Both the position numbers and the translations under genes were made by a program. A stretch of DNA of 64,000 nucleotides from Blastocatellia bacterium (GTDB taxonomy: Bacteria > Acidobacteriota > Blastocatellia > Pyrinomonadales > Pyrinomonadaceae): the NCBI GenBank assembly GCA_016789265.1, contig JAEUQK010000018.1:1-64000 (forward strand), given 5' to 3'. The notes under the pieces are model-generated. The model had not been told where the DNA came from. It was given only the letters and a program-made list of their open reading frames with translations, and made no database searches. Positions 1-64,000 of this stretch are shown here, piece by piece; position 1 is the stretch's first letter; the number at the start of each line of letters is the position of its first letter.

Positions 1-788
1 GTATCCAAACCTTGACCACCTGAGAACCAGCGTGACGGTGTAATCATGACTACGTAACGCGGTTCAAGGGAGAGTGCCGCCTCGACAAAGAGGTTGTAGA
101 TTGGTGTCGCCGATGCGCCGCCACCGCCACCTCCGTCTCCAAGCTGATATGGAGGATTTCCGATAACAACGTCAAACTGCATATTGTCTCCAAATAATTC
201 GGCCGTCCATGTCCTATTGTCAGCGGTGTGAATGAACGGATAGGCATACGTTTCAAGGCCGTCGTTTCGGTCAAGAGTACTTTTGCTGGCACCGCAGTAG
301 GCGCATCGATCGCCGGCCCACTCGTGGTCAGTTCGCTCGAACCAAATGTTGCCGTCATCACTGTCAAACGATCTGCCAATAGAATGTTTGCCCATGGCGT
401 GTTTCGAGCAATACACGCTCCGGCGGGCGAGGAGGCTGGTGAGGTGGGTGATGGCGATGCCGAAGACCTGGTTTTTAAGGATGTGATCTACGCGCATTTG
501 AAGGTCGGGTATCTCTTTCTCCAATCCTTTGACAAGGCGGCTGGTTATCTCGCGGAGGAAAACGCCCGATTTTGTACACGGGTCGAGGAACCGCACCGAA
601 CTGTCCGCCCACAGGTCCGCGCCGCCGTTGTCCGCCGCCCACGCCTCAGTCAGCGTGTCCAGCATCCGGTTAGCCAACTCCGGCGGCGTGAACACCTCGT
701 CGTTGGAAAGGTTCGCGATGCACGTCAGCACATCCGGATTGCGCCCCCGCAACGAAAATCCTGCTTGTGTCCCTATCGCGTCTTTCAT
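1..788 (-). CDS. Eco57I-type adenine-specific DNA methyltransferase / restriction-modification protein, partial (runs off window start)
   Basis: The frame is open from an ATG at 788 to the window edge (262 codons), so the C-terminal part is missing. It begins [15 protein letters not shown]. The SAM-binding motif I is the variant [11 protein letters not shown] at about residue 70, and the catalytic motif IV is NPPYQL at about residue 212, as in N6-adenine methyltransferases of the Eco57I group. A Cys-containing stretch (RCAYCGA) lies between them. The protein would methylate adenine in the recognition site of a restriction-modification system and may carry more domains beyond the window. It lies 123 bases after the stop of another methylase gene on the same strand, with only a palindromic repeat element between. 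Family assignment is secure; target sequence and missing partners are unknown. Confidence 0.85.
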
Positions 789-794
789 AAACTG

Positions 795-907
795 CCACTA
801 GCTTTAGCTAGTGGTCATCGGTCTAACAAATTCCCCGGCTTCAGCCGAACATTGGGCTAAAGCCCATATGTTTTTGATATTCCCTATCCACCAGCTAAAG
901 CTGGTGG
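795..907. repeat. REP/BIME-like element with four short palindromes
   Basis: Four perfect palindromes stand in a row: CCACTAGCT-TT-AGCTAGTGG (795-814), CGGCT-TC-AGCCG (836-847), TGGGCT-AA-AGCCCA (853-866) and CCACCAGCT-AA-AGCTGGTGG (888-907). The two outer ones differ at one arm position and have TT versus AA loops, so they are an inverted pair. This is the build of REP doublets mobilised by IS200-like TnpA-REP (RAYT) transposases. The element fills the space between two methyltransferase genes almost exactly, starting right after one stop and ending six bases before the next ATG. No transposase gene is in the window. Confidence 0.75.
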
Positions 908-911
908 CAAT

Positions 912-1538
912 TCACAAAGCGGCCAATTCGCGCACAGTCATCGGCGGGTACGTTTTCGACGGTGTAAATATCTCGTGCTTTTCAACGCCCGCCCAGAGCG
1001 AACCCTCGGCGCTGAACGCGGCCGATTGGGTCAGACTCGCGAGAAGAAAATCGCGCCGTTGAAATTTGCCTTTGCCCAGGTAGCCCCACTCGGCAAACGT
1101 CAGCGGCTGGCCGTCATCCGTAAGCATCTTCATCGCATCGCCGTGAACAAGGTTCTGCGAAAGAACATAGGATGCGGCCCGATAAAGATCGTCCGATACA
1201 TCAAGATTCAGATACTCGGCAAATATCTCAAGCAGATTCTCGCGGCACTCTTTGATATTGTCCGGCAGCAGCTCGATGCCGTAGATGCACATCAACCCGA
1301 GGAGGGCGTAGTGCCGCCGCTCAAAATCGGACCTGCCGTATTTGAGTTCGACAGCCGCGAGCTTGCGCCGCAGTATCTGGACGAGAAAGTTGCCGCTGCC
1401 GCACGCAGGTTCGAGAAAACGCGAATCGATACGCTCGGTCTCATCCTTAACGAGATCAAGCATAGCCTCGACCATCCAGGCAGGCGTAAAAACCTCTCCA
1501 TGATCGGCTACGCGTTGTGCGGATCTAACGAGGGACAT
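912..1538 (-). CDS. N-6 DNA methylase subunit with SAM-binding domain only
   Basis: This 208-residue protein opens with SLVRSAQRVADHGEVFTPAWMV, the typical N-terminus of N6-adenine methylases, and has a clean SAM-binding motif I, FLEPACGSGNFLV, at about residue 43. No NPPY/DPPY catalytic motif is visible before the stop codon at 912-914. It therefore looks like a small methylase-fold subunit rather than a complete enzyme. The next gene on the strand is a second methylase that does have NPPY, so the two probably belong to one restriction-modification system. The stop abuts the palindromic repeat at 795-907. I cannot exclude that a longer gene was cut by insertion of that repeat. Confidence 0.8.
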   Translation of the reverse strand: MSLVRSAQRVADHGEVFTPAWMVEAMLDLVKDETERIDSRFLEPACGSGNFLVQILRRKLAAVELKYGRSDFERRHYALLGLMCIYGIELLPDNIKECRENLLEIFAEYLNLDVSDDLYRAASYVLSQNLVHGDAMKMLTDDGQPLTFAEWGYLGKGKFQRRDFLLASLTQSAAFSAEGSLWAGVEKHEIFTPSKTYPPMTVRELAAL

Positions 1539-1990
1539 GGGAAATCTCGACAGATTATAGCTTGGCTGGTGCTTTTAAACAATGAACGGGTTGCACACAT
1601 ACAACGAGTGACGATTGGCGAAACAAATGCGAAAATATCTGACCCGTATTTGTGCGGGCGGTGGGGTTTTTGATCTTTGAAAATCGAAGAAAGGCGGCGG
1701 TTACGGGCGCGGGGAAAGAATTTTTCAAAAATGGCGGAATTCGGGCGGAAAATGGCTGTAGTGTTGATGTGAAATGGGTTGCACGGTCCGTCCCGAGACG
1801 GAACGCGGCCGGAACGCGTCGGAACGGAGGCTAGTCTGTGTTTGAATTACGATCTTGATTTGAGAGGTGTCTCAGCAAAACTCCCAAGCAAGAGGCCGAA
1901 TACTAATGGGCTGTGGCCGCGCCTGCGTGCGCCACCTGCGCCATGCGCGCCGGCGCAAGATGTGGCGCAAGGCGGCGGATGGCTCGGCGT
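1539..1990. other. Intergenic region, no gene recognised
   Basis: About 450 bases lie upstream of the methylase gene and downstream of the minus-strand peptidase gene. Short plus-strand open frames here have no recognisable domain. The stretch around 1790-1835 contains repeated CGGAACG words, and 1915-1980 is very GC-rich. I see no tRNA, riboswitch or convincing terminator. Confidence 0.5.
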
Positions 1991-2986
1991 TTACCGAAAT
2001 TGTGTGGATCTTACCCAGCCCGGACGCTGTATTTCGCCATTTCGAGCTTCGAGTGCAAATCCGGCATAAGTGTCGCAGTTGAATAAGGTCTTTTCAGGCC
2101 CGAGTGCCTGCATTCCCGGATCCGTGACCCAGCCTTTCCCATGGTGTCCGATGTCGCCCTGTTGTTCCACGTAATGCCGCATCTCGTGAATAAAGACAAA
2201 GGAGGCAAAATCTGGTATTCCCGAAGCAAAATAAGCTCCCCGTCGAAAAACGATCTTGCCGGTGAGGTCGCTTTTGTCGAAAAAACCGCCCAGCCGGGCA
2301 AATGCGACCGTGCTGATGAACTCGCCCTCGTCCGTTGTGTCCAGCGTGCAATAAACATCCGGCCGGTCGAGAATGCTGAGCATATGGCTGTAGATGTTGT
2401 AGATCTTTGTCAGATCTGCGTCGATGTTTGGCCGGCCTCCAATGCGGAAGTGTTTCTCGACCAACGCCATCGAACCTCCGGCGAAAAGACCGCCCAGTTT
2501 CGCGCTTTGGACCTTGGTCATGGCCGCGTGGACGCATGATCGCGTGTAGGGGACGTGTTGGAGCATGTCAGCAAGAAGCCAGCCATCCGTCGTAAGGCTG
2601 AGCGGCAACGAAGGCATGATCCACCGTTGACGTTTTTCGTTCAGTTTCGCGATCGTCTGTTTGCCCGGGTCGATACGGCCATCGCAGCCGGCCCAGCCGA
2701 AGTGCTTTTGCTGAAACGCCCGAATCGCTCCGATAGTCTTCGGCCCGCATAGACCGTCGATCTTCAGCGGCGGCGTGGGTCCGCCGTCGACAGGCGGAAC
2801 CTGATCGAGCCCGTATTGAATGTTGAACACATCGGCTTGTTGATTGACACCGCCCTGTCCCACCGACTTGGCGATCACGATGTCGCCCTCCGGACGACGC
2901 GGATCGGTAACTCCGCTACCGGACGGCTTTGCCGCTGCGATCTTGCACTCGCCGTCGTCTAACATGTGTGCGCATTGCCCGGACAT
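1991..2986 (-). CDS. Putative aspzincin-like zinc metallopeptidase with peptidoglycan-binding-like domain
   Basis: The product has 331 residues. Residues about 55-125 resemble a peptidoglycan-binding domain (IDGLCGPKTIGAIRAFQQKH). The C-terminal half carries HEMRH at about 267-271, an HExxH zinc site, followed about 30 residues later by NCDTYAGFALEA. That resembles the third-ligand Asp and Tyr of M35/lysine-specific metalloendopeptidases (aspzincins). No signal peptide is seen; the N-terminus MSGQCAHMLDDGECK is hydrophilic. The start has a G-rich stretch (TTGGGGGTC) just upstream. Such domain pairs occur in secreted effectors and phage-derived lytic proteins, but no secretion-system gene is nearby. 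The fold call is moderately sure; substrate and export route are unknown. Confidence 0.6.
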   Translation of the reverse strand: MSGQCAHMLDDGECKIAAAKPSGSGVTDPRRPEGDIVIAKSVGQGGVNQQADVFNIQYGLDQVPPVDGGPTPPLKIDGLCGPKTIGAIRAFQQKHFGWAGCDGRIDPGKQTIAKLNEKRQRWIMPSLPLSLTTDGWLLADMLQHVPYTRSCVHAAMTKVQSAKLGGLFAGGSMALVEKHFRIGGRPNIDADLTKIYNIYSHMLSILDRPDVYCTLDTTDEGEFISTVAFARLGGFFDKSDLTGKIVFRRGAYFASGIPDFASFVFIHEMRHYVEQQGDIGHHGKGWVTDPGMQALGPEKTLFNCDTYAGFALEARNGEIQRPGWVRSTQFR

Positions 2987-3065
2987 ACGAATAGACCCCC
3001 AATCAGTGGGACGTTGCGGGGTCGTATTTTTGCCAAGATGGACGAAACAGGAAATCTAAAGCGGT

Positions 3066-3094
3066 TTGACCACGGGATATACAGGGCATAGAAT
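3066..3094 (+). promoter_or_regulatory. Sigma-70-like promoter of the polysaccharide operon
   Basis: TTGACC (3066-3071), a 17-base spacer and TAGAAT (3089-3094) match the primary sigma factor consensus at 5/6 and 5/6 with ideal spacing. It lies about 40 bases before the first gene of the long plus-strand polysaccharide cluster. It is the only good promoter I found at the head of that cluster. Confidence 0.65.
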
Positions 3095-3133
3095 CTACCT
3101 TTGTAGTTAGTCCCGCGTGCGTTCAGCGACTAA

Positions 3134-4054
3134 ATGAACCTAACCGCAGCCAAAGATCCAGCCAAACCGGAAAGCACCATTGAAATGATCGACACCCAGA
3201 ATAACCGGGAGAATATGTCGGGGATCGAACTGCCGGAAGATCCGATAGTTGTGATCCGGCCGCGCAATGGATGGATCCCGATCGATCTCGGTGAACTGTG
3301 GAAATATCGTGACCTGATCTTAATACTGACGGCGCGTGATATAAAGGTCAGATACAAACAGACCTTGCTTGGCGCGGCCTGGGCGGTCATCCAGCCGCTT
3401 TTTACAATGCTCATCTTTACGATCTTTTTTGGGCGTTTGGCGGGGGTGCCTTCTGACGGTATCCCTTACCCGATCTTTGCTTTCGCAGGACTGCTGCCAT
3501 GGACGTTCTTTTCAAACGCGGTCACGAATAGCGGAAACAGTCTCGTCGGCAACTCAAATCTGATATCTAAGGTCTATTTTCCTCGAATGATTATACCGAT
3601 CTCGTCAGTGGCGTCCGGATTGGTCGATTTCGCTATTGCCTTTCTCTTGCAGCTGCTCCTGATGGTTTGGTACGGCGTCAAGTTTGGCCCGTCCCTTATT
3701 CTCTTGCCGGTTCTGGTTGCGTTGACATCTTTGCTGGCGGTCGGTATCGGAATGTGGATGTCTGCCCTGAATGTGAAGTATCGAGATATTCGCTACGTTC
3801 TGCCGTTTGCGATACAGCTTGGGCTCTTCGCGTCCCCAATTATTTATCCGTCGAGCATGGTGCCAGAGAAATGGCGTTGGGTAATGTCTGTTAATCCGCT
3901 TGCTGGACAGATCGAGGGATACAGATCTGCTTTTTTCGGATTACCGATCGATTGGACTTCGCTCGGTGTCTCTGCACTGGTGACCCTTGCCATTCTTGTT
4001 TACGCGTCAGTAACTTTCAAGCGGATGGAGCGCAGCTTTGCCGACCTTATCTGA
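3134..4054 (+). CDS. wzm: ABC-2 type polysaccharide export permease (Wzm-like)
   Basis: This 306-residue permease has a hydrophilic N-terminal stretch of about 60 residues, then about six membrane segments. It carries the family motifs ILTARDIKVRYKQTLLGAAW and NPLAGQIEGYRSAFFG. Together with the ATPase that follows one base after its stop it would move lipid-linked O-antigen or similar glycan across the inner membrane. It is the first gene behind the promoter at 3066-3094. No Shine-Dalgarno sequence is seen before the ATG. Length and motifs are normal for Wzm/RfbA-type permeases. Confidence 0.9.
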   Translation: MNLTAAKDPAKPESTIEMIDTQNNRENMSGIELPEDPIVVIRPRNGWIPIDLGELWKYRDLILILTARDIKVRYKQTLLGAAWAVIQPLFTMLIFTIFFGRLAGVPSDGIPYPIFAFAGLLPWTFFSNAVTNSGNSLVGNSNLISKVYFPRMIIPISSVASGLVDFAIAFLLQLLLMVWYGVKFGPSLILLPVLVALTSLLAVGIGMWMSALNVKYRDIRYVLPFAIQLGLFASPIIYPSSMVPEKWRWVMSVNPLAGQIEGYRSAFFGLPIDWTSLGVSALVTLAILVYASVTFKRMERSFADLI

Positions 4055-4055
4055 C

Positions 4056-5240
4056 ATGTCGAGGCCGATAATAAGAGTTGAAGACCTGGGAAAAGAGTTC
4101 GTGATCGGTGGGCCGGCAGAACCGTATTCGACCATTCGCGAATCGATCGTCAGGACCGTAAGAAAGCCATTTGACATGATCCGCGGGAATGGTTCGGAGA
4201 AGAGGAAGTTCTGGGCACTTAAGGACGTTAATTTCGAGGTCTTTCCCGGCGAAGTGCTTGGCATCATCGGCCGGAACGGCGCTGGAAAATCGACGCTTTT
4301 GAAAGTCCTTTCACGAATTACGGAACCTACAAAAGGCCGTGTGGAGCTTTACGGCCGCGTCGGCAGTCTCCTTGAGGTCGGAACCGGGTTTCATCCGGAA
4401 CTGACCGGCCGCGAAAACATCTACCTGAATGGAGCGATCCTCGGAATGCGTCGGGACGAGATCACAAAGAAGTTCGACGCGATCGTTGATTTTGCCGAGA
4501 TAGAAGAGTTTCTGGATACCCCGGTAAAGAGGTATTCAAGCGGAATGTACACTCGTCTCGCGTTTGCCGTCGCGGCGAATCTTGAACCCGAGATCCTGAT
4601 AGTGGACGAAGTTCTGGCCGTAGGCGACGCGGCTTTCCAAAAGAAATGTCTCGGCAAAATGGAAGAGGTCGCAAGTGCGGGCCGCACTGTGCTCTTCGTG
4701 AGCCATAATATGGGTGCCGTTTCAAAACTCTGTTCTGAAGTGATGTTATTACAAAACGGAAAAGTTCGCGGCCGCGGCGAGCCTTCGGAGATCGTTGGCC
4801 AATACCTGCGCGAAGGCAGTAGTTCAGAATTCATATCAGATGCTGGACCGGTTCGATTTGCGTCGCTCAGGCAGATCGGGCAGCGGTTGATCCTGAAACT
4901 CCGCTATCAGATGGAAAAGGAAATTGATCTTCCATGCCTTGGCTTCGTGGTGAGCGACGCGGCAGGCAATCCGCTCTTTGGTACTAACCCTAAGATCGAT
5001 AAGGTGCCTCGGCTAAGCACACCAAGATCAGAAGGTGAAATGGAGATCGAGATCTCGGATCCCGGCCTGGTCGATGGAACATATTATGCGTCGCTTTGGT
5101 TTGGTGATGGTGAAACAGACCACTTTGTCGAAAAGGACTGTCTCACTGTCGAAGTCCTAGACATGGTGCCAAACCAACACGGCCGCCCGCATTTGAATGG
5201 TTTTGTCTATCCAAAGTGTGAATGGAATCTCAACGTCTGA
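4056..5240 (+). CDS. wzt: Polysaccharide ABC transporter ATP-binding protein with C-terminal glycan-binding domain (Wzt-like)
   Basis: I start at ATG 4056 (MSRPIIRVEDLGKEF), one base after the permease stop; an upstream ATG at 4038 would overlap the permease. Of 394 residues, the first 250 are an ABC ATPase: Walker A GRNGAGKST at about 72, signature YSSGMYTRLAF at about 159, Walker B ILIVDEVLAVGD. Residues about 255-394 form the beta-sandwich domain typical of long Wzt proteins. In E. coli O8/O9a that domain binds the modified non-reducing end of the O-antigen and gates export. Methyltransferases later in the operon could make such a terminal mark. Confidence 0.92.
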   Translation: MSRPIIRVEDLGKEFVIGGPAEPYSTIRESIVRTVRKPFDMIRGNGSEKRKFWALKDVNFEVFPGEVLGIIGRNGAGKSTLLKVLSRITEPTKGRVELYGRVGSLLEVGTGFHPELTGRENIYLNGAILGMRRDEITKKFDAIVDFAEIEEFLDTPVKRYSSGMYTRLAFAVAANLEPEILIVDEVLAVGDAAFQKKCLGKMEEVASAGRTVLFVSHNMGAVSKLCSEVMLLQNGKVRGRGEPSEIVGQYLREGSSSEFISDAGPVRFASLRQIGQRLILKLRYQMEKEIDLPCLGFVVSDAAGNPLFGTNPKIDKVPRLSTPRSEGEMEIEISDPGLVDGTYYASLWFGDGETDHFVEKDCLTVEVLDMVPNQHGRPHLNGFVYPKCEWNLNV

Positions 5241-5248
5241 TCTGAATT

Positions 5249-7210
5249 ATGTGCGGCATCTGCGGAGTTTGGGGAGAAACCGGTACTCGACGCGTCGAGG
5301 CAATGGTGCAGGCAATGCATCATCGCGGCCCCGACGACAGCGGAGTGGTATCGCATGCCAATGCTTCACTAGGAATGGCTCGGCTTGCGATCATCGATGT
5401 ATCGCCCGGCGGGCATCAGCCGATGTCCACGCCGGACGGGCTTATCAGCATCGTTTACAACGGCGAAACCTACAACTATCTCTCCGAGAAGAAGATCTTA
5501 GAGGGCAGGGGTTACAGCTTCAACTCGACGTCGGATACTGAAGTCGTGCTGCGGATGTACGAGGAATACGGCGACGACTTCGTCACTCGCTTGAGAGCGA
5601 TGTTTGCCGTTGCGATCTATGATCGCCGCAAGGGGCCGGGGCGTGAGCGGCTATTTCTTGCCCGGGATCATTTCGGTATCAAACCGCTTTTATATTCGCA
5701 GATCGGAACAAAGCTCGTGTTTGCGTCTGAGATCAAGGCTCTGCTTGCCGGCGGCTTGATCGAGCCCGAGATCGACCCGGTCGGATTGCGATATCTGCTC
5801 ACTTACGGATCGGTCTATCAGCCCAATACGATCTTAAAGAATGTAAAGATGCTGCCGCCCGCTCATCGGATGATCGTGGACGAACGCGGCGTTAATATCG
5901 ATCGATTCTGGAAGTTGGCGACCGATCGTCGGCCGGACCTTCGTTCGATGCCTTACGAAGCGGCTGTAGAAGAAATGGATGCGGTCCTGCAGGAATCAGT
6001 TCGTCTGCAGATGATCAGCGATGTTCCCCTTGGTGCATTCTTGAGCGGCGGCATCGACTCTTCGCTGATGGTCGCGATGATGGCGAGGGCTTCGTCCGAA
6101 CGCGTCAAGACATATTCGGTCGGGTTTGGGAGTGAAGGGGAAGACATCGATGAAACTGCCGAGGCGGCGATAACGGCCGAACACATCGGGACCGATCATA
6201 CTCAGGTCACTGTAACCTCTGCCGATGTTAGGCGCGATATCGAACACATTGCGTTTGGGCTTGATCAACCGTCGATAGACGGTGTCAACACCTATTACGT
6301 TTCCCGTGCCGCACGCACCGGCGTGACCGTGGCGGTTTCCGGCAATGGAGGCGACGAACTTTTCGCCGGCTATCCTTGGTTCATCTTCATGAAGAACGAC
6401 CAGGACCGGCGATCTGGTTCCCCGCTAACGGCAGGTGCAAGATCGTTCGCAGCGGCCGTTGCAGGCGGGCGGCTTTTTGACCCATTGGTCTCTTCGTCAC
6501 TTGGCGAATACATTACGAAGGCTCGCGGGCTTAGCGGTTTTGTCACAAGATACGGAAATCTCTGGCAGACATTTGGCCCGAAAGGTGCAGCTCATTTGCT
6601 TGATCGAAGAATACGGCGAGAGGCGGGCGCAGGGAGTTCGGTCTTTGATGATCTTTGCAAGATCGATGAGATCCCGAACGGCTCTGCGATCGAAAGGGTC
6701 TCCGGACTGGCACTCCGAGGATATAATGGGAACCAGCTTTTGCGGGATATGGACGCAGTTTCGATGATACATTCGCTTGAGCTTCGCGTCCCATTTCTTG
6801 ATCCTGTCGTTGCCGACGCGGCACTGTCGCTTCCCGATTCGGCCAAGCTGGGTGATACATCAAGGCTTTCGTCAGAATATCTCCAAACCTATCGAGATTC
6901 AGGCGCAAAGCGAATACTGCTCGATATTGGAAAGAAGTACCTTCCCGCCGATTTCGACCAAAAGCCAAAGCGCGGATTTGGCATGCCGTTTGGCACATGG
7001 ATGCAGGGTGTGCTTCGAGATGTGGTTGAGGACGCACTTTCCGACAAGACCACTAAAGATCGAGGCATACTTGATGTCGATGCTGTGAGGTCGGTGAGAG
7101 GCCGAGCGTATGACAGTTCGACGATCTGGATGCAGCCGTGGCTGCTTATGATATTAGAACTATGGTGCAGGCAAGTGTTGGACGAAGCAACGGGTAGGTT
7201 TGACGGTTAG
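5249..7210 (+). CDS. asnB: Asparagine synthase (glutamine-hydrolysing)-like amidotransferase, copy 1
   Basis: The protein has 653 residues and starts MCGICGVWG, so Cys2 is the predicted glutaminase nucleophile after Met removal. A class II glutaminase domain (about 1-210) is followed by a synthetase domain with the PP-loop SGGIDSS at about 265. Both active sites look intact. AsnB paralogues inside polysaccharide loci (for example WbpS in Pseudomonas aeruginosa) are thought to amidate uronic acids rather than make free asparagine. Its place between the exporter genes and a glycosyltransferase that starts at the very next base suggests the same here. A second copy lies at 21878. Confidence 0.88.
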   Translation: MCGICGVWGETGTRRVEAMVQAMHHRGPDDSGVVSHANASLGMARLAIIDVSPGGHQPMSTPDGLISIVYNGETYNYLSEKKILEGRGYSFNSTSDTEVVLRMYEEYGDDFVTRLRAMFAVAIYDRRKGPGRERLFLARDHFGIKPLLYSQIGTKLVFASEIKALLAGGLIEPEIDPVGLRYLLTYGSVYQPNTILKNVKMLPPAHRMIVDERGVNIDRFWKLATDRRPDLRSMPYEAAVEEMDAVLQESVRLQMISDVPLGAFLSGGIDSSLMVAMMARASSERVKTYSVGFGSEGEDIDETAEAAITAEHIGTDHTQVTVTSADVRRDIEHIAFGLDQPSIDGVNTYYVSRAARTGVTVAVSGNGGDELFAGYPWFIFMKNDQDRRSGSPLTAGARSFAAAVAGGRLFDPLVSSSLGEYITKARGLSGFVTRYGNLWQTFGPKGAAHLLDRRIRREAGAGSSVFDDLCKIDEIPNGSAIERVSGLALRGYNGNQLLRDMDAVSMIHSLELRVPFLDPVVADAALSLPDSAKLGDTSRLSSEYLQTYRDSGAKRILLDIGKKYLPADFDQKPKRGFGMPFGTWMQGVLRDVVEDALSDKTTKDRGILDVDAVRSVRGRAYDSSTIWMQPWLLMILELWCRQVLDEATGRFDG

Positions 7211-8173
7211 ATGAGCGACAAAGATCCAAAGATCTCCGTGATCATTCCCACAAAGAACCGTGCCGAAATGGTGCGTCGGTTTTTGCCGTCTCTTGCCGAA
7301 CAAGCGACGATGGAGCCATATGAGATCATCGTTGTCGACAACGGATCGACCGACTCGACCATAGAGGTTGTCACAGAATTATCTTCTAATTGGCCTTTTA
7401 TCCGCCTAATTACCGAATCGAAGCCGGGAAGCGCCGCAGCCTGCCACGCGGGAGCGATCGCCGCCAAGGCTCCGCTGATCATGTTCGTGGATGACGATAT
7501 GCTGGCGGTGCCTGAATTCATTTCGGAACATCTTAGATCACACCGCGAAAACGTAAACGCTTGTGTTCTTGGCAGAGTCGTCTCTGCGGAAAGTAATCAT
7601 CCGTTTGAGCGAATGCTTGCTTACATTTTTGACGGCGGACGGCAGACGCTAATAAAAGGTGAGCCCGTTGCCGTTGATTATTGGTCGGGCAATGCTTCGC
7701 TTTCACGGGCGACCTATTTGGAGATGGGCGGTTACGACCAGGTATTTTCGTCTCTTGGGTACGGTAAGGATATCGATTTCGGCTTCAGGCTCCTTGAACG
7801 GGGCGTGAACTTGGTTTACGCCGCGAATGCGGTAACTTATCATCATTTCTCCGAGCGTTTTCCGGAGCGGCTGCGGAAAGCGTATAGATCCGGTCAAGCG
7901 TATGGATATGTAAAGTCGAACTATCCCGACCTTCCTTTACCGGAGCTGGCCTCGGCAAACACTTTGATACCGGGTTCCCTTATCGTTCCATTTAGCCGGC
8001 TCTTCGCTGCCGTGATCGAGCCCTTTGATCGCGGAACCGGGCGTCCGATCATGCCTCTCGCCTATGTATATGATTTGGCACTAAGATACGAGACAATGCG
8101 CGGATTAACCGACTATAAAACAGGTAAGATATCATTTGAACTTCCAGTTGACACCGGAGCGACCTCAATCTAA
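7211..8173 (+). CDS. Glycosyltransferase family 2
   Basis: This 320-residue GT-A enzyme begins ISVIIPTKNRAEMVRRF and has VVDNGSTDSTIEVV and a metal-binding FVDDDML motif at about residue 97. A WSGNASLSRATYLEMGGYD acceptor-side motif precedes a D-F-G-F region (KDIDFGFRLLERG). It would transfer a sugar from a nucleotide donor to a lipid-linked acceptor on the cytoplasmic face. The ATG follows the preceding stop directly, and its own stop overlaps the next ATG by one base, so translation is likely coupled. Donor and linkage cannot be read from the sequence. Confidence 0.88.
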   Translation: MSDKDPKISVIIPTKNRAEMVRRFLPSLAEQATMEPYEIIVVDNGSTDSTIEVVTELSSNWPFIRLITESKPGSAAACHAGAIAAKAPLIMFVDDDMLAVPEFISEHLRSHRENVNACVLGRVVSAESNHPFERMLAYIFDGGRQTLIKGEPVAVDYWSGNASLSRATYLEMGGYDQVFSSLGYGKDIDFGFRLLERGVNLVYAANAVTYHHFSERFPERLRKAYRSGQAYGYVKSNYPDLPLPELASANTLIPGSLIVPFSRLFAAVIEPFDRGTGRPIMPLAYVYDLALRYETMRGLTDYKTGKISFELPVDTGATSI

Positions 8174-8910
8174 TGGCCAATTCCAGATCAATTTCAAATT
8201 CCCCGGATATTGAATGGAACTGGGAAAAGACTAACTACCTACCTTCTTGGCACGAACCTATCTACGAGCTGATGGCCCGTTACGTCAAACCGAATTCTAA
8301 GGTCCTTGAAGTTGGAGCTGGTGGGAGTCATACGATCGCTGCTCTTGCGGGAAGAATGAATTGTGAAGCGTTTGGTATTGAGCCAGACGAGGGCGGAATC
8401 CGTAAAACCCTTGAGTTGGCAAAGGTTGAAGCTTCAACCTTGACGATGATCAAGGGGGATGGATTTATGCTTCCGTTTGGAAGCAATGAGTTTGACACCG
8501 TATATTCACTTGGGTTGATCGAACATTTTGCCCCCGGTGACAGTAAAGAATTGCTCAAAGAACACTGGCGAGTTTGCAGGCCAGGAGGGACGCTGATCGT
8601 AGCAGTTCCTAATCTTTTTAACTTCCCTCATTCCTTTCGAAAGGCTTTGCTTGGTTCTAGTTATGAATATTATCCGGAACGAAGCTATCGGCCGGCGGTG
8701 TTAAGAAGGATTGTCGAGGCTGCCGGCTGTAGGACCAAAGCAGTCGATGGCGTCTCGCCCTTGTGGGGGCTTTCGATGTTCGGTAAGGGATGGATGTTGA
8801 TTTCGATATTGAAGAAATTAGGTGTGCTTGAGCGACTAGAACATATGAAAAGTCCAAAGCACAGGTCATGGGCTGGCTACATGACATACGTGATAGCAGA
8901 GAAAAACTAG
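8173..8910 (+). CDS. Class I SAM-dependent methyltransferase
   Basis: The product has 245 residues with a Rossmann SAM motif VLEVGAGGSHTIAAL at about 43 and acidic IEPDE after strand 2. It also has the late motif EHWRVCRPGGTLIVAVPN. It belongs to the Methyltransf_11-type group. In this glycan operon it most likely methylates a sugar or modifies a chain end. Its start overlaps the preceding stop by one base. Substrate unknown. Confidence 0.85.
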   Translation: MANSRSISNSPDIEWNWEKTNYLPSWHEPIYELMARYVKPNSKVLEVGAGGSHTIAALAGRMNCEAFGIEPDEGGIRKTLELAKVEASTLTMIKGDGFMLPFGSNEFDTVYSLGLIEHFAPGDSKELLKEHWRVCRPGGTLIVAVPNLFNFPHSFRKALLGSSYEYYPERSYRPAVLRRIVEAAGCRTKAVDGVSPLWGLSMFGKGWMLISILKKLGVLERLEHMKSPKHRSWAGYMTYVIAEKN

Positions 8911-8931
8911 ATACTAAATTCCGTAAGATTT

Positions 8932-9873
8932 GTGTTGAAAGCTACTGTAATAATTCCAACGTTTAATCGCCTTAAATGGATCGGCGAGTGTCTTGATTCG
9001 GTGCTCGGGCAAACCTACCCCAATGTCGAGGTGATCGTTGTAGATGACTGTTCGACGGACGGCACCGTCGAGTGGCTGGCAGAACAGGAGCGATTTAGTT
9101 CGCTGATCGTTCATCGGCAGGAAAAGAATGGCGGGGCTTCGGTCGCACGGAACACCGCGATCGAAATGGCAAAGGGCGATCTTGTTGTCTTCATCGACAG
9201 TGATGATCTGCTTCGGCCTGATCATATTGAAAAAGCGGTCATAGCGTTTGAGCGAGACCCAGACCTTGGACTTTTCTGCTGTGATTCGACAATGATCGAT
9301 GCAGACGGAAATACTATCTTGGATGGAAAAACATGGCATCAGAGCCTTGCGGAAGCCAAGGGATTTGATATTAAGACAGGTTACCGGTCGCTGAAAGACG
9401 TCTTTGCCTATTCAAATTGTTTTCCCGGATTTACACTTCGCCGCGAGGTTTTTGAGGAACTTGGCGGATTTGACCAGTCGATCTTTCCGGCTGACGATTA
9501 CGATCTTGCCCTGCGGGTTGCCGGTAGTCGCTTCAAAGTGTTCTATCTTCACGAGGCTCTCTGTCTTCGACGAGAACACGACGGACAATTGTCGGGGATT
9601 CAAAATTCGGTCAAGACTCAAGTCAAGTTGATCGAGGCACTCGGACACGCCGTCCAAAGAAACCGCACAGAGCTTTCTGATCGTTCACTTGTCCGCAGGC
9701 GATTGGCTGAGGGTAAGATGGAACTTGGTCTGAGTAAGATCAAAGAGGGAAAGCGGCTTGCGGGAATTGTGGGCGTCCTCGGTTCGCTCGTTACAAAGCC
9801 TTCGATGATAGGTTTTATTGCCGGGATCGGTAAGCGTAAATTGTCCCGCCGAGAATTACCGAGCTCCGTCTGA
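8932..9873 (+). CDS. Glycosyltransferase family 2
   Basis: I use the GTG start at 8932, immediately before TTG (giving MLKATVIIPTFNRL). This 313-residue GT-A enzyme shows VVDDCSTDGTVEWL, the DxD-type motif FIDSDDLLRPD at about 90 and PADDYDLALRVAG, where the catalytic acid of inverting GT2 enzymes usually lies. It is a cytosolic or membrane-associated sugar transferase of the same operon. Specificity is unknown. Confidence 0.87.
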   Translation: MLKATVIIPTFNRLKWIGECLDSVLGQTYPNVEVIVVDDCSTDGTVEWLAEQERFSSLIVHRQEKNGGASVARNTAIEMAKGDLVVFIDSDDLLRPDHIEKAVIAFERDPDLGLFCCDSTMIDADGNTILDGKTWHQSLAEAKGFDIKTGYRSLKDVFAYSNCFPGFTLRREVFEELGGFDQSIFPADDYDLALRVAGSRFKVFYLHEALCLRREHDGQLSGIQNSVKTQVKLIEALGHAVQRNRTELSDRSLVRRRLAEGKMELGLSKIKEGKRLAGIVGVLGSLVTKPSMIGFIAGIGKRKLSRRELPSSV

Positions 9874-9906
9874 TCGTTCAGGTTCAGGGCGGCAAGATAA
9901 CTTTCC

Positions 9907-10917
9907 ATGACATCTCCTTCCGGCAAGCGCTTGATCGCAATTGACGCCCTTCGCGGCGTCGCTGCGTTTGCGGTCGTCCTTTATCATTACACCGGCAAAT
10001 TTGCGGCGTTTAACGAGGATCCGACCGTTTTAGGATTTGTTCCCGCATACGGTTTCGCAGGGGTATTCTTGTTCTTTGTAATTTCAGGTTTCTGTATACA
10101 CATGCGGTGGACGAAAGGCGGTGAGGTCAGATTCAAGGAATTTTGGTTCAGGCGCTGGAAGCGTTTGTATCCCGCCTATATCGTCACTTTGTTACTCTTT
10201 TTACCTGCATCAACCGGCGTTTACGACATAGTGATGCATCTTCTGATGCTTCATAATCTCGATTCGATGACCGTTTACAGCATGAACGGGGTTTTGTGGA
10301 CACTTGCGATCGAAGAACAGCTCTACCTGTTATACTTCGTCTTATTATGGATGCGAAAAAGGTGGGATTGGGGAACAACGATCCTGATATGTCTTCTTGC
10401 CCGATTCGTTTGGTTCGGAGTATCTGCATTTGTTTATGAGCTGACAGCATTTGATCTGCCCGCGCATGAAGGTGCACTGGCAAACTGGTGGATCTGGGCA
10501 CTTGGGGCCGTCTCTGTTGAGGCATATTACGGCAAGATAACGCTTCCCAATTGGCACTATTCGCTTTTGCTTTCGGCCGGGGCTTTTGCGATCGCAGCGA
10601 CAATGCACTTCGGCACATACCGTTGGGGATGGGGAATCTTCTTTGAACCACTTTTCTGGGGAGCAGGATCTTACTTTCTGCTAAACCGGGTTATGAAGGC
10701 ACAATGGAATTCGCGAATTGTTGGTATTGCGGCGTTCATAGGGTTGTTTTCATACTCGCTTTACCTTACACATGAATTTGTTTTCCAGTATGTTTACTAT
10801 TTAGGAATCCCGGCATGTCTTCTGTTCGCATATCTATTCTATTTGGTATTGGAAAAGCCGTTTATCAGCAAGCCGGTCCGTTCAGTTGAACTTAATAATA
10901 AGGCGACAGCAAGTTGA
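9907..10917 (+). CDS. Acyltransferase family 3 membrane protein (OafA/YrhL-like O-acetyltransferase)
   Basis: This 336-residue integral membrane protein has about ten hydrophobic segments. The family N-terminal signature is clear: LIAIDALRGVAAFAVVLYHY, with the conserved R-x10-H arrangement. VLWTLAIEEQLYLLYFVLLW matches the second family block. It probably acetylates the polysaccharide using a cytosolic acyl donor. It follows a glycosyltransferase and precedes a hexapeptide acyltransferase. Confidence 0.87.
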   Translation: MTSPSGKRLIAIDALRGVAAFAVVLYHYTGKFAAFNEDPTVLGFVPAYGFAGVFLFFVISGFCIHMRWTKGGEVRFKEFWFRRWKRLYPAYIVTLLLFLPASTGVYDIVMHLLMLHNLDSMTVYSMNGVLWTLAIEEQLYLLYFVLLWMRKRWDWGTTILICLLARFVWFGVSAFVYELTAFDLPAHEGALANWWIWALGAVSVEAYYGKITLPNWHYSLLLSAGAFAIAATMHFGTYRWGWGIFFEPLFWGAGSYFLLNRVMKAQWNSRIVGIAAFIGLFSYSLYLTHEFVFQYVYYLGIPACLLFAYLFYLVLEKPFISKPVRSVELNNKATAS

Positions 10918-10918
10918 A

Positions 10919-11518
10919 TTGAGAGCGATATTACGAAAAATCTTGGGAAGGTTCGGGAACGATACAGGTCCGTATTTCATGTCCGAAAATCGGCGATACT
11001 CTAGCTTTGATATCGGCGAGGGGACATATGGATATCCAGAGATCGTTTTTTATGATGCAGGTGCGAAACTTAGAATCGGAAAATATACTTCGATCGCGCC
11101 TAAGGTAACGATCATTCTTGGGGGCGAGCATCATCACGATTGGGTCAGTCCATATCCGTTTAGCTTGCTCTATGAGGAAGCTAAAAAAGTTACGGGTTAT
11201 CCATATTCAAAGGGCGATGTGACGATAGGAAATGACGTTTGGATCGGTTTTGGCGCCACCATCTTGTCCGGGGTTTCAATTGGTGACGGAGCAGTAATAG
11301 CCGCCGGGAGTGTGGTAACAAAGGACGTGGCAGATTTCGCGATCGTCGGTGGTGTTCCAGCAAAGTTTATCCGGTCGCGGTTTCCGGAAGAAATCGTTTC
11401 AGCTCTTAAGAAGATCGCTTGGTGGGAATGGACAAGAGAAAAGATCAACGAATCTTGCCATTTGATCCAATCGCCGGATGTGTCTGGATTCATTGAGAAA
11501 TTTGGGGAGGGGCGGTAG
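10919..11518 (+). CDS. Left-handed beta-helix acetyltransferase (CatB/Vat-like)
   Basis: Hexapeptide repeats run from about residue 45 to 150 (IGNDVWIGFGATILSGVSIGDGAVIAAGSVVTKDV, given here as a motif region). The EHHHDW loop supplies the expected catalytic His, and the end VGGVPAKFIRSRFPEE is typical of xenobiotic/serine-type acetyltransferases. It would use acetyl-CoA to acetylate an amino or hydroxyl sugar. I choose TTG 10919, one base after the preceding stop. TTG 10886 in the same frame would overlap the previous gene by 32 bases and add 11 residues. Neither has a Shine-Dalgarno sequence. Confidence 0.82.
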   Translation: MRAILRKILGRFGNDTGPYFMSENRRYSSFDIGEGTYGYPEIVFYDAGAKLRIGKYTSIAPKVTIILGGEHHHDWVSPYPFSLLYEEAKKVTGYPYSKGDVTIGNDVWIGFGATILSGVSIGDGAVIAAGSVVTKDVADFAIVGGVPAKFIRSRFPEEIVSALKKIAWWEWTREKINESCHLIQSPDVSGFIEKFGEGR

Positions 11519-11533
11519 TCAATATTCGAAACA

Positions 11534-12673
11534 ATGCGAATTTGCTATTTTGCAGACGGGCGATCCGTACACACCAGGCGGTGGATGAGTTATTTCGCCG
11601 AAAATGCTCACGAGATGCACTTGATCTCATTCGCTGAAACTTCTGAAGACGAGGAGGCCGAACTCGATCGACTAGGCATTAAATACCATGGTTCAACCGG
11701 AAACTTTCACATTAAGAAGCCTTGGCTAACGCTCCGCGATCTTCGATTCGTAAGATCGGTTTTGAAACGCGAAAAGATCGACATTCTGCATAGCCACTTC
11801 TTGGGAGCAAATGCCTGGTTTGCGGCGGTAAGCGGTTTTCATCCTCACATTCTGACGATCATGGGCGGTGGCGATGTGACCGGGCCAGATTGGAAACCTG
11901 ACGGTAATTTTCAATCAAGACATTTAACACCATACACGCTGCGAAATGCCGATCATATTACTTCATGGTCGAAACTGATGGCGGACGTGGTGGGGCCGTT
12001 TTCTGCTGAAACCCCCATCGATGTCATACACGGTGGAATACACTTGGAACGGTTTGGATCAGGTGAAAGGCCCAAGAAACTGCTGGAAAGATATGGAATT
12101 CCAGCAGACGGAAAGGTGATTTTCAGCCCGAGACTGATGAGGCCGCTTTCCAATATTGACCAGATCGCCCTCTCGGCAAATATCATCGCTGAACGGGATG
12201 CCGATACGTACTTCCTTGTCGCCTATCCGACGGCCGAGACCGACCAGGCATACTGCAACAAAGTCAGGAGCATTTTTGAGGAGGGACGGGCGAGCGAAAG
12301 GGTTCGGTACATTCAAGGTGTACCTCATGACGAGATGGCGGATCATTTTCGCCTAGCCGACATTACAGTTTCTATTCCGTCAACGGACGGGACGCCGATG
12401 ACCGTTCTCGAATCAATGGCCTGCGGGACGCCGACGGTGATCGGTGATCTGCCAGATTACGATGCAGAATATTTTGAAGATGAAAAGACCACCCTTATGG
12501 TGGACGTGAAAGATCCGGAGTCCATTGCAAATGCGATCATTCGCCTTTTGACAGACCATGATTTGGCCGAAAGAATTTCCAATGAAGCTCGCCGACGTGT
12601 CGAGGAGACCGGCAGCTATGAGTTTCAGATGTCTAAGATGGAGGCGATCTACCATAGTTTGATCAAGAAATGA
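11534..12673 (+). CDS. Glycosyltransferase family 4
   Basis: This 379-residue GT-B retaining-type enzyme has N-terminal MRICYFADGRSVHTRRW and a MGGGDVTGPDW loop. The C-terminal nucleotide-sugar site is DGTPMTVLESMACGTPTV, with the E-x7-E pattern. It belongs to the polysaccharide operon and overlaps the next gene by four bases (ATGA). Donor and acceptor are unknown. Confidence 0.87.
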   Translation: MRICYFADGRSVHTRRWMSYFAENAHEMHLISFAETSEDEEAELDRLGIKYHGSTGNFHIKKPWLTLRDLRFVRSVLKREKIDILHSHFLGANAWFAAVSGFHPHILTIMGGGDVTGPDWKPDGNFQSRHLTPYTLRNADHITSWSKLMADVVGPFSAETPIDVIHGGIHLERFGSGERPKKLLERYGIPADGKVIFSPRLMRPLSNIDQIALSANIIAERDADTYFLVAYPTAETDQAYCNKVRSIFEEGRASERVRYIQGVPHDEMADHFRLADITVSIPSTDGTPMTVLESMACGTPTVIGDLPDYDAEYFEDEKTTLMVDVKDPESIANAIIRLLTDHDLAERISNEARRRVEETGSYEFQMSKMEAIYHSLIKK

Positions 12674-13344
12674 CCAGCCTCGTTAAGCGAACAAGATCAC
12701 TGCTTGCGGCACCTCCGGAACCGTTCATCGAAACAGAACGGAGCAAGGCTGTATTGCGCAAACTGATCGAAGAGATGCCCGAAGGGTCGGTCATATTAAA
12801 TGTCGGCGCGGGTTTTTCAGACCTCGGGCCAAGGGTCATTAACACAGATATCTTCGATTCAGGTACGACCGATGTGATCTCGAGCGGTCTCGCCTTGCCT
12901 TTCTCTGACGAGTCTGCAGATCTCGTGATAATGCAGGGCGTGCTGGAACATGTCCTCGATGCGCAAACCGCTCTGAATGAGTGTATTCGCGTGATGAGGC
13001 CGGGAGGGAAGTTCTATACGGAAATGCCGTTCATGCAGCCATATCACGAGTCTCCAATAGATATGCGGCGGTGCACATTGCCCGGGCTTGCTGAAATGTG
13101 CAAACCGCTTCGCCATCTTGAAAGCGGGATGAACGTAGGTCCGGCGTCAACACTCACGTGGATTTTTCGTGAATTTGTTGCGGGATTGCTTGGCGGAGAA
13201 AGCGACAAACGATATCGTCAGATAAACAGCCTTGTGGGTTGGGTCGTTTTTCCGTTCAGGTATCTCGACATTTGGCTTGAGAAGAAACCCTATATGCACC
13301 GAATAGGTAGTTCCTTCTATTTCGTTGGGGAGAAAGAGAGTTGA
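12670..13344 (+). CDS. SAM-dependent methyltransferase
   Basis: The product has 224 residues. The SAM region VILNVGAGFSDLGPRVINTD lies at about 41, and the downstream block MQGVLEHVLDAQTALNEC and VMRPGGKFYTEMPF fit the Methyltransf_11 family. Its ATG overlaps the previous stop (ATGA) and its TGA overlaps the next TTG start. Likely a glycan-modifying methyltransferase; target unknown. Confidence 0.82.
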   Translation: MTSLVKRTRSLLAAPPEPFIETERSKAVLRKLIEEMPEGSVILNVGAGFSDLGPRVINTDIFDSGTTDVISSGLALPFSDESADLVIMQGVLEHVLDAQTALNECIRVMRPGGKFYTEMPFMQPYHESPIDMRRCTLPGLAEMCKPLRHLESGMNVGPASTLTWIFREFVAGLLGGESDKRYRQINSLVGWVVFPFRYLDIWLEKKPYMHRIGSSFYFVGEKES

Positions 13345-14204
13345 GCTGTCCGCTTTGCAATTCTCATAGGTCAAAGGCCTCATGGCTAGGGGCAACCATC
13401 TATCGGGAAAAGCGGTACGATTACCGTGACTGTATGGATTGCGGTTCCATCTACCTCTCCGTAATGCCCGACGAGAAGGTTCTTACTCAAATGTACGGTG
13501 TTGAGTACCAAGAGTTTCTCTCTATAGAAAGTTCGCACAGTGGTAGTTCCGGAATTCATGATGTCATCGAACACCTTTCCTCATTACCGCATGGCCTTTT
13601 CATCGACTATGCATGTGGGGCAGGAGCCTTATTAAAAGAAGTTGCCAATATTGGATGGGAAGTCATCGGTATTGAATTCAATTCGGAAACGGCAGCAAAA
13701 TTTGGAAGAGAACAGGGGCTTAGCATCGTCTGTGTTGCCGATGCTGTGCGGCTGGCGAACAAAGCTGACGTAATTCATCTTGGGGACGTAATCGAACACT
13801 TGACCGACGTGAATCAACAATTTCCGAACATTCTGTCGTTACTGAAAAAAGGCGGAACAATGATCGCCCAGGGTCCGCTAGAGGCCAATCGCAACTTCTT
13901 TCATACCGTCGTCAAGTTTGTTAGGCGGCTCCGTTCTAATGCGGTTTCGAGTATGGCACCTTATCATGTCAGTCTTGCTACGTCTAAGGGGCAATTGTGC
14001 TTCTTCGAACGATTCGGACTCAGAGAAATTGAATTTCGAGTTTTCGAAACTGCACATCCCGCCCCAGGATCAATCGTGTTAAAGGATTTCTATTATCCAA
14101 GGATGGTGTTACTTTTCTTTCTTCGCAAATTCTCACAGTTCGTAACTTCGCGGTTCAACAATGGCCGTGGGAACAGATATTTCTATGTCGGGATTAAATC
14201 TTGA
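13341..14204 (+). CDS. Zinc-ribbon SAM-dependent methyltransferase
   Basis: This 287-residue protein starts at TTG 13341, overlapping the preceding stop as TTGA. A small zinc-ribbon is formed by CPLC (residues 3-6) and CMDC (about 32-35). A Rossmann SAM site (FIDYACGAGALLKEV) follows at about 94, with DVIEHLTDVNQQF and KKGGTMIAQGPLE after it. This architecture is common in C- or O-methyltransferases of nucleotide-sugar and polysaccharide pathways. Its specific substrate is not evident. Confidence 0.82.
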   Translation: MSCPLCNSHRSKASWLGATIYREKRYDYRDCMDCGSIYLSVMPDEKVLTQMYGVEYQEFLSIESSHSGSSGIHDVIEHLSSLPHGLFIDYACGAGALLKEVANIGWEVIGIEFNSETAAKFGREQGLSIVCVADAVRLANKADVIHLGDVIEHLTDVNQQFPNILSLLKKGGTMIAQGPLEANRNFFHTVVKFVRRLRSNAVSSMAPYHVSLATSKGQLCFFERFGLREIEFRVFETAHPAPGSIVLKDFYYPRMVLLFFLRKFSQFVTSRFNNGRGNRYFYVGIKS

Positions 14205-15376
14205 GATCCGGTAATTTAAGAGTTCTGCATGTTATCGAATCGCTTGGTTCCGGCGGAGCTGAGCGTTTGCTCTACACCAATCTCTGTCATTTCGATCCGA
14301 ATTGTATTGACAGCAAGGTTGTTACCATATATTCGAAGAATGAATTCTGGGGCCCAGCTATCGAGCAACTTGGCGTACCGGTGGAATCGCTTAACCTGTC
14401 GAGTATCCGAAAAATTTGGACCGGTATTGCCGGGTTGAGAGCAATCGTTAAGGAATTCGATCCTGATCTCATCCATACACATCTCTGGGGCGCAAACATA
14501 ATAGGTAGGCGGACCGGAAAGCTTGAAAACGTGCCGGTTGTCAGTTCTATTCACAATCCCGAATACGAGCCCTCGGCGGCAAGTAGCGCATCGTTTGCAA
14601 CCCGCCGCAAGATCGACGCGGCCAGAGCCTTGGATGCATTTACCGCGCGGTGGTGTGAGCGGATGATCGCGGTGAGCAAGTATGTCGGTGAAAGCGCGGC
14701 GAAAAAATTGGGCTACCCGAGAGAAAAGATCACAGTCCTTTATAACCCGGTGTTTCTGTCGGAAGACGTTTCGGGTAATGATCGTGATTTTATCTGTAAT
14801 GATGCCGGCATTGACCCCTCTTCACGAATCCTGTTATTCGTCGGTCGGCTGGCGCCTCAGAAAGGCCTTCTGACTTTGATCAAAGCGATGCCTGACGTGA
14901 TATCAAAATTCCCTAGCGTGCATTTGATCGCCTTGGGAAGTGCCGGCAACGCGGAATATTACGACGCGGTTAAAGACGAGGTCGAGCGGCTCAACATCGG
15001 GGATCGTGTTCATTTGTTAGGCGAGCGCCGGGCGGTATCCGAATACTTAAAGAACTGCGAACTTTTTATATTTCCGTCAGAATTCGAAGGTCTGGGAATC
15101 GCACTCGCAGAAGCGATGACCTTGGGTGTGGCGTGCATAGCGAGCAACATTCGCCCCTTGGATGAATTTGTGATAAACGGCAAAAACGGTGTCTTGATCG
15201 AGCCTAGAGACTCAGCGGCATTATCATCAGCGATCGTCGATCTATTAGGTGACGAAGAAAGACGGAAAAGATTGTCAGCTGCAGCAAAAGATACTGCGAT
15301 ATCAATGTTTGACCCAAAGATCGCAGCGGAAAGGCTGATTTCGATCTACTCTGAAGTTATTGATTCTAGAGAATGA
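14201..15376 (+). CDS. Glycosyltransferase family 4
   Basis: This 391-residue GT-B enzyme starts at TTG 14201 in a TTGA overlap with the previous stop. It has VLHVIESLGSGGAERLLYTN, HTHLWGANIIGRR, VGRLAPQKGLLTLIKAM and EGLGIALAEAMTLGVACIAS. These are the donor- and acceptor-side signatures of GT4. It overlaps the following ATG by four bases. Confidence 0.88.
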   Translation: MRSGNLRVLHVIESLGSGGAERLLYTNLCHFDPNCIDSKVVTIYSKNEFWGPAIEQLGVPVESLNLSSIRKIWTGIAGLRAIVKEFDPDLIHTHLWGANIIGRRTGKLENVPVVSSIHNPEYEPSAASSASFATRRKIDAARALDAFTARWCERMIAVSKYVGESAAKKLGYPREKITVLYNPVFLSEDVSGNDRDFICNDAGIDPSSRILLFVGRLAPQKGLLTLIKAMPDVISKFPSVHLIALGSAGNAEYYDAVKDEVERLNIGDRVHLLGERRAVSEYLKNCELFIFPSEFEGLGIALAEAMTLGVACIASNIRPLDEFVINGKNGVLIEPRDSAALSSAIVDLLGDEERRKRLSAAAKDTAISMFDPKIAAERLISIYSEVIDSRE

Positions 15377-16632
15377 GCGATAGTAACGCCGGTGTCCGGT
15401 CATTATACATTGCTTATTTCGGCGTCGGAGAGCCGCTAGTCCAGACGCAGGTGATCCCGTATCTGAGGGAGTTGGTCAAGGGCGGCAATGAGATGACGCT
15501 GCTGACATTTGAGAGCGGCGATGTAGATGAAGCGGTAATTAGAAAGGAACTGATGGAACAGGGCATCGAGTGGCATTGGCTGCGTTATCACAAGCGGCCA
15601 TCTGTGCCGGCAACGCTGTTCGATATTCTTAATGGAGCACGATTCATAAGAAAGATCGGCACCCGAAAAGAGGTCGATATTTTACATGCACGTTCTCACG
15701 TGCCGATGATGATGGCAGCAATTGCGCGAAAGATCAGCATAAACAAGCCAAAGCTGCTTTTCGATATTCGTGGCTTTATGCCGGAAGAATATGTCGATGC
15801 CGGTGTCTGGCCTGGGGGCGGTACCATCTTTCGAGGTTTTAAGAGGGTTGAGAATTGGCTGATGAATGAGGCAGACGGCTTTATCGTTCTCACTGAGGCC
15901 GCTCGAAACATTCTCTTTCCAGGATCCTCCGGGAGTGGCCGCGATAAATTCGGCCGACCAGTCGAGGTAATACCGTGCTGCGTGGATCTTGATAGCCGCT
16001 TTTCCGGCGAACGTGCCAAGGTGCGAGAAGAGGTGAGAACTAAGCTGGGAGTTGCTGATCGCACGGTCTTTACTCATGTTGGGGCACTAGGTGGGCTTTA
16101 CCTCGCTGAAGAGATCGCTGATCTTCTTGGGGTGGCTCGTAAAGAGAATGAAAAGGTTTTTGCTGTGTTCCTCAGTCAAAGTGATCCTGAATTGATCGTC
16201 CCGCTGTTAGAAAAGCGCGGATTTACGGGATCTGACATGTTTGTCGCCAAGGTTGCACCAGCCGAAATAGAAAACTATCTGTATGCTTCTGACGTCGGAA
16301 TTTCGTTCGTCAAAGCTTCATATGCGACCCAGTCACGCTCTCCAACAAAAATACCGGAATACCTAGCCTGCGGATTGCCTGTAATTGCCAATCGCGGAGT
16401 AGGGGATGTCGACAACCAGTTGATCGAGGACAGAACCGGTGTCATCGCAGATGATCTTTCTGAAAGAGGTTATGCCCAAGCGATAGACGAAGTCGAAAAG
16501 CTGATCGCTGAAGGCGACGCGTTAGCCGACCGATGTAAACTAAGTGCAAAAACCCGGTTTGACCTCGAGAGCGTTGGCGGAAGGAAATACTGTGAATTGT
16601 ATAGAGCGATCACAGGAAACCGGCCGCGATAA
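15373..16632 (+). CDS. Glycosyltransferase family 4 (GT-B fold)
   Basis: The 419-residue product opens SLYIAYFGVGEPLVQTQVI and has DIRGFMPEEYVDAGVWPGG and IPCCVDLDSRF. The C-terminal site is SRSPTKIPEYLACGLPVIAN. The last block is the PxKxPEYLACGLPV variant often seen in exopolysaccharide GT4 enzymes. It starts in an ATGA overlap. The role is sugar addition to the operon's glycan; specificity unknown. Confidence 0.83.
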   Translation: MSDSNAGVRSLYIAYFGVGEPLVQTQVIPYLRELVKGGNEMTLLTFESGDVDEAVIRKELMEQGIEWHWLRYHKRPSVPATLFDILNGARFIRKIGTRKEVDILHARSHVPMMMAAIARKISINKPKLLFDIRGFMPEEYVDAGVWPGGGTIFRGFKRVENWLMNEADGFIVLTEAARNILFPGSSGSGRDKFGRPVEVIPCCVDLDSRFSGERAKVREEVRTKLGVADRTVFTHVGALGGLYLAEEIADLLGVARKENEKVFAVFLSQSDPELIVPLLEKRGFTGSDMFVAKVAPAEIENYLYASDVGISFVKASYATQSRSPTKIPEYLACGLPVIANRGVGDVDNQLIEDRTGVIADDLSERGYAQAIDEVEKLIAEGDALADRCKLSAKTRFDLESVGGRKYCELYRAITGNRPR

Positions 16633-16661
16633 GATTTTGAAGTGCTGAACAAGTTTGTTGA

Positions 16662-17489
16662 ATGACTGAAAGAAACGCGGATCAAATGGTCGTGGACGGG
16701 TTTGGCGACGAGTGGACTCGATTTGACCAGTCGGAGTTATCGTCCGAAGAACTTGATCGACTGTTTGGGTCTTATTTTCGGATCTTTCCATGGGAAGATC
16801 TGCCACAGGAAGCCAGCGGTTTTGACTTAGGGTGCGGAAGCGGCCGCTGGGCAAAATTGGTTGCCCCCAGAGTCGGAAAACTCCATTTGATCGATCCAAG
16901 TAAGGCTATCGATGTGGCTATGGCGAACCTTGCCGGTATCGGTAATTGTGAATTCCACAAGGCAGGCGTGGATGAAATACCATTGCCAGATGCGAGCTGC
17001 GATTTCGGTTACAGCCTAGGAGTGCTTCATCACATTCCAGATACCGAGGCTGGAATAAGAAAGTGTGTTTCAAAGCTCAAGCAGGGCGCGCCCTTTCTGA
17101 TCTATTTGTATTACCGGTTCGATAATCGTCCGATCTGGTTTCGCGCGATCTGGATGATAAGCGATCAGTTCCGAAGGATCGTCAGCCGACTTCCTAATGG
17201 TTTGAGATATCTCGCAAGTCAGGTCATTGCGGCCTTTATATACTATCCGTTGGCCAAAACCGCTAAGCTACTAGAAAAGCTCGGAATGAGGGTTGGTTTG
17301 TTTCCTCTGTCGCAATATAGAAACAGCAGTTTTTACGTAATGAGGACCGACGCCCTTGACAGGTTCGGTACCCGACTTGAAAAGCGATTTACAAAGAGTG
17401 AGATAGCTAAGATGATGATCGATGCAGGTCTCAAAGACATCCGATTTGGCGACGAAATATTTTGGACAGCCGTCGGGACGAAGGCCTGA
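16662..17489 (+). CDS. SAM-dependent methyltransferase
   Basis: This 275-residue protein has a SAM motif FDLGCGSGRWAKLVAPRVG at about 54. It continues with LHLIDPSKA, DFGYSLGVLHHIPDTEAG and a C-terminal half with a membrane-associating hydrophobic helix (about 185-205). It lies 29 bases after the previous gene. It is the fourth methyltransferase of the operon and a candidate for chain-end modification, though nothing in it proves that. Confidence 0.82.
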   Translation: MTERNADQMVVDGFGDEWTRFDQSELSSEELDRLFGSYFRIFPWEDLPQEASGFDLGCGSGRWAKLVAPRVGKLHLIDPSKAIDVAMANLAGIGNCEFHKAGVDEIPLPDASCDFGYSLGVLHHIPDTEAGIRKCVSKLKQGAPFLIYLYYRFDNRPIWFRAIWMISDQFRRIVSRLPNGLRYLASQVIAAFIYYPLAKTAKLLEKLGMRVGLFPLSQYRNSSFYVMRTDALDRFGTRLEKRFTKSEIAKMMIDAGLKDIRFGDEIFWTAVGTKA

Positions 17490-17501
17490 TCTATTGATTG
17501 A

Positions 17502-18605
17502 ATGATGACGATCGTAATATGTTCCTTTCCGGTAGAAGCGGCTGCGACCAGATTTAGAGTTGCTCAGTTCATAAATTCGCTTGCCGAGAATGAAATAGAC
17601 GTAACGATTCGGCCTTACCTTGATAGCGAACAGTTCGCTATGATCTACAGCGGGGGGCGGAGCCTTTCACGTGCTTCTTCCGTGTTAAGGTCAACTATAC
17701 GGCGCGTAAGACTGCTTGCCGAAATACGGAATTTTGATCTTCTGTTCATTCAGCGCGAGGCGATGATCTTCGGGCCGGCGATCTTTGAGTGGCTGTATCA
17801 ACGTATCGGGCGGTTGCCGATGGTTTTGGATCTGGACGACGCGACATACGTTCGATATGTCAGTCCGCGATTCGGCAGGATCGGCAGTTTTTTCAAATTC
17901 TTTGGCAAGACAGACCGGTTGATAGACAGGGCCGATGTCGTCATCTGCGGTAACAGGTTCATTGCGGAATACGTTGAAAAACGCGGAACGAAAGCGGTAA
18001 TGATCCCGACGATCGTCGATACCGACGTTTTTACTCCGGTGGAGAAGAACAATGATCCACCTTTATTGGGTTGGATAGGTACACATTCCACATTTCCATT
18101 TCTTGAGAGATTACTTCCCGTTCTTGCGGAACTCGCGAAAAAACACAAGTTCAAACTAAGGGTGGTCGGATCAGGCAGAAAAGAAATTGAGGTCGAGGGC
18201 GTAGAGGTTGAGAATCTGGATTGGAGCCTGGAACGCGAAGTTTCGGATTTTCAGACGCTAGACATCGGATTGTATCCGCTTGATACGATAGGAAGTCTTG
18301 ACCCCGCGTGGCTTGCCGGAAAATCGGGATTCAAGGCCATTCAATATTTGGCGGTGGGCATTCCGTTTGTTATGTCGCCCATCGGGGTCTGTGCTGAGAT
18401 CGGGGAATCCGGAAAAACTCACTTCAATGCGGAGACGGCGGAAGATTGGTATAATTCGCTTGACCGCCTTTTGTCCGACCGGGAAATGCGGTTTGCGATG
18501 GGCAAGACCGGACGCGAGTTCTCACTGGCGAATTACGGATTGGAACAACATGCTGCGGTGCTTGCGGAGACACTGAAATCCGTAGTCGTGTCACGCCAGC
18601 GTTAG
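17502..18605 (+). CDS. Glycosyltransferase family 4-like protein
   Basis: The product has 367 residues and a GT-B layout. Features are LLFIQREAMIFGPAIFEWL, MVLDLDDATYVRY, VICGNRFIAEYVEKRG, LLGWIGTHSTFPFLERLLPV and a C-terminal KSGFKAIQYLAVGIPFVMSP donor-site region. It is more divergent than the other GT4 members of the cluster. No membrane segment is seen. Confidence 0.8.
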   Translation: MMTIVICSFPVEAAATRFRVAQFINSLAENEIDVTIRPYLDSEQFAMIYSGGRSLSRASSVLRSTIRRVRLLAEIRNFDLLFIQREAMIFGPAIFEWLYQRIGRLPMVLDLDDATYVRYVSPRFGRIGSFFKFFGKTDRLIDRADVVICGNRFIAEYVEKRGTKAVMIPTIVDTDVFTPVEKNNDPPLLGWIGTHSTFPFLERLLPVLAELAKKHKFKLRVVGSGRKEIEVEGVEVENLDWSLEREVSDFQTLDIGLYPLDTIGSLDPAWLAGKSGFKAIQYLAVGIPFVMSPIGVCAEIGESGKTHFNAETAEDWYNSLDRLLSDREMRFAMGKTGREFSLANYGLEQHAAVLAETLKSVVVSRQR

Positions 18606-18629
18606 GCGATCGGTCGAAAAGATCCACAT

Positions 18630-19745
18630 ATGAACATTTTGGTTACCGGCGGTGCCGGATTTATCGGATCGCATCTTGTAGATGCACTGGTTGAGAGCGG
18701 GCATCCGGTCCGTATCCTTGATTCTCTGGTCGAACAGGTACACGGAGGAAAGATACCTGAACATTTAAATCCATCAGCCGAGTTCTTAAAGGCTGACGTC
18801 TGCGATGCGCATGCGGTCTCAAATGCACTCGACGGCATCGATGTCGTATATCATCAGGCCGCGGAAGTCGGCGTTGGGCAGTCGATGTACGAGATCGTGA
18901 AATACGTTAAGACGAATGACCTCGGAACGGCCGTCCTGCTTGAGGAGATGATCAAGCGGCCCTCGCAATTCAAGAAACTAGTTGTTGCGTCGTCGATGTC
19001 GATATACGGAGAGGGTGCTTACCGCTGCGATAATTGCACCGTTGTTGTCACTCCTTTTTTACGATCGGAAGAAAAGTTGGCCGCTCATGAATGGGACTAC
19101 ACCTGCGAAAAATGCGGCTCGGAAATTGTTCCAATAGGAACATCGGAGGAAAAACCGCTGTTCCCGACATCCGTTTATGCGGTCAGCAAACAGGATCAGG
19201 AACAGTACTGCCTTTCAGTTGGCCGAGCTTACAATATTCCGACCGTCGCATTCCGCTATTTCAACGTTTACGGCACCCGGCAAGCATTGTCGAATCCATA
19301 TACAGGTGTTTGTGCGATTTTCTCATCACGATTTTTGAACGATCAGGCCCCGCTTGTGTTCGAGGATGGCGAACAGACCCGAGATTTCGTACACGTGAGT
19401 GATATTGTCCGGGCAAATCTTCTAGCCCTGGAAACTCACAAAGGCGACTATGAAATGTTCAATATCGGTACCGGCCGGCCGTCCTCGGTCAAGGACATCG
19501 CCCGCCTTATCGCAAAAGGGTTGGGTAAGGACATCGAACCTGAGATCGTAGGCAAATCTAGAGCTGGAGATATTCGGCATTGTGTTGCCGACATTTCGAA
19601 AGCTCGAAGGCTGCTTGGCTATGAACCGAAGGTTGTTCTTGAAGACGGTCTCAAGGAACTGCTTGCCTGGGTTCAAGGACAGGAAGCTCAGGACCGTGTT
19701 TCATCCGCTACCGCGGAACTTGCGGCACACAGTCTTGTAAAATAA
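18630..19745 (+). CDS. NAD-dependent sugar epimerase (extended SDR) with inserted zinc ribbon
   Basis: This 371-residue extended SDR has the NAD motif VTGGAGFIGSHL at the N-terminus and the catalytic SVYAVSKQDQEQY (YxxxK) at about 177-190. Between them, at about 130-165, sits an insertion with YRCDNC and YTCEKCGSEIV, two CxxC pairs that should bind zinc. Some dTDP-L-rhamnose 4-epimerase-like enzymes (WbiB group) have a comparable insertion, but the exact sugar is not established here. It would supply an epimerised nucleotide sugar to the operon's glycosyltransferases. Confidence 0.82.
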   Translation: MNILVTGGAGFIGSHLVDALVESGHPVRILDSLVEQVHGGKIPEHLNPSAEFLKADVCDAHAVSNALDGIDVVYHQAAEVGVGQSMYEIVKYVKTNDLGTAVLLEEMIKRPSQFKKLVVASSMSIYGEGAYRCDNCTVVVTPFLRSEEKLAAHEWDYTCEKCGSEIVPIGTSEEKPLFPTSVYAVSKQDQEQYCLSVGRAYNIPTVAFRYFNVYGTRQALSNPYTGVCAIFSSRFLNDQAPLVFEDGEQTRDFVHVSDIVRANLLALETHKGDYEMFNIGTGRPSSVKDIARLIAKGLGKDIEPEIVGKSRAGDIRHCVADISKARRLLGYEPKVVLEDGLKELLAWVQGQEAQDRVSSATAELAAHSLVK

Positions 19746-19752
19746 GTTCCTT

Positions 19753-20472
19753 GTGATTCGAAAGATCAGACAAATCTCGCTTGCGTTGACGGCGCTGCTC
19801 CCATCGCCGATCGCGAAGGTATGTTTTCGCCTTGTTTTTGGATACAAGATCGGAAAGCGAGTGAGGATCGGGTTTTCGATAATTGACGGGCAGGAAGTTG
19901 AGATCGGCGACGATGTTTCAATCGGGCATTTTAACGTTTTCACAGGCGTCGACAAATTGTCGATAGGCGAGCATACCCGGATAGGCGTTTTGAACATATT
20001 TCGCGGCGGAGATGAGATTAGGTTGGGCCGTTATTGCGAGATACTAAGGCTCAATGAGATCAATTCTATCCCAGAGCCAGAGGTCGTGAACGAGATCGAC
20101 CCGAGGTTTATCATGGGCGACGGAAGTATGATCGGTGCTTCGCACAAGATCGATTTCACGGACAGGGTCGAATTCGGGAATCGAGTCATACTCGGCGGGC
20201 GCAACTCTTCCATCTGGACGCATAATCGCCAGAAAACCCAGCCGGTGATCATTGGTGAGCGAACATATCTCGGATCGGAGATCAGGGTCGCGCCGGGCGG
20301 CGAAATAGCTTCAAAATGCATTGTGGGGATCGGGGCCGTAATTGCCGGTAAATTCGATAGGCCGTTCATGTTGATCGGCGGCGTTCCCGCAAAAGAGATA
20401 AAGGAGTTGGACGACGAAGGAAAGTTTCTGACTGAAAAGAAGACGCGTAATGACCTTCCCGACGATATTTGA
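19753..20472 (+). CDS. Left-handed beta-helix acyltransferase
   Basis: This 239-residue protein starts at GTG 19753, seven bases after the preceding stop. An N-terminal hydrophobic helix is followed by hexapeptide-repeat turns: RVRIGFSIIDGQEVEIGDDV, IGHFNVFTGVDKLSIG, GERTYLGSEIRVAPGG. The usual end IGGVPAKEIKELDDEG follows. It is likely an O- or N-acyltransferase for the surface glycan and is the third acyltransferase in the operon. Confidence 0.8.
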   Translation: MIRKIRQISLALTALLPSPIAKVCFRLVFGYKIGKRVRIGFSIIDGQEVEIGDDVSIGHFNVFTGVDKLSIGEHTRIGVLNIFRGGDEIRLGRYCEILRLNEINSIPEPEVVNEIDPRFIMGDGSMIGASHKIDFTDRVEFGNRVILGGRNSSIWTHNRQKTQPVIIGERTYLGSEIRVAPGGEIASKCIVGIGAVIAGKFDRPFMLIGGVPAKEIKELDDEGKFLTEKKTRNDLPDDI

Positions 20473-20506
20473 TCGGCCTGTGGGATCCCAGACAGCAAAC
20501 GTTTAG

Positions 20507-21877
20507 GTGCAGAACAACGTAATCATTGCAGGAACATTGATCGTCCTGATCGGGGCGGGTCTTTTCTCGCTTGTCGTGCCGGATGTTTTCGGGGCGGCTG
20601 TGGTCGCGGTCTTTCTTTCCGCTGCGTTTATAGTACTGATCCGATTTTATTCGACAGAACCAGAATTCTTAACGAAGGTATTCATTGTCGGACTCGTGGT
20701 GCGCCTCGCGTTTGGGTTTTTCATTTATTTGCTTGACTTGAGGGAGTTCTTTGGCGGCGATGCGACAACCTACCATTTTCGCGGAGTGATCTTTTACGAT
20801 TATTTGATGGGAGACGTGCCGGCCGATTCAAATGAGCTGTTAAGAGCTACATCAATGGCTGGTCCCGGATGGGGGATGACCTATCTGGTCGGGGCGATCT
20901 ATTACATTTTTGGGAAGAATTTCCTTGCGGCCCAGACCTTTTGCGGAGTGGTCGGTGCTGCGACGGCCCCCCTTGTGCACTATTGTGCCGAAAAGATATT
21001 TCAGAATCGGAGAGTCGCGCGGTTTTCCGCGATCGCGATCGCGGTTTTCCCGTCATTTATTATTTGGTCCTCTCAGCTGATGAAGGATGGCTTGATCATC
21101 TTTCTATTGGTGCTTTCGATCTCGATGGTGCTGAAGCTTCAAGAGCGTTTCGACTACGCGGCGCTTGTCTTGCTTGTCCTTTCTCTCGGCGGGATCATTT
21201 CTTTGCGGTTCTATATTTTCTACATGATCGCCGTGGCGGTAGCGGGAAGCTTCATTGTCGGACTTTCAAATACCAGCGGTTCGATCCTCCGGCGGGCGGC
21301 TGCACTCGTTCTGATGGGCGTTGCTTTGACGTATCTTGGCATTATTCGAACCGCAAGCAGTGATCTTGAGCGATATGGCGATCTCGAACGCATACAGAAC
21401 AGCCGCTTGGATCAAGCAAGGTCTGCCGAATCGGGATATACGGAAGATGTGGACGTAACCACCACGGCAGGTGCGATCACCGCCCTGCCGATCGGATTCA
21501 TCTACCTGGTCTTTGCTCCGTTTCCGTGGGATGTAAGAAATCTCCGTCAGGCAATAACGCTTCCCGAGGTCTTCTTGTGGTGGGCAATGATCCCGTTTTC
21601 GGTCTGGGGCATTTGGTACTCGATGAAACATCGACTCAGATCTACATTTCCGATACTGATCTTTAGCGGAATGCTGACACTCGTGTATTCCATTTTTCAG
21701 AGCAATGTAGGTACGGCCTATCGTCAGCGAACGCAGATTCAGGTCTTTCTATTTTTGTTCATTGCCGTCGGATGGACACTATATCAGGAGCGAAAGGAAG
21801 ACAAAAGATCAATGCTGGAAGCGAGACGGAGGCGAGATCTGCATGGGATGCCAGATGGCGTTAGCGATCTAAATTAA
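20507..21877 (+). CDS. Polytopic membrane protein, possibly a GT-C fold glycosyltransferase or polymerase
   Basis: A GTG start at 20507 gives 456 residues with about ten to twelve hydrophobic segments. After the third segment there is a periplasmic-type loop with FFGGDATTYHFRG. Its Asp position is reminiscent of the catalytic acidic residue in the first loop of GT-C enzymes. PSFIIWSSQLMKDGLIIFLL is typical of PMT/ArnT-like membrane proteins. It could polymerise or decorate the glycan on the periplasmic side using a polyprenyl-phosphate sugar. I do not recognise a specific family, so the function is an inference from topology and location. Confidence 0.6.
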   Translation: MQNNVIIAGTLIVLIGAGLFSLVVPDVFGAAVVAVFLSAAFIVLIRFYSTEPEFLTKVFIVGLVVRLAFGFFIYLLDLREFFGGDATTYHFRGVIFYDYLMGDVPADSNELLRATSMAGPGWGMTYLVGAIYYIFGKNFLAAQTFCGVVGAATAPLVHYCAEKIFQNRRVARFSAIAIAVFPSFIIWSSQLMKDGLIIFLLVLSISMVLKLQERFDYAALVLLVLSLGGIISLRFYIFYMIAVAVAGSFIVGLSNTSGSILRRAAALVLMGVALTYLGIIRTASSDLERYGDLERIQNSRLDQARSAESGYTEDVDVTTTAGAITALPIGFIYLVFAPFPWDVRNLRQAITLPEVFLWWAMIPFSVWGIWYSMKHRLRSTFPILIFSGMLTLVYSIFQSNVGTAYRQRTQIQVFLFLFIAVGWTLYQERKEDKRSMLEARRRRDLHGMPDGVSDLN

Positions 21878-23764
21878 ATGTGCGGAATTACAGGATTCGT
21901 AAATAGCGGCGGATCGGCCGCGGACCGCTCGATACTGGAGCGGATGAATGAGACCATCCATCATCGCGGTCCCGACGAAGACGGTTTGTATATTGACCGA
22001 AATGTCGGGATGGCGATGCGCCGACTCGCTATCATAGATCTCGCCGGCGGCCAACAGCCTATTCACAATTCAGACAGATCAAAATGGATCGTCTTTAACG
22101 GCGAGATCTATAACTACCAGGAGCTACGGAAAGGACTGATCGAACGCGGACATCGCCTTTATACAAATTCCGATACAGAAGCGATAGTTCATCTATACGA
22201 CGAATACGGAACCGATTGCGTCAAACACCTGCGGGGAATGTTCGCGATCTCGATCTGGGACACGACTGACAACTCACTGTTTCTTGCCCGCGACCGAGTG
22301 GGCAAAAAGCCACTTCTCTATTCATTCCAGTCGAACGGCGATCTTATCTTCGGATCAGAGTTCTCAGCTCTGCTCGAACATCCGGCAGTCTCGCGTGAGG
22401 TCGACCCGGAAGCCATCGACAAATATTTATCCTACTCGTGTGTCCCTGCGCCTCTGACCGCATTCAAGCAAATCCGAAAACTTGAACCCGGCCACTGGAT
22501 GAAATGGAAAGATGGGAAGATCGAGTTGCAGCGTTATTGGACGCCCAACTTTTCGACCAAGATCGACATCAGCGAGGACGATGCCATTGCCGAGGCGACT
22601 CGGATCTTGCGCGAATCTACGAAGCTGCGAATGATCTCCGAAGTTCCGCTAGGTGCATTTCTCTCAGGTGGAGTAGATTCTTCTACGGTGGTCGCTCTGA
22701 TGGCACAGGAATCAGATCGGCCGGTGAAAACCTTTTCGATCGGTTTTGAGGAAGAAGACTTTAGCGAACTGAAATACGCAAAGATCGTTGCCGATCATAT
22801 TGGTGCGGACCATCATGAATTCATTGTAAAACCTCGGGCGCTCGATATATTGCCGACGCTTGTCGATCACTATGGTGAACCGTATGCCGATTCGTCCGCG
22901 GTTCCAACCTATTATGTCTCAAGGGAAACCCGCAAACACGTGACCGTTGCACTGAACGGTGACGGCGGCGATGAATCCTTCGCGGGTTACGAACGTTACG
23001 CGGCGATGAGGTTGGCAGAAAGATATAATCGCATTCCTGCGGCCGTTCGAAAGACACTCGTTGAACTTCCTGTCTCGCGGCTGCCGACGTCTGAATTGAA
23101 AAGGAGCCGGATCCGAGACATAAAACGGTTCCTTCGATCAGCTTCGCTGCCCAAAGTAGAAAGATATTTTCAATGGAGTTCAGCGTTCGATCGCGAGAGC
23201 AAAGCCGATCTATATACAAAAGAGTTTCGATCGGAGGTGGAACGCTTCGATGCCGCCGGGGTGCTTGGACAGTGGTTCTCGAACGCGAACGGATCCGGTA
23301 TCGTCGATGCGGCGATGTTTGTTGACCAAATGACCTATTTGCCCAACGACCTGTTGGTGAAGGTGGACATCGCTTCAATGGCAAACTCATTAGAGGCCCG
23401 CTCGCCCTTTCTCGATCATAACGTTATAGAATTTGCGGCGAGCCTGCCTGAAAAAATGAAGTCCAGCGGCGTCGAGACAAAATCCTTTCTTAAGAAGTTG
23501 GCGTCCCGGCTGGTCCCAAAGGAAGTGATCTATCGCCGAAAAATGGGCTTTGGTGTTCCTATCGGCAAATGGTTTCGCGGCGAGATGAAGGCATTTGTAA
23601 AAGAGGTGCTGTTATCAGAAAGATCGCTTGAGCGGGGTGTAATTAAGCCAGAGGCATTGCGTAGATACGTGACCGAACATATCGAGGCTCGGCAGGATCA
23701 CGCGTTCCGACTTTGGGCTCTGTTGATGCTTGAGCTTTGGTATCAAAGATTCATAGACAGCTAA
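21878..23764 (+). CDS. asnB: Asparagine synthase (glutamine-hydrolysing)-like amidotransferase, copy 2
   Basis: The product has 628 residues, starts MCGITGFVNSGGSAADRS (Cys2 nucleophile) and has the PP-loop SGGVDSS at about 263. It also has NGDGGDESFAGYERY, the usual asparagine-synthase acceptor region. The ATG directly follows the previous stop. The two AsnB-like proteins of this operon are clearly different sequences, not a recent duplication, which argues for separate substrates. Genuine asparagine synthesis is possible, but amidation of a sugar carboxylate fits the context better. Confidence 0.88.
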   Translation: MCGITGFVNSGGSAADRSILERMNETIHHRGPDEDGLYIDRNVGMAMRRLAIIDLAGGQQPIHNSDRSKWIVFNGEIYNYQELRKGLIERGHRLYTNSDTEAIVHLYDEYGTDCVKHLRGMFAISIWDTTDNSLFLARDRVGKKPLLYSFQSNGDLIFGSEFSALLEHPAVSREVDPEAIDKYLSYSCVPAPLTAFKQIRKLEPGHWMKWKDGKIELQRYWTPNFSTKIDISEDDAIAEATRILRESTKLRMISEVPLGAFLSGGVDSSTVVALMAQESDRPVKTFSIGFEEEDFSELKYAKIVADHIGADHHEFIVKPRALDILPTLVDHYGEPYADSSAVPTYYVSRETRKHVTVALNGDGGDESFAGYERYAAMRLAERYNRIPAAVRKTLVELPVSRLPTSELKRSRIRDIKRFLRSASLPKVERYFQWSSAFDRESKADLYTKEFRSEVERFDAAGVLGQWFSNANGSGIVDAAMFVDQMTYLPNDLLVKVDIASMANSLEARSPFLDHNVIEFAASLPEKMKSSGVETKSFLKKLASRLVPKEVIYRRKMGFGVPIGKWFRGEMKAFVKEVLLSERSLERGVIKPEALRRYVTEHIEARQDHAFRLWALLMLELWYQRFIDS

Positions 23765-23767
23765 ATT

Positions 23768-24496
23768 ATGAAGGGAATAATTCTTGCCGGAGGACTTGGA
23801 ACCAGGCTTCATCCGCTCACCAAGATAACGAACAAGCATCTTCTGCCGGTGCATAACCAGCCGATGATCTATTACCCGATCCAAACGCTTATAAACGCAG
23901 GGATCGAGGACATCATGATCGTTACCGGTGGGAACTCGGCTGGCGATTTTCTAAAGCTTCTTGGAAATGGAAAGGAGTTCGGTCTGAAGCATTTGAACTA
24001 TACCTATCAGGAAGGCGAAGGCGGGATCGCAGACGCCCTTAGTCTGGTGGAACATTTTGCTGAAGACGAACCGATCTGCGTCGTTCTCGGGGACAACATT
24101 ATCGAAAAGAATATTCGTGCAGCCGCTGACGAGTATCGCAACCAAGGCAAGGGTGCGAAGATAATGCTCAAGGAAGTTCACGACCCTCAGCGTTTCGGCG
24201 TGCCCGAACTTGACGGTACACGAGTTCTCAAGATCGAAGAAAAGCCGATAGAGCCAAAGTCAAATTATGCGGTGATCGGTATTTACTTTTATGATGCGAC
24301 CGTCTTCGATGTGATCAGAACATTGGTCCCTTCAGGCCGCGGCGAGCTGGAGATAACCGACGTTAACAACCACTACATCAAACGTGGTGAGATGACCTGG
24401 AATGAGCTTGACGGGTGGTGGACGGACGCCGGGACATTCGACAGTCTGTTGAGGGCATCGAATTTGGTCGCGGAAACCGGCGCAAACAATTTATGA
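23768..24496 (+). CDS. rfbA: Glucose-1-phosphate thymidylyltransferase-like sugar nucleotidyltransferase
   Basis: This 242-residue enzyme begins MKGIILAGGLGTRLHPLT. The GGLGTRL loop binds the nucleotide and TNKHLLPVHNQPMIYYP supplies the usual Lys. It joins dTTP and a sugar 1-phosphate, the first step of dTDP-sugar synthesis. It is shorter than classical RmlA (about 290), as in the short RfbA-like branch. It overlaps the following gene (ATGA). RmlB and RmlD are not in the window. Confidence 0.85.
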   Translation: MKGIILAGGLGTRLHPLTKITNKHLLPVHNQPMIYYPIQTLINAGIEDIMIVTGGNSAGDFLKLLGNGKEFGLKHLNYTYQEGEGGIADALSLVEHFAEDEPICVVLGDNIIEKNIRAAADEYRNQGKGAKIMLKEVHDPQRFGVPELDGTRVLKIEEKPIEPKSNYAVIGIYFYDATVFDVIRTLVPSGRGELEITDVNNHYIKRGEMTWNELDGWWTDAGTFDSLLRASNLVAETGANNL

Positions 24497-24993
24497 TGCA
24501 AACCGAAATGGGCAGGATCTTTACAGAAGGTGAGATCAAGGATGTGTTGGTCTATCCGCTAAAGAAATTTTACGATGAGCGGGGCTGGCTGGCGGAGTTG
24601 TTTCGCAATGATGAACTGAGCGCTGAATTTTACCCCGTGATGTCGTACATCTCTTTCACAAAACCCGGAATTCAGCGAGGGCCGCACGAACATGTCGATC
24701 AGGCCGATCTGTTCTGCTTTGTCGGGCCCTCGACCTTTAATATAAAGCTCTGGGATAATCGTCCTGATTCGCCCACGTTCAATAATCACATTTCCATGCT
24801 TGTTGGTACGGACGATCCGAAAGCAGTGGTCGTGCCAAAAGGGGTCGTACATGGCTACAAGAACATCGGGGAAGTTGACGGAATGGTCATAAATTGCCCA
24901 AACCGACTCTACATGGGCGAAGGTAAGAGCCAACCCATAGACGAGATCAGGCATGAAGATGACCCTGACTCGGTTTTCAAAATGGAAGACTGA
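24493..24993 (+). CDS. rfbC: dTDP-4-dehydrorhamnose 3,5-epimerase-family cupin
   Basis: I take ATG 24493 in an ATGA overlap with the thymidylyltransferase; longer in-frame starts would sit deep inside that gene. The protein has 166 residues of a cupin fold with KFYDERGWLAELFRND, RGPHEHVDQADLFCFVG and VPKGVVHGYKNIG. These give the His and Tyr/Phe pattern of the RmlC family. It is likely to act on a 4-keto-6-deoxy dTDP-sugar, but sequence alone cannot tell epimerase from isomerase. Confidence 0.8.
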   Translation: MMQTEMGRIFTEGEIKDVLVYPLKKFYDERGWLAELFRNDELSAEFYPVMSYISFTKPGIQRGPHEHVDQADLFCFVGPSTFNIKLWDNRPDSPTFNNHISMLVGTDDPKAVVVPKGVVHGYKNIGEVDGMVINCPNRLYMGEGKSQPIDEIRHEDDPDSVFKMED

Positions 24994-25022
24994 TCTCCCG
25001 TTATCCGTCTCTGAATCTTGGA

Positions 25023-26246
25023 ATGAAGATCCTTAGAATAATCGCGCGTCTAAACGTCGGCGGGCCGGCGCGCCATGTGGTGTGGTTGACCGAGGCACTC
25101 CAGGACGACGAATTCCAGACAACATTGATCGCCGGCACGGTTCCGCCAGGTGAAGAAAATATGGGTTACTTTGCCGAAGCGCACTCCGTCAAACCGCAAT
25201 TCATTGAGGAAATGAGCCGGGAGCTTTCACCGAAGGACCTAATCTCACTTTTTAAGGTTTACAGGGTGATCAGGAAATCGAAGCCGGATATCGTCCACAC
25301 CCACACGGCAAAAGCAGGGACTGTCGGCAGAGCAGCCGCCTTTCTGTACAAATGGCTAACGTGGAAGGCCATTATCGGAAAGCCGCGAGAGGTTAAGGTC
25401 ATTCATACATTCCACGGACATGTCTTTCACAGCTACTACGGCAACTTGAAGACAAAAGTATTTATCGTTATTGAACGTTTACTGGCCCGTTTAGCGACCG
25501 ACAAGATAGTCGTGATCACTACTCAACAGTTTGACGAAATTCATCGCGGGGTCGGTGTCGGGAGAGAGGAGCAGTTTGAGATCATACCGCTTGGAATAGA
25601 CCTGGCACCTTTTATCCTGGCCGAAAAAGAAAGAACTGCATTTAGAGCAGAGATCGATGCGGAAGACGATGAACTGCTGGTCGCGTTCGTCGGGCGGTTG
25701 ACCGAGATCAAGAATATACCGCTGCTCCTTGAAGCAGCCCGGGAGTACTCGCGAGAGTCAGATGCTCCAAAGGCTCGATTCTTAATAGTCGGCGATGGCC
25801 ACCTGCGAGATAAACTCGAGGAAATGGCCCGGGAAATGAACCTTGAGGACATTGTCCTGTTTCTCGGAAATCGTAATGATGTGGACACAGTCTATGCTGG
25901 CGCGGACATCGTGGCGTTGACGTCGCTGAACGAGGGTACACCGCTCTCACTTATCGAAGCGATGGCGAGCGGCCGGCCGGTCATCTCCACCGCGGTTGGC
26001 GGCGTTATCGATCTGCTTGGTGCAAAGGTAGAGGAGAATGTTGGATTTTCGGTCTGTGAACGCGGGGTTTCAGTCCCGTCGGGGTCCGCATCAGGTTTTG
26101 CGAAAGGCTTGCGTTATTTGGCGAAAAATGAAAAATTACGATTAGACCTCGGCCAAAAAGGCCGCGACCACACAACCGCAGTCTATTCGAAAACGAGACT
26201 GGTGAACGATATCAAGAACCTCTATCGCAGCGTTGTGAAAAGCTGA
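25023..26246 (+). CDS. Glycosyltransferase family 4
   Basis: This 407-residue GT-B enzyme has LRIIARLNVGGPARHVVWL, HTHTAKAGTVGRAAA and FHGHVFHSYYG. It also has FVGRLTEIKNIPLLLEAA and the donor site EGTPLSLIEAMASGRPVIS. It resembles WcaL/capsule-type GT4 enzymes that often sit just before the initiating transferase gene. Here it is followed by a WecA-like fusion, so it may add the second sugar; that is an inference from order only. Confidence 0.87.
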   Translation: MKILRIIARLNVGGPARHVVWLTEALQDDEFQTTLIAGTVPPGEENMGYFAEAHSVKPQFIEEMSRELSPKDLISLFKVYRVIRKSKPDIVHTHTAKAGTVGRAAAFLYKWLTWKAIIGKPREVKVIHTFHGHVFHSYYGNLKTKVFIVIERLLARLATDKIVVITTQQFDEIHRGVGVGREEQFEIIPLGIDLAPFILAEKERTAFRAEIDAEDDELLVAFVGRLTEIKNIPLLLEAAREYSRESDAPKARFLIVGDGHLRDKLEEMAREMNLEDIVLFLGNRNDVDTVYAGADIVALTSLNEGTPLSLIEAMASGRPVISTAVGGVIDLLGAKVEENVGFSVCERGVSVPSGSASGFAKGLRYLAKNEKLRLDLGQKGRDHTTAVYSKTRLVNDIKNLYRSVVKS

Positions 26247-26272
26247 GGCAGTTCAGGAAGTTGCCGCACCGG

Positions 26273-28105
26273 ATGCCGAAGGCCTTGTCCGGTCAAAGTA
26301 TGCTCCAACCTACCGACAATCCACTAATTGCAGGGGTGATCAGCATCGCGATCTCGGCGATCCTTACCATTCTAGTACGCGAATTTGCGCGGCGGTACGG
26401 ACACGTCGCGAAACCGAAGTCGGACCGCTGGCACAAAAAGCCGACCGCGATGCTGGGCGGTGTTGCAATAGCGGCGGCGACGCTGATCGGCTATCTTGTC
26501 TTCGTTCCGAAAAATACTCAATCATTAGTCGTGGTCGGGGCAAGCGCCTGGCTTTTCGTCGTCGGATTGATAGACGACGTGTTCAATATCAAGCCATATC
26601 AAAAGCTTTTCGGCCAGCTCATTGGTGCAACATTCGTCGTCGGATTCGGACTTACACTGCCGCTCACCGGAAACCAGCTGATCGATATCTGGGTGACCGT
26701 GTTTTGGATAATCGGCATTACTAACGCGATCAACCTGCTCGACAACATGGACGGGCTTGCCGCCGGTATCGCGGCGATCGCCGCAGGGTCACTTGCGTTT
26801 GGTATGTTCGGCAGCAGCCCCGCTGGCGAGATCATTCTTGTGACCGTATTCATCGGAGCCTTGATCGGATTTTTGTTCTTTAACTTTAATCCGGCATCGA
26901 TCTTTATGGGCGATTGCGGGTCGATGTTCGTGGGTTTCTTGCTTTCGACATCGGTTCTTCTTGGCCAATCTGGCGGTCGTTCGCGAGGGATCTTCTCGAT
27001 CCTTGCGGTTCCCGTCCTGATCCTTTTTGTGCCGATATTTGACACGACTTTCGTTACGGTCTTAAGAAAGCTATGGGGAAGAAAAGCTTCGCAGGGCGGC
27101 CGGGACCACACATCGCACAGACTGGTTGCCTTGGGCCTTTCTGAGCGCTCCGCGGTGATGATGCTTTATGGTTTCGCGATCGTCGCTGGGGCCCTTGCGA
27201 TCGCAGTATCCCAACTGCCTGTTACCAGCAGCTTGGCGCTCATCGGGCTATTTACAGCGGCTCTTACGATAATCGGTGTTTACCTGTCGAAGGTAAAGGT
27301 CTATGAAGAGACCGAGGAGGAGCTCGCCGCTTCGAACAACGCTGTCTTTGCTTTCCTGATTCATTTCTCGCACAAGCGACGCGTTTTCGAGGTTATACTT
27401 GACGCTTTCCTCATCACGGTTTGCTACTACGGCGCTTACGTTTTTCTGTTCGGTCCTTTCGAACAAAGCGGGAACTGGGAACTCTTTTTGTCCACCGTCC
27501 CGATCCTCCTCATATTGAAGCTATTCGCGTTCTTTTTCGTTGGGGTTTACCGCGGCATCTGGCGATACACCTCGATCAGCGATCTTATCGTTTATGCCAA
27601 AGGTGTATTCATTGGATCGATCTTGAGCGCTCTTGCCGTACTGGTGCTTTACCGTTTTCAGAATTTTTCACGAGCGGTGTTCGCTTTGGATGCGCTTCTC
27701 TTGTTGTTCGCACTGGCAGGAAGCAGGATGGCCTTCAGGTTTATCCGTGAGATCATTCCTTCGCCTCATGAAGCCGAAGGCCGACGAGCTCTAATTTACG
27801 GGGCCGGCGACGGCGGTGAGATGTTGCTGCGTGAACTTAGAAAGAATTCTGACTGGAATTTTCGCCCTGTCGGATTTGTCGACGATGATCCTCTCAAGAA
27901 AGACAAATTGATAAATGGACTAAAGGTTTTCGATTCGAACGGTTCGCTTGCCCGGGTTTGTCGTGACCTTGAAATAAACGCGATACTTATTTCGACGGGA
28001 AAGATCGAGGCCGCGGCCCTTAAAGAGGTCAAGGAATTTTGCCGCGAAGCCGACATCCAGTTATATCGAGCAGAGATCAAGATTGAACCCCTGGGATTCG
28101 ATTGA
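26273..28105 (+). CDS. Fusion of WecA/MraY-type sugar-phosphate transferase and CapD/FlaA1 N-terminal membrane domain
   Basis: I use ATG 26273 with AGGA upstream; TTG 26261 and ATG 26300 are alternatives. Residues about 15-330 form a WecA/TagO-like transferase with about ten membrane segments. Its motifs are VVGLIDDVFNIKPYQKL, NAINLLDNMDGLAAG, FMGDCGSMFVGF and GGRDHTSHRL. It would move a sugar 1-phosphate from a UDP-sugar to undecaprenyl phosphate. Residues about 365-610 have four more membrane segments and a Rossmann part (YGAGDGGEMLLRELR, VGFVDDDP). These match the N-terminal half of WbpM/CapD/FlaA1 dehydratases; the catalytic SDR half is absent. Confidence 0.85.
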   Translation: MPKALSGQSMLQPTDNPLIAGVISIAISAILTILVREFARRYGHVAKPKSDRWHKKPTAMLGGVAIAAATLIGYLVFVPKNTQSLVVVGASAWLFVVGLIDDVFNIKPYQKLFGQLIGATFVVGFGLTLPLTGNQLIDIWVTVFWIIGITNAINLLDNMDGLAAGIAAIAAGSLAFGMFGSSPAGEIILVTVFIGALIGFLFFNFNPASIFMGDCGSMFVGFLLSTSVLLGQSGGRSRGIFSILAVPVLILFVPIFDTTFVTVLRKLWGRKASQGGRDHTSHRLVALGLSERSAVMMLYGFAIVAGALAIAVSQLPVTSSLALIGLFTAALTIIGVYLSKVKVYEETEEELAASNNAVFAFLIHFSHKRRVFEVILDAFLITVCYYGAYVFLFGPFEQSGNWELFLSTVPILLILKLFAFFFVGVYRGIWRYTSISDLIVYAKGVFIGSILSALAVLVLYRFQNFSRAVFALDALLLLFALAGSRMAFRFIREIIPSPHEAEGRRALIYGAGDGGEMLLRELRKNSDWNFRPVGFVDDDPLKKDKLINGLKVFDSNGSLARVCRDLEINAILISTGKIEAAALKEVKEFCREADIQLYRAEIKIEPLGFD

Positions 28106-28121
28106 GTCGTTCAGCCACTAC

Positions 28122-29402
28122 ATGACAAGATATTTTTCGGTCAAAACAGATTCCGGAATTCGTCGTGTGCTCATCGCGGGCCTCATGTTAGTACTGTTTG
28201 CAGGTTCATATTCTGCCGCTAAATGGGGCTTTGCAAATACGATCGCGAGAGGGACGAACATTCCCGAAGTCGCGGAGTTAGGGGTCGAACTGGCGCCCGC
28301 TGATCCTCTCGCACGATATGCTTATGCCGGCATACTCGAGAACACGTTTGAACAGGGCGACGTAGCCCGATCGCTAGTCGAATACGAAAAGGCGGTGTCG
28401 CTTTCACCATCAGACTATCGCTTCTGGCTGGGACTAGGACGAGCCCGCGAGCGAGACGGTGATCGGCCAGGAGCGGAAGCCGCATATAGACAAGCACTGA
28501 AGGTCGCGCCGCATTATTCACGGGTACATTGGGCGCTCGGCAATTTGCTTGTGCGTCAAGGCTCTCTCGACGATGGATTTGGCGAAATACGGGCAGCCGC
28601 TTCATCGGACCAGACTTTCGCCGGCCCGGCTGCGGCAGCTGCATGGCAGACATTCGATGGCGACCTTGACAAGATATTGGCCGCGGTTGGTGATTCAAAT
28701 GCCGTCAAAGTTGAGCTTGCGAAACTACTGACGGTTCAGAAGCGATTTACCGAGGCGGTCATTGTTTGGCGGTCAGTTCCGTTGGATCAACGGCGATCAG
28801 AATTTGCGGAATCCGGAAAGCAGCTGTCTTTGAAATGTCTGGAAGGAGACGAGTTTCGGCTTGCTGCGTCAATAATTTTCGAAACATCTCCCGATGCGGA
28901 TATCGCTCCTAAGATCGGTGCCTTGGCGAACGGCGGATTTGAGCAGGAGATCAAGACCAGGGATACCGGGCCGTTCGAGTGGAGGATCGCCGACGGTTCA
29001 TATCCCCAGATCGGCTTGACCGACGGTCAGAAAAGAGCTGGCAGCGTCAGCCTGTTCGTTCGCTTTACAGGTGCGGCCAATGCTGAGTTTCGTGATGTGT
29101 CGCAGCTCATCGCAGTTGATCCGTCAAGGAAATATCGCATTTGGTTTTCGTACCGGTCGGAACTCAAAAGCCAGGCCAATGTGCGTTGGGAAGCGATCGC
29201 AGGTCGAAGTGGGATGCGTTTAGGAATTTCGGAACCTATCTTGCCAAGTTCAGAGTGGCGCGATCAGGTATTCGACCTTAACGTGCCCTCAGACGTAGAC
29301 GGAATAACACTCCGCCTGATTCGGGAGAATTGCAAATTACAAATGTGTGTTATGACCGGTGCCGTCTGGTTCGATGAGTTCAGGCTAGAGGCCTCAAATT
29401 AG
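28122..29402 (+). CDS. TPR protein with N-terminal membrane anchor and C-terminal carbohydrate-binding-like domain
   Basis: I choose ATG 28122; an upstream start at 28083 would overlap the fusion gene by 23 bases. Of 426 residues, one hydrophobic helix near the N-terminus (IRRVLIAGLMLVLFAGSY) is followed by tetratricopeptide repeats at about 60-150 (YEKAVSLSPSDYRFWLGLG and AYRQALKVAPHYSRVHWALG). Residues about 280-426 look like a beta-sandwich (FEWRIADGS, RKYRIWFSYRSELKS, AVWFDEFRLEA). It probably acts in the periplasm in assembly or length control of the glycan. Function not established. Confidence 0.7.
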   Translation: MTRYFSVKTDSGIRRVLIAGLMLVLFAGSYSAAKWGFANTIARGTNIPEVAELGVELAPADPLARYAYAGILENTFEQGDVARSLVEYEKAVSLSPSDYRFWLGLGRARERDGDRPGAEAAYRQALKVAPHYSRVHWALGNLLVRQGSLDDGFGEIRAAASSDQTFAGPAAAAAWQTFDGDLDKILAAVGDSNAVKVELAKLLTVQKRFTEAVIVWRSVPLDQRRSEFAESGKQLSLKCLEGDEFRLAASIIFETSPDADIAPKIGALANGGFEQEIKTRDTGPFEWRIADGSYPQIGLTDGQKRAGSVSLFVRFTGAANAEFRDVSQLIAVDPSRKYRIWFSYRSELKSQANVRWEAIAGRSGMRLGISEPILPSSEWRDQVFDLNVPSDVDGITLRLIRENCKLQMCVMTGAVWFDEFRLEASN

Positions 29403-29403
29403 G

Positions 29404-30795
29404 ATGCCGGACGAAACAGGACGAAAAGGAAAATTAGAACGCCCGGCCGGCTATCCCATCGGTACTAGGCCTTCTCGCACGGTCTTTTTTCTTCTGCTCT
29501 TGATCCCAATTTTGTCAACGGTCGCATACGGCGGGACCGCAATGTGGGCGTTGATGTTGATCGCACCGATGATCACGATGCTCGGGACGATCTGGCTGGT
29601 ACGATCTTGGCGAATGTCAGAGTTCTTGGTCAGTTCCGATCCGATCTGGTACCCGATCGCTGGATTGCTTCTCTTTGCTCTGTTTCAGTTGCTGCCTATC
29701 GGCGGCACAAACTTATCCGGTGAACTGCTGAGTATCTCGGCCTCCAATTCGCTTTCTCTCGATCCTTATTCGACACGTATTTTTATCGTGCGGCTATTGG
29801 GATATCTGATCTTCTTCTTAGCGGCTCTTACATTCATTGACACTGAGAAACGCCTCAGAAAACTTGCTGCGGCCACGGCGATCTTCGGCGGGATCGCCGC
29901 GTTTGCGGGAATAATTCAATGGCTTGCAAGCCCTGATGCGATTTACGGCGTGCGCCCAACACCGCAAGCGATACCTTTCGGTCCATATGTGAACCGCCAC
30001 CACTTCGCGTCGTTAATGGTGCTTTTCTCTGGCATCGCGCTTTCACAGGTTCTCGGTCGTTCGGCTTCGAAGGAGAAGAAGCTCCTGTTTGCGATCTCGC
30101 TGGTGCTGATGGCGATATCTACGGTACTTACAGGTTCGCGAGGAGGCGTTCTCGCCTACATCGCGATGTTTGCTGTGTGCTCACTGACCGCAATTCGAAA
30201 AGCAAACTCAGGTACCGCCACGGTTTACAGGTTCCCGATTGTGGCAGGCTCAGCCGCATTCGTTGTGTTTATAGTCGGGCTGGTCGTTTTCCTCGGAGGC
30301 GCTGATCCGCTTCTTCGCGGCCTAGGCCTTCAAAATGAGACAAATGATATAACTAGCGGCCGCCTACATTTTTGGTCAGTCGCCTGGCAAGTATTTACAG
30401 CCAATCCGATTTTCGGAGCCGGCATGGAAGCCTTCGGAGTTGCATACACGAAATTTGACACACGAAACGGCTTTTTCCGAACGGAACAGGCACATAACGA
30501 TTATCTCCAAATGTTAGCGGATGGCGGAGTTGTAGGATTTGGTATCGCGGTTTCGTTTTTAGTGATGTTTGTAAAGCGAGGTATTAACGCCATTACAAAC
30601 GCGAGCAGCGAATTCGTGCTCGATACACGCATCGGAGCATTCGCAGGCTGTCTGGGTATCTTGATACACAGCTTTTTCGATTTCCCGCTGCGTACGGCCT
30701 CAAACGCTTTCTTCTTTCTGCTCGTTCTAGCGATGATGCTGGTCCAAGTTTCGAATAAACAAGACGACGAAACGCTCACCGGACGCGAACCGTGA
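29404..30795 (+). CDS. O-antigen ligase / polymerase family membrane protein (Wzy_C)
   Basis: This 463-residue polytopic protein has about eleven hydrophobic segments and a periplasmic loop region. The Wzy_C-type block is GSRGGVLAYIAMFAV, followed by the characteristic EQAHNDYLQMLADGGVVGF with its conserved His. Such proteins ligate lipid-linked O-antigen to lipid A core or polymerise repeats. In an ABC-exported pathway the ligase role is the more natural one. It ends the operon. Its 3' end overlaps the convergent minus-strand TPR gene by 20 bases, with no terminator between. Confidence 0.82.
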   Translation: MPDETGRKGKLERPAGYPIGTRPSRTVFFLLLLIPILSTVAYGGTAMWALMLIAPMITMLGTIWLVRSWRMSEFLVSSDPIWYPIAGLLLFALFQLLPIGGTNLSGELLSISASNSLSLDPYSTRIFIVRLLGYLIFFLAALTFIDTEKRLRKLAAATAIFGGIAAFAGIIQWLASPDAIYGVRPTPQAIPFGPYVNRHHFASLMVLFSGIALSQVLGRSASKEKKLLFAISLVLMAISTVLTGSRGGVLAYIAMFAVCSLTAIRKANSGTATVYRFPIVAGSAAFVVFIVGLVVFLGGADPLLRGLGLQNETNDITSGRLHFWSVAWQVFTANPIFGAGMEAFGVAYTKFDTRNGFFRTEQAHNDYLQMLADGGVVGFGIAVSFLVMFVKRGINAITNASSEFVLDTRIGAFAGCLGILIHSFFDFPLRTASNAFFFLLVLAMMLVQVSNKQDDETLTGREP

Positions 30796-33757
30796 CGACT
30801 TTCTTGCCGCACGGAAGCTCGAACACGACCTGAAACAATCCAGTATTTTCGCTTATCGATTTGATCACATAAAGAGACCTGCCCGTGACACCCGCAATTT
30901 CCGGCTCAAGTCGAACCTCGATGTCCTTGATGCTGTTCGAACGCGCGTCTATAGTCTTCGGATCAACGCCTTCAGAGGCCGATATCAAGAGAGCAATACT
31001 TCCGCCGTTATTTATTAAGGAAATGCTCTCCTGGCTTGCCTCTATAGTACAAGGGGTGATCTCGCCGCCGGTGATCTCTTTACCCTCAACGACCCGCGGG
31101 CGAGAAATCCCATTTGCGATCGGATCTTCTTTCGACTGATCAGTTTTTGCTTTTTCATTATTTATCGGCTGGTCGGCCGCTTCGGTATTTTTGTCGACTT
31201 CTGCTTTCTCCGCCGATTTCGGTACAGTGATAACGATAGGTTCGAATATAGGCTTTGGCCTTGATGATACAGCAACGTTGGTCGTATCTTCTTTCGCGGG
31301 TTCAGTCTTTGGCTTTTCAGCGATCACGCCCGGTGCGCCGGTTTCGTCAGCCTGCTTGATCTGAGGCGTCACTTCAGGAGACGGAGAAGGGGACGGGGAC
31401 GGCTCCACTAATACTATTGCGGGTTTCTCCACAACCGTAGGTGGTGTGTCCTCGGTTTTCAAAGCAGGCTGCGGTGATGGTGACGGAGTTGTTTCCGGTG
31501 TCGGCGTTGTTGCCGTGACCGCCGGCTTTTCCAATTCCGGAGATCTTTCGCCTTGGATCGGGGACGGAGTTGCTTCCGGTAGTGACTTTGCTTCCGTCGA
31601 ACTCTCCCCAGGTTTCTCATTCACCGTGGTTGTGCCTGTCTTATCGGCCGTTTTAGATACATCTGACGCCGCGATCGGGCTCAATCCGATCTCGTTCTCA
31701 AGGCCATCGACCTTCCCATTGACCTTCTTGTACAAAGAACTGATCACGAGATATCGCGATATGTTAGGTTTATCGATCTTGTAACTCGAGATATAGGTTT
31801 TGAGCGCCTCTTCGTCCTTGCCTTCGGCCTCAAGAGCAGCGCCAAGGTTCCAAGTGGCAGATCGCCACCAAGCGCTATCCTTTGGCAAGACGCTTATAGC
31901 CCTTCTGAATCTGATCGCCGCATCCCCGGCATTCCCCGTCTGAAGCAATGCGAGGCCAGTTGCTTCCTCGATCCGTCCTCGCAAAATTGCGGAAAGAGTT
32001 TGTTTAGGCACTTCCGGGATCAACAGGAAATTTCCTTTGAAAAACGCGTCTTCACGTGCCTCATAGAGTTCGGTCGCCATTACAGCGGCCGCAGGATTTG
32101 GGACATTCAGAGCCGAATCAACGCTCGAGGTTGCGGAACGGGCATACTCAAGTGCCTTTTCAGGTGCGATCTTCTTTTGCAGTAGCGTCTGCGCCGCAAA
32201 GAGCTTCCGATGGATCGCCATGTCATCGGAACCACTTGTGAACCGCTCTGCGACGGTTGTCGCTGCCGTCTCGTCAGGCTTTTCCGATGACATCAACTGA
32301 TGAAATTCGAGAAGCGAACGAAGCTGACCCGCAGATTCGCTGAAATCGGCGGATACATAGGCAAATATACTTGCCCGTCTCTCAATAGAAACCAGATCAG
32401 AGAAATCTTTCAAGCTTCGTTCGATACGCCCTCCCAGCTTGGCGCGTATTTCGTCGTTTTCGACAGTAAAACTTTTACTCAGTTCTTCTGCCGCTTCTCT
32501 ATAAAATCCTGATGCGAGCCGCGCGGATGCGATCTCGAATTGCAAAGTAGGAAAATTGCCGTACTTTCTTGCGGCCACCAGAACCTGCTCGGCTTCGACA
32601 GGTTTCTTTTGAAGCATCAAGCCGCGCGCAAGCGCGATATGCGACCAGATGAAACGTGGCTCCAGTGCGATCGCCTGTCGGGCCAGATCTACCGCCTTTT
32701 CACTTTCGTTTTGCGACGCGTACCAATATGCGGCTCCTGCCAATAGGATCACATTAGCCGTCGATTGTTCTGTTGATCTCGCAAGTTCTGCTTCGGCCTC
32801 TCTTTTCTTTCCCGCATCAAACATTGCAAGGACAAGGCCGGTTTTCGATGCGGTATCGTTCTCGTCTTTTGCAAGAATCTCCCGATAGATCGACTCAGCA
32901 TCTTCGGCCTTTCCTAGGGCCCTTTTCATCTCGGCGAGCATTCGTCTTGCGCTCAGAGAGTTGCCGTCGAGTTCAACCGCTTTTGAAAACGCACTTTCTG
33001 AGGCCTCGAGATCGAAATTCAATCTGTCGGCCATTCCTAACGTTTGAAATGCGGCAGCACTGGAACCGTCCAGTTTTATTGCGGCTTCGGCGACCCTCTT
33101 TGCTTCAGTCCCGTTCTCGGTTTCGAGATAGAAATTCGCAAGTGAGATCAGCTGTTTCGGGTCGGCCGCGACATTTTCTTCGATAATACGGGCTACGTCG
33201 ACCGCGGCCTGTGGCTGCCCTTTCCAAAACAGATTCGCCGGGATCTTTGTAATTATCTCAACAAACAATCGATCCGAGTACGGTTTTGGGGCTTCTTCAA
33301 CGGCAAGTTTGAACAATCGAGTACTTTGTTCGGGTTCGCCGGCAGAGAGTCTTTCATCAGCCATCGCGGCCCGGGCAACCGATAATGATTCTTGAGCGCG
33401 ACGCTTGTTATCCGATTTCGGAAACTCAGCTATGAATTTTAGGAGCAGCGCTGCCTTTTCGGCTGGGGAAGCCGCGGCCAGAGCTTCGTCAAGCTTTGCT
33501 TTTTCAACCGCCGGATCTATCGGCTTTGGGGTCACCGTGGGCTTTGGTTTGGTATTGGACGCAGTCGACTTTTTCTGAAGCGGCTTATTTGATGTCTGCG
33601 ACCTCTGGTTCGACGCTGGTGTTTTGGCTGTCTTTTTGCCCGCGATCGGTTTCGCGCCTGGCTTGTTTTGCTTAGGCTGAGGTGACTGTGCTATCACACC
33701 CGTAAGTAACGACCCCGCCACCATTAATGCACAGATCTTGTTTACAAAAAACGTCAC
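30776..33757 (-). CDS. Large secreted TPR protein with Pro/Ser/Thr-rich linker
   Basis: I take GTG 33757, with GGAG six bases upstream; the upstream TTG at 33769 lies just before that site. The protein has 993 residues. A signal peptide (KICALMVAGSLLTGVIAQ) and a Lys/Pro-rich stretch to about 90 lead into TPR-like helices from about 95 to 670. A low-complexity linker with PSPSPSPSP follows (about 690-880), then a C-terminal beta-rich domain (about 895-993). It is probably a periplasmic or outer-membrane scaffold. It converges on the polysaccharide operon, overlapping it by 20 bases, and may or may not be related to it. Confidence 0.75.
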   Translation of the reverse strand: MTFFVNKICALMVAGSLLTGVIAQSPQPKQNKPGAKPIAGKKTAKTPASNQRSQTSNKPLQKKSTASNTKPKPTVTPKPIDPAVEKAKLDEALAAASPAEKAALLLKFIAEFPKSDNKRRAQESLSVARAAMADERLSAGEPEQSTRLFKLAVEEAPKPYSDRLFVEIITKIPANLFWKGQPQAAVDVARIIEENVAADPKQLISLANFYLETENGTEAKRVAEAAIKLDGSSAAAFQTLGMADRLNFDLEASESAFSKAVELDGNSLSARRMLAEMKRALGKAEDAESIYREILAKDENDTASKTGLVLAMFDAGKKREAEAELARSTEQSTANVILLAGAAYWYASQNESEKAVDLARQAIALEPRFIWSHIALARGLMLQKKPVEAEQVLVAARKYGNFPTLQFEIASARLASGFYREAAEELSKSFTVENDEIRAKLGGRIERSLKDFSDLVSIERRASIFAYVSADFSESAGQLRSLLEFHQLMSSEKPDETAATTVAERFTSGSDDMAIHRKLFAAQTLLQKKIAPEKALEYARSATSSVDSALNVPNPAAAVMATELYEAREDAFFKGNFLLIPEVPKQTLSAILRGRIEEATGLALLQTGNAGDAAIRFRRAISVLPKDSAWWRSATWNLGAALEAEGKDEEALKTYISSYKIDKPNISRYLVISSLYKKVNGKVDGLENEIGLSPIAASDVSKTADKTGTTTVNEKPGESSTEAKSLPEATPSPIQGERSPELEKPAVTATTPTPETTPSPSPQPALKTEDTPPTVVEKPAIVLVEPSPSPSPSPEVTPQIKQADETGAPGVIAEKPKTEPAKEDTTNVAVSSRPKPIFEPIVITVPKSAEKAEVDKNTEAADQPINNEKAKTDQSKEDPIANGISRPRVVEGKEITGGEITPCTIEASQESISLINNGGSIALLISASEGVDPKTIDARSNSIKDIEVRLEPEIAGVTGRSLYVIKSISENTGLFQVVFELPCGKKVVTVRVR

Positions 33758-33843
33758 TAAAATCTCCAAAATCCCCTACCTGACTTCCTCAAATATTATC
33801 ACGTTATTGCATTGTTTCCGTTGCAGCCGTATTCTCGTTCCGT

Positions 33844-34362
33844 ATGACCGACCTCGACCGATTGTGGTCCGAAATGCTTGAAGAAGCCTTGAATGCCGCA
33901 CGCGCCTCAGGACGCGGCGATGTTGCCGAATACCTCGATCTTAAAACGAAAAACGATGCAATGAGGCGTACAAGTATTCGCTGGCTGTTCGAATCGATCA
34001 CGGAACTGGCGGCCGAGGCTAACCGCGAGTTAGCGATGATCACGATCGACAGAGAGGACCCGCACAATTTCGAGCACCTTGGTGCCAACATCGTAGGTAC
34101 GCTGATGAAGCTTCGCTACGGTGTGAGATGCCTTACTGTAGAAGCCGGTTGGACGCGAACCCCGACGGACGGTTTTATGCGCGGCGGGGCCTTGGCAATT
34201 GCGAAACTCACGCATTTCGGCATGGCGAAGATGAACGTCGAGCTTGCCCTGAAGCCTGCTTCAGAGGTTCCGGTGTGGATGGCGACATATCAGGATGGAT
34301 CCTCGATCGAGGTCGACCCGGAGTTTCTTCGCAGCCATTTCGCCATATTTATCGGCTCCTAG
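33844..34362 (+). CDS. Uncharacterised 172-residue protein
   Basis: I do not recognise the family. The N-terminal half is charged and helical (DRLWSEMLEEALNAARASGR, RWLFESITELAAEANRELA). The C-terminal half is mixed alpha/beta (NIVGTLMKLRYGVRCLTVEA, GGALAIAKLTHFGMAKMNVE). There is no signal peptide or membrane segment, so it is likely cytosolic. It starts 86 bases from the divergent TPR gene and is followed by about 120 bases without a gene. Codon use resembles that of its neighbours, so I regard it as a real gene. Confidence 0.6.
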   Translation: MTDLDRLWSEMLEEALNAARASGRGDVAEYLDLKTKNDAMRRTSIRWLFESITELAAEANRELAMITIDREDPHNFEHLGANIVGTLMKLRYGVRCLTVEAGWTRTPTDGFMRGGALAIAKLTHFGMAKMNVELALKPASEVPVWMATYQDGSSIEVDPEFLRSHFAIFIGS

Positions 34363-34480
34363 CGGATCACAGTTTGTCGCGGGTATGTCGGTTCGGGCCC
34401 CCGCTTTGTAAATGCGCCCTAGATACGTTAAAATTTAGGTTTCTAAATTGGTTTTCATTTATAGGAGTAATTGACCGAAC

Positions 34481-35212
34481 GTGAAAGAGGAACTAGCAAA
34501 GTTAATAGATCTACAGAAGTCCGATACTAAAATTCGGCAATTAAAACAAGCCATAGAAACGGCATCAGAAAGGCGTGCGAGTCTCGAACAGGAGTTTGAA
34601 CAGCACGCCTCTTCTATTCGCGAGATACAAAAACGGCGTGACGATTTAACTGCCGAACGCGCCGCCAACGAAAATCAGATCGCCGAAAACAAGACATATC
34701 TCGAGAGGGCCGATCGAAATCTCAAGCACTCGCAGAATCAAAAAGAATATGAGACAGCCATGCGGGAGATCGATGCTTTGAATAAGCAGGTCACCGCCCT
34801 TGAGACCAAGGTCGTAGAGCTTTTGGGTTCGATAGAGGAAGTCGAAAAGGAGCTGGAAACTCGAGCTGAGGAGATCAATACGCTTGATGCAAAGCGTTCC
34901 GAAGCAATGGCGGCGTTCGATTTGGAAGTCGCCGGTAACCAAGCAGATCTGGAAAATGAATCTGCAAAACGCAAGGTAGTGTTTGACACCTTACCCAGCC
35001 AACTTGCTTCGGTGTATGACCGCCTCGCGCAACGTAGCCGTGACGGCATCGCGGTTGCCGAGGTCGTCAACGGATCATGCACCGCATGCAATATGTCGCT
35101 GCGTCCTCAGATGAATGTCGAGGTTAAAAAGAGCGACAAGATAATAACCTGCGAGAATTGCTCGCGCATTCTTTACATCGCAAGTCGGGAAGCCGAAGCC
35201 ACAGCCTCTTAG
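34481..35212 (+). CDS. Coiled-coil protein with C4 zinc-ribbon (CdsZ/Rv2229c-like)
   Basis: The GTG start at 34481 yields MKEELAKLIDLQKSDTKIRQ. An AGGAG lies about 12 bases upstream. The 243-residue protein has a long antiparallel coiled coil (about 1-165, with SQNQKEYETAMREIDALNKQ). A C-terminal zinc ribbon follows, with CTACNMSLRPQ and CENCSRILY. This architecture is widespread and poorly understood; relatives have been proposed as nucleic-acid or chaperone-like scaffolds. A strong terminator follows 26 bases after the stop. Confidence 0.82.
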   Translation: MKEELAKLIDLQKSDTKIRQLKQAIETASERRASLEQEFEQHASSIREIQKRRDDLTAERAANENQIAENKTYLERADRNLKHSQNQKEYETAMREIDALNKQVTALETKVVELLGSIEEVEKELETRAEEINTLDAKRSEAMAAFDLEVAGNQADLENESAKRKVVFDTLPSQLASVYDRLAQRSRDGIAVAEVVNGSCTACNMSLRPQMNVEVKKSDKIITCENCSRILYIASREAEATAS

Positions 35213-35238
35213 CTTCTGTATTCAAGATGGATCGAATG

Positions 35239-35263
35239 GCCCGGCAGATCGTCGGGCTTTTTT
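35239..35263 (+). terminator. Rho-independent terminator
   Basis: The stem GCCCGGC/GTCGGGC (one G-U pair), a five-base loop and six T residues directly after it form a standard intrinsic terminator for the zinc-ribbon gene. Confidence 0.85.
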
Positions 35264-35378
35264 CTGTTCTCATGCTGCGTCTGAATATGCGATAATTATT
35301 TTTCGGCACTTCCTCGCTTTGCCGTTACCACACTTCTATTCTTTCTAATTCACATTTCCCGATCTTGTTCTCCGACGT

Positions 35379-35939
35379 ATGAGATTATTGATCTTTCTCG
35401 CCTTACCGGTTCTGTTCATCTCAGTTGTTCACGCCCAGGTGAAAACTAATTCTTCGATCGAGCAGCAACTAAGAGTTCTTGGTTCCGAAGGCATCGAGGT
35501 TGCTTTTGATGCCGGTTCAAATGTCACGACATTGCGAGCTGTAGCGGAAAACTTCAGAAATGACGAAGTGAAACGCTCAGGCGTCCGCGCAATGAACTTT
35601 GCGGCCGGAGTCATCTACCCCGGCAGTGGCATCGAACACTCGCCTGAGCAGATCCTGCTAACCTTTTGGGTCCTTTCCTCGAAACCCCGATTCGGAGAGG
35701 ACCACACATTCAGCCTTTTCATTGGGTCTGAGACAATGCAGCTTGGAGAGGGGCGATACGTCGCCCGTGTACGCGATGGAATGGAGTATTTGAATTACAG
35801 CCTCACGCGTGAACAGTTACGATCGATCGCGCAGCAAAGCAACTTGAGATTTCTATTAGGAAGAGCGGAGTTTACATTTACGAAATCTCAGCTGAAACTC
35901 CTAGCGGATCTTTATCTCGCTACCGAAGTTACACAATAA
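35379..35939 (+). CDS. Secreted protein of unknown function
   Basis: The 186-residue product starts with a clear signal peptide (LLIFLALPVLFISVVHA, cleavage before QVKTNSS). The mature part of about 165 residues has no motif that I know. It contains FWVLSSKPRFGEDHTFSLF and ends LKLLADLYLATEVTQ. It lies between a terminator and the convergent polymerase gene and has its stop directly next to that gene's stop. Probably periplasmic. Confidence 0.6.
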   Translation: MRLLIFLALPVLFISVVHAQVKTNSSIEQQLRVLGSEGIEVAFDAGSNVTTLRAVAENFRNDEVKRSGVRAMNFAAGVIYPGSGIEHSPEQILLTFWVLSSKPRFGEDHTFSLFIGSETMQLGEGRYVARVRDGMEYLNYSLTREQLRSIAQQSNLRFLLGRAEFTFTKSQLKLLADLYLATEVTQ

Positions 35940-37733
35940 CTACTTCGCCCACTCATCCGCGATGTGCACGTCCGCTTTGATCGCGACCCGCTTGATAAAT
36001 TCCTGTCCGGCGGCGGTCATCGCATTTTCTAACTCAACGGCAACAGCCTCGGCGTCGGCTGCGTCGCATTCGACCATGATCTCGTCGTGCACGATGTTTA
36101 CGAGCTTTCCTGAACTCCCATGTAGCGAATCGTGCAGCAAGCGTAGGGCACGTTTTAGGATGTCGGCCGACGTGCCTTGTATCGGCATGTTTACACCGTA
36201 GCGGCGAGCAGCAGCGACAGCCGCACGATCCGTTTCGTCGAAACGCAGCCGAAGCATACGACCTGACGCCGTCCGAGCAACGCGGTTGTCCACAACCGAG
36301 CGGCCTGATTCGCGAAGGTAGGCGTCCAGATGGCGATAGGTGCCGAAGTATTTTCGCATCGTATTCTCAGCGTCCGATTGCGAAAGCCCTGTCATCATTC
36401 CAAATCTCGAAGCCCCAACACCGTATACGATCCCGAAATTCAATCGCTTGGCAAACGAGCGTTGTTCGGCTGTTACATTCTGCAGGTCGACATTGAAGAC
36501 CTGCGATGCTGTCATCGCATGAAAATCCTGTCCGCTTTCAAACGCCTTAATGAAATTCTCATCCGCGGAAAAATCCGCTAGAATTCTCAGCTCGATCTGG
36601 GAATAGTCGGCGATCACTAGCTTTTTGCCGTCGGGAGCTCGAAAGCACCGGCGATAGGCTTCTTCGTGCGGTATCTGCTGAAGGTTCGGATTTGAACACG
36701 AGAATCTTCCCGTAGGGGCACCGATCTGTCGAAAGTCCGCATGGATGCGTCCCGTCATAGGCTCGATGAATTCGAGGATGTTCTCGCCAAAACTCGTCAA
36801 AGATTTTTGCGCCGCGCGATATTCTAAGAGTTTGCCAACAACGGGCCATTTTTCTGCAAGCGGCTGCAATTCCCACGCACGTGTCGAAGCAGGAACCGGC
36901 ACGCCGAGATTCAGCAACGCATCGGTAACCTGTTGCTGCGAATCCAGATTGATCTCAGCTCGCCCAAAAAGTGAAGCCTGGGCGACACCGGCCGACAGCA
37001 GATCCTGAAGCTCATTTGCGGTTTTTGCCTGTGTGATACGCACTTTATCCAACTGTTCACGCCAGCGTGTTGCATCAAGATAGATCCCGTTCAGTTCCAT
37101 CTCGGCGATCGGCATCAGGCAATCGAATTCAAGCTGCGCGACTCGTGTGAGCCCGTCGTTAGCTAAACGATCGGCCATCTGTTCGTGCAGCGGCAACATC
37201 ACTTGCGCGTCAAGGGCGGCATACTGTAGTTGCGATTGCGAAAGTTCTGACGCATTCCAATCGCTGATCTGTTCAGATTTGTCTAGTTCAGTGTCTGTGA
37301 AGAATTTCGCTACGTCCGCCAATGAATGTCGGCGGTCTCCATCGCCTGCAGATATCAGCACGCTCGCAAGATAGGTGTCAAAGACTCCATTCGTCTCACA
37401 ACCGAGATGATGCCGGATCCATTTCAGATCAAACTTGGCATTGTGTGCCACTTTCATTACTGAAGGATCTTCAAGCAATCCCCGTAGCGGCTTCAGATCT
37501 GCGGCGGTCCGCGAGTCTCCAAAGGAATATAGGTCGAAAACGAAAGTCGTTCGTCCGGTCGAAAGCTGTACAAGGCGAAGCCGGCCCTTGTAAGGGTCCA
37601 GCTCAGTGGTCTCGGTATCAAAACCAAGACGCTTTTCTCGCCTGAGTTCCTCAACTGCGCGAGACACACCGGCAGCGTCGGTCACGTACTGGAAATAAAT
37701 ATTCAAACTTCTCTCAGGTGTCATTTCGGTCAT
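35940..37733 (-). CDS. DNA polymerase I-type enzyme: 3'-5' exonuclease plus polymerase, no 5' nuclease
   Basis: The product has 597 residues. A DEDD-type exonuclease domain (about 15-200) keeps FDTETTELDP, HNAKFDLKWI and YAALDAQVM, so proofreading looks active. The family A polymerase domain carries motif A DYSQIELR at about 374, motif B RSFAKRLNFGIVYG and motif C VHDEIMVECD at about 548. MPIQGTSADILKRA is also typical. The 5' flap nuclease of full PolA (about 300 residues) is absent; a separate protein may supply it. It may act in repair or gap filling, beside or in place of a longer PolA elsewhere. Confidence 0.9.
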   Translation of the reverse strand: MTEMTPERSLNIYFQYVTDAAGVSRAVEELRREKRLGFDTETTELDPYKGRLRLVQLSTGRTTFVFDLYSFGDSRTAADLKPLRGLLEDPSVMKVAHNAKFDLKWIRHHLGCETNGVFDTYLASVLISAGDGDRRHSLADVAKFFTDTELDKSEQISDWNASELSQSQLQYAALDAQVMLPLHEQMADRLANDGLTRVAQLEFDCLMPIAEMELNGIYLDATRWREQLDKVRITQAKTANELQDLLSAGVAQASLFGRAEINLDSQQQVTDALLNLGVPVPASTRAWELQPLAEKWPVVGKLLEYRAAQKSLTSFGENILEFIEPMTGRIHADFRQIGAPTGRFSCSNPNLQQIPHEEAYRRCFRAPDGKKLVIADYSQIELRILADFSADENFIKAFESGQDFHAMTASQVFNVDLQNVTAEQRSFAKRLNFGIVYGVGASRFGMMTGLSQSDAENTMRKYFGTYRHLDAYLRESGRSVVDNRVARTASGRMLRLRFDETDRAAVAAARRYGVNMPIQGTSADILKRALRLLHDSLHGSSGKLVNIVHDEIMVECDAADAEAVAVELENAMTAAGQEFIKRVAIKADVHIADEWAK

Positions 37734-37905
37734 TATATCACCGGCGGGCCGTACTCACTCGCGGGATCGGGGAAACAAGTCAGTGCGTCAGGTTTTGTAT
37801 TTTCGCGCTTGGTCTGATAGGACTCGAAATATCCATCTGCCTGACAAATCGTGATTAATGCTCGCCGCAGATCGTTGTCACAGAGGACATTTAAAAGTTT
37901 AGGGT

Positions 37906-37933
37906 TTGCCGTTGATCGGTTTTCCGCTATACT
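37906..37933 (+). promoter_or_regulatory. Candidate promoter for the RNase E/G gene
   Basis: TTGCCG (37906-37911), a 16-base spacer and TATACT (37928-37933) form the best sigma-70-like match in the gap. A transcript starting near 37940 would have an untranslated leader of roughly 380 bases before the RNase E/G ATG. Confidence 0.5.
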
Positions 37934-38322
37934 ATGCCGGAGTTTGCCGGATGACGCGCTAATACTAATGTGCGAGATCGGCAGTTGAGATAAGAGGATT
38001 CATCGGCCGGATATCGGTCCTGAAAACAGATTTTTGAAGGTCGAGCACGATCGTATTCGATATGTGCTCCCTCAGCAAAAGCCCGCAAGTGTGGGCATTT
38101 TGCGGGAAAAGATCCCTGCGTGATTCAAACCAACTATCGGTGTATCGGCAACAGCCGGAAGCTACCGAAAAGAACGATCGAAGTTTACGCAAAATCCGTC
38201 TCGGGCGGCTTGAATTAAAGTCTTCGCGCGACGTCTGTCCTCGTTCCATCTCAGTTCAGCCGACAATCCAACCTCCGGCATCCTCAAATCTAAGCATTTG
38301 AAGGACTTAAGTCTTAATTTGT
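37934..38322 (+). promoter_or_regulatory. Long structured 5' leader of the RNase E/G gene
   Basis: This region has no convincing gene. It contains a stem GAGCAC (38043-38048)/GTGCTC (38064-38069). Next come two mutually exclusive stems that share one strand: GCCCGCA (38081-38087) can pair with TGTGGGC (38090-38096), or CCCGCAA (38082-38088) with TTGCGGG (38100-38106). In E. coli, rne has a leader of similar length through which RNase E represses its own mRNA. A comparable role is plausible here but not shown. I do not recognise a known riboswitch. Confidence 0.45.
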
Positions 38323-40941
38323 ATGTCAAAGGAAATGATCATCAGCGTCAATGGACGCGAAAAGAAGATCGCCATTCTCGATAACGGCAAGGTGACCGAA
38401 TTTTATATCGAGCGGGGCGAGGAGAATAGCGGCATTGCCGGGAACATATACAAGGGGCGCGTTCAGCGTGTTTTGCCGGGAATGCAATCAGCATTTGTTT
38501 CCATAGGCCTGGAGCGAGACGCGTTCCTGTACGTTTCTGATTTCTTCGATGAGGAAGAAGAGATCGAACGCATCGTGATGGAAAAGGGAAAGAAGACCTC
38601 TCCAGAGGAAGCAAAACGCGAGGCAAACGATCGCATCGAGCGCGCTCGGATCGAACGGGAAAAAGCTATGGAATCGGCGCAGGAGATTGCCGAACCTATT
38701 GCCGAAAGCGGTATCGCGATCTCGGTTGATGAGAAAGAGGTCGAGGAAACCGACCGGCGAGGGCGATCCCGCCGCGGGCGCGAACGTAAGCCGCGTTTCG
38801 AGGATGAAGTTTCCACCGCTTCCGAGCCCGAAGCAGAAGAGTTGAATTTTGCTGAACCACCGGTCATCGAGTTTGATGATTCCGGATTCGAGCGGATCAG
38901 CGACGACGAAGATACCGGAGAGCTCTTTAAAGACGCGTTTCGGCAGGAAGCGATCATCGACAAGGTCCGAGCCGTCGAATTTGACATGGAAGAATCGTCG
39001 ATCGCCGAGGTTGGGTCGCTGTTGAGTTCCGTGTCCGCGACCGACGGCGGATTTGAGCGTATCGCTGACGAAGATGAAGTTCCCGTAAAAGAGACTAAGA
39101 AGAAATCCTCACGTTCGCGATCCAAGAAGGCAGACGGAGAAGAGACGTCTGAGAAGAAGTCACGTCCAAAAAAGGCTGCTTCCTCCAAGCCCAAGAAATC
39201 TTCCTCCCGATCCAAGAAGGCAGCCGAAGCTGAAACTCCTGAAGGAGAACCTGAGGAACAGTTGCCAGATTCAGAAGCAAGCGTTCGAGAGAAGGACGAG
39301 ACTTCGGCGATGTCAGTTCGCCGGGGTGGACGCGGACGTCGCCGAGGGGGTAAGGGGCGGAAAAAACAAGCGGGCGATACGACGGATGAGACGACCGAAC
39401 TCGAAGTTCAAGACGAATCTTCCGAAAATGGAAACGGTGACATTGAAATCTCTGATCCCGAAATTATTTTTGACGCGGATCCGGAGCCCGAACCAGAGGT
39501 CGCTGAGGTTGTTTTAGACGAAGTTGCCGAGACTCCCGAACCATCTAACCCGGGAAATCGGGAACCGCGGGAGCGCGACAATCGCGGGCGTGATAAAAGG
39601 CGCGATGGCCGCGGACGCGACCGAGACGGTCAGCAGCGAGAGGGCAAGAAGTTTGACCGGAACGATCGGCACAGCCGTGATGACCGCGGCGAACGCGGAG
39701 ACAGAGGCGAACGTAGGGGGCAACCGACAATCTCCGATCTGCTGCGAGAAGGCCAGGAGATCCTGGTCCAGATCGCGAAAGAACCGATCGCGAAGAAGGG
39801 TGCGAGGATCACTTCGCACATTGCGTTGCCGGGCCGATTTCTCGTTTACATGCCAACGATCGAACATGTCGGCGTGTCCAGGAAGATCGAATCATCCAGC
39901 GAGCGTGGTCGTCTCCGGACACTTATCCAGCGGATAAGACAAGAAGAAGACGTGCCCTCAGGCGGCTTTATAGTTCGAACCGCAGGGATCGGGATATCTG
40001 AGGAAGACCTCCGACAGGACGCAAGGTATCTCGTCCGTACCTGGGTGGACATCAAGAAGTCATCGGAAAAGGCAAAATCTCCTGCGATGGTACATCAGGA
40101 CCTTGATCTGGTTCAGCGTCTGCTGCGTGATCAGCTTTCTGATGATTTTGCAGCGATCCGCGTTGATAGCGAGGAGGAATACCTTCGCACTGTCGAGTTC
40201 ATCAATCGAATACAGCCAAAGCTTGTAAACCGCGTGAAGTTCTACACGCGCGACGAGCCCATTTTGGAAGCGTATAACGTTCAGGAGGAGATCGACAAAG
40301 CCCTCAAACCGCGTGTATGGCTGAAATCCGGTGGTTATCTCGTCATAAATCAGACCGAAGCCTTGGTCGCGATAGACGTCAACACAGGAAAGTTCGTCGG
40401 TAAGGGCAACGCACGACTCGAGGACACTATAGTCAAGACCAATTTGGAGGCCGTAGACGAGATCGCCCGGCAGATCAGGCTGAGAGATCTCGGCGGCATC
40501 ATTGTACTTGACCTGATCGACATGGAGGATCGCCGAAATCGGCACAAGGTCTCACAAGCATTACAGGAAGCACTGGCGAGCGATAAATCGCCGACAAAGG
40601 TACTATCGTTCAACGATTTCGGGCTGATAATCATGACCCGCAAGCGGGTGAAGCAGTCGCTTGAAAGAACCATGTGTGCGCCTTGTGAATATTGCGAAGG
40701 TGCCGGATGGGTAAAATCCCCCTCCACTGTTTGCTATGAAGTGCTTGCCGAGGCACGAAGGCTTTCAAAGCATCAGGAAGACGTTCGCCAGACAACACTC
40801 CGTGTTCATCCTGATGTTGCGAAAGCATTGCGCAGCACGGAAAGAAGCGTTTTGGAAGAGATCGAAGAATATCTGGGTTTCGTCGATGTGACCGCAGACC
40901 CGCACATCCACCAGGCACAGTTCGATTTTGCGTTTGTTTGA
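38323..40941 (+). CDS. rng: Ribonuclease E/G family endoribonuclease with large insertion in the S1 domain
   Basis: The product has 872 residues, about 380 more than RNase G. It begins with the start of an S1 domain (NIYKGRVQRVLPGMQSAFVS). After FLYVSDFFDEEEE the domain is interrupted by about 380 low-complexity residues: acidic stretches, SKKSRSK-like basic runs and RGD/RGR-rich repeats. It resumes at about 467 with TISDLLREGQEILVQIAKEP. The catalytic core is intact: AIDVNTG at about 684, VLDLIDMED at about 728 and the zinc-link CAPCEYC at about 785. It cleaves single-stranded RNA in mRNA decay and rRNA processing; the insert probably binds RNA or partners. Confidence 0.92.
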   Translation: MSKEMIISVNGREKKIAILDNGKVTEFYIERGEENSGIAGNIYKGRVQRVLPGMQSAFVSIGLERDAFLYVSDFFDEEEEIERIVMEKGKKTSPEEAKREANDRIERARIEREKAMESAQEIAEPIAESGIAISVDEKEVEETDRRGRSRRGRERKPRFEDEVSTASEPEAEELNFAEPPVIEFDDSGFERISDDEDTGELFKDAFRQEAIIDKVRAVEFDMEESSIAEVGSLLSSVSATDGGFERIADEDEVPVKETKKKSSRSRSKKADGEETSEKKSRPKKAASSKPKKSSSRSKKAAEAETPEGEPEEQLPDSEASVREKDETSAMSVRRGGRGRRRGGKGRKKQAGDTTDETTELEVQDESSENGNGDIEISDPEIIFDADPEPEPEVAEVVLDEVAETPEPSNPGNREPRERDNRGRDKRRDGRGRDRDGQQREGKKFDRNDRHSRDDRGERGDRGERRGQPTISDLLREGQEILVQIAKEPIAKKGARITSHIALPGRFLVYMPTIEHVGVSRKIESSSERGRLRTLIQRIRQEEDVPSGGFIVRTAGIGISEEDLRQDARYLVRTWVDIKKSSEKAKSPAMVHQDLDLVQRLLRDQLSDDFAAIRVDSEEEYLRTVEFINRIQPKLVNRVKFYTRDEPILEAYNVQEEIDKALKPRVWLKSGGYLVINQTEALVAIDVNTGKFVGKGNARLEDTIVKTNLEAVDEIARQIRLRDLGGIIVLDLIDMEDRRNRHKVSQALQEALASDKSPTKVLSFNDFGLIIMTRKRVKQSLERTMCAPCEYCEGAGWVKSPSTVCYEVLAEARRLSKHQEDVRQTTLRVHPDVAKALRSTERSVLEEIEEYLGFVDVTADPHIHQAQFDFAFV

Positions 40942-40963
40942 TCTGTTTCGTCTGATGACAACT

Positions 40964-41001
40964 AAGAACGCGACCGATGGTTCTCGTCAGGCCGCGTTCT
41001 T
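40964..41001 (+). terminator. Hairpin terminator after RNase E/G gene
   Basis: AAGAACGCG (40964-40972) pairs perfectly with CGCGTTCTT (40993-41001) around a 20-base loop. The following bases are T-rich but interrupted (ATTTCCATT), so strength is uncertain. Confidence 0.55.
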
Positions 41002-41129
41002 ATTTCCATTATCCGCTTTTCTCCTCGTCATCCCAATCCAAGCCTTTCGACCAGTTTATGGGATCGAGGATCGGAACGTAGTGGTTTCCATACAGGATCG
41101 GGATATATGAAAGGCGCCAGAAACGCCCG

Positions 41130-42320
41130 TTAGTTGACCGCGATCTCCAGATTCCTCATGGCTCCGTCAGTATCGCCGAGCGCCAACTTGAATTTTGCGT
41201 GGGCTATAAAGCGGTCAGCATTCGTGTCTTTCACCACCGACATTTCTCGGTCTGCAAACTGGTAATAACCCTGTGTTCGCCGCGTTGTCAATATCTTCTT
41301 GATCACCTGAGGTAACTGATCATCACTGGGAATCGGGAACTGATATGGTTGTCGCCCTAAAAGGAGACCAGCCCGATATTGGGGCTTGATCCCTTCTTCG
41401 AAACGCCCTGAAGCAAAGCGAATATCCGATAAGATGCCATGGGCAAAAAGAAGATCGTCACTGATCTTCAAAGCCTTGCGCGAATAGGCTTCGGCATTTA
41501 CGAAGCTTCCACTAGAGTATTCCGCGTGAGCAAGATCAGTCATCAAATTTTTAGAGACCGTGTCTAACTCCAAGGCCGATAACAACATTTGTTTTGCTTC
41601 TTCGGAGCGGCCACGGACCATCGACAAGTTGGCATACCACTGTCGGGCAACGGGATATCCCGGATTGAGTTCGATCGAGCGTTTGAATTCATTTTCGGCA
41701 CTTTCCCGATCCCACCAATGGAACATATTAATGAAACCTCTCGTCGCATATGCCTCGCCCAAAGTCGGATCGATCTCCAGGGCTTTTGCGACGGAGGACT
41801 CAGCCTCTCCAATTTCCCGTGCAAAGATCGTGGAATCTGCATTGCCCACATAAGCGAGAGCGAAGTTCGGGTCCGCCTTAACGGCATTTCGAAACAATCT
41901 CAAACCCTCAGCCAAACCCGGATTGTCTCGTTTGCTCCAGTAATACCGACCTTCCTGGTACATCGACATTACGTCTGGCAGATCAGAATACCGTTTTGCG
42001 AGCGCGTTGCGTTCACGGCCAGACAGATCCACCGCAAGGGCGTTCGCAATGTTTAATGCGATCTCGTGGTGTGTGTAGAATATGCCCCGTTCAGCGACAT
42101 CGAACTCGTGTGACCAAACTGTAGACCAGTCGGAAGCCCTGACGAGCCTCGCTATCACGAAGACCCGACCGTCGGTCTCTGTGTAGGTACCTTCGACGCC
42201 CGACTCAACCCGAAGTTCGCGAGCGACCTGTTCGAGATCAACAGGATCCTCCCCGAATCGAAGGACCGCGCTCGCGGGACGGACACTGAATTCGTCTACG
42301 TTGCTGAGTCTTGATATCAA
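41130..42320 (-). CDS. 5'-truncated TPR domain of a CadC-like winged-helix regulator
   Basis: The 396-residue frame starts inside the conserved sequence ADLLISRLSNVDEFSVRP and continues with VARELRVESGVEGTYTETDG. That block, followed by TPRs, forms the C-terminal part of large winged-helix/TPR regulators. About eight TPR-like repeats follow (AEGLRLFRNAVKADPNFALA, SVAKALEIDPTLGEAYATRG). The DNA-binding domain, linker and membrane segment normally found upstream are missing. The frame is closed by TAA at 42339-42341. The nominal TTG start at 42320 is therefore doubtful, and this is probably a gene remnant, although its TPR part is undamaged. Confidence 0.6.
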   Translation of the reverse strand: MISRLSNVDEFSVRPASAVLRFGEDPVDLEQVARELRVESGVEGTYTETDGRVFVIARLVRASDWSTVWSHEFDVAERGIFYTHHEIALNIANALAVDLSGRERNALAKRYSDLPDVMSMYQEGRYYWSKRDNPGLAEGLRLFRNAVKADPNFALAYVGNADSTIFAREIGEAESSVAKALEIDPTLGEAYATRGFINMFHWWDRESAENEFKRSIELNPGYPVARQWYANLSMVRGRSEEAKQMLLSALELDTVSKNLMTDLAHAEYSSGSFVNAEAYSRKALKISDDLLFAHGILSDIRFASGRFEEGIKPQYRAGLLLGRQPYQFPIPSDDQLPQVIKKILTTRRTQGYYQFADREMSVVKDTNADRFIAHAKFKLALGDTDGAMRNLEIAVN

Positions 42321-42334
42321 GAGATCGGCTATAG

Positions 42335-42775
42335 CTGATTAGAACCAACGGAGGTCCCGGGAGCACGGCTATCGAGCGACCGGCAGCAACCGGTGTTGGT
42401 TTACAGCAGGCGGTAAACGTAACGGATCTTACCGGAGGCGGATTTTTTATCGGGCCTGTGCGAAATTTTCGGCGGCTGACGGCGGTCACCTATCGATGGG
42501 AAACGACCGGAACGGCGGCAATCGGCTTGATCGCGCAAGAAGTATTCAAAGTCGAACCCAAATTAACAAGCCGCGATGAAAATAATGAGGCGCAGAGTGT
42601 CAAATACGATAGCGTGACCTTAGTCCTCGTCAACGCGGTCAAAGAGCAGCAGGCCCAGATCGAAACCCTGGTTTCAAGGCTGAAAACGGTAGAAAGCGAA
42701 TTGAGTGCGCTCAAGAAGCGGAAGTCCGTTAAGCCGACGGCGTTGAGAATGAAGAGTTCGATTCGGCGGCGATGA
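42335..42775 (+). pseudogene. Remnant of a protein with C-terminal S74 intramolecular chaperone domain
   Basis: The open frame begins after TAG 42332-42334. Its recognisable part is AVTYRWETTGTAAIGLIAQE, then SVKYDSVTLVLVNAVKEQQA and a short coiled coil. This is the peptidase S74/endosialidase chaperone domain found at the end of tail fibres and similar trimeric proteins. The whole preceding protein, normally several hundred residues, is missing. A possible GTG start is at 42458, but a free S74 domain of 105 residues would have no client. It lies head-to-head with the truncated TPR gene and keeps a strong terminator. Confidence 0.65.
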
Positions 42776-42802
42776 TCCGACAGCGCGGGACAAGCTGCCA
42801 GC

Positions 42803-42828
42803 GGGCATCGACCATCGATGCCCTTTTT
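42803..42828 (+). terminator. Strong intrinsic terminator after the S74 remnant
   Basis: A perfect nine-base stem GGGCATCGA/TCGATGCCC with a CCA loop is followed directly by TTTTT (42824-42828). The T-tract is only on the plus strand, so it served the S74-domain gene. It touches the 3' end of the minus-strand gene that stops at 42827. Confidence 0.85.
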
Positions 42829-43606
42829 ACATTTTCAGGTCTTTTCTGAGCGACTTTGGATCGGTCGGTTTTGCGAAGATCGAATCGGGGATCGCTTTAT
42901 TGTACTCGACTGATTCGTAGTTAATACGGGAACTTGGTTGTTTATTGGTGAACCGATCGATAATGAACGGCGAACGGATGCCGCCGACGTCTACGAACTG
43001 AGCGTAGCGGTCTTCCTCCGTCACCTCCTCGCCGTCAGAGTTTGTACTCTTGTATATCGCTTTCATGGGAAGGCCGTCTTCGGCGGCAAACTCAAATTCA
43101 ACGGAAAGCCCGTCTTTGTAGGTCAGCTTCACTACCTCATTGCGCTTGCCGAGCGTTGCTTGCCGCCTGCCGACATAAGACAGCTCGGCTTCGCCTTTCC
43201 ATCCGCCGCGAAGGAGGTTGTCCAAACTCACCCGTATCCCGCGTTTGAAATTCTTTATCTGGTCTTCGTTCTGGACCTTGATCACTTCTTGCTCGCCGTC
43301 ATACACCCAGCCCGCGTCGCCGTCGTTCGTTTGAACTATCTTGGTTTTACCGCCTTTGAATTCGGTCCGCTCCTTGTCAGGAAACACGATCACGTCCAGG
43401 AATGACTGAAATGAAACTAAGGCCCCATCCTTAAAAATACTGTAACGACCACGGCCGATCTGCGACCGGACATTCAAATACTTTTCACCGCCGAGATTCT
43501 GAACGGCTTTGTTCAGAACCGCTTGCGCATCTTGCGAATACGAAGGCGACGAAAACCCGACACAGCAAACGAACAAAAAAACAACGGCTATAAAAGTTCT
43601 CTGCAT
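42827..43606 (-). CDS. Secreted outer-membrane lipoprotein-sorting-like protein (LolA-like fold)
   Basis: This 259-residue protein has a signal peptide (MQRTFIAVVFLFVCCVGFSS, cleavage near SYSQ). The mature part is LolA/LolB-like beta-sheet: VLNKAVQNLGGEKYLNVRS, DGDAGWVYDGEQEVIKVQ, VVKLTYKDGLSVEFEF and IRSPFIIDRFTN. Proteins of this kind bind lipids or hydrophobic ligands in the periplasm; true LolA function is not established. It stands alone between a terminator upstream and the S74 terminator downstream. Confidence 0.65.
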   Translation of the reverse strand: MQRTFIAVVFLFVCCVGFSSPSYSQDAQAVLNKAVQNLGGEKYLNVRSQIGRGRYSIFKDGALVSFQSFLDVIVFPDKERTEFKGGKTKIVQTNDGDAGWVYDGEQEVIKVQNEDQIKNFKRGIRVSLDNLLRGGWKGEAELSYVGRRQATLGKRNEVVKLTYKDGLSVEFEFAAEDGLPMKAIYKSTNSDGEEVTEEDRYAQFVDVGGIRSPFIIDRFTNKQPSSRINYESVEYNKAIPDSIFAKPTDPKSLRKDLKM

Positions 43607-43611
43607 AAATC

Positions 43612-43644
43612 AAAAAGCTTCGGTGTGAATTTTAACACCGAAGC
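43612..43644 (-). terminator. Intrinsic terminator of the ClpA/C-like gene
   Basis: On the minus strand GCTTCGGTGT (43635-43644) pairs perfectly with ACACCGAAGC (43617-43626) around an eight-base loop and is followed by TTTTT (43612-43616). It lies 27 bases after the Clp ATPase stop. Confidence 0.85.
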
Positions 43645-43671
43645 CTTTGATGCTTTAAACCGCTACTCGGT

Positions 43672-45951
43672 TTAGTTCAGGTTGAATGAATCATTCGGCG
43701 AAACTATAACTTCGCCGTCTTTTGCGTCAACCATGAATCGTATAGCCGATTTCCATAGATTTGTGATCGGCAATTTCACCTTTTGATCGATGTGCCGTTT
43801 CAAGAAGCGTGCGCCGTATGCAGGACTGAAGCCTTTTTCGGTAAGAGCGTCCACTGCTGCCTCGGTGATCTCCACGAACTTACCTTGCCGCTCCATGTTT
43901 CTCTTTACCTTGCCAAGGTAGAGCCTTGCGATCTCACGAACTTCGTCCATTGTAAGCGGCGAGAAAACGACGATCTCGTCGATGCGGTTGCGAAACTCAG
44001 GAGTAAAGCGAGTTTCTGCCGCCTTCATCACGTCGCCCTTGATCGCCATTACGTCGCCAAGCGATTTCGTGCCGAAACCAAGTGGCTTTTCGTATTTCTT
44101 GAAGTTTTCGCTTCCAAGGTTCGATGTCATGATCACGATGGCGTCTGAAAGATAAACCTTCTTGCCTCTGCCGTCCGTGATCCATCCTTCGTCAAACGCC
44201 TGAAGGAAAATGTTCATCAGGTACGGGTTGGCCTTTTCGACCTCATCAAGCAGCAGCACAGTATAGGGATTATCGCGAAGCTGTTCCGTCAGGATCCCGC
44301 CGCGTTCGCTGCCCACGATTCCGCGAGGCATACCGATCAGCTTTTCAATTCCGACGGTTCCGTCACCGTATTCGCTCATGTCGATACGGATCATCTTGTT
44401 CTCGTCGCCGAACATGAATTCGGCAACGGCCTTCGCGAGCTCGGTCTTTCCGACGCCCGTTGGCCCGAGGAAAAGGAGTACACCGTCCGGGGCGTAGTGA
44501 TTCTCTTTCAGCGGCCCCTTATTCAAACGCAAGCGTTCTGCCACAGCCCGTACAGCCTCTTTCTGGCCGATGACACGCTGCCCAAGATCGAGCTCCATCT
44601 GCGAGAAACGGTCGGCCGTGTCACGATAGATCATATCCTTTGGAATTCGCGATTCCTGGGAAATGACGTCAATGATGTGTTCAGGCCGAACGATCAGATG
44701 TTCAGGCTCGTTGATCTCGACTTTCACCGAGGCAGTATCCAGCCAGCCGATCGCTTTGTCCGGGAGATGAAGATTTCGAATGTACTTCGGCGACATCTCA
44801 AGAGCTGTATTGATGGCCTCGTCCGATATCGTGACCGAATAATTCTTTTCGAGACGCGGTTTCAGGCCCATAAGTATCTGCCGCGTTTCGTCGATCGTCG
44901 GTTCATCGACCTTGACCAGGCGAAAGCGACGCGCAAGAGCTTCATCCTCGCCGATGTACTCCTTGTATTCGGTCATTGTCGTCGCGCCTATGATGCGAAG
45001 CTCACCTCGCGCCAACGCCGATTTGAACATGTTACCGGCATCGCTTGATGTTCCCATCGCAGCTCCCGCACCGATTATCGTATGGGCTTCATCGATAAAA
45101 AGGATGATGTTGTCTTTTTCTTTTACTTCATCGATGATGCCCTTGATGCGTTCTTCGAACATACCGCGAAGCATCGTGCCGGCGACCAGTCCGCCCATCT
45201 GAAGCTGCACAATATGAGAATCCCGCAAACGGGCCGGTACCTTTTCCGGCTCGAGTTCTATCAAGCGGGCTAGGCCTTCTACAACCGCCGTTTTGCCCAC
45301 GCCGGGTTCACCCACGAGCATTGGTGAATTCGACCGCTCCTTGTGCGAAAGGATCTCGATCATTTGGAGTATCTCGCGTTCGCGGCCGATCGTCGGCGGG
45401 ATCTTGTCTTGCCGCGCAAGTTTGTTCATCGACACGCCAAAATGACGTAAGAAGCTCGGAAGCTCGTATTTTTGCCGGGTCCGTTCCTCTTCCTTTTCGC
45501 GTTTCCGAATTCGCGTTCGCGCCGTTTGCGCGACTTCCTCGGCCGGCACGCCGAGATTCTGAAGCACGTCGTTCAATATGCTCCTTTCATCATTCGAAAG
45601 AACGTAGAAAATATCGCTACCATCTATGACACGGCGGCCCTGCGAACGCGCCCGGTCCATTGCACGCTTGAAGAGTTCCGTCGTTTCGGGCGCGATGCGA
45701 AAACCTTTCCCGGTATGCTGGCGGCCGCTGTCGAGACGCTTTTCGATCAAAAGCCTTACCGAACGGGGATCGACCGCAAGATCCCGCATTGTGGAGGTGA
45801 AAAGGTCATCCTCCTCGCGCGCGACGGCGTGCAGGATATGCTCGATAGCGACGTAGTTCTGATCTCGCCTTTTTGATTCGTCGAGAGCCGTTTCCAGCAC
45901 TCGTCTGCCGCTTTCGCTGAATTTGTCCTTGTATGCGTCGATGTCTGCCAT
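43672..45951 (-). CDS. clpC: ClpA/ClpC-type AAA+ unfoldase
   Basis: I use ATG 45951 (MADIDAYKDKFSESGRR); a longer frame to 45999 adds a non-conserved tail. The product has 759 residues: Clp N-domain repeats (about 1-145), AAA-1 with GEPGVGKT, and AAA-2 with GPTGVGKT. No long coiled-coil M-domain of the ClpB kind lies between them. PLGFGTKS in AAA-2 fits the [LIV]-G-[FL] loop that docks onto ClpP. It would unfold substrates for degradation by ClpP, whose gene is not in the window. It is preceded by the grpE terminator and has its own terminator. Confidence 0.87.
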   Translation of the reverse strand: MADIDAYKDKFSESGRRVLETALDESKRRDQNYVAIEHILHAVAREEDDLFTSTMRDLAVDPRSVRLLIEKRLDSGRQHTGKGFRIAPETTELFKRAMDRARSQGRRVIDGSDIFYVLSNDERSILNDVLQNLGVPAEEVAQTARTRIRKREKEEERTRQKYELPSFLRHFGVSMNKLARQDKIPPTIGREREILQMIEILSHKERSNSPMLVGEPGVGKTAVVEGLARLIELEPEKVPARLRDSHIVQLQMGGLVAGTMLRGMFEERIKGIIDEVKEKDNIILFIDEAHTIIGAGAAMGTSSDAGNMFKSALARGELRIIGATTMTEYKEYIGEDEALARRFRLVKVDEPTIDETRQILMGLKPRLEKNYSVTISDEAINTALEMSPKYIRNLHLPDKAIGWLDTASVKVEINEPEHLIVRPEHIIDVISQESRIPKDMIYRDTADRFSQMELDLGQRVIGQKEAVRAVAERLRLNKGPLKENHYAPDGVLLFLGPTGVGKTELAKAVAEFMFGDENKMIRIDMSEYGDGTVGIEKLIGMPRGIVGSERGGILTEQLRDNPYTVLLLDEVEKANPYLMNIFLQAFDEGWITDGRGKKVYLSDAIVIMTSNLGSENFKKYEKPLGFGTKSLGDVMAIKGDVMKAAETRFTPEFRNRIDEIVVFSPLTMDEVREIARLYLGKVKRNMERQGKFVEITEAAVDALTEKGFSPAYGARFLKRHIDQKVKLPITNLWKSAIRFMVDAKDGEVIVSPNDSFNLN

Positions 45952-46085
45952 AAAACTTTTGCGGGGTCCCCGAGATGTCAGATGCCGTGAGGCGGGCAAA
46001 TTATGCCAACCGTTATTGTAACACTTCGACCCTTGTTCCTTTCAAGATTTAAACCGAGCAAAATTCTGCTCGTCGTTAACCGCCT

Positions 46086-46111
46086 AAAAAGCCCGAGAAT
46101 CGATCTCGGGC
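46086..46111 (-). terminator. Intrinsic terminator of the clpB-grpE unit
   Basis: The minus strand has a perfect eight-base stem GCCCGAGA/TCTCGGGC with a five-base loop (46091-46111) followed by TTTTT (46086-46090), 39 bases after the grpE stop. Confidence 0.87.
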
Positions 46112-46150
46112 CGCTTATTTTTCCAGTTTTCGATCCGGTTCGATAATTGG

Positions 46151-46831
46151 TCATTCTCCCGCCGATTGTGCTCGCCCTTTGCCGACCTGTACCTTTGCAG
46201 GCCGAAGAAGCCTGTTCCCGAATCTGTACCCTCGCGAATACTCCGCGGTTATTTTTCCATCCTGTTCTGCATCCACCTCGGCCATGTCGATCGCTTCATG
46301 GAGTTCCGGATCAAAGGCAACTCCGATCGACGGAACCGCTTCGACGCCAACGCTTAGCAACGCTTGTTCAAAGCTGCGGGCCGTGCCGATCACACCGTTT
46401 CGCAGATGATCCAACGACGGATCGGATTCACTTGCCGCAACCGCAAGGTTAAGGTTGTCTAGCACCGGCAAAAGCGTCGTCAGAAAATCGAACTGCGACT
46501 GTTTTGACCGGTCCTCAAGTGTTTTCATCAGACGGGTTCGCATGTCGGCAGTTTCTTTCTCAAGACCCGCCTTTGCTTCCTCAAACTTTGCCTGAACACC
46601 GACAAGTTTTGCCTCTGCCGCCTTACGGCGTTCTGTCTCAGCCTTAAGTGCGGCCTCAAGTTCGATCTCACGGTGCGACTTTACCGGCTCTTTCTTTGGT
46701 TCCGGGTCGTCGGAGACTCGTTCACCGTCAGCGTTGAACCGCCGTTTATCGTTGATAGGTATCTTCAATTCTTCACCCAAATTCTCTTCCATTGGACTTT
46801 CAGTTTCGTTCATTGCAATTTCCCGAAACAT
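46151..46831 (-). CDS. grpE: Nucleotide exchange factor GrpE
   Basis: The 226-residue protein has an acidic, disordered N-terminus and a long coiled coil at about 55-115 (EAALKAETERRKAAEAKLVG). The GrpE core follows with FDFLTTLLPVLDNLNLAV and FDPELHEAIDMAEV and ends in YRFGNRLLRPAKVQVGKG. It releases ADP from DnaK. A second in-frame ATG at 46813 (MNETESPM) has GGGA upstream and is an alternative start. It follows clpB by 28 bases and is probably co-transcribed. dnaK and dnaJ are not nearby. Confidence 0.92.
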   Translation of the reverse strand: MFREIAMNETESPMEENLGEELKIPINDKRRFNADGERVSDDPEPKKEPVKSHREIELEAALKAETERRKAAEAKLVGVQAKFEEAKAGLEKETADMRTRLMKTLEDRSKQSQFDFLTTLLPVLDNLNLAVAASESDPSLDHLRNGVIGTARSFEQALLSVGVEAVPSIGVAFDPELHEAIDMAEVDAEQDGKITAEYSRGYRFGNRLLRPAKVQVGKGRAQSAGE

Positions 46832-46859
46832 TCATTTTAACCTCTTGAACCAAATTGTC

Positions 46860-49472
46860 TTAATTCACAGCCGCCTTTTGTTCACCTTCGACCGGTGTGA
46901 ATACCATTTCGCCATTTTCGGCAGAGACTCTAACGGTCTGACCGCTGGCAATCTCACCTTTGAGAAGCCTGACGGCAAGCGGGTTCTGAACCAGCGTCTG
47001 GATAGCTCGCTTTAAAGGTCGTGCGCCATAAACCGGGTCGTAACCCTCGACAACAATGAGTTCCCTGGCAGAATCGTCGAGTTCAATTGCAATACCACGA
47101 TCTTCCAGCATCTTGCGAAGCTTTTCGAGCTGCACATCGATGATCGAGGCGATCTGCTCTTTGCCAAGCTGTTTGAAAACGACGATGTCGTCGATGCGAT
47201 TCAAAAACTCAGGTTTGAAATGATCTTTGAGAACCTGAAGGACGTCCGCACGAACATCGCGGTCAGCGAGCGGGTTCTCGGTCGCATCCTGGATCGCGCG
47301 GGAACCAAGATTTGACGTCATTATCAGCACAGTGTTTTTGAAATCGACCACGCGTCCCTTGCTATCAGTCAATCGGCCGTCGTCAAGGATCTGTAATAGT
47401 ACGTTGAAAACATCAGGATGGGCCTTTTCGATCTCATCGAAAAGGACGACGGAATATGGTCTGCGACGAACAGCCTCGGTCAATTGACCGCCTTCCTCAT
47501 ATCCAACATATCCCGGAGGAGCACCGATCATTCTGGCAACTGCGTGTTTCTCCATGTACTCCGACATGTCGAGTCGAACCATCGCGCGTTCATCGTCAAA
47601 CAAGAATTCAGCCAAAGCTCTGGCCGTCTCGGTCTTACCGACGCCAGTCGGCCCGAGGAAAATAAATGATCCAACAGGACGATTTGGATCTTGCAGTCCG
47701 GCACGAGCACGCCGCACCGCATTGGCCACAGCTTCGAGCGCTTCGTTTTGTCCGATGACCCGCTTACCCAAATTTGTTTCCATCTGAACAAGTTTCTGCA
47801 TTTCGCCCTCAAGCATCTTTGAGACCGGCACGCCTGTCCATTTTGCTACGACTTCGGCAACGTCTTCCTCATCGACCTCTTCTTTGAGGAAAACACCATC
47901 TTTCTGCAGCGTCTCCAGCCGTTCTTGTTCTGCCTGCAGCAGCTTTTCGAGTTCCGGAATGCGACCGTATTGGATCTCGGCGGCCTTCGCCAGATCACCG
48001 GCCTGCCGTGCGCGCTCAAGTTCTAGTTTCGCTTCCTCAAGCTGCTCCTTGCCCGTTCGCATTTTTTCGATCTCTTCTTTTTCGGACTGCCACTTTGCCT
48101 TCATCGCAGACGACTTCTCGTTCAGATCCGCAATGCGTCTCTCGATATCTTCGAGTCGCGATTTCGATTTTTCATCCGTTTCGCGTGAAAGTGCTTGTCG
48201 TTCTATCTCGAGCTGAAGTATCTCGCGTTCCAGAACGTCGATCTCTTGCGGCAGCGAATCGATCTCGATGCGAATGCGCGACGCTGCCTCATCGATCAGG
48301 TCGATCGCCTTGTCGGGCAAGAAACGATCCGTGATGTAACGGTTAGAAAGCGTTGCCGCAGCGACTATTGCTGCGTCCTTGATGCGAACGCCGTGGTGTA
48401 CTTCGTAGCGCTCTTTTAGGCCGCGAAGGATCGCGATCGTGTCTTCGACCGTCGGCTCACCAACATAGACCTGTTGAAATCGACGCTCGAGTGCCTTGTC
48501 CTTTTCAATGTATTTCTGATATTCGGCTAGAGTAGTTGCTCCGACAGCACGCAGCGTTCCGCGAGCCAGAGCTGGCTTTAACATATTCGACGCATCGATC
48601 GCGCCTTCGCTAGCACCTGCGCCGACAAGAGTGTGCAACTCGTCAATGAAAAGTATGATCTGACCTTCGGCTTTTTCTATTTCTTTAAGAACGGCCTTTA
48701 ACCGGTCCTCGAATTCGCCGCGGTATTTTGCTCCGGCGAGCATCGCCCCGAGGTCAAGTGATACAAGCCTTTTGTTCTTGAGAGTTTCAGGAACATCTCC
48801 CGAAACGATTCGCTGTGCTAAGCCTTCGACAATCGCAGTCTTGCCTACGCCGGGCTCACCGATGAGTACTGGGTTATTCTTAGTCCTGCGTGAAAGGATC
48901 TGAATCGTGCGGCGGATTTCATCATCGCGGCCGATCACGGGATCGAGCTTGCCCTTTCTGGCACGCTCTGTCAGGTCCTGCGCGTACTTTTCAAGCGCCT
49001 GAAAATTTTCTTCGGCGTTTTGGTCAGTAATCTTCGAACCACCCCGCATCTCAGTTACGACCTTTTCGAGATCATCGCGTGAAACGCCGTTTGTACGAAG
49101 GATCCGGCCGGCATCGCCGTCCTTTTCATCAGCGATCGCAAGTAACAGATGTTCGGTCGAAACGTATTCGTCCTCCATTTTTTCGGCTTCTTTTTGAGCC
49201 GCCTGAAAAATGGTATTCGTGCGGGAACTGAAATACTGCTGACCGCCGGAAACCTTAGGGAGCTTTTCAATTGCTGCCTGTACCTCACCGAGGATCGGAA
49301 CGGCATTTGCACCGATCTTACCGAGGATCGGGCGCACAACGCCTTCTTTTTGTTCCAGCATTATTGCCAGAATATGTTCCGGTTCGACCTGCTGGTTTTG
49401 TCCTTTTTCCGCCAGCGAGATCGCTTCCTGCACGGCTTCCTGTCCGCGGATAGTGAATCTGTCGAATCTCAT
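46860..49472 (-). CDS. clpB: Chaperone disaggregase ClpB
   Basis: The product has 870 residues with the full ClpB order. The N-domain (about 1-145, [20 protein letters not shown]) is followed by AAA-1 with GEPGVGKT at about 203 and a coiled-coil M-domain at about 410-525 (rich in Glu/Arg/Lys). AAA-2 has GPTGVGKT at about 605 and [20 protein letters not shown]. It threads aggregated proteins with the DnaK system and has no ClpP-binding loop. It heads a unit with grpE, ended by the terminator at 46086-46111. Confidence 0.95.
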
Positions 49473-49569
49473 TTCTTTTTTCCCGCTATTCTAACTCAGT
49501 TGAACGTTTATCAGTCCATATAAATAGGCTGGCGTCGGAATGTTAATGCTCATCCTTCGCCAACCCATT

Positions 49570-49599
49570 AAAAGCTGCCGAATAAAGCTTAACCGGCAG
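49570..49599 (-). terminator. Weak terminator overlapping the hsp20 stop codon
   Basis: On the minus strand CTGCCG (49594-49599) pairs with CGGCAG (49575-49580) around a 13-base loop, followed by CTTTT. The left arm lies in the last codons of hsp20, so the hairpin contains the stop codon. Confidence 0.45.
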
Positions 49600-50074
49600 T
49601 ATGTGTCTTCACATTGGCCTCGATCGGCTTAACCAAAGGCTTGATCTCGATCTTCTTCGGTTTTGCCTCTTCGCGTTTTGCCATGGCAAGACGGAGAACA
49701 CCATTATCGAAATGCGCCTCTACATTCTCACTTGAAACAGTCGGCGGAAGCGTGAAGGAACGTGTAAACGATCCATATGCTCGTTCAATACGATGGAAGT
49801 TGTCACCCTCATCCTTCTTTTCAAACTTGCGTTCGCCATGGATGGTCAGAACATTGTTCTCGATCGAGACGTTCACGTCCTCCGGTTTCATCCCCGGAAG
49901 TTCTGCTTCGACGACCAACTGGTCCTTGTTTTCGTAGATATCTACGCTTGGGTTCCAAGCGCCGCGAAGCAATTCATTGTCACCGGCACGCTCGAATCCA
50001 AGATTAAACGCGCGATTTACCTCGTTTTGCAGGCTCCGTAATTCGCGAAACGGGTCGTAAGTGATCAAATTCAT
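49589..50074 (-). CDS. hsp20: Small heat-shock protein Hsp20/alpha-crystallin
   Basis: The 161-residue protein has a short N-terminal arm (MNLITYDPFRELRSLQNEV). An alpha-crystallin domain spans about 45-140 (NPSVDIYENKDQLVVEAELP, ENNVLTIHGERKFE, FDNGVLRLAMAKRE). A C-terminal IEI (I-x-I) anchor follows. It holds unfolding proteins for refolding by DnaK/ClpB, which fits the adjacent clpB-grpE unit. The Shine-Dalgarno AAGGAGG is strong and the promoter at 50139-50168 is near-consensus. Confidence 0.93.
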   Translation of the reverse strand: MNLITYDPFRELRSLQNEVNRAFNLGFERAGDNELLRGAWNPSVDIYENKDQLVVEAELPGMKPEDVNVSIENNVLTIHGERKFEKKDEGDNFHRIERAYGSFTRSFTLPPTVSSENVEAHFDNGVLRLAMAKREEAKPKKIEIKPLVKPIEANVKTHTAG

Positions 50075-50109
50075 TTTTCTACCCTCCTTAACGTCAAGAG
50101 TTTAGTATG

Positions 50110-50138
50110 TTACTTAGCCAATTACTTAGCTACTAAGC
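50110..50138 (-). promoter_or_regulatory. Repeated operator-like sites over the hsp20 start of transcription
   Basis: TTACTTAGC occurs twice in direct orientation (50110-50118 and 50122-50130) with a 12-base period. The second copy also forms the dyad CTTAG-CTA-CTAAG (50125-50137). The sites lie just downstream of the hsp20 -10 box, where a repressor would block transcription. The cognate protein is unknown. Confidence 0.45.
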
Positions 50139-50168
50139 ATAATAAAATATGAGTCTAATCTTGTCAAG
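50139..50168 (-). promoter_or_regulatory. hsp20 promoter with HAIR-like element
   Basis: On the minus strand a perfect -35 TTGACA (50162-50167), 17 bases and TATTAT (50139-50144). The -35 lies in CTTGACA-N7-ACTCATA, which matches the HspR-binding HAIR consensus CTTGAGT-N7-ACTCAAG at five positions in each arm. Confidence 0.6.
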
Positions 50169-50223
50169 TAGAAAGATCAAGGTACAAGTTCCAGTTGAAG
50201 ATATTGTTTTTCTTAGGGTTAGG

Positions 50224-50253
50224 GTGACTTTTTAGTAAGAGGTCGGGTATATT
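50224..50253 (+). promoter_or_regulatory. Candidate promoter of the nucleoside uptake/salvage operon
   Basis: GTGACT (50224-50229), an 18-base spacer and TATATT (50248-50253) lie 30 bases before the first permease gene. The -10 is good; the -35 matches at four of six positions. Confidence 0.45.
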
Positions 50254-50282
50254 AACAACGCAACATTTCCTATATCGCTTAA

Positions 50283-51416
50283 ATGAGAAAGGGCTTGAGT
50301 CCGGGTAGCTTAACCTCCGTGCTTTGCCCGAATCTGATGAAGATATTTCGTGAAATCCTTTGGCCGATAGTTGCGGTCATTGCAGCTTTTATTGTTGGGG
50401 GATTCATCGTTCTATTGATCGGTGACAACCCGTTCGTGACCTATTACCACATGATCGGTAATTCGTTCGGGTCACTCAACGACATTGGCTACACGCTCTT
50501 CATCGCTACTCCGCTGATATTTACAGGACTCGCAGTTGCGGTCGCGTTTCGCTGTGGATTGCTTAATATCGGCGCAGAGGGACAGCTTTATATCGCCGCA
50601 TTTGCTACTGCGTGGGTCGGCATTAAATTCGGCGGGACCGTGGTAAATATCTTCGGCAAGGAAGAGAACTGGTCATGGACCAGTTTGCCGTCGGTACTAT
50701 TGATAGCCGTTTGTGTGGCGACGGCGATAATTGCCGGGGCGGTGTGGGGCGCGATCCCAGGCCTTCTCAAGGCAAAGTTTGGCTCGCATGAGGTGATCAA
50801 CACCATCATGCTTAATTTTATTGCCGTCGCATTAGTAAGCTATTTCACGCAGTACTTCTACAAGATCCCCGGTGATCCAATAATGCAGACAGCTGAGATC
50901 GGGCAAGGGGCTCACATACCGCGGATCAGCCAATACATTCCGGGCATGCCCGATTTCGTTCCGCTCAGTGTGGCCTTTCTACTTGCGATCCTGATGTGTT
51001 TCCTCGTTTATTTTTTGTTATGGAAGACAAAATGGGGCTACGAGTTACGAGCGGTTGGTGAAAACCCGTCGGCGGCCGAGTACGGCGGTATTTCTCCCAA
51101 GAAGCAAATCGTCATCGCAATGACCATTTCAGGCGCACTGGCCGGAATGGTCGCCATTGGCGAGGTGCTCGGATATCGGTATCGTTATTACGACGGATTT
51201 TCGGATGGTTGGGGGTATCTCGGTATCGCAGTTGCGCTCCTTGGCCGCAATCATCCGCTGGGGATCTTTATAGCCGCTATCTTTTTCGCTGTGTTGAAAC
51301 GCGGCGAGATCTTCGTTGATATTGAAACACGGTTTGTCTCAAAAGACCTGGTCGAGGTGTTGCAGGCTATCATCATAATTTTCGTCGCGTCGCTTCAACG
51401 GTATTCAAGGAGGTAG
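50283..51416 (+). CDS. Nucleoside-type ABC transporter permease (YufP/NupP-like)
   Basis: This 377-residue permease of the BPD_transp_2 group has about ten membrane segments. Its motifs are FRCGLLNIGAEGQLYIAAF, GSHEVINTIMLNFIAVALV and the inner loop ELRAVGENPSAAEYGGI. ATG 50337 (MKIFREILWP) is an alternative start closer to homologue length. It would pair with the next gene in a nucleoside importer. Its ATPase and BMP-type lipoprotein partners, usually in the same operon, are absent here. Confidence 0.85.
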   Translation: MRKGLSPGSLTSVLCPNLMKIFREILWPIVAVIAAFIVGGFIVLLIGDNPFVTYYHMIGNSFGSLNDIGYTLFIATPLIFTGLAVAVAFRCGLLNIGAEGQLYIAAFATAWVGIKFGGTVVNIFGKEENWSWTSLPSVLLIAVCVATAIIAGAVWGAIPGLLKAKFGSHEVINTIMLNFIAVALVSYFTQYFYKIPGDPIMQTAEIGQGAHIPRISQYIPGMPDFVPLSVAFLLAILMCFLVYFLLWKTKWGYELRAVGENPSAAEYGGISPKKQIVIAMTISGALAGMVAIGEVLGYRYRYYDGFSDGWGYLGIAVALLGRNHPLGIFIAAIFFAVLKRGEIFVDIETRFVSKDLVEVLQAIIIIFVASLQRYSRR

Positions 51417-51417
51417 G

Positions 51418-52338
51418 ATGAGCGAACTTCTAACACCGACATTTTTACTTATCCTGCTCTTCTCGACGATCCGGCTCGCGACTCCGCTGATCTTCGCGGC
51501 CTTAGGCGGATTGTTCTCCGAGAGGTCTGGGGTGATCAATATTGCTCTCGAAGGCTTGATGCTTTCAGGTGCGTTCACCGCTGCTGTCGTAACTTACGAA
51601 ACGAGCAATCCGTATCTGGGGTTCGTCGCCGGAATGTTCTCGGGAGCATTGGTCGCGCTGGTCTTTGCGATCGCGGTGATCAAATTTGAAGCCGATCAGG
51701 TAGTCGCCGGGTTCGCTATCACGATGTTGATGTTCGGGCTTCCGGCGGTGATCAGCAGCCGCCTGTATGACGCGTCGGGAGCGACCAACCAGATCGATAA
51801 GGCCTATCTATTGCCGGAGATAGTGATCGGACTGCCTTGGGTAGCGATTCTGGCGTTGGCGCTTGTGCCCCTCGTTTGGTACATACTCTATAAGACTCCG
51901 TTCGGACTTCGGCTGCGGGCCGTTGGCGAGAATCCGTCCGCCGCAGATTCAGCTGGAGTTAATGTCTACAAGCTCCGATATACAGCGGTCATCATTTCCG
52001 GGATCCTTGCGGCAGCCGGTGGTGCATATTTGTCGATCGGGCAAGGATCGTTCTTTACGAAAGGAATGAGCGCGGGCCGGGGATATATTGCGCTTGCAGC
52101 TTTGATACTGGCTAAATGGAAACCGATCCCGGTTCTGCTCGCTTGTCTATTTTTCGGATTCACCGAATCATTGGCGATCCAGCTTCAAGGCGTTGTGAAG
52201 CTGCCTTCAGGCGATGAGATCCCGGTGCAGTTCATACAGATGATCCCGTACGTGCTCACCATTATTGTCCTTGCCGGATTTATCGGTCTTTCAAGGGCGC
52301 CGAAGGCACTGGGCATTCCATACAGAAAAGGGAATTAA
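51418..52338 (+). CDS. Nucleoside-type ABC transporter permease (YufQ/NupQ-like)
   Basis: This 306-residue permease has about nine membrane segments. ALGGLFSERSGVINIALEGL near the N-terminus and the loop GLRLRAVGENPSAADSAGV repeat the signatures of the first permease. It starts one base after the preceding stop, with AAGGAGG nearby, and would form the heterodimeric channel of a nucleoside importer. The salvage enzymes following it support that substrate class. Confidence 0.87.
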   Translation: MSELLTPTFLLILLFSTIRLATPLIFAALGGLFSERSGVINIALEGLMLSGAFTAAVVTYETSNPYLGFVAGMFSGALVALVFAIAVIKFEADQVVAGFAITMLMFGLPAVISSRLYDASGATNQIDKAYLLPEIVIGLPWVAILALALVPLVWYILYKTPFGLRLRAVGENPSAADSAGVNVYKLRYTAVIISGILAAAGGAYLSIGQGSFFTKGMSAGRGYIALAALILAKWKPIPVLLACLFFGFTESLAIQLQGVVKLPSGDEIPVQFIQMIPYVLTIIVLAGFIGLSRAPKALGIPYRKGN

Positions 52339-52347
52339 GTTTTACCC

Positions 52348-53202
52348 ATGAGTTACGAAAACGCCGTCGAAGCGGCTGATCTCATAAAGTCGAAGTATCC
52401 CCACACTATCAAGACCGCAGTCGTCTTAGGGAGTGGTCTGGGAGCATTTGCCGACGAACTTCAAAACGCGGTCAAGTTACCTTATGAACAGATACCGCAT
52501 TTTTCGCGATCGACCGTAGCGGGCCATGCGGGACAGCTAGTGCTTGGCGAATTAAGCGGTGTCCATGTCGCTGTTCAGCAGGGCCGTTTTCATTATTACG
52601 AAGGCTACGAGATGCACCAGGTGATGTTTCCGGCACGCGTGTTTGGGCGAATGGGCGTTGAAAATCTGATCCTAACAAACGCCGCGGGAAGCGTCGATCC
52701 TGAAATGAAACCCGGAAGCCTGATGTTGATCACGGATCACATGAACTGCATGGGGGTGAATCCTTTGCGGGGGAAAAACGACGAGCGCTATGGCGCGCGG
52801 TTTCCTGACATGACCCAGGTCTATGACCGTGACCTGCAGAAAATAGCCGACGAAGAAGCGACGGCGATCGCGCACGAACGATTTGAAAAGGGAAGAGATG
52901 CGGAAAGGACTGACTTTCTGCATCGCGGCATATATTGTGCGCTTTCGGGCCCAACGTACGAGACTCCTTCAGAAGTGAGGATGTACCGCCTGCTCGGAGC
53001 GAATGCCTTGGGGATGTCAACCGTGCCTGAGGCGATAGCGGCCCGCCATCAGGGAATTAAGGTCCTTGGCATCTCGTGCATAACAAATCTTGCGGCCGGG
53101 ATGACAGGCGAGAATATCAACCATGACGAAGTAATGGAAACCGGAGCGCGCGTGGCCGATATTTTCAAAGAATTGCTGCGTCGAATAATTGCGAGACTAT
53201 GA
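52348..53202 (+). CDS. punA: Purine-nucleoside phosphorylase (trimeric type)
   Basis: The product has 284 residues with VVLGSGLGAFADELQ (phosphate loop), GHAGQLVLGELSG, GRFHYYEGYEMHQV, LTNAAGSVDPEMKPG and GPTYETPSEVRMYRLLGA. These are the signatures of trimeric PNPs acting on inosine and guanosine. It splits them with phosphate into base and (deoxy)ribose 1-phosphate in the cytosol. It overlaps the next gene by four bases. Confidence 0.93.
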   Translation: MSYENAVEAADLIKSKYPHTIKTAVVLGSGLGAFADELQNAVKLPYEQIPHFSRSTVAGHAGQLVLGELSGVHVAVQQGRFHYYEGYEMHQVMFPARVFGRMGVENLILTNAAGSVDPEMKPGSLMLITDHMNCMGVNPLRGKNDERYGARFPDMTQVYDRDLQKIADEEATAIAHERFEKGRDAERTDFLHRGIYCALSGPTYETPSEVRMYRLLGANALGMSTVPEAIAARHQGIKVLGISCITNLAAGMTGENINHDEVMETGARVADIFKELLRRIIARL

Positions 53203-53825
53203 TAATTGGCATTTGCGGGGGAACCGGTTCAGGAAAGACCACCATTGCGCGATCGATAGTGGACACGGTCGGCGAGGAAAAGGTCGTCCTGATAGAACAG
53301 GATTCCTATTACAGAAATCTGGCGGACATGCCGCTCGATGAGAGGCATCAAGCAAATTTCGATCATCCCGATTCGATCGACAGCGAGATGCTGGTCAACC
53401 ACATCATGCGGCTCAAACAAGGTCTGACGGTCGAAATGCCGGTTTACGACATGGTCACGCACACAAGAAGCGACCGTATCGAGATCATCGAGCCTAAACC
53501 GATCGTGATCATCGAAGGCATTCTGATCTTCTCCGAACCGCGGGTGCTTGACCTGATCGATATCCGCATTTTTGTGGACACGCCTGATGACGTGCGTCTT
53601 ATGCGGCGCATGCGACGAGACATAAACGAGCGGGGACGCAGTTTCGAACGAACGCTTGATCAGTATGAGCGGACCATAAGGCCGATGCATTTCGAATTTG
53701 TCGAGCCTTCAAAACGACACGCGCACATAATCATTCCTGAGGGGTCCAATTCAGGTATCACCGTCGAATTTCTATGCGGGATGATACGCGAAAAGCTGAA
53801 CGAGCAAAAAACGGCATTAGCCTAG
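53199..53825 (+). CDS. udk: Uridine kinase
   Basis: The product has 208 residues. The P-loop GGTGSGKTTIARS comes first, then QDSYYRNLADMPLDERHQ, PVYDMVTHTRS, VIIEGILIF and RMRRDINERGRSF. It phosphorylates uridine or cytidine to the monophosphate with GTP/ATP. It starts in an ATGA overlap with the phosphorylase gene and ends three bases before cytidine deaminase. Confidence 0.94.
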   Translation: MIIGICGGTGSGKTTIARSIVDTVGEEKVVLIEQDSYYRNLADMPLDERHQANFDHPDSIDSEMLVNHIMRLKQGLTVEMPVYDMVTHTRSDRIEIIEPKPIVIIEGILIFSEPRVLDLIDIRIFVDTPDDVRLMRRMRRDINERGRSFERTLDQYERTIRPMHFEFVEPSKRHAHIIIPEGSNSGITVEFLCGMIREKLNEQKTALA

Positions 53826-53828
53826 ATA

Positions 53829-54227
53829 ATGAAACACACTGAACAAGAATTGATCGATGCGGCGACAGATGTTCGAACGCGCGCCTATGCGCCGTATTCG
53901 AATTTCAAGGTCGGCGCAGCCGTCGAGACCGAAAACGGCGACATCTATACCGGATGCAATGTTGAATCCGCCAGCTACGGGCTGACCGTTTGTGCCGAGC
54001 GAGTAGCTATCTGGAAAGGCATTTCTCGGGGCGTTACCAAGTTTGGCCGTATCGCGGTTGTTGTCGATACCGAGGAACTCACCCCGCCGTGCGGCGTATG
54101 CCGTCAGATCATCTGGGAATTTTGCGGCGACGTTCCGGTGATACTTGCCAATCTTCACGGTAAATCCGAGATCATTCAGATGAGCGAACTCCTGCCCAGG
54201 GCATTCGATTCGAAATTTCTTACATAA
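53829..54227 (+). CDS. cdd: Cytidine deaminase
   Basis: The product has 132 residues, the length of the homotetrameric class. AYAPYSNFKVGAAVETENG and GCNVESASYGLTVCAERVA (Cys and catalytic Glu) are followed by PPCGVCRQIIWEF with the other two zinc cysteines. It converts cytidine or deoxycytidine to uridine, feeding the uridine kinase encoded just upstream. It is the last gene of the operon and converges on the haem transporter genes. Confidence 0.94.
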   Translation: MKHTEQELIDAATDVRTRAYAPYSNFKVGAAVETENGDIYTGCNVESASYGLTVCAERVAIWKGISRGVTKFGRIAVVVDTEELTPPCGVCRQIIWEFCGDVPVILANLHGKSEIIQMSELLPRAFDSKFLT

Positions 54228-54235
54228 AATTTCCG

Positions 54236-55024
54236 CTACTCGAAGATCATGTGCGGCCATGATTCTCCGTTCTCGACAAACCTTGGTTCCACGCCGAATA
54301 CATTGAGGATGCTCTCGGCGGTCAGAACTTCAGAGGGAGAACCTCCGGCAACAATGCGGCCTTCATTTAGAATTAGGATCTGGTCGGCAAATCTGGCCGC
54401 AAGGTTCAGGTCATGTACGACACCGATCGTAACCACGTCGGTCGAATCTGCAAAGGCCCGGATCTTTTTCATAAAGTCGATCTGATGGCGAATGTCGAGA
54501 AATGTCAGCGGTTCATCAAGAAACAGGTATCGGCATTGATGAGGTCCGTCATCGTGACTCCTTTGCAGCTGAGCAAGAACCCGTGCGAAATTGACCCGTT
54601 GGCGTTCTCCTCCGCTCAGTGTTTGGTAGTTCCTCGCAGCAAATTCCGCGACTTCGAACATTTCCATTACGTCTTCGACTATTCGTTCGTCGACCGGTCC
54701 CGGCTGCCCGCCAAAATGCGGATAACGCCCCATCATAATGACCTCGCGGACGTTAAGTGGAAATGCTATCTCGACTGCCTGCGACAGAACGGCACGTCGG
54801 CGCGCGAGCATCAATTCGTTCGCGGCGGCGACATCCTCTCCGTCATATTCAACCGAGCCACAGGTAGGTTTGAGAAGTCGGGCCAATATTTTGATAAGGG
54901 TCGTTTTGCCGGCCCCGTTCGGGCCGGTAATTAGGTGCAGTTTTCCAGCAGCAAACTCGGCGGAAACGTCTGAAAGAAGTTCTCGTCCGTTTACACGAGA
55001 CGTGATATGTTTTACGGTCAGCAT
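54236..55024 (-). CDS. hmuV: Haem/iron-type ABC transporter ATP-binding protein (HmuV-like)
   Basis: This 262-residue ATPase has Walker A GPNGAGKTTLIKIL, signature LSGGERQRVNFARVL and Walker B YLFLDEPLTFLDIRHQ. LDIRHQ is typical of the FecE/BtuD/HmuV group. It powers the permease encoded two bases upstream. It is the last gene of a minus-strand operon of receptor, binding protein, permease and ATPase. Vitamin B12 or a siderophore is an alternative substrate. Confidence 0.88.
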   Translation of the reverse strand: MLTVKHITSRVNGRELLSDVSAEFAAGKLHLITGPNGAGKTTLIKILARLLKPTCGSVEYDGEDVAAANELMLARRRAVLSQAVEIAFPLNVREVIMMGRYPHFGGQPGPVDERIVEDVMEMFEVAEFAARNYQTLSGGERQRVNFARVLAQLQRSHDDGPHQCRYLFLDEPLTFLDIRHQIDFMKKIRAFADSTDVVTIGVVHDLNLAARFADQILILNEGRIVAGGSPSEVLTAESILNVFGVEPRFVENGESWPHMIFE

Positions 55025-55026
55025 TG

Positions 55027-56061
55027 CTAGTAAACGTAATTGCTCCGCCGAAGAAGAAAGAGGAATACTGGCACTCCGACAGCCGACGTAACGATACCGA
55101 TAGGAAGTTCTGCCGGTCGCAGGCTGACGCGTGCAACTAGGTCGGCGAAGCTTAGAAGTGTCGCGCCAACGATCGCACTTCCCACGATCAGAAAGCGATT
55201 ATCTGCTCCACGCGTCATTCTGAGAATATGCGGCACTATCAAGCCGACAAAGCCGATGACGCCCGTGAACGCAGTTGCTACCGCCACGATCACGACGTTG
55301 ATCGAGAGAATGATCCATTTTAGGCGGTTTACGTTGACACCGAGATAAGTTGCTTCTTCTTCGCCGATCATCAGTGCATTAAGCTGTTTTGCATATCGAA
55401 GCGCCAGCAGAGTTCCGCCAATTGCCGACGCCGAAACGATCTTAACGGCGGTCCAATTCGCGCCGGACAAAGTGCCCAGGCTCCAAAATGTGATGGAACG
55501 AGCCTGTGGATCACGCGCTATGTAGGAAAGAAATCCGATCGCACTCATGAACAACGCGTTGATCGCGAGGCCGGTCAGCAAGAGCATTACGATAGACGCA
55601 CGACCGTTCTCGCGTGAACGCGCAAGTAGAAATACGAGATAGGTCGAAATGACGCCGCCAATGCACGCTGCAAACGGGAGGGCGAAAAGGCCCGAACCGA
55701 AATTGAAAACACCGCCCAATACAAAGAACATCGCAGAGCCGAACGCTGCTCCGCTGGATGTCCCGACGAGTCCGGGTTCGACTATCGGATTTCGAAACAG
55801 TGCCTGCATCAATGTGCCTCCGACGCCTAGGCTAGCGCCGACAAAAAGGCAAAGAATTGTCCTGGGAAGCCGAAGTTCAAGGAAGATCCGCTGGTCGAGA
55901 GTTGCCTCTGGACTGCCCGGAACAAGCGAACCGATGGCCGTAAGAATATCACGGATCGTGAAATCAATAGCTCCGAATCGGATCGATGCGGCAAGGGCGG
56001 CGAGCATAATGACGGCAAGACCGATAAGCAGCGTTGTGGAACTCAGACGAGCTGAAGTCAT
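55027..56061 (-). CDS. hmuU: FecCD-family ABC transporter permease (HmuU-like)
   Basis: The 344-residue permease has about ten membrane segments and the family motifs LRLPRTILCLFVGASLGVGG, NPIVEPGLVGTSSGAAFGS, FWSLGTLSGANWTAV and TGVIGFVGLIVPHILRMTRG. It overlaps the preceding lipoprotein gene by four bases. It imports the ligand delivered by that protein across the inner membrane. Confidence 0.9.
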   Translation of the reverse strand: MTSARLSSTTLLIGLAVIMLAALAASIRFGAIDFTIRDILTAIGSLVPGSPEATLDQRIFLELRLPRTILCLFVGASLGVGGTLMQALFRNPIVEPGLVGTSSGAAFGSAMFFVLGGVFNFGSGLFALPFAACIGGVISTYLVFLLARSRENGRASIVMLLLTGLAINALFMSAIGFLSYIARDPQARSITFWSLGTLSGANWTAVKIVSASAIGGTLLALRYAKQLNALMIGEEEATYLGVNVNRLKWIILSINVVIVAVATAFTGVIGFVGLIVPHILRMTRGADNRFLIVGSAIVGATLLSFADLVARVSLRPAELPIGIVTSAVGVPVFLFLLRRSNYVY

Positions 56062-56966
56062 TTTTGATGGATGATCCGGGCCAACCTCAAAACATTTTCT
56101 CCGGTCCTCGGGCCGAAGTACATCAGTTGGTTTTCTTCGATCCTGAAGATCCGTCCGTTCTTTGCCGCATTCGAAGTAGCGACACCGGGAAGGGACTTGA
56201 TATCTTCGATCGAGCCTCCGAGACGGTCGAACCCATAATCAGTGACAAGTATTACATCGGGGTTTGCCTGAGCAACGAGTTCGGGAGACGCCATTCGCTG
56301 CATACCTTCGGCGTCTATCGCCATCTCGCCTCCCGCCCATTCGACCATCTGTCCCGCACCGGCAGCGTCACCGCGCCCTCGCTTACCAACCACCAGATAG
56401 ACGTTGGAAGCTCTTCCGAAATGGATGACTGCTACGCGGGGATGTTCCGTATATTGTTTAGTTTGTTCAGGTGCAGCAGCCATCTGTTCGTCGAGCTTTT
56501 TGCATAAGTCATCCGCTCGTGCCTCCTTTTTGAAGTACCCGCCCATTTCCCTGATCAGAGCCTTGGTGCCGTCCAGCGAGTCGTTCTTTGCTTCAAAGGT
56601 CTTCATCGGGATGTTCAATCCCTGAAGCTGCTCGACGACCTGAGGCGGGCCAATGTTGTTGTCGTGAATGATCGCGGTCGGATGGAGCGAAAGTATTCCT
56701 TCGGCGCTCAAAGCCCTGTGATATCCGACGGTTGTTGTGTTCTTTACTTCCGGCGGATAGGTACTAGAGAGATCTACGCCGACCACCGTGTCTTGTGCCC
56801 CGAGAGCCCAAATGATCTCGTTGTAGATCGATGAAATAACAACGATCCGGTCGCCGGCAGTATCGTTTGTTTGATTTGCAAAGCGTCCGCAGCTTATCGC
56901 CAATACGGAGACGGCGGCTAGAGCCAGTCCGACAGGCAATCGTCTTTGTGCCACTCTCGAAAACAT
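56058..56966 (-). CDS. hmuT: Haem-type substrate-binding lipoprotein (HmuT-like)
   Basis: I use ATG 56966, which has GGAGG seven bases upstream; a TTG at 56984 would place that site inside the gene. Of 302 residues, the leader VGLALAAVSVLAISC ends in a lipobox. The core has NEIIWALGAQDTVVGVDLSS, STYPPEVKNTTTVGYHRALS and PTAIIHDNNIGPPQVVEQL, which closely resembles haem-binding HmuT. No cobalamin riboswitch is seen upstream of the operon, which argues against vitamin B12. It lies 14 bases after the receptor gene. Confidence 0.85.
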   Translation of the reverse strand: MFSRVAQRRLPVGLALAAVSVLAISCGRFANQTNDTAGDRIVVISSIYNEIIWALGAQDTVVGVDLSSTYPPEVKNTTTVGYHRALSAEGILSLHPTAIIHDNNIGPPQVVEQLQGLNIPMKTFEAKNDSLDGTKALIREMGGYFKKEARADDLCKKLDEQMAAAPEQTKQYTEHPRVAVIHFGRASNVYLVVGKRGRGDAAGAGQMVEWAGGEMAIDAEGMQRMASPELVAQANPDVILVTDYGFDRLGGSIEDIKSLPGVATSNAAKNGRIFRIEENQLMYFGPRTGENVLRLARIIHQK

Positions 56967-56980
56967 TCGCTCGTCCTCCC

Positions 56981-59900
56981 TCAAAATACAAATCTTGCCT
57001 GGAGCTGAAACATTCTCGGCGGGTCGATATTGGCAAATGCGGGAATTGCGTTTGTCCTAGACGCGTTAGTATAGGTCGTCGAAAAAGCGCCGAAGTCCGT
57101 TCTTGGTGTAGCTGTATCTAATCCGCTGGCAACCGTCGAATATATCGTCTGCCCGCGTCCGAGCATATTAACGTGGTTGAAGATGTTGAATCCCTCAAGT
57201 CTAAGTACGAGAGCTGCCGATTCTGTAAGCCTTATCCGATGCGAAATAAAGATCGAAACGTCCTGAGTTCCGGTACCACGGAATGCTGATTTTGCGATGA
57301 CCTTGCCGTCTATTACCGGTCGATCATTGTTAGAGCCGTCGCCGTTATTGTCTACTCCCGTCGTTGCGTTGAATGGGCGTGCCGAAGCAAGCTGCGTTAA
57401 GGTCCCCGCGGTTAGGTTCCAAGGAAATCTGTATATGAAAGTGAGTACAGCGCGATGCCGCTGATCGACGACGCTCGGACCGCGTTCCTCTTCTCCCAAG
57501 CGGGATAATATCGCTTGATTAGGTGCGATGCCGTTTCCATCAGGTTCTGTTGTGTTGGTCGCTTTTGAAAGTGTATAGCTGGTAGAAATATAGATACGCC
57601 GATTCCCGCGATACGAAACTTGCGTTTGCAGGCCGTCATAGTCCGCCTTTCCAAAGTTGATCAGCGCATTGACCTGCCGGATACCGCCATTGACCGGTAG
57701 TATCGGACGTGTTGCATTAGCAGCGGAGACCGATCTGACCTGCCCCGGAGCCGTGCGGTCGAATGCCGACGGCGCATTCAGATCGACAGTTCGATCGATA
57801 TTTGAAAGATGCTGACGAACGTAATCGGCTCCCGCAAACAATCCCTTGAAAAATTCGCGTTCCGCCCCGATGGTGAACACCTGGCTTCGCGGATTGACCA
57901 GCTTATCCGGATAATTCGGCAGCAGGTCAAAATTGAGCCCATAACGAGCGAACTGGGCCTGATAGAAAGAACGAAGACCGGCTTTAATAACAATGTCGCG
58001 TGCCGGAAGCTGATTTGCCGGTATAGTTCGCGGGTCTACGTTGACGGGTGCACAGGTCAAGCATGTCGGGAATCCGGTCTGGCCCGAGGTGGCAGAATAT
58101 GTGGTCAATCCGTCCAAACCGTTGACAAGATAGCTTGCCACTGCATTAGTCCGGATCTGAGTGTAATACATTCCGTAGCCGCCTCGGATCACCGTCTTTG
58201 AATCGCCCATTGGGTTCCATGCAAAACCGATGCGGGGTGCGAAGTTTTTGCTTGCGTCGGTCAGCGTCTGTCTGTCGTATCGAAGGCCAAGATCAATACT
58301 CAGATCATTACGCACTCGAATGTGATCCTGCACAAATGAGGCGTACAGCCATTGGGTAAGATCGTACCTGTCGATGCCGAAATTGATAGGCTGCTGATAA
58401 TTTTGTACGTCAGCGAGCGTAAGCTGGCCGAACGGGGCCGTCGTGTTAGAACGGAATGTAAATGTACCGAGGATCGGTGTGCCCGGTTCGTTCCCTGTTC
58501 CACCTGAACGGTGACGTGTCACATTTCCGCCAATGCGTAAGTAATGGCGTCCTGTCGACCAGGACAGGGTGTCGGCAACTTGAAATTGATAGCTGTAAAT
58601 ATTCGAAGCACGCGATTGTCCAATGGTAAAGGGAACTGAACCGGCGCGTGTATACGTCGTCGACAGTTCCTTAGCTTCCCACAGTGTCACCGGGTCGCCG
58701 TGAAGGTATGAGACGCGAATTTCGTTCACAAGTTCCGGTGTCAGGATCGAGGTAAGATTTCCCTGGGTCGTCCACGCCTTTCGCGAGTAACGTCGGGCAA
58801 CGCTTGGAGCATTGGAACCACCGACGGCGTCCTGCGGATTGTCGTCGAAAAAGCGGTCGAAATTTACCCTGAACATCAGCGTCTGCTTGTCGGTAAGCCT
58901 ATGGTCGATCCGTCCGTCGAAAAGTGTTTGCCGGTAATGGCCTTCGTAGGCGAGGTCGCCATTGGCGGGAAGAACGAACGAGGGAAGCGTTCCCGATATG
59001 AATGCGGTCCGATTCTGCCGTGTATGATCAGCTGCAAGGAAAAAGAATGTTCGATCACGAATGATCGGCCCGCCAACTGCTCCTGAATACTGACTAAGTT
59101 GATCCGGAATGTCGACCGGGTCGATCGCCGTAAGCGTGGATGGGACGACGCAGCTCGGCGCCGAATTCGGGCAGTATCCTTTTGTCGAGAATGATCTCGC
59201 CTGCCAGCCCTTACCGGGCCGGAGCATGAAAACCGCATCGCCGTGCAGGTCATTGGTCCCGGACTTCGTAACAATGTTGAGTGCTGGCCCGGAGGTCCAT
59301 CCGTATTCCGAAGAAAAGGCGTTCGAGAGGACGGCAACTTCCTGTACTGCACCGACCGGAACGGTCGCTACTGCAGTCTGCCTGCCCCAGCCTTCGTCGT
59401 TGCTTGCGCCGTCGAGCGTGAAGGTCGCTGCCCGGCGCGAGCCGACACCGGTGATGAAATAGGTCTGGTTCACAAATAGATCACCCGTTCCTTTGCCCGA
59501 TCGAAATGCCGAATTTAGCAGCGGCAATGACGTGAATTTCCGTCCGAGCAGAGGTGTTTCATCTATCCGTTTGAAATCTATGCTTTGCCCGATCTGCGAA
59601 TCTGCACGCACGCCGTCCGCCGTTCCAAGGATCGTTACGTCAGTGTTCGGATGAATGCTCCCGATCGCGAGCGTGACTCGAATGTTGGCTGTCTCGCCTG
59701 ACCGCAACAAGACATCCTTGATTTCGCTTTCCGCGAATCCGGTCTTCACTACCTTAATTACGTAAGTGCCCGTAAGGGATAGCGCAGACGCGCTTACGGT
59801 CCCATCGTTACCGGTGATCAGCGTGCGCTCGGAGCCAATGGCAGAGTTCTGAACCACCACCGAAGCTCCTTCGATAACGGCTCCGTTTTGATCGACGACG

Positions 59901-60010
59901 GTGATCTGGAGCGAGGCCGTATTGGGCGTTTGGGCACGGACAAGGATGACAAAGAAAGTGATCACAGCCAAAAAGGCCGCGGATGAACGGACGAAGGTCG
60001 TTGGTCTCAT
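56981..60010 (-). CDS. Oar-like TonB-dependent receptor with carboxypeptidase-regulatory domain
   Basis: The product has 1009 residues. A signal peptide (about 1-27) is followed by a CarboxypepD_reg-like domain (about 30-115, ITVVDQNGAVIEGASVVVQN). A plug domain comes next (about 150-260, TFTLDGASNDEGWGRQT and VAVLSNAFSSEYGWTSG). A beta-barrel ends in the aromatic residue of RMFQLQARFVF. This Oar-like type is abundant in acidobacteria. As first gene before an HmuTUV-like importer it should carry the same ligand across the outer membrane. No classical TonB box is obvious. Confidence 0.87.
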   Translation of the reverse strand: MRPTTFVRSSAAFLAVITFFVILVRAQTPNTASLQITVVDQNGAVIEGASVVVQNSAIGSERTLITGNDGTVSASALSLTGTYVIKVVKTGFAESEIKDVLLRSGETANIRVTLAIGSIHPNTDVTILGTADGVRADSQIGQSIDFKRIDETPLLGRKFTSLPLLNSAFRSGKGTGDLFVNQTYFITGVGSRRAATFTLDGASNDEGWGRQTAVATVPVGAVQEVAVLSNAFSSEYGWTSGPALNIVTKSGTNDLHGDAVFMLRPGKGWQARSFSTKGYCPNSAPSCVVPSTLTAIDPVDIPDQLSQYSGAVGGPIIRDRTFFFLAADHTRQNRTAFISGTLPSFVLPANGDLAYEGHYRQTLFDGRIDHRLTDKQTLMFRVNFDRFFDDNPQDAVGGSNAPSVARRYSRKAWTTQGNLTSILTPELVNEIRVSYLHGDPVTLWEAKELSTTYTRAGSVPFTIGQSRASNIYSYQFQVADTLSWSTGRHYLRIGGNVTRHRSGGTGNEPGTPILGTFTFRSNTTAPFGQLTLADVQNYQQPINFGIDRYDLTQWLYASFVQDHIRVRNDLSIDLGLRYDRQTLTDASKNFAPRIGFAWNPMGDSKTVIRGGYGMYYTQIRTNAVASYLVNGLDGLTTYSATSGQTGFPTCLTCAPVNVDPRTIPANQLPARDIVIKAGLRSFYQAQFARYGLNFDLLPNYPDKLVNPRSQVFTIGAEREFFKGLFAGADYVRQHLSNIDRTVDLNAPSAFDRTAPGQVRSVSAANATRPILPVNGGIRQVNALINFGKADYDGLQTQVSYRGNRRIYISTSYTLSKATNTTEPDGNGIAPNQAILSRLGEEERGPSVVDQRHRAVLTFIYRFPWNLTAGTLTQLASARPFNATTGVDNNGDGSNNDRPVIDGKVIAKSAFRGTGTQDVSIFISHRIRLTESAALVLRLEGFNIFNHVNMLGRGQTIYSTVASGLDTATPRTDFGAFSTTYTNASRTNAIPAFANIDPPRMFQLQARFVF

Positions 60011-60067
60011 AGTGGTTAATTCGAAGCAGGAAATCAGGAACTGACCTATCGTAGAAATACTGCGGAC

Positions 60068-60089
60068 TTACTACCAGCGTCCGTAGTAA
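60068..60089. promoter_or_regulatory. Inverted repeat between M56 gene and TonB receptor gene
   Basis: TTACTAC (60068-60074) and GTAGTAA (60083-60089) are perfect inverted arms separated by eight bases. They lie immediately after the M56 stop and about 60 bases before the receptor ATG. A dimeric repressor such as the BlaI-like protein encoded upstream could bind, but this is inference. There is no T-tract, so a terminator is unlikely. Confidence 0.45.
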
Positions 60090-60092
60090 AGG

Positions 60093-61091
60093 CTAGCGAA
60101 GCGATTTAAGGAGACCCTCTGAGATCTCGTGAACGTGTGACAACAGGTATGTGTCAAGAGCCAGCGGAAGCAAAATTAGCAATGAGGCAGCGAGGACCGA
60201 AAAGACACGCAGCGGCCGGGTTACGCGGTCGAGCCCTCCATTTTCGCGAGATTCGGCCAATGCCAGCAGCCGCTGGATGCGGTTGGAAAGTAGTTCGCCA
60301 TCGTGTTGGACCGCGTATGATCCCACGGGTAATCGATCGCGCTGAGGTGATGGAAGATTACGCGCGATCTTTATTAATGCAGAAGCCAGGTTCAAAGCAG
60401 ATCGTCGCCCACCCTTGTTGACGGCGAATTCGTCCGCCGCGATCTCCGAGGCTTCGGTCCAGACAGTGTCCAGGTTTCGGCCGACCGGAACGAGCAGAAG
60501 ATCTCCGCAGAGATGCATCATAATTCGCTTCAGATTGTCGAAGGCCGCGAGGTGTCCGAGTTCATGTTTGATAACGGCCGATATCTCAAACGCATCGAGC
60601 AAATCGAGAACCTGTTCGGCGATGAACAACTTTGGCTTTCTGACACCGACTATCGCGAATACCGGAAACGGGTGTTGCACCTTGTAGGCGGGCAGATCCA
60701 GGCCATCAACCTCGATCTCTTCCGCATGTTCGAGCCAGCCGTTCAGCAACTTGCGTGTCTGCCACCAACTTCCAAAAATTCTGAAAGCGGCAAATGCCAG
60801 CCCAAGTCCGCAAGCAGCGACGAGGATCCATTGTTTGAATCCGATCGTCTCCTCGGTCACGTGTGGCTCATAGAGAATGTAGGCCGGGAGGGCAAGACCA
60901 AAACTATAAAGAAGAGCCGTGGCTATAGGAAAGATGCGAAGTGTGAATAGGACGGCTGAGGTTCGACGGGGCGGCCAGGTGTCGGCGATCCTGGAAACAA
61001 ACCTCCATGCCAATGACACGGCAAATGCCGAAGTAAGGTTTATCACGAAGAGAAACGTGAGCACCAATGTAATTCCTATGAGGTAGTACAT
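60093..61091 (-). CDS. M56-family (BlaR1/MecR1-like) membrane metallopeptidase
   Basis: This 332-residue protein has four N-terminal membrane segments and a cytosolic zinc peptidase site IKHELGHLAAFDN (HExxH at about 176-180). EIAADEFAVNKGG follows with the third zinc ligand Glu, and there is a last membrane segment near the C-terminus. There is no penicillin-binding sensor domain, unlike true BlaR1. It should cleave the BlaI-like repressor encoded seven bases upstream in response to an unknown signal. Confidence 0.87.
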   Translation of the reverse strand: MYYLIGITLVLTFLFVINLTSAFAVSLAWRFVSRIADTWPPRRTSAVLFTLRIFPIATALLYSFGLALPAYILYEPHVTEETIGFKQWILVAACGLGLAFAAFRIFGSWWQTRKLLNGWLEHAEEIEVDGLDLPAYKVQHPFPVFAIVGVRKPKLFIAEQVLDLLDAFEISAVIKHELGHLAAFDNLKRIMMHLCGDLLLVPVGRNLDTVWTEASEIAADEFAVNKGGRRSALNLASALIKIARNLPSPQRDRLPVGSYAVQHDGELLSNRIQRLLALAESRENGGLDRVTRPLRVFSVLAASLLILLPLALDTYLLSHVHEISEGLLKSLR

Positions 61092-61098
61092 CGCCGCC

Positions 61099-61539
61099 CT
61101 ATTCCCGCTCCAGCTCCGCTTTCTTTTCTCTTACAAGCCGCTCAAGCTCATCGAGCAGCATCAAATCCTTTTCACTGACTGCATCCACGATGTAGGCGAG
61201 CACTGGTTCGATCCGTTTTGTAGCATCGTCGATCAAACCCGTAAAGACGTCGCCGGCAATGCCGACTTGGATTTCATCGGATGAAAGCAGCGGTTTGTAG
61301 AAAAAGGCTCTGCCATTGCGTTCGCGGCTCAGTAGCCCTTTTTTATAAAGACGGTCGAGGGTGGTCATTACCGTTGTATAGGCAAGGCCTTGGTCGAGAG
61401 CATCGACCATTTCCCTCACGTTGAACCGGCCAAGCCGCCAGGCCGCATCCATTGCCTTCGCCTCAAGCGCGCCCAGCGATGACCTTGCCGCCTCGCGGGG
61501 AGGGCGAAATCCGCGAATAGTAAACTTTGGCGCGTCCAT
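61099..61539 (-). CDS. BlaI/MecI/CopY-family transcriptional repressor
   Basis: The 146-residue protein has a winged helix at about 20-95 (LGALEAKAMDAAWRLGRFNV and TVMTTLDRLYKKGLLSRERN) and a helical dimerisation end. Residues after the wing (GRAFFYKPLLSSDE) include the region that M56 peptidases cut in relatives. It probably represses its own operon and perhaps the TonB receptor and haem transporter genes downstream. The promoter places transcription start about at the ATG, so the mRNA may be leaderless. Confidence 0.9.
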   Translation of the reverse strand: MDAPKFTIRGFRPPREAARSSLGALEAKAMDAAWRLGRFNVREMVDALDQGLAYTTVMTTLDRLYKKGLLSRERNGRAFFYKPLLSSDEIQVGIAGDVFTGLIDDATKRIEPVLAYIVDAVSEKDLMLLDELERLVREKKAELERE

Positions 61540-61545
61540 AATGCA

Positions 61546-61573
61546 ATAATAGGTATCAATTCCACTAAGTCAA
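61546..61573 (-). promoter_or_regulatory. Promoter of the blaI-like gene, predicting a leaderless mRNA
   Basis: On the minus strand TTGACT (61568-61573), 16 bases and TATTAT (61546-61551). Only six bases separate the -10 box from the ATG at 61539, so initiation is expected at or next to the A of the start codon. No Shine-Dalgarno sequence could exist on such a transcript. Confidence 0.65.
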
Positions 61574-61670
61574 CTCGAATTGCGACGGCCGCGGTTCAGA
61601 AGATGCTAAATCGACCAAATCATTGTAGATTCTATTCACGGGTGAGCGTCGCGAAATACCGGAACTGGGT

Positions 61671-61850
61671 TTGGATCGGGCCCGTGTAAAGTCCGTAAAT
61701 AGGTTCGATGACAGAGAAGAAATTGAATTCTGGAAGCAGACCAGCATCAGGGAAAGGCTTCAAAATATTGAAAGGCTTCGCCGAATAAAATATGGAGTTC
61801 GAGCTGCCGAAAGACTTCAGAGGGTTATTCGAATTATAAAATACGAATAA
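61671..61850 (+). CDS. Small helical protein, partner of the nucleotidyltransferase
   Basis: The frame is open from 61629 to TAA 61848-61850. The first usable start is TTG 61671, giving 59 residues. It contains FDDREEIEFWKQTSIRERLQ, ERLRRIKYG and a C-terminal RLQRVIRIIKYE. I recall similar small proteins, with a W/R-rich helix and an RLQRV end, directly before AbiEii-like nucleotidyltransferase genes, and here too it overlaps that gene. The first half has no ATG and may be eroded, so it could be a remnant like its partner. Confidence 0.5.
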   Translation: MDRARVKSVNRFDDREEIEFWKQTSIRERLQNIERLRRIKYGVRAAERLQRVIRIIKYE

Positions 61851-62247
61851 GGTCAGATATCTTCTCATCGGTGGATATGCGGTCGGCGTTTATGGACACG
61901 CGCGCTCAACGAACGACTTGGATATTTTTGTTTCGCACGATCGAGAGAACTTTTTGAGGCTTCGAACGGCCTTGATAGAGTTCGGGGTAGCCGAATCAAA
62001 CCTCGGCGATGACCTGTTTCCCGAACGTAGGAGCATGATGGAAATGGGCGTCGAGCCTATGAAGGTCCAGTTCGTGAAGTTTGCTGACGGCATCGATTTC
62101 GACGTTGCGTTCGCTGGAAAAAACGAAGTGCGGATCGAAGACATCTTCGTTACCACAATCGGAAAGAGCGACCTTATCAGGAACAAGATAGCTAGTGGCC
62201 GACATAAGGATCTTGCCGACGTAGAACGCCTCGAACCCATGGACTGA
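61792..62247 (+). pseudogene. Nucleotidyltransferase (AbiEii/DUF6036-like) interrupted by an in-frame stop
   Basis: From ATG 61792 the frame reads MEFELPKDFRGLFEL, then TAA at 61837. It continues without any frame change as NTNKVRYLLIGGYAVGVYGH, then ARSTNDLDIFVSHDRENFLR, to KIASGRHKDLADVERLEPMD. GGYAV and the DLDIF catalytic pair are classic minimal-nucleotidyltransferase motifs, and RHKDLAD is the usual end. One codon changed to TAA, where homologues have a hydrophobic residue, explains the break. A shorter product from TTG 61918 would lack GGYAV and be inactive. Rare read-through or a sequencing error cannot be excluded. Confidence 0.75.
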
Positions 62248-62289
62248 CGCTGGGAATATCCTGGCTTGTTTCTCGTGAAAAAGTCTCAT

Positions 62290-63699
62290 ATGAAATCTCT
62301 AAAAGCGTTTTTCTTGCTAATACTGCTCGTTTGTCCACAGTTTGGTCTTGTATCTGTGACCTTAGCCGCCAATTCGGCTGTCGATATTCTGATCGCCGGA
62401 GGCACTATTGTGACAATGGACGACGGTCGACGCGTTATCGAGGATGGTGCGGTCGCGATCAAAGGCGACAAGATCGTAGCGGTCGGCAAACGTTCCGAGA
62501 TCGTACGAAAGTATCGGGCGAAGCAGACGATAAACGCCGCGGGCAAGGCGGTCGTTCCCGGGCTGATCAATACGCACACGCATGTTCCGATGGCTCTGTT
62601 TCGTGGCATCGCGGACGACATGGACCTCCAGGAATGGCTGACGAAGTTCATATTTCCTGCCGAAGCGAAAAACGTAAACGAAGCGTTCGTTCGTGCCGGT
62701 ACACGGCTCGGTCTTGCCGAAATGATCAAAGGCGGAACGACCACGTATTGCGACATGTATTACTTCGAGGACGCCATCGCCGATGAAACAAAGCGTGCGG
62801 GCATGCGCGGCGTACTTGGCGAAACGATCCTCGATTTTCCGGCTCCCGACAACAAGACATGGGAAGACGGCATTTCGTACACCGAACGATTCATTCGCAA
62901 ATGGCAGAACGATCCGCTGATCGTGCCTGCCATCGCGCCTCATGCACCCTATACAGTTTCACAGGAACATCTTCTTCAGGCCCGCGATGTTGCCAACAAA
63001 CTGAATGCACCGCTCGTCATTCATCTAGCCGAGGCGAATACGGAGACCGAATTCATTCAGCAGAAACATCAGGGCCAGCGGCCGATCGAGTTCGTTGAAA
63101 AGATCGGTTTCTTCACCAATAAGACCATCGCCGCACATGTCATTCAGGCAAACGACGCTGAGCTTGACCTGTTGAAAAAACACAACGTCGGCATAGCCCA
63201 TAACCCGCAATCCAATATGAAACTTGCGGCCGGAACGGCCCCGGTTCCGTCGATGCTTCGCAAGAACCTGAACGTCGGGTTGGGGACCGACGGTGCCGCG
63301 TCCAACAACGACCTTTCGATGTGGGAAGAAATGGACACGGCCGCCAAACTCCACAAGCTGACGTCCGGCGATCCCAAAATGCTGTCCGCTGAACAAGCGT
63401 TTGCGATGGCGACCATCGGCGGGGCTCGTGCCCTTCATGTCGGCGACATTACCGGATCTATCGAGGCCGGAAAGCGTGCCGACATTGCTATAGTCGACCT
63501 AGACAGCCTCCACCAAACGCCGATGTTCAATATCTATTCTCATCTGGTATATGCCACAAAGGCCGACGATGTGCGTTCTGTCATCATCAATGGCCGAGTG
63601 GTCATGCTCGACCGGCGTTTGCTCACCTTGAACGAAAGTGTTATAAAAAGAGACGCAAACACTTACCGTCAAAAAATCATCAATAGTTTGAAAAACTGA
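62290..63699 (+). CDS. Exported amidohydrolase of the MtaD/SAH-deaminase type
   Basis: I use ATG 62290; a TTG at 62266 would add eight residues before the signal peptide. Of 469 residues, the first 28 are a signal peptide (KAFFLLILLVCPQFGLVSV, cleavage near LAA). The metal-dependent amidohydrolase core follows: PGLINTHTHVPMALFRG, FLAE-like IHLAEANTE, AHVIQANDAELDLLKKH and GLGTDGAASNNDLSMWEEM. These match 5'-methylthioadenosine/S-adenosylhomocysteine deaminases. Those enzymes are normally cytosolic, so the signal peptide is unusual. It may deaminate a related adenine or guanine derivative in the periplasm. Confidence 0.8.
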   Translation: MKSLKAFFLLILLVCPQFGLVSVTLAANSAVDILIAGGTIVTMDDGRRVIEDGAVAIKGDKIVAVGKRSEIVRKYRAKQTINAAGKAVVPGLINTHTHVPMALFRGIADDMDLQEWLTKFIFPAEAKNVNEAFVRAGTRLGLAEMIKGGTTTYCDMYYFEDAIADETKRAGMRGVLGETILDFPAPDNKTWEDGISYTERFIRKWQNDPLIVPAIAPHAPYTVSQEHLLQARDVANKLNAPLVIHLAEANTETEFIQQKHQGQRPIEFVEKIGFFTNKTIAAHVIQANDAELDLLKKHNVGIAHNPQSNMKLAAGTAPVPSMLRKNLNVGLGTDGAASNNDLSMWEEMDTAAKLHKLTSGDPKMLSAEQAFAMATIGGARALHVGDITGSIEAGKRADIAIVDLDSLHQTPMFNIYSHLVYATKADDVRSVIINGRVVMLDRRLLTLNESVIKRDANTYRQKIINSLKN

Positions 63700-63703
63700 T
63701 TAT

Positions 63704-63740
63704 CGGGTTTTGATGATAAAGCCCGCTAAACTGATTTTTT
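63704..63740 (+). terminator. Possible terminator after the amidohydrolase gene
   Basis: CGGGTTTT (63704-63711) can pair with AAAGCCCG (63718-63725), with one G-U pair and a six-base loop. TTTTTT follows at 63735-63740. The nine-base gap before the T-tract makes it weak. Confidence 0.4.
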
Positions 63741-63834
63741 GAAGTTGAGTATTTTGCATGGGTCATCATAAGTGAGCCTTCTCGGTAGTTCGCTTGACCT
63801 TTACGGAAACTAAAGTCACACGGGAGGACTGAAA

Positions 63835-64000
63835 ATGCCGTTAAATGTCGGAAGGTTTTACACTTCGATTTTTCTGGTTTCATCAGCATTAGCAGCAGGA
63901 GTTTACGCACAATCGCCGCAGGCTTCGCAAAGCCCCGTCGCGCCTGCGACAACCACGCCGATAGCGAACGCGCCGACGTCTGCGGACGTGATGCGCGAAC
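63835..64000 (+). CDS. Secreted protein, N-terminal part only (runs off window end)
   Basis: ATG 63835 is preceded by a perfect GGGAGGA seven bases away, one of the few strong Shine-Dalgarno sites in the window. The 55 visible codons give a signal peptide (RFYTSIFLVSSALAAGVYA, cleavage before QSPQAS). A Ser/Pro/Ala/Thr-rich linker follows, ending SADVMRE at the window edge. The family cannot be told from this part. It is probably well expressed. Confidence 0.7.
   Translation, partial: MPLNVGRFYTSIFLVSSALAAGVYAQSPQASQSPVAPATTTPIANAPTSADVMRE

Follow-up and report, generated by a model that had tools for sequence, protein, structure and literature searches.

To our knowledge, almost all described RNA degradosomes are built on RNase E enzymes that carry a C-terminal tail. 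Short motifs mediate partner docking and RNA binding in Pseudomonas RNase E (PMC11964227), GWW has been described as a PNPase-binding motif (PMC3376730), and alternating charge patches drive BR-bodies (PMC12691583). Charged, disordered inserts of about 50-150 aa within the S1 domain were reported by Voss et al. (2014) in alphaproteobacteria and plants, and RhlB binding was mapped to a Caulobacter RNase E fragment (residues 1-274) that comprises the S1 domain and 5'-sensor with the insert included (PMC4245959). A 2011 survey listed the RNase E/G of Fibrobacteres/Acidobacteria as a protein of 511 aa with no complex (PMC3071783). Searches of a literature library with few subscription journals turned up no description of how acidobacterial RNase E is laid out. 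Here we analysed an RNase E/G gene in a 64,000-nucleotide stretch of DNA (the window) from a Blastocatellia bacterium of the Pyrinomonadaceae.

The gene (38323..40941, + strand) is an open reading frame of 872 aa encoding a Rne/Rng family ribonuclease, and a search of the 3.88-Mb genome found it to be the sole RNase E/G. The product belongs to the family by the NCBI Rne/Rng model TIGR00757 (473 bits against a cut-off of 326). The RNase G equivalog model was its top scorer, yet the score of 485.9 bits falls below the NCBI cut-off of 594. The 5'-sensor and DNase I-like catalytic core (residues 502-776; 39826..40650) are covered by PF10150 at 332 bits, against a cut-off of 25.5, and the small-domain model PF20833 spans residues 787-868. 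Catalytic residues D685, N687 and D730 (E. coli D303/N305/D346), 5'-sensor residues R552 and T553 (R169/T170) and the Zn-link CEYC with C788 and C791 (C404/C407; 40684..40695) are all retained. Only 3 residues separate the end of the core from the end of the protein, so that, as the first-pass annotation of this DNA had noted, nothing of substance follows the zinc-link and core; the long disordered C-terminal region that follows the small domain in E. coli is absent. The divergent neighbour (35943-37733, − strand) encodes a 597-aa DNA polymerase A with a 3'-5' exonuclease domain and no match to a 5'-3' exonuclease domain.

By alignment to E. coli RNase E, the S1 domain is divided into a first part of residues 40-74 (NIYKGRVQRVLPGMQSAFV...FLYVSDF; 38440..38544) and a second part of residues 465-498 (QPTISDLLREGQEILVQIAKEPIAKKG...; 39715..39816). 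The alignment stops at window residue 74 (E. coli chain residue 73) and restarts at 465 (chain residue 85), leaving 390 aa (residues 75-464; 38545..39714) in between; this division derives from the alignment, and in the AlphaFold model the two S1 halves were not confidently brought together (pTM 0.38). When measured between fixed profile anchors, the same loop has 15 residues in E. coli RNase E and 18 in RNase G. The net insert thus amounts to about 375-380 aa. The reading frame and its coordinates were confirmed as given at first pass, and the earlier estimates of about 380 residues here and about 20 in RNase G are both borne out. The insert-bearing loop is situated between F68 and K492, and F58, F68 and K492 of the window protein correspond to F57, F67 and K112 of E. 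coli, which contact RNA in the E. coli structures. Because the catalytic, Zn-link, 5'-sensor and S1 residues are all kept, the window protein should be an active, 5'-sensing enzyme, as predicted from its sequence.

How does this arrangement compare with the described ones? The insert of Caulobacter crescentus RNase E (PMC4245959; PDB 4OXP) occupies the same S1 loop and is likewise charged, predicted to be disordered and partly helical. The window insert therefore shares loop, charge and predicted disorder with the described class of S1 inserts, but its 390 aa exceed the length of about 50-150 aa. Arabidopsis chloroplast RNase E, compared here by its description, also carries an insert within S1 that is needed for full activity, reported at no more than about 150 aa against 390 here (PMC4245959). 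Alphaproteobacterial inserts of 50-150 aa are additional to a C-terminal scaffold, whereas the acidobacterial ones extend over 129-788 aa and come without a tail. For instance, RNase E of Paracoccus versutus combines a loop of 139 aa, measured from the same anchors, with a 288-aa tail whose final residues, RRGWWSLG, resemble the GWW PNPase-binding motif; records for this comparison with other phyla came from a plasmid collection, and Sinorhizobium, having no N-terminal profile match, was left out. The acidobacterial and alphaproteobacterial inserts share no recognisable sequence similarity, and the former have no GWW and other motif sets. The C-terminal scaffolds of E. coli and Pseudomonas RNase E resemble the window insert in being disordered, in their R-rich RNA-binding-like blocks, in their short conserved motifs and in composition, but they are C-terminal rather than internal and their motif sequences differ; no membrane helix was seen here. 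E. coli RNase G, the nearest curated model by score, likewise lacks a C-terminal tail.

The insert has a charged fraction of 0.48 and a net charge per residue of −0.07. Trp, Tyr and Cys are all missing from it, and with them any counterpart of the alphaproteobacterial GWW PNPase motif. Net charge per 15 residues swings from −6 to +7 along the alternating acidic, Lys/Ser and RG/RD blocks that had been read from the sequence at first pass. Charge segregation relative to shuffled sequences was 1.58x for the insert, 1.77x for acidobacterial RNase E C-tails and 1.49x for E. coli residues 530-1061, in contrast to 0.92x for the catalytic core. In composition and in its BR-body-type alternation of charge blocks, the insert thus resembles these C-terminal segments and not the core. 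AlphaFold gave pLDDT values below 50 nearly throughout, two helices excepted. Following acidic opening residues, a helix is predicted at residues 94-122 (38602..38688; pLDDT ~80), within a first conserved island of residues 75-130, with dN/dS of 0-0.06 in computable pairs. Then come a conserved motif GFERISDD (residues 188-195; 38884..38907), a conserved helical island GELFKDAFRQEAIIDKVRAVEF (residues 199-220; 38917..38982) with a low-confidence helix predicted at 203-217 (pLDDT ~58), and a second motif copy GFERIADE (residues 243-250; 39049..39072). They are followed by a Lys/Ser/Arg-rich basic block (residues 256-299; 39088..39219), a conserved RGG box SVRRGGRGRRRGGKGRKK (residues 331-348; 39313..39366), an acidic block (residues 351-404; 39373..39534) and an RG/RD/RE-rich end (residues 412-464; 39556..39714). 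A compact inserted globular domain was considered and rejected: a Pfam search found no domain inside the insert, pLDDT is low, and identity within the genus is 49%. The same low pLDDT and identity exclude a short conserved globular insert in relatives, which the first-pass annotation had named as an outcome that would speak against its reading.

The insert is under purifying selection. Within the genus it is 49% identical, compared with 88% for the core, and close pairs give dN/dS values of 0.09-0.15 in the insert against about 0.01-0.02 in the core. The conserved islands within the genus are the start helix, two copies of GFERI(S/A)D(D/E), GELFKDAxRQEAIxDxVRAVEFDM and SVRRGGRGRRRGG, followed by the RG/RD-rich end; dN/dS is 0-0.1 in most of them and 0.11-0.2 in the GSLL and second GFERI stretch. 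Among 51 non-redundant Blastocatellia inserts, [FL][EQ]R[VI]xD[DE] occurs in 49, with 90 copies against 0.06 in shuffles and at least two copies in 36 inserts, and RRG[GR]R occurs in 44, with 68 copies against 0.3. The first motif is absent from the 73 inserts of other insert-bearing lineages, of which 57 contain LPGES[LI][SA][KR] (76 copies, none in shuffles). These patterns were picked out visually from the very sequences in which they were then counted; the counts thus describe conservation and are no blind test. Repeats of LPGES[LI][SA][KR] were seen in Terriglobia inserts (L243, L262, L136 and L203), and this motif is a candidate for a second class-specific docking motif. When the genome was scanned with a DNA pattern for F-E-R-[VI]-x-D-[DE]-[DE] that had been set beforehand, both of its 2 matches were inside the window insert; the idea that the motif is common to other proteins of this genome was accordingly rejected. 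The start helix is kept in the genus and its nearest relatives and not across Blastocatellia or Terriglobia, whereas the multi-copy motifs and RG blocks are more widely conserved.

Sixty genomes from the genus and class were searched, and 58 contain an RNase E/G match, with reading frames of 748-1206 aa except for contig-end cases and a broken frame in one genome (G056). Across the phylum, 51 of 94 proteins have 120 aa or more in the S1 segment (range 129-788) and end 1-4 residues past the core; 15 of 94 have a C-terminal tail of 149-350 aa and an S1 loop of 11-21 residues; and none of the 94 combines insert and tail. By named records, the insert type occurs in Blastocatellia, including Pyrinomonadaceae, and in Terriglobia (Terriglobus, Edaphobacter, Granulicella, Korobacter and Bryobacteraceae), with RefSeq isolates of the first three genera of Terriglobia among them. 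The comparison with relatives thus extends the first observation across the genus, the class and much of the phylum. In a tree built on the core with the insert omitted, every insert protein lies on one side of a single branch (support 99), and the C-tailed RNase E forms a separate paralog (support 100, two short members included). Within the sampled phylum, the insert has a single origin. Just outside the insert clade lie two proteins with S1 segments of 91 aa (L105) and 55 aa (L109), possibly steps in the growth of the arm. In this tree of acidobacterial proteins the insert clade is nested among RNase G-like enzymes, and its neighbours there have loops of 14-91 aa, which makes an origin independent of the alphaproteobacterial and plant inserts likely.

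Gene content follows the same division. Each family was given the architecture of its retrieved representatives; on this basis, a lone RNase E/G gene is present in 91 of 92 genomes from insert families, whereas 72 of 73 from C-tail families carry at least two. Where examined, the additional gene encodes a short RNase G-like enzyme. Genomes with an insert-bearing RNase E/G are without the C-tailed paralog. The C-tailed acidobacterial RNase E, which occurs in other classes of the phylum, belongs to the same family and carries the same kind of charged disordered segment, but it is a separate paralog with a gap of 11-21 aa in S1 and nearly always stands beside a second, short gene. Some acidobacterial lineages have a single short RNase E/G with neither insert nor tail; the link is therefore a strong association and not a rule, and members of the phylum can do without a scaffold. 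The C-tails of four proteins (L106, L113, L137 and L169) end in WW-R/WDRLFG-like peptides (HWWRRTFGG, GGWWQRLTGG, IWDRLFGE), resembling the alphaproteobacterial GWW motif. At two further loci (L118 and L122) the frame stays open for several hundred codons ahead of the RNase E/G start codon, which may be either an N-terminal extension or plain open sequence. A sister of L122 has no such upstream frame, and an N-terminal extension as a third scaffold position was set aside.

We consider it probable that the protein is an active 5'-sensing RNase E/G with a degradosome-type scaffold inside its S1 domain that binds RNA and partners. The catalytic core would fold normally, and the disordered arm would exit the S1 loop beside the RNA-contacting face. 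Its Arg/Gly- and Lys-rich blocks could bind RNA, while the repeated [FL][EQ]R[VI]xD[DE] motifs and the FKDAxxQEAI helix may dock one or more RNA-decay partners. Leading candidates would be PNPase, which has one gene in the genome (G000:C10), and an RhlE-like DEAD-box helicase, the clearest being a 401-aa protein that ends in GGRRRR (G000:C9). By making the tetramer multivalent, the alternating charge blocks might give rise to BR-body-like condensates. This helicase is without the long C-terminal extension that Caulobacter RhlB uses to bind RNase E; the missing extension, the lack of Trp and GWW in the insert, and the acidobacterial lineages that have neither insert nor tail were counted against the scaffold reading. 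The first-pass annotation had proposed an RNA-binding or condensate-forming scaffold. Sequence, evolution and structure prediction support an internal arm that is disordered, built of charge blocks, furnished with motifs and RNA-binding-like in character; such an arm may bind RNA and form condensates.

An unlikely alternative in our estimate, though the best placed, is that the arm, mainly through its start helix, folds over the cleft between S1 and 5'-sensor as a local gate or autoinhibitor that controls RNA entry without recruiting partners. The acidic start of the window insert and its predicted helix are consistent with such a role, as are the Caulobacter crystal structure, in which an insert helix lies in the predicted RNA site, and the lower activity of the Arabidopsis enzyme upon insert deletion (PMC4245959). 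However, that helix is confined to the genus and its nearest relatives while the motifs and RG blocks are wider, and an arm of 250-790 residues exceeds what gating needs. We regard it as quite unlikely that the arm acts through charge blocks and RGG boxes as a condensate or RNA-binding element only, with no specific protein clients. Charge segregation of 1.5-1.8x over shuffled sequences in inserts and C-tails alike agrees with this idea, and charge patches drive alphaproteobacterial BR-bodies, in which a foreign disordered region can substitute (PMC12691583). But conservation of [FL][EQ]R[VI]xD[DE] and the helix in Blastocatellia, and of LPGES[LI][SA][KR] in Terriglobia, goes far beyond the needs of charge patterning. 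Near-neutral low-complexity expansion tolerated in a surface loop would account for the low identity within the genus, the variable length and a slippage-prone composition; the tests of selection and of motif conservation refute it for the most part, given the low dN/dS, the conserved islands and retention throughout one large clade, and we hold it to be highly improbable. An assembly error, the other outcome named at first pass as adverse, or fusion of a neighbouring gene was rejected as next to impossible: nothing was found in support, and the same layout, with conserved flanks and frame, recurs in dozens of independent assemblies across genus, class and phylum, RefSeq isolates included.

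Upstream of the gene, a conserved structured element in the 5' leader (38024..38137, + strand; 190-300 nt before the RNase E/G start codon) is partly covarying and a candidate cis-regulatory RNA. It consists of a bulged hairpin GGNY-GAGC(A/G)C...G(Y)GCUCCC, a second hairpin of variable sequence and then RAUUCCUGCGUG. In the first helix, 89% of cells pair against 85% in shuffles, and changes on both sides number 9 against 3.4. An Rfam search returned no match for the element. A model built from 24 relatives (R1) has a single match in the genome, at this leader. The element is present in relatives L060-L079, L083, L187, L188, L200 and L233; outside the sampled genus the model matches L083, L188 and L233, all three members of its training set, and it has no match in any more distant class. 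The element is a candidate autoregulatory leader; a natural guess, by analogy with the rne leader of E. coli, would be a role in feedback sensing.

That the locus represents a different way to build a degradosome, as first suggested, holds in part. Participation of an S1 insert in a degradosome is an idea already known, S1 inserts with an RhlB-binding fragment being precedented (PMC4245959). The novelty lies in an insert of up to five times the length of those described, standing in for the C-terminal scaffold, and in the mutual exclusion of insert and C-tailed RNase E within one phylum. The acidobacterial form also differs from the described ones in its motif content and in its emergence within an RNase G-type clade. 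Tentatively, the degradosome of two major acidobacterial classes and of related lineages may be built on a scaffold that grew once within the phylum from an RNase G-type S1 loop, the C-tailed RNase E having been lost or never present. Partners would be recruited through motifs not known elsewhere ([FL][EQ]R[VI]xD[DE] and LPGES[LI][SA][KR]) and held at the RNA-entry face. The short motifs are directly usable as bait (GFERISDDEDTGELFKDAFRQEAIIDKVRAVEFDM and LPGESLSKYR). One soil phylum in which a scaffold-like segment is internal, C-terminal or missing, depending on the lineage, offers a clean comparison of a relocated scaffold.
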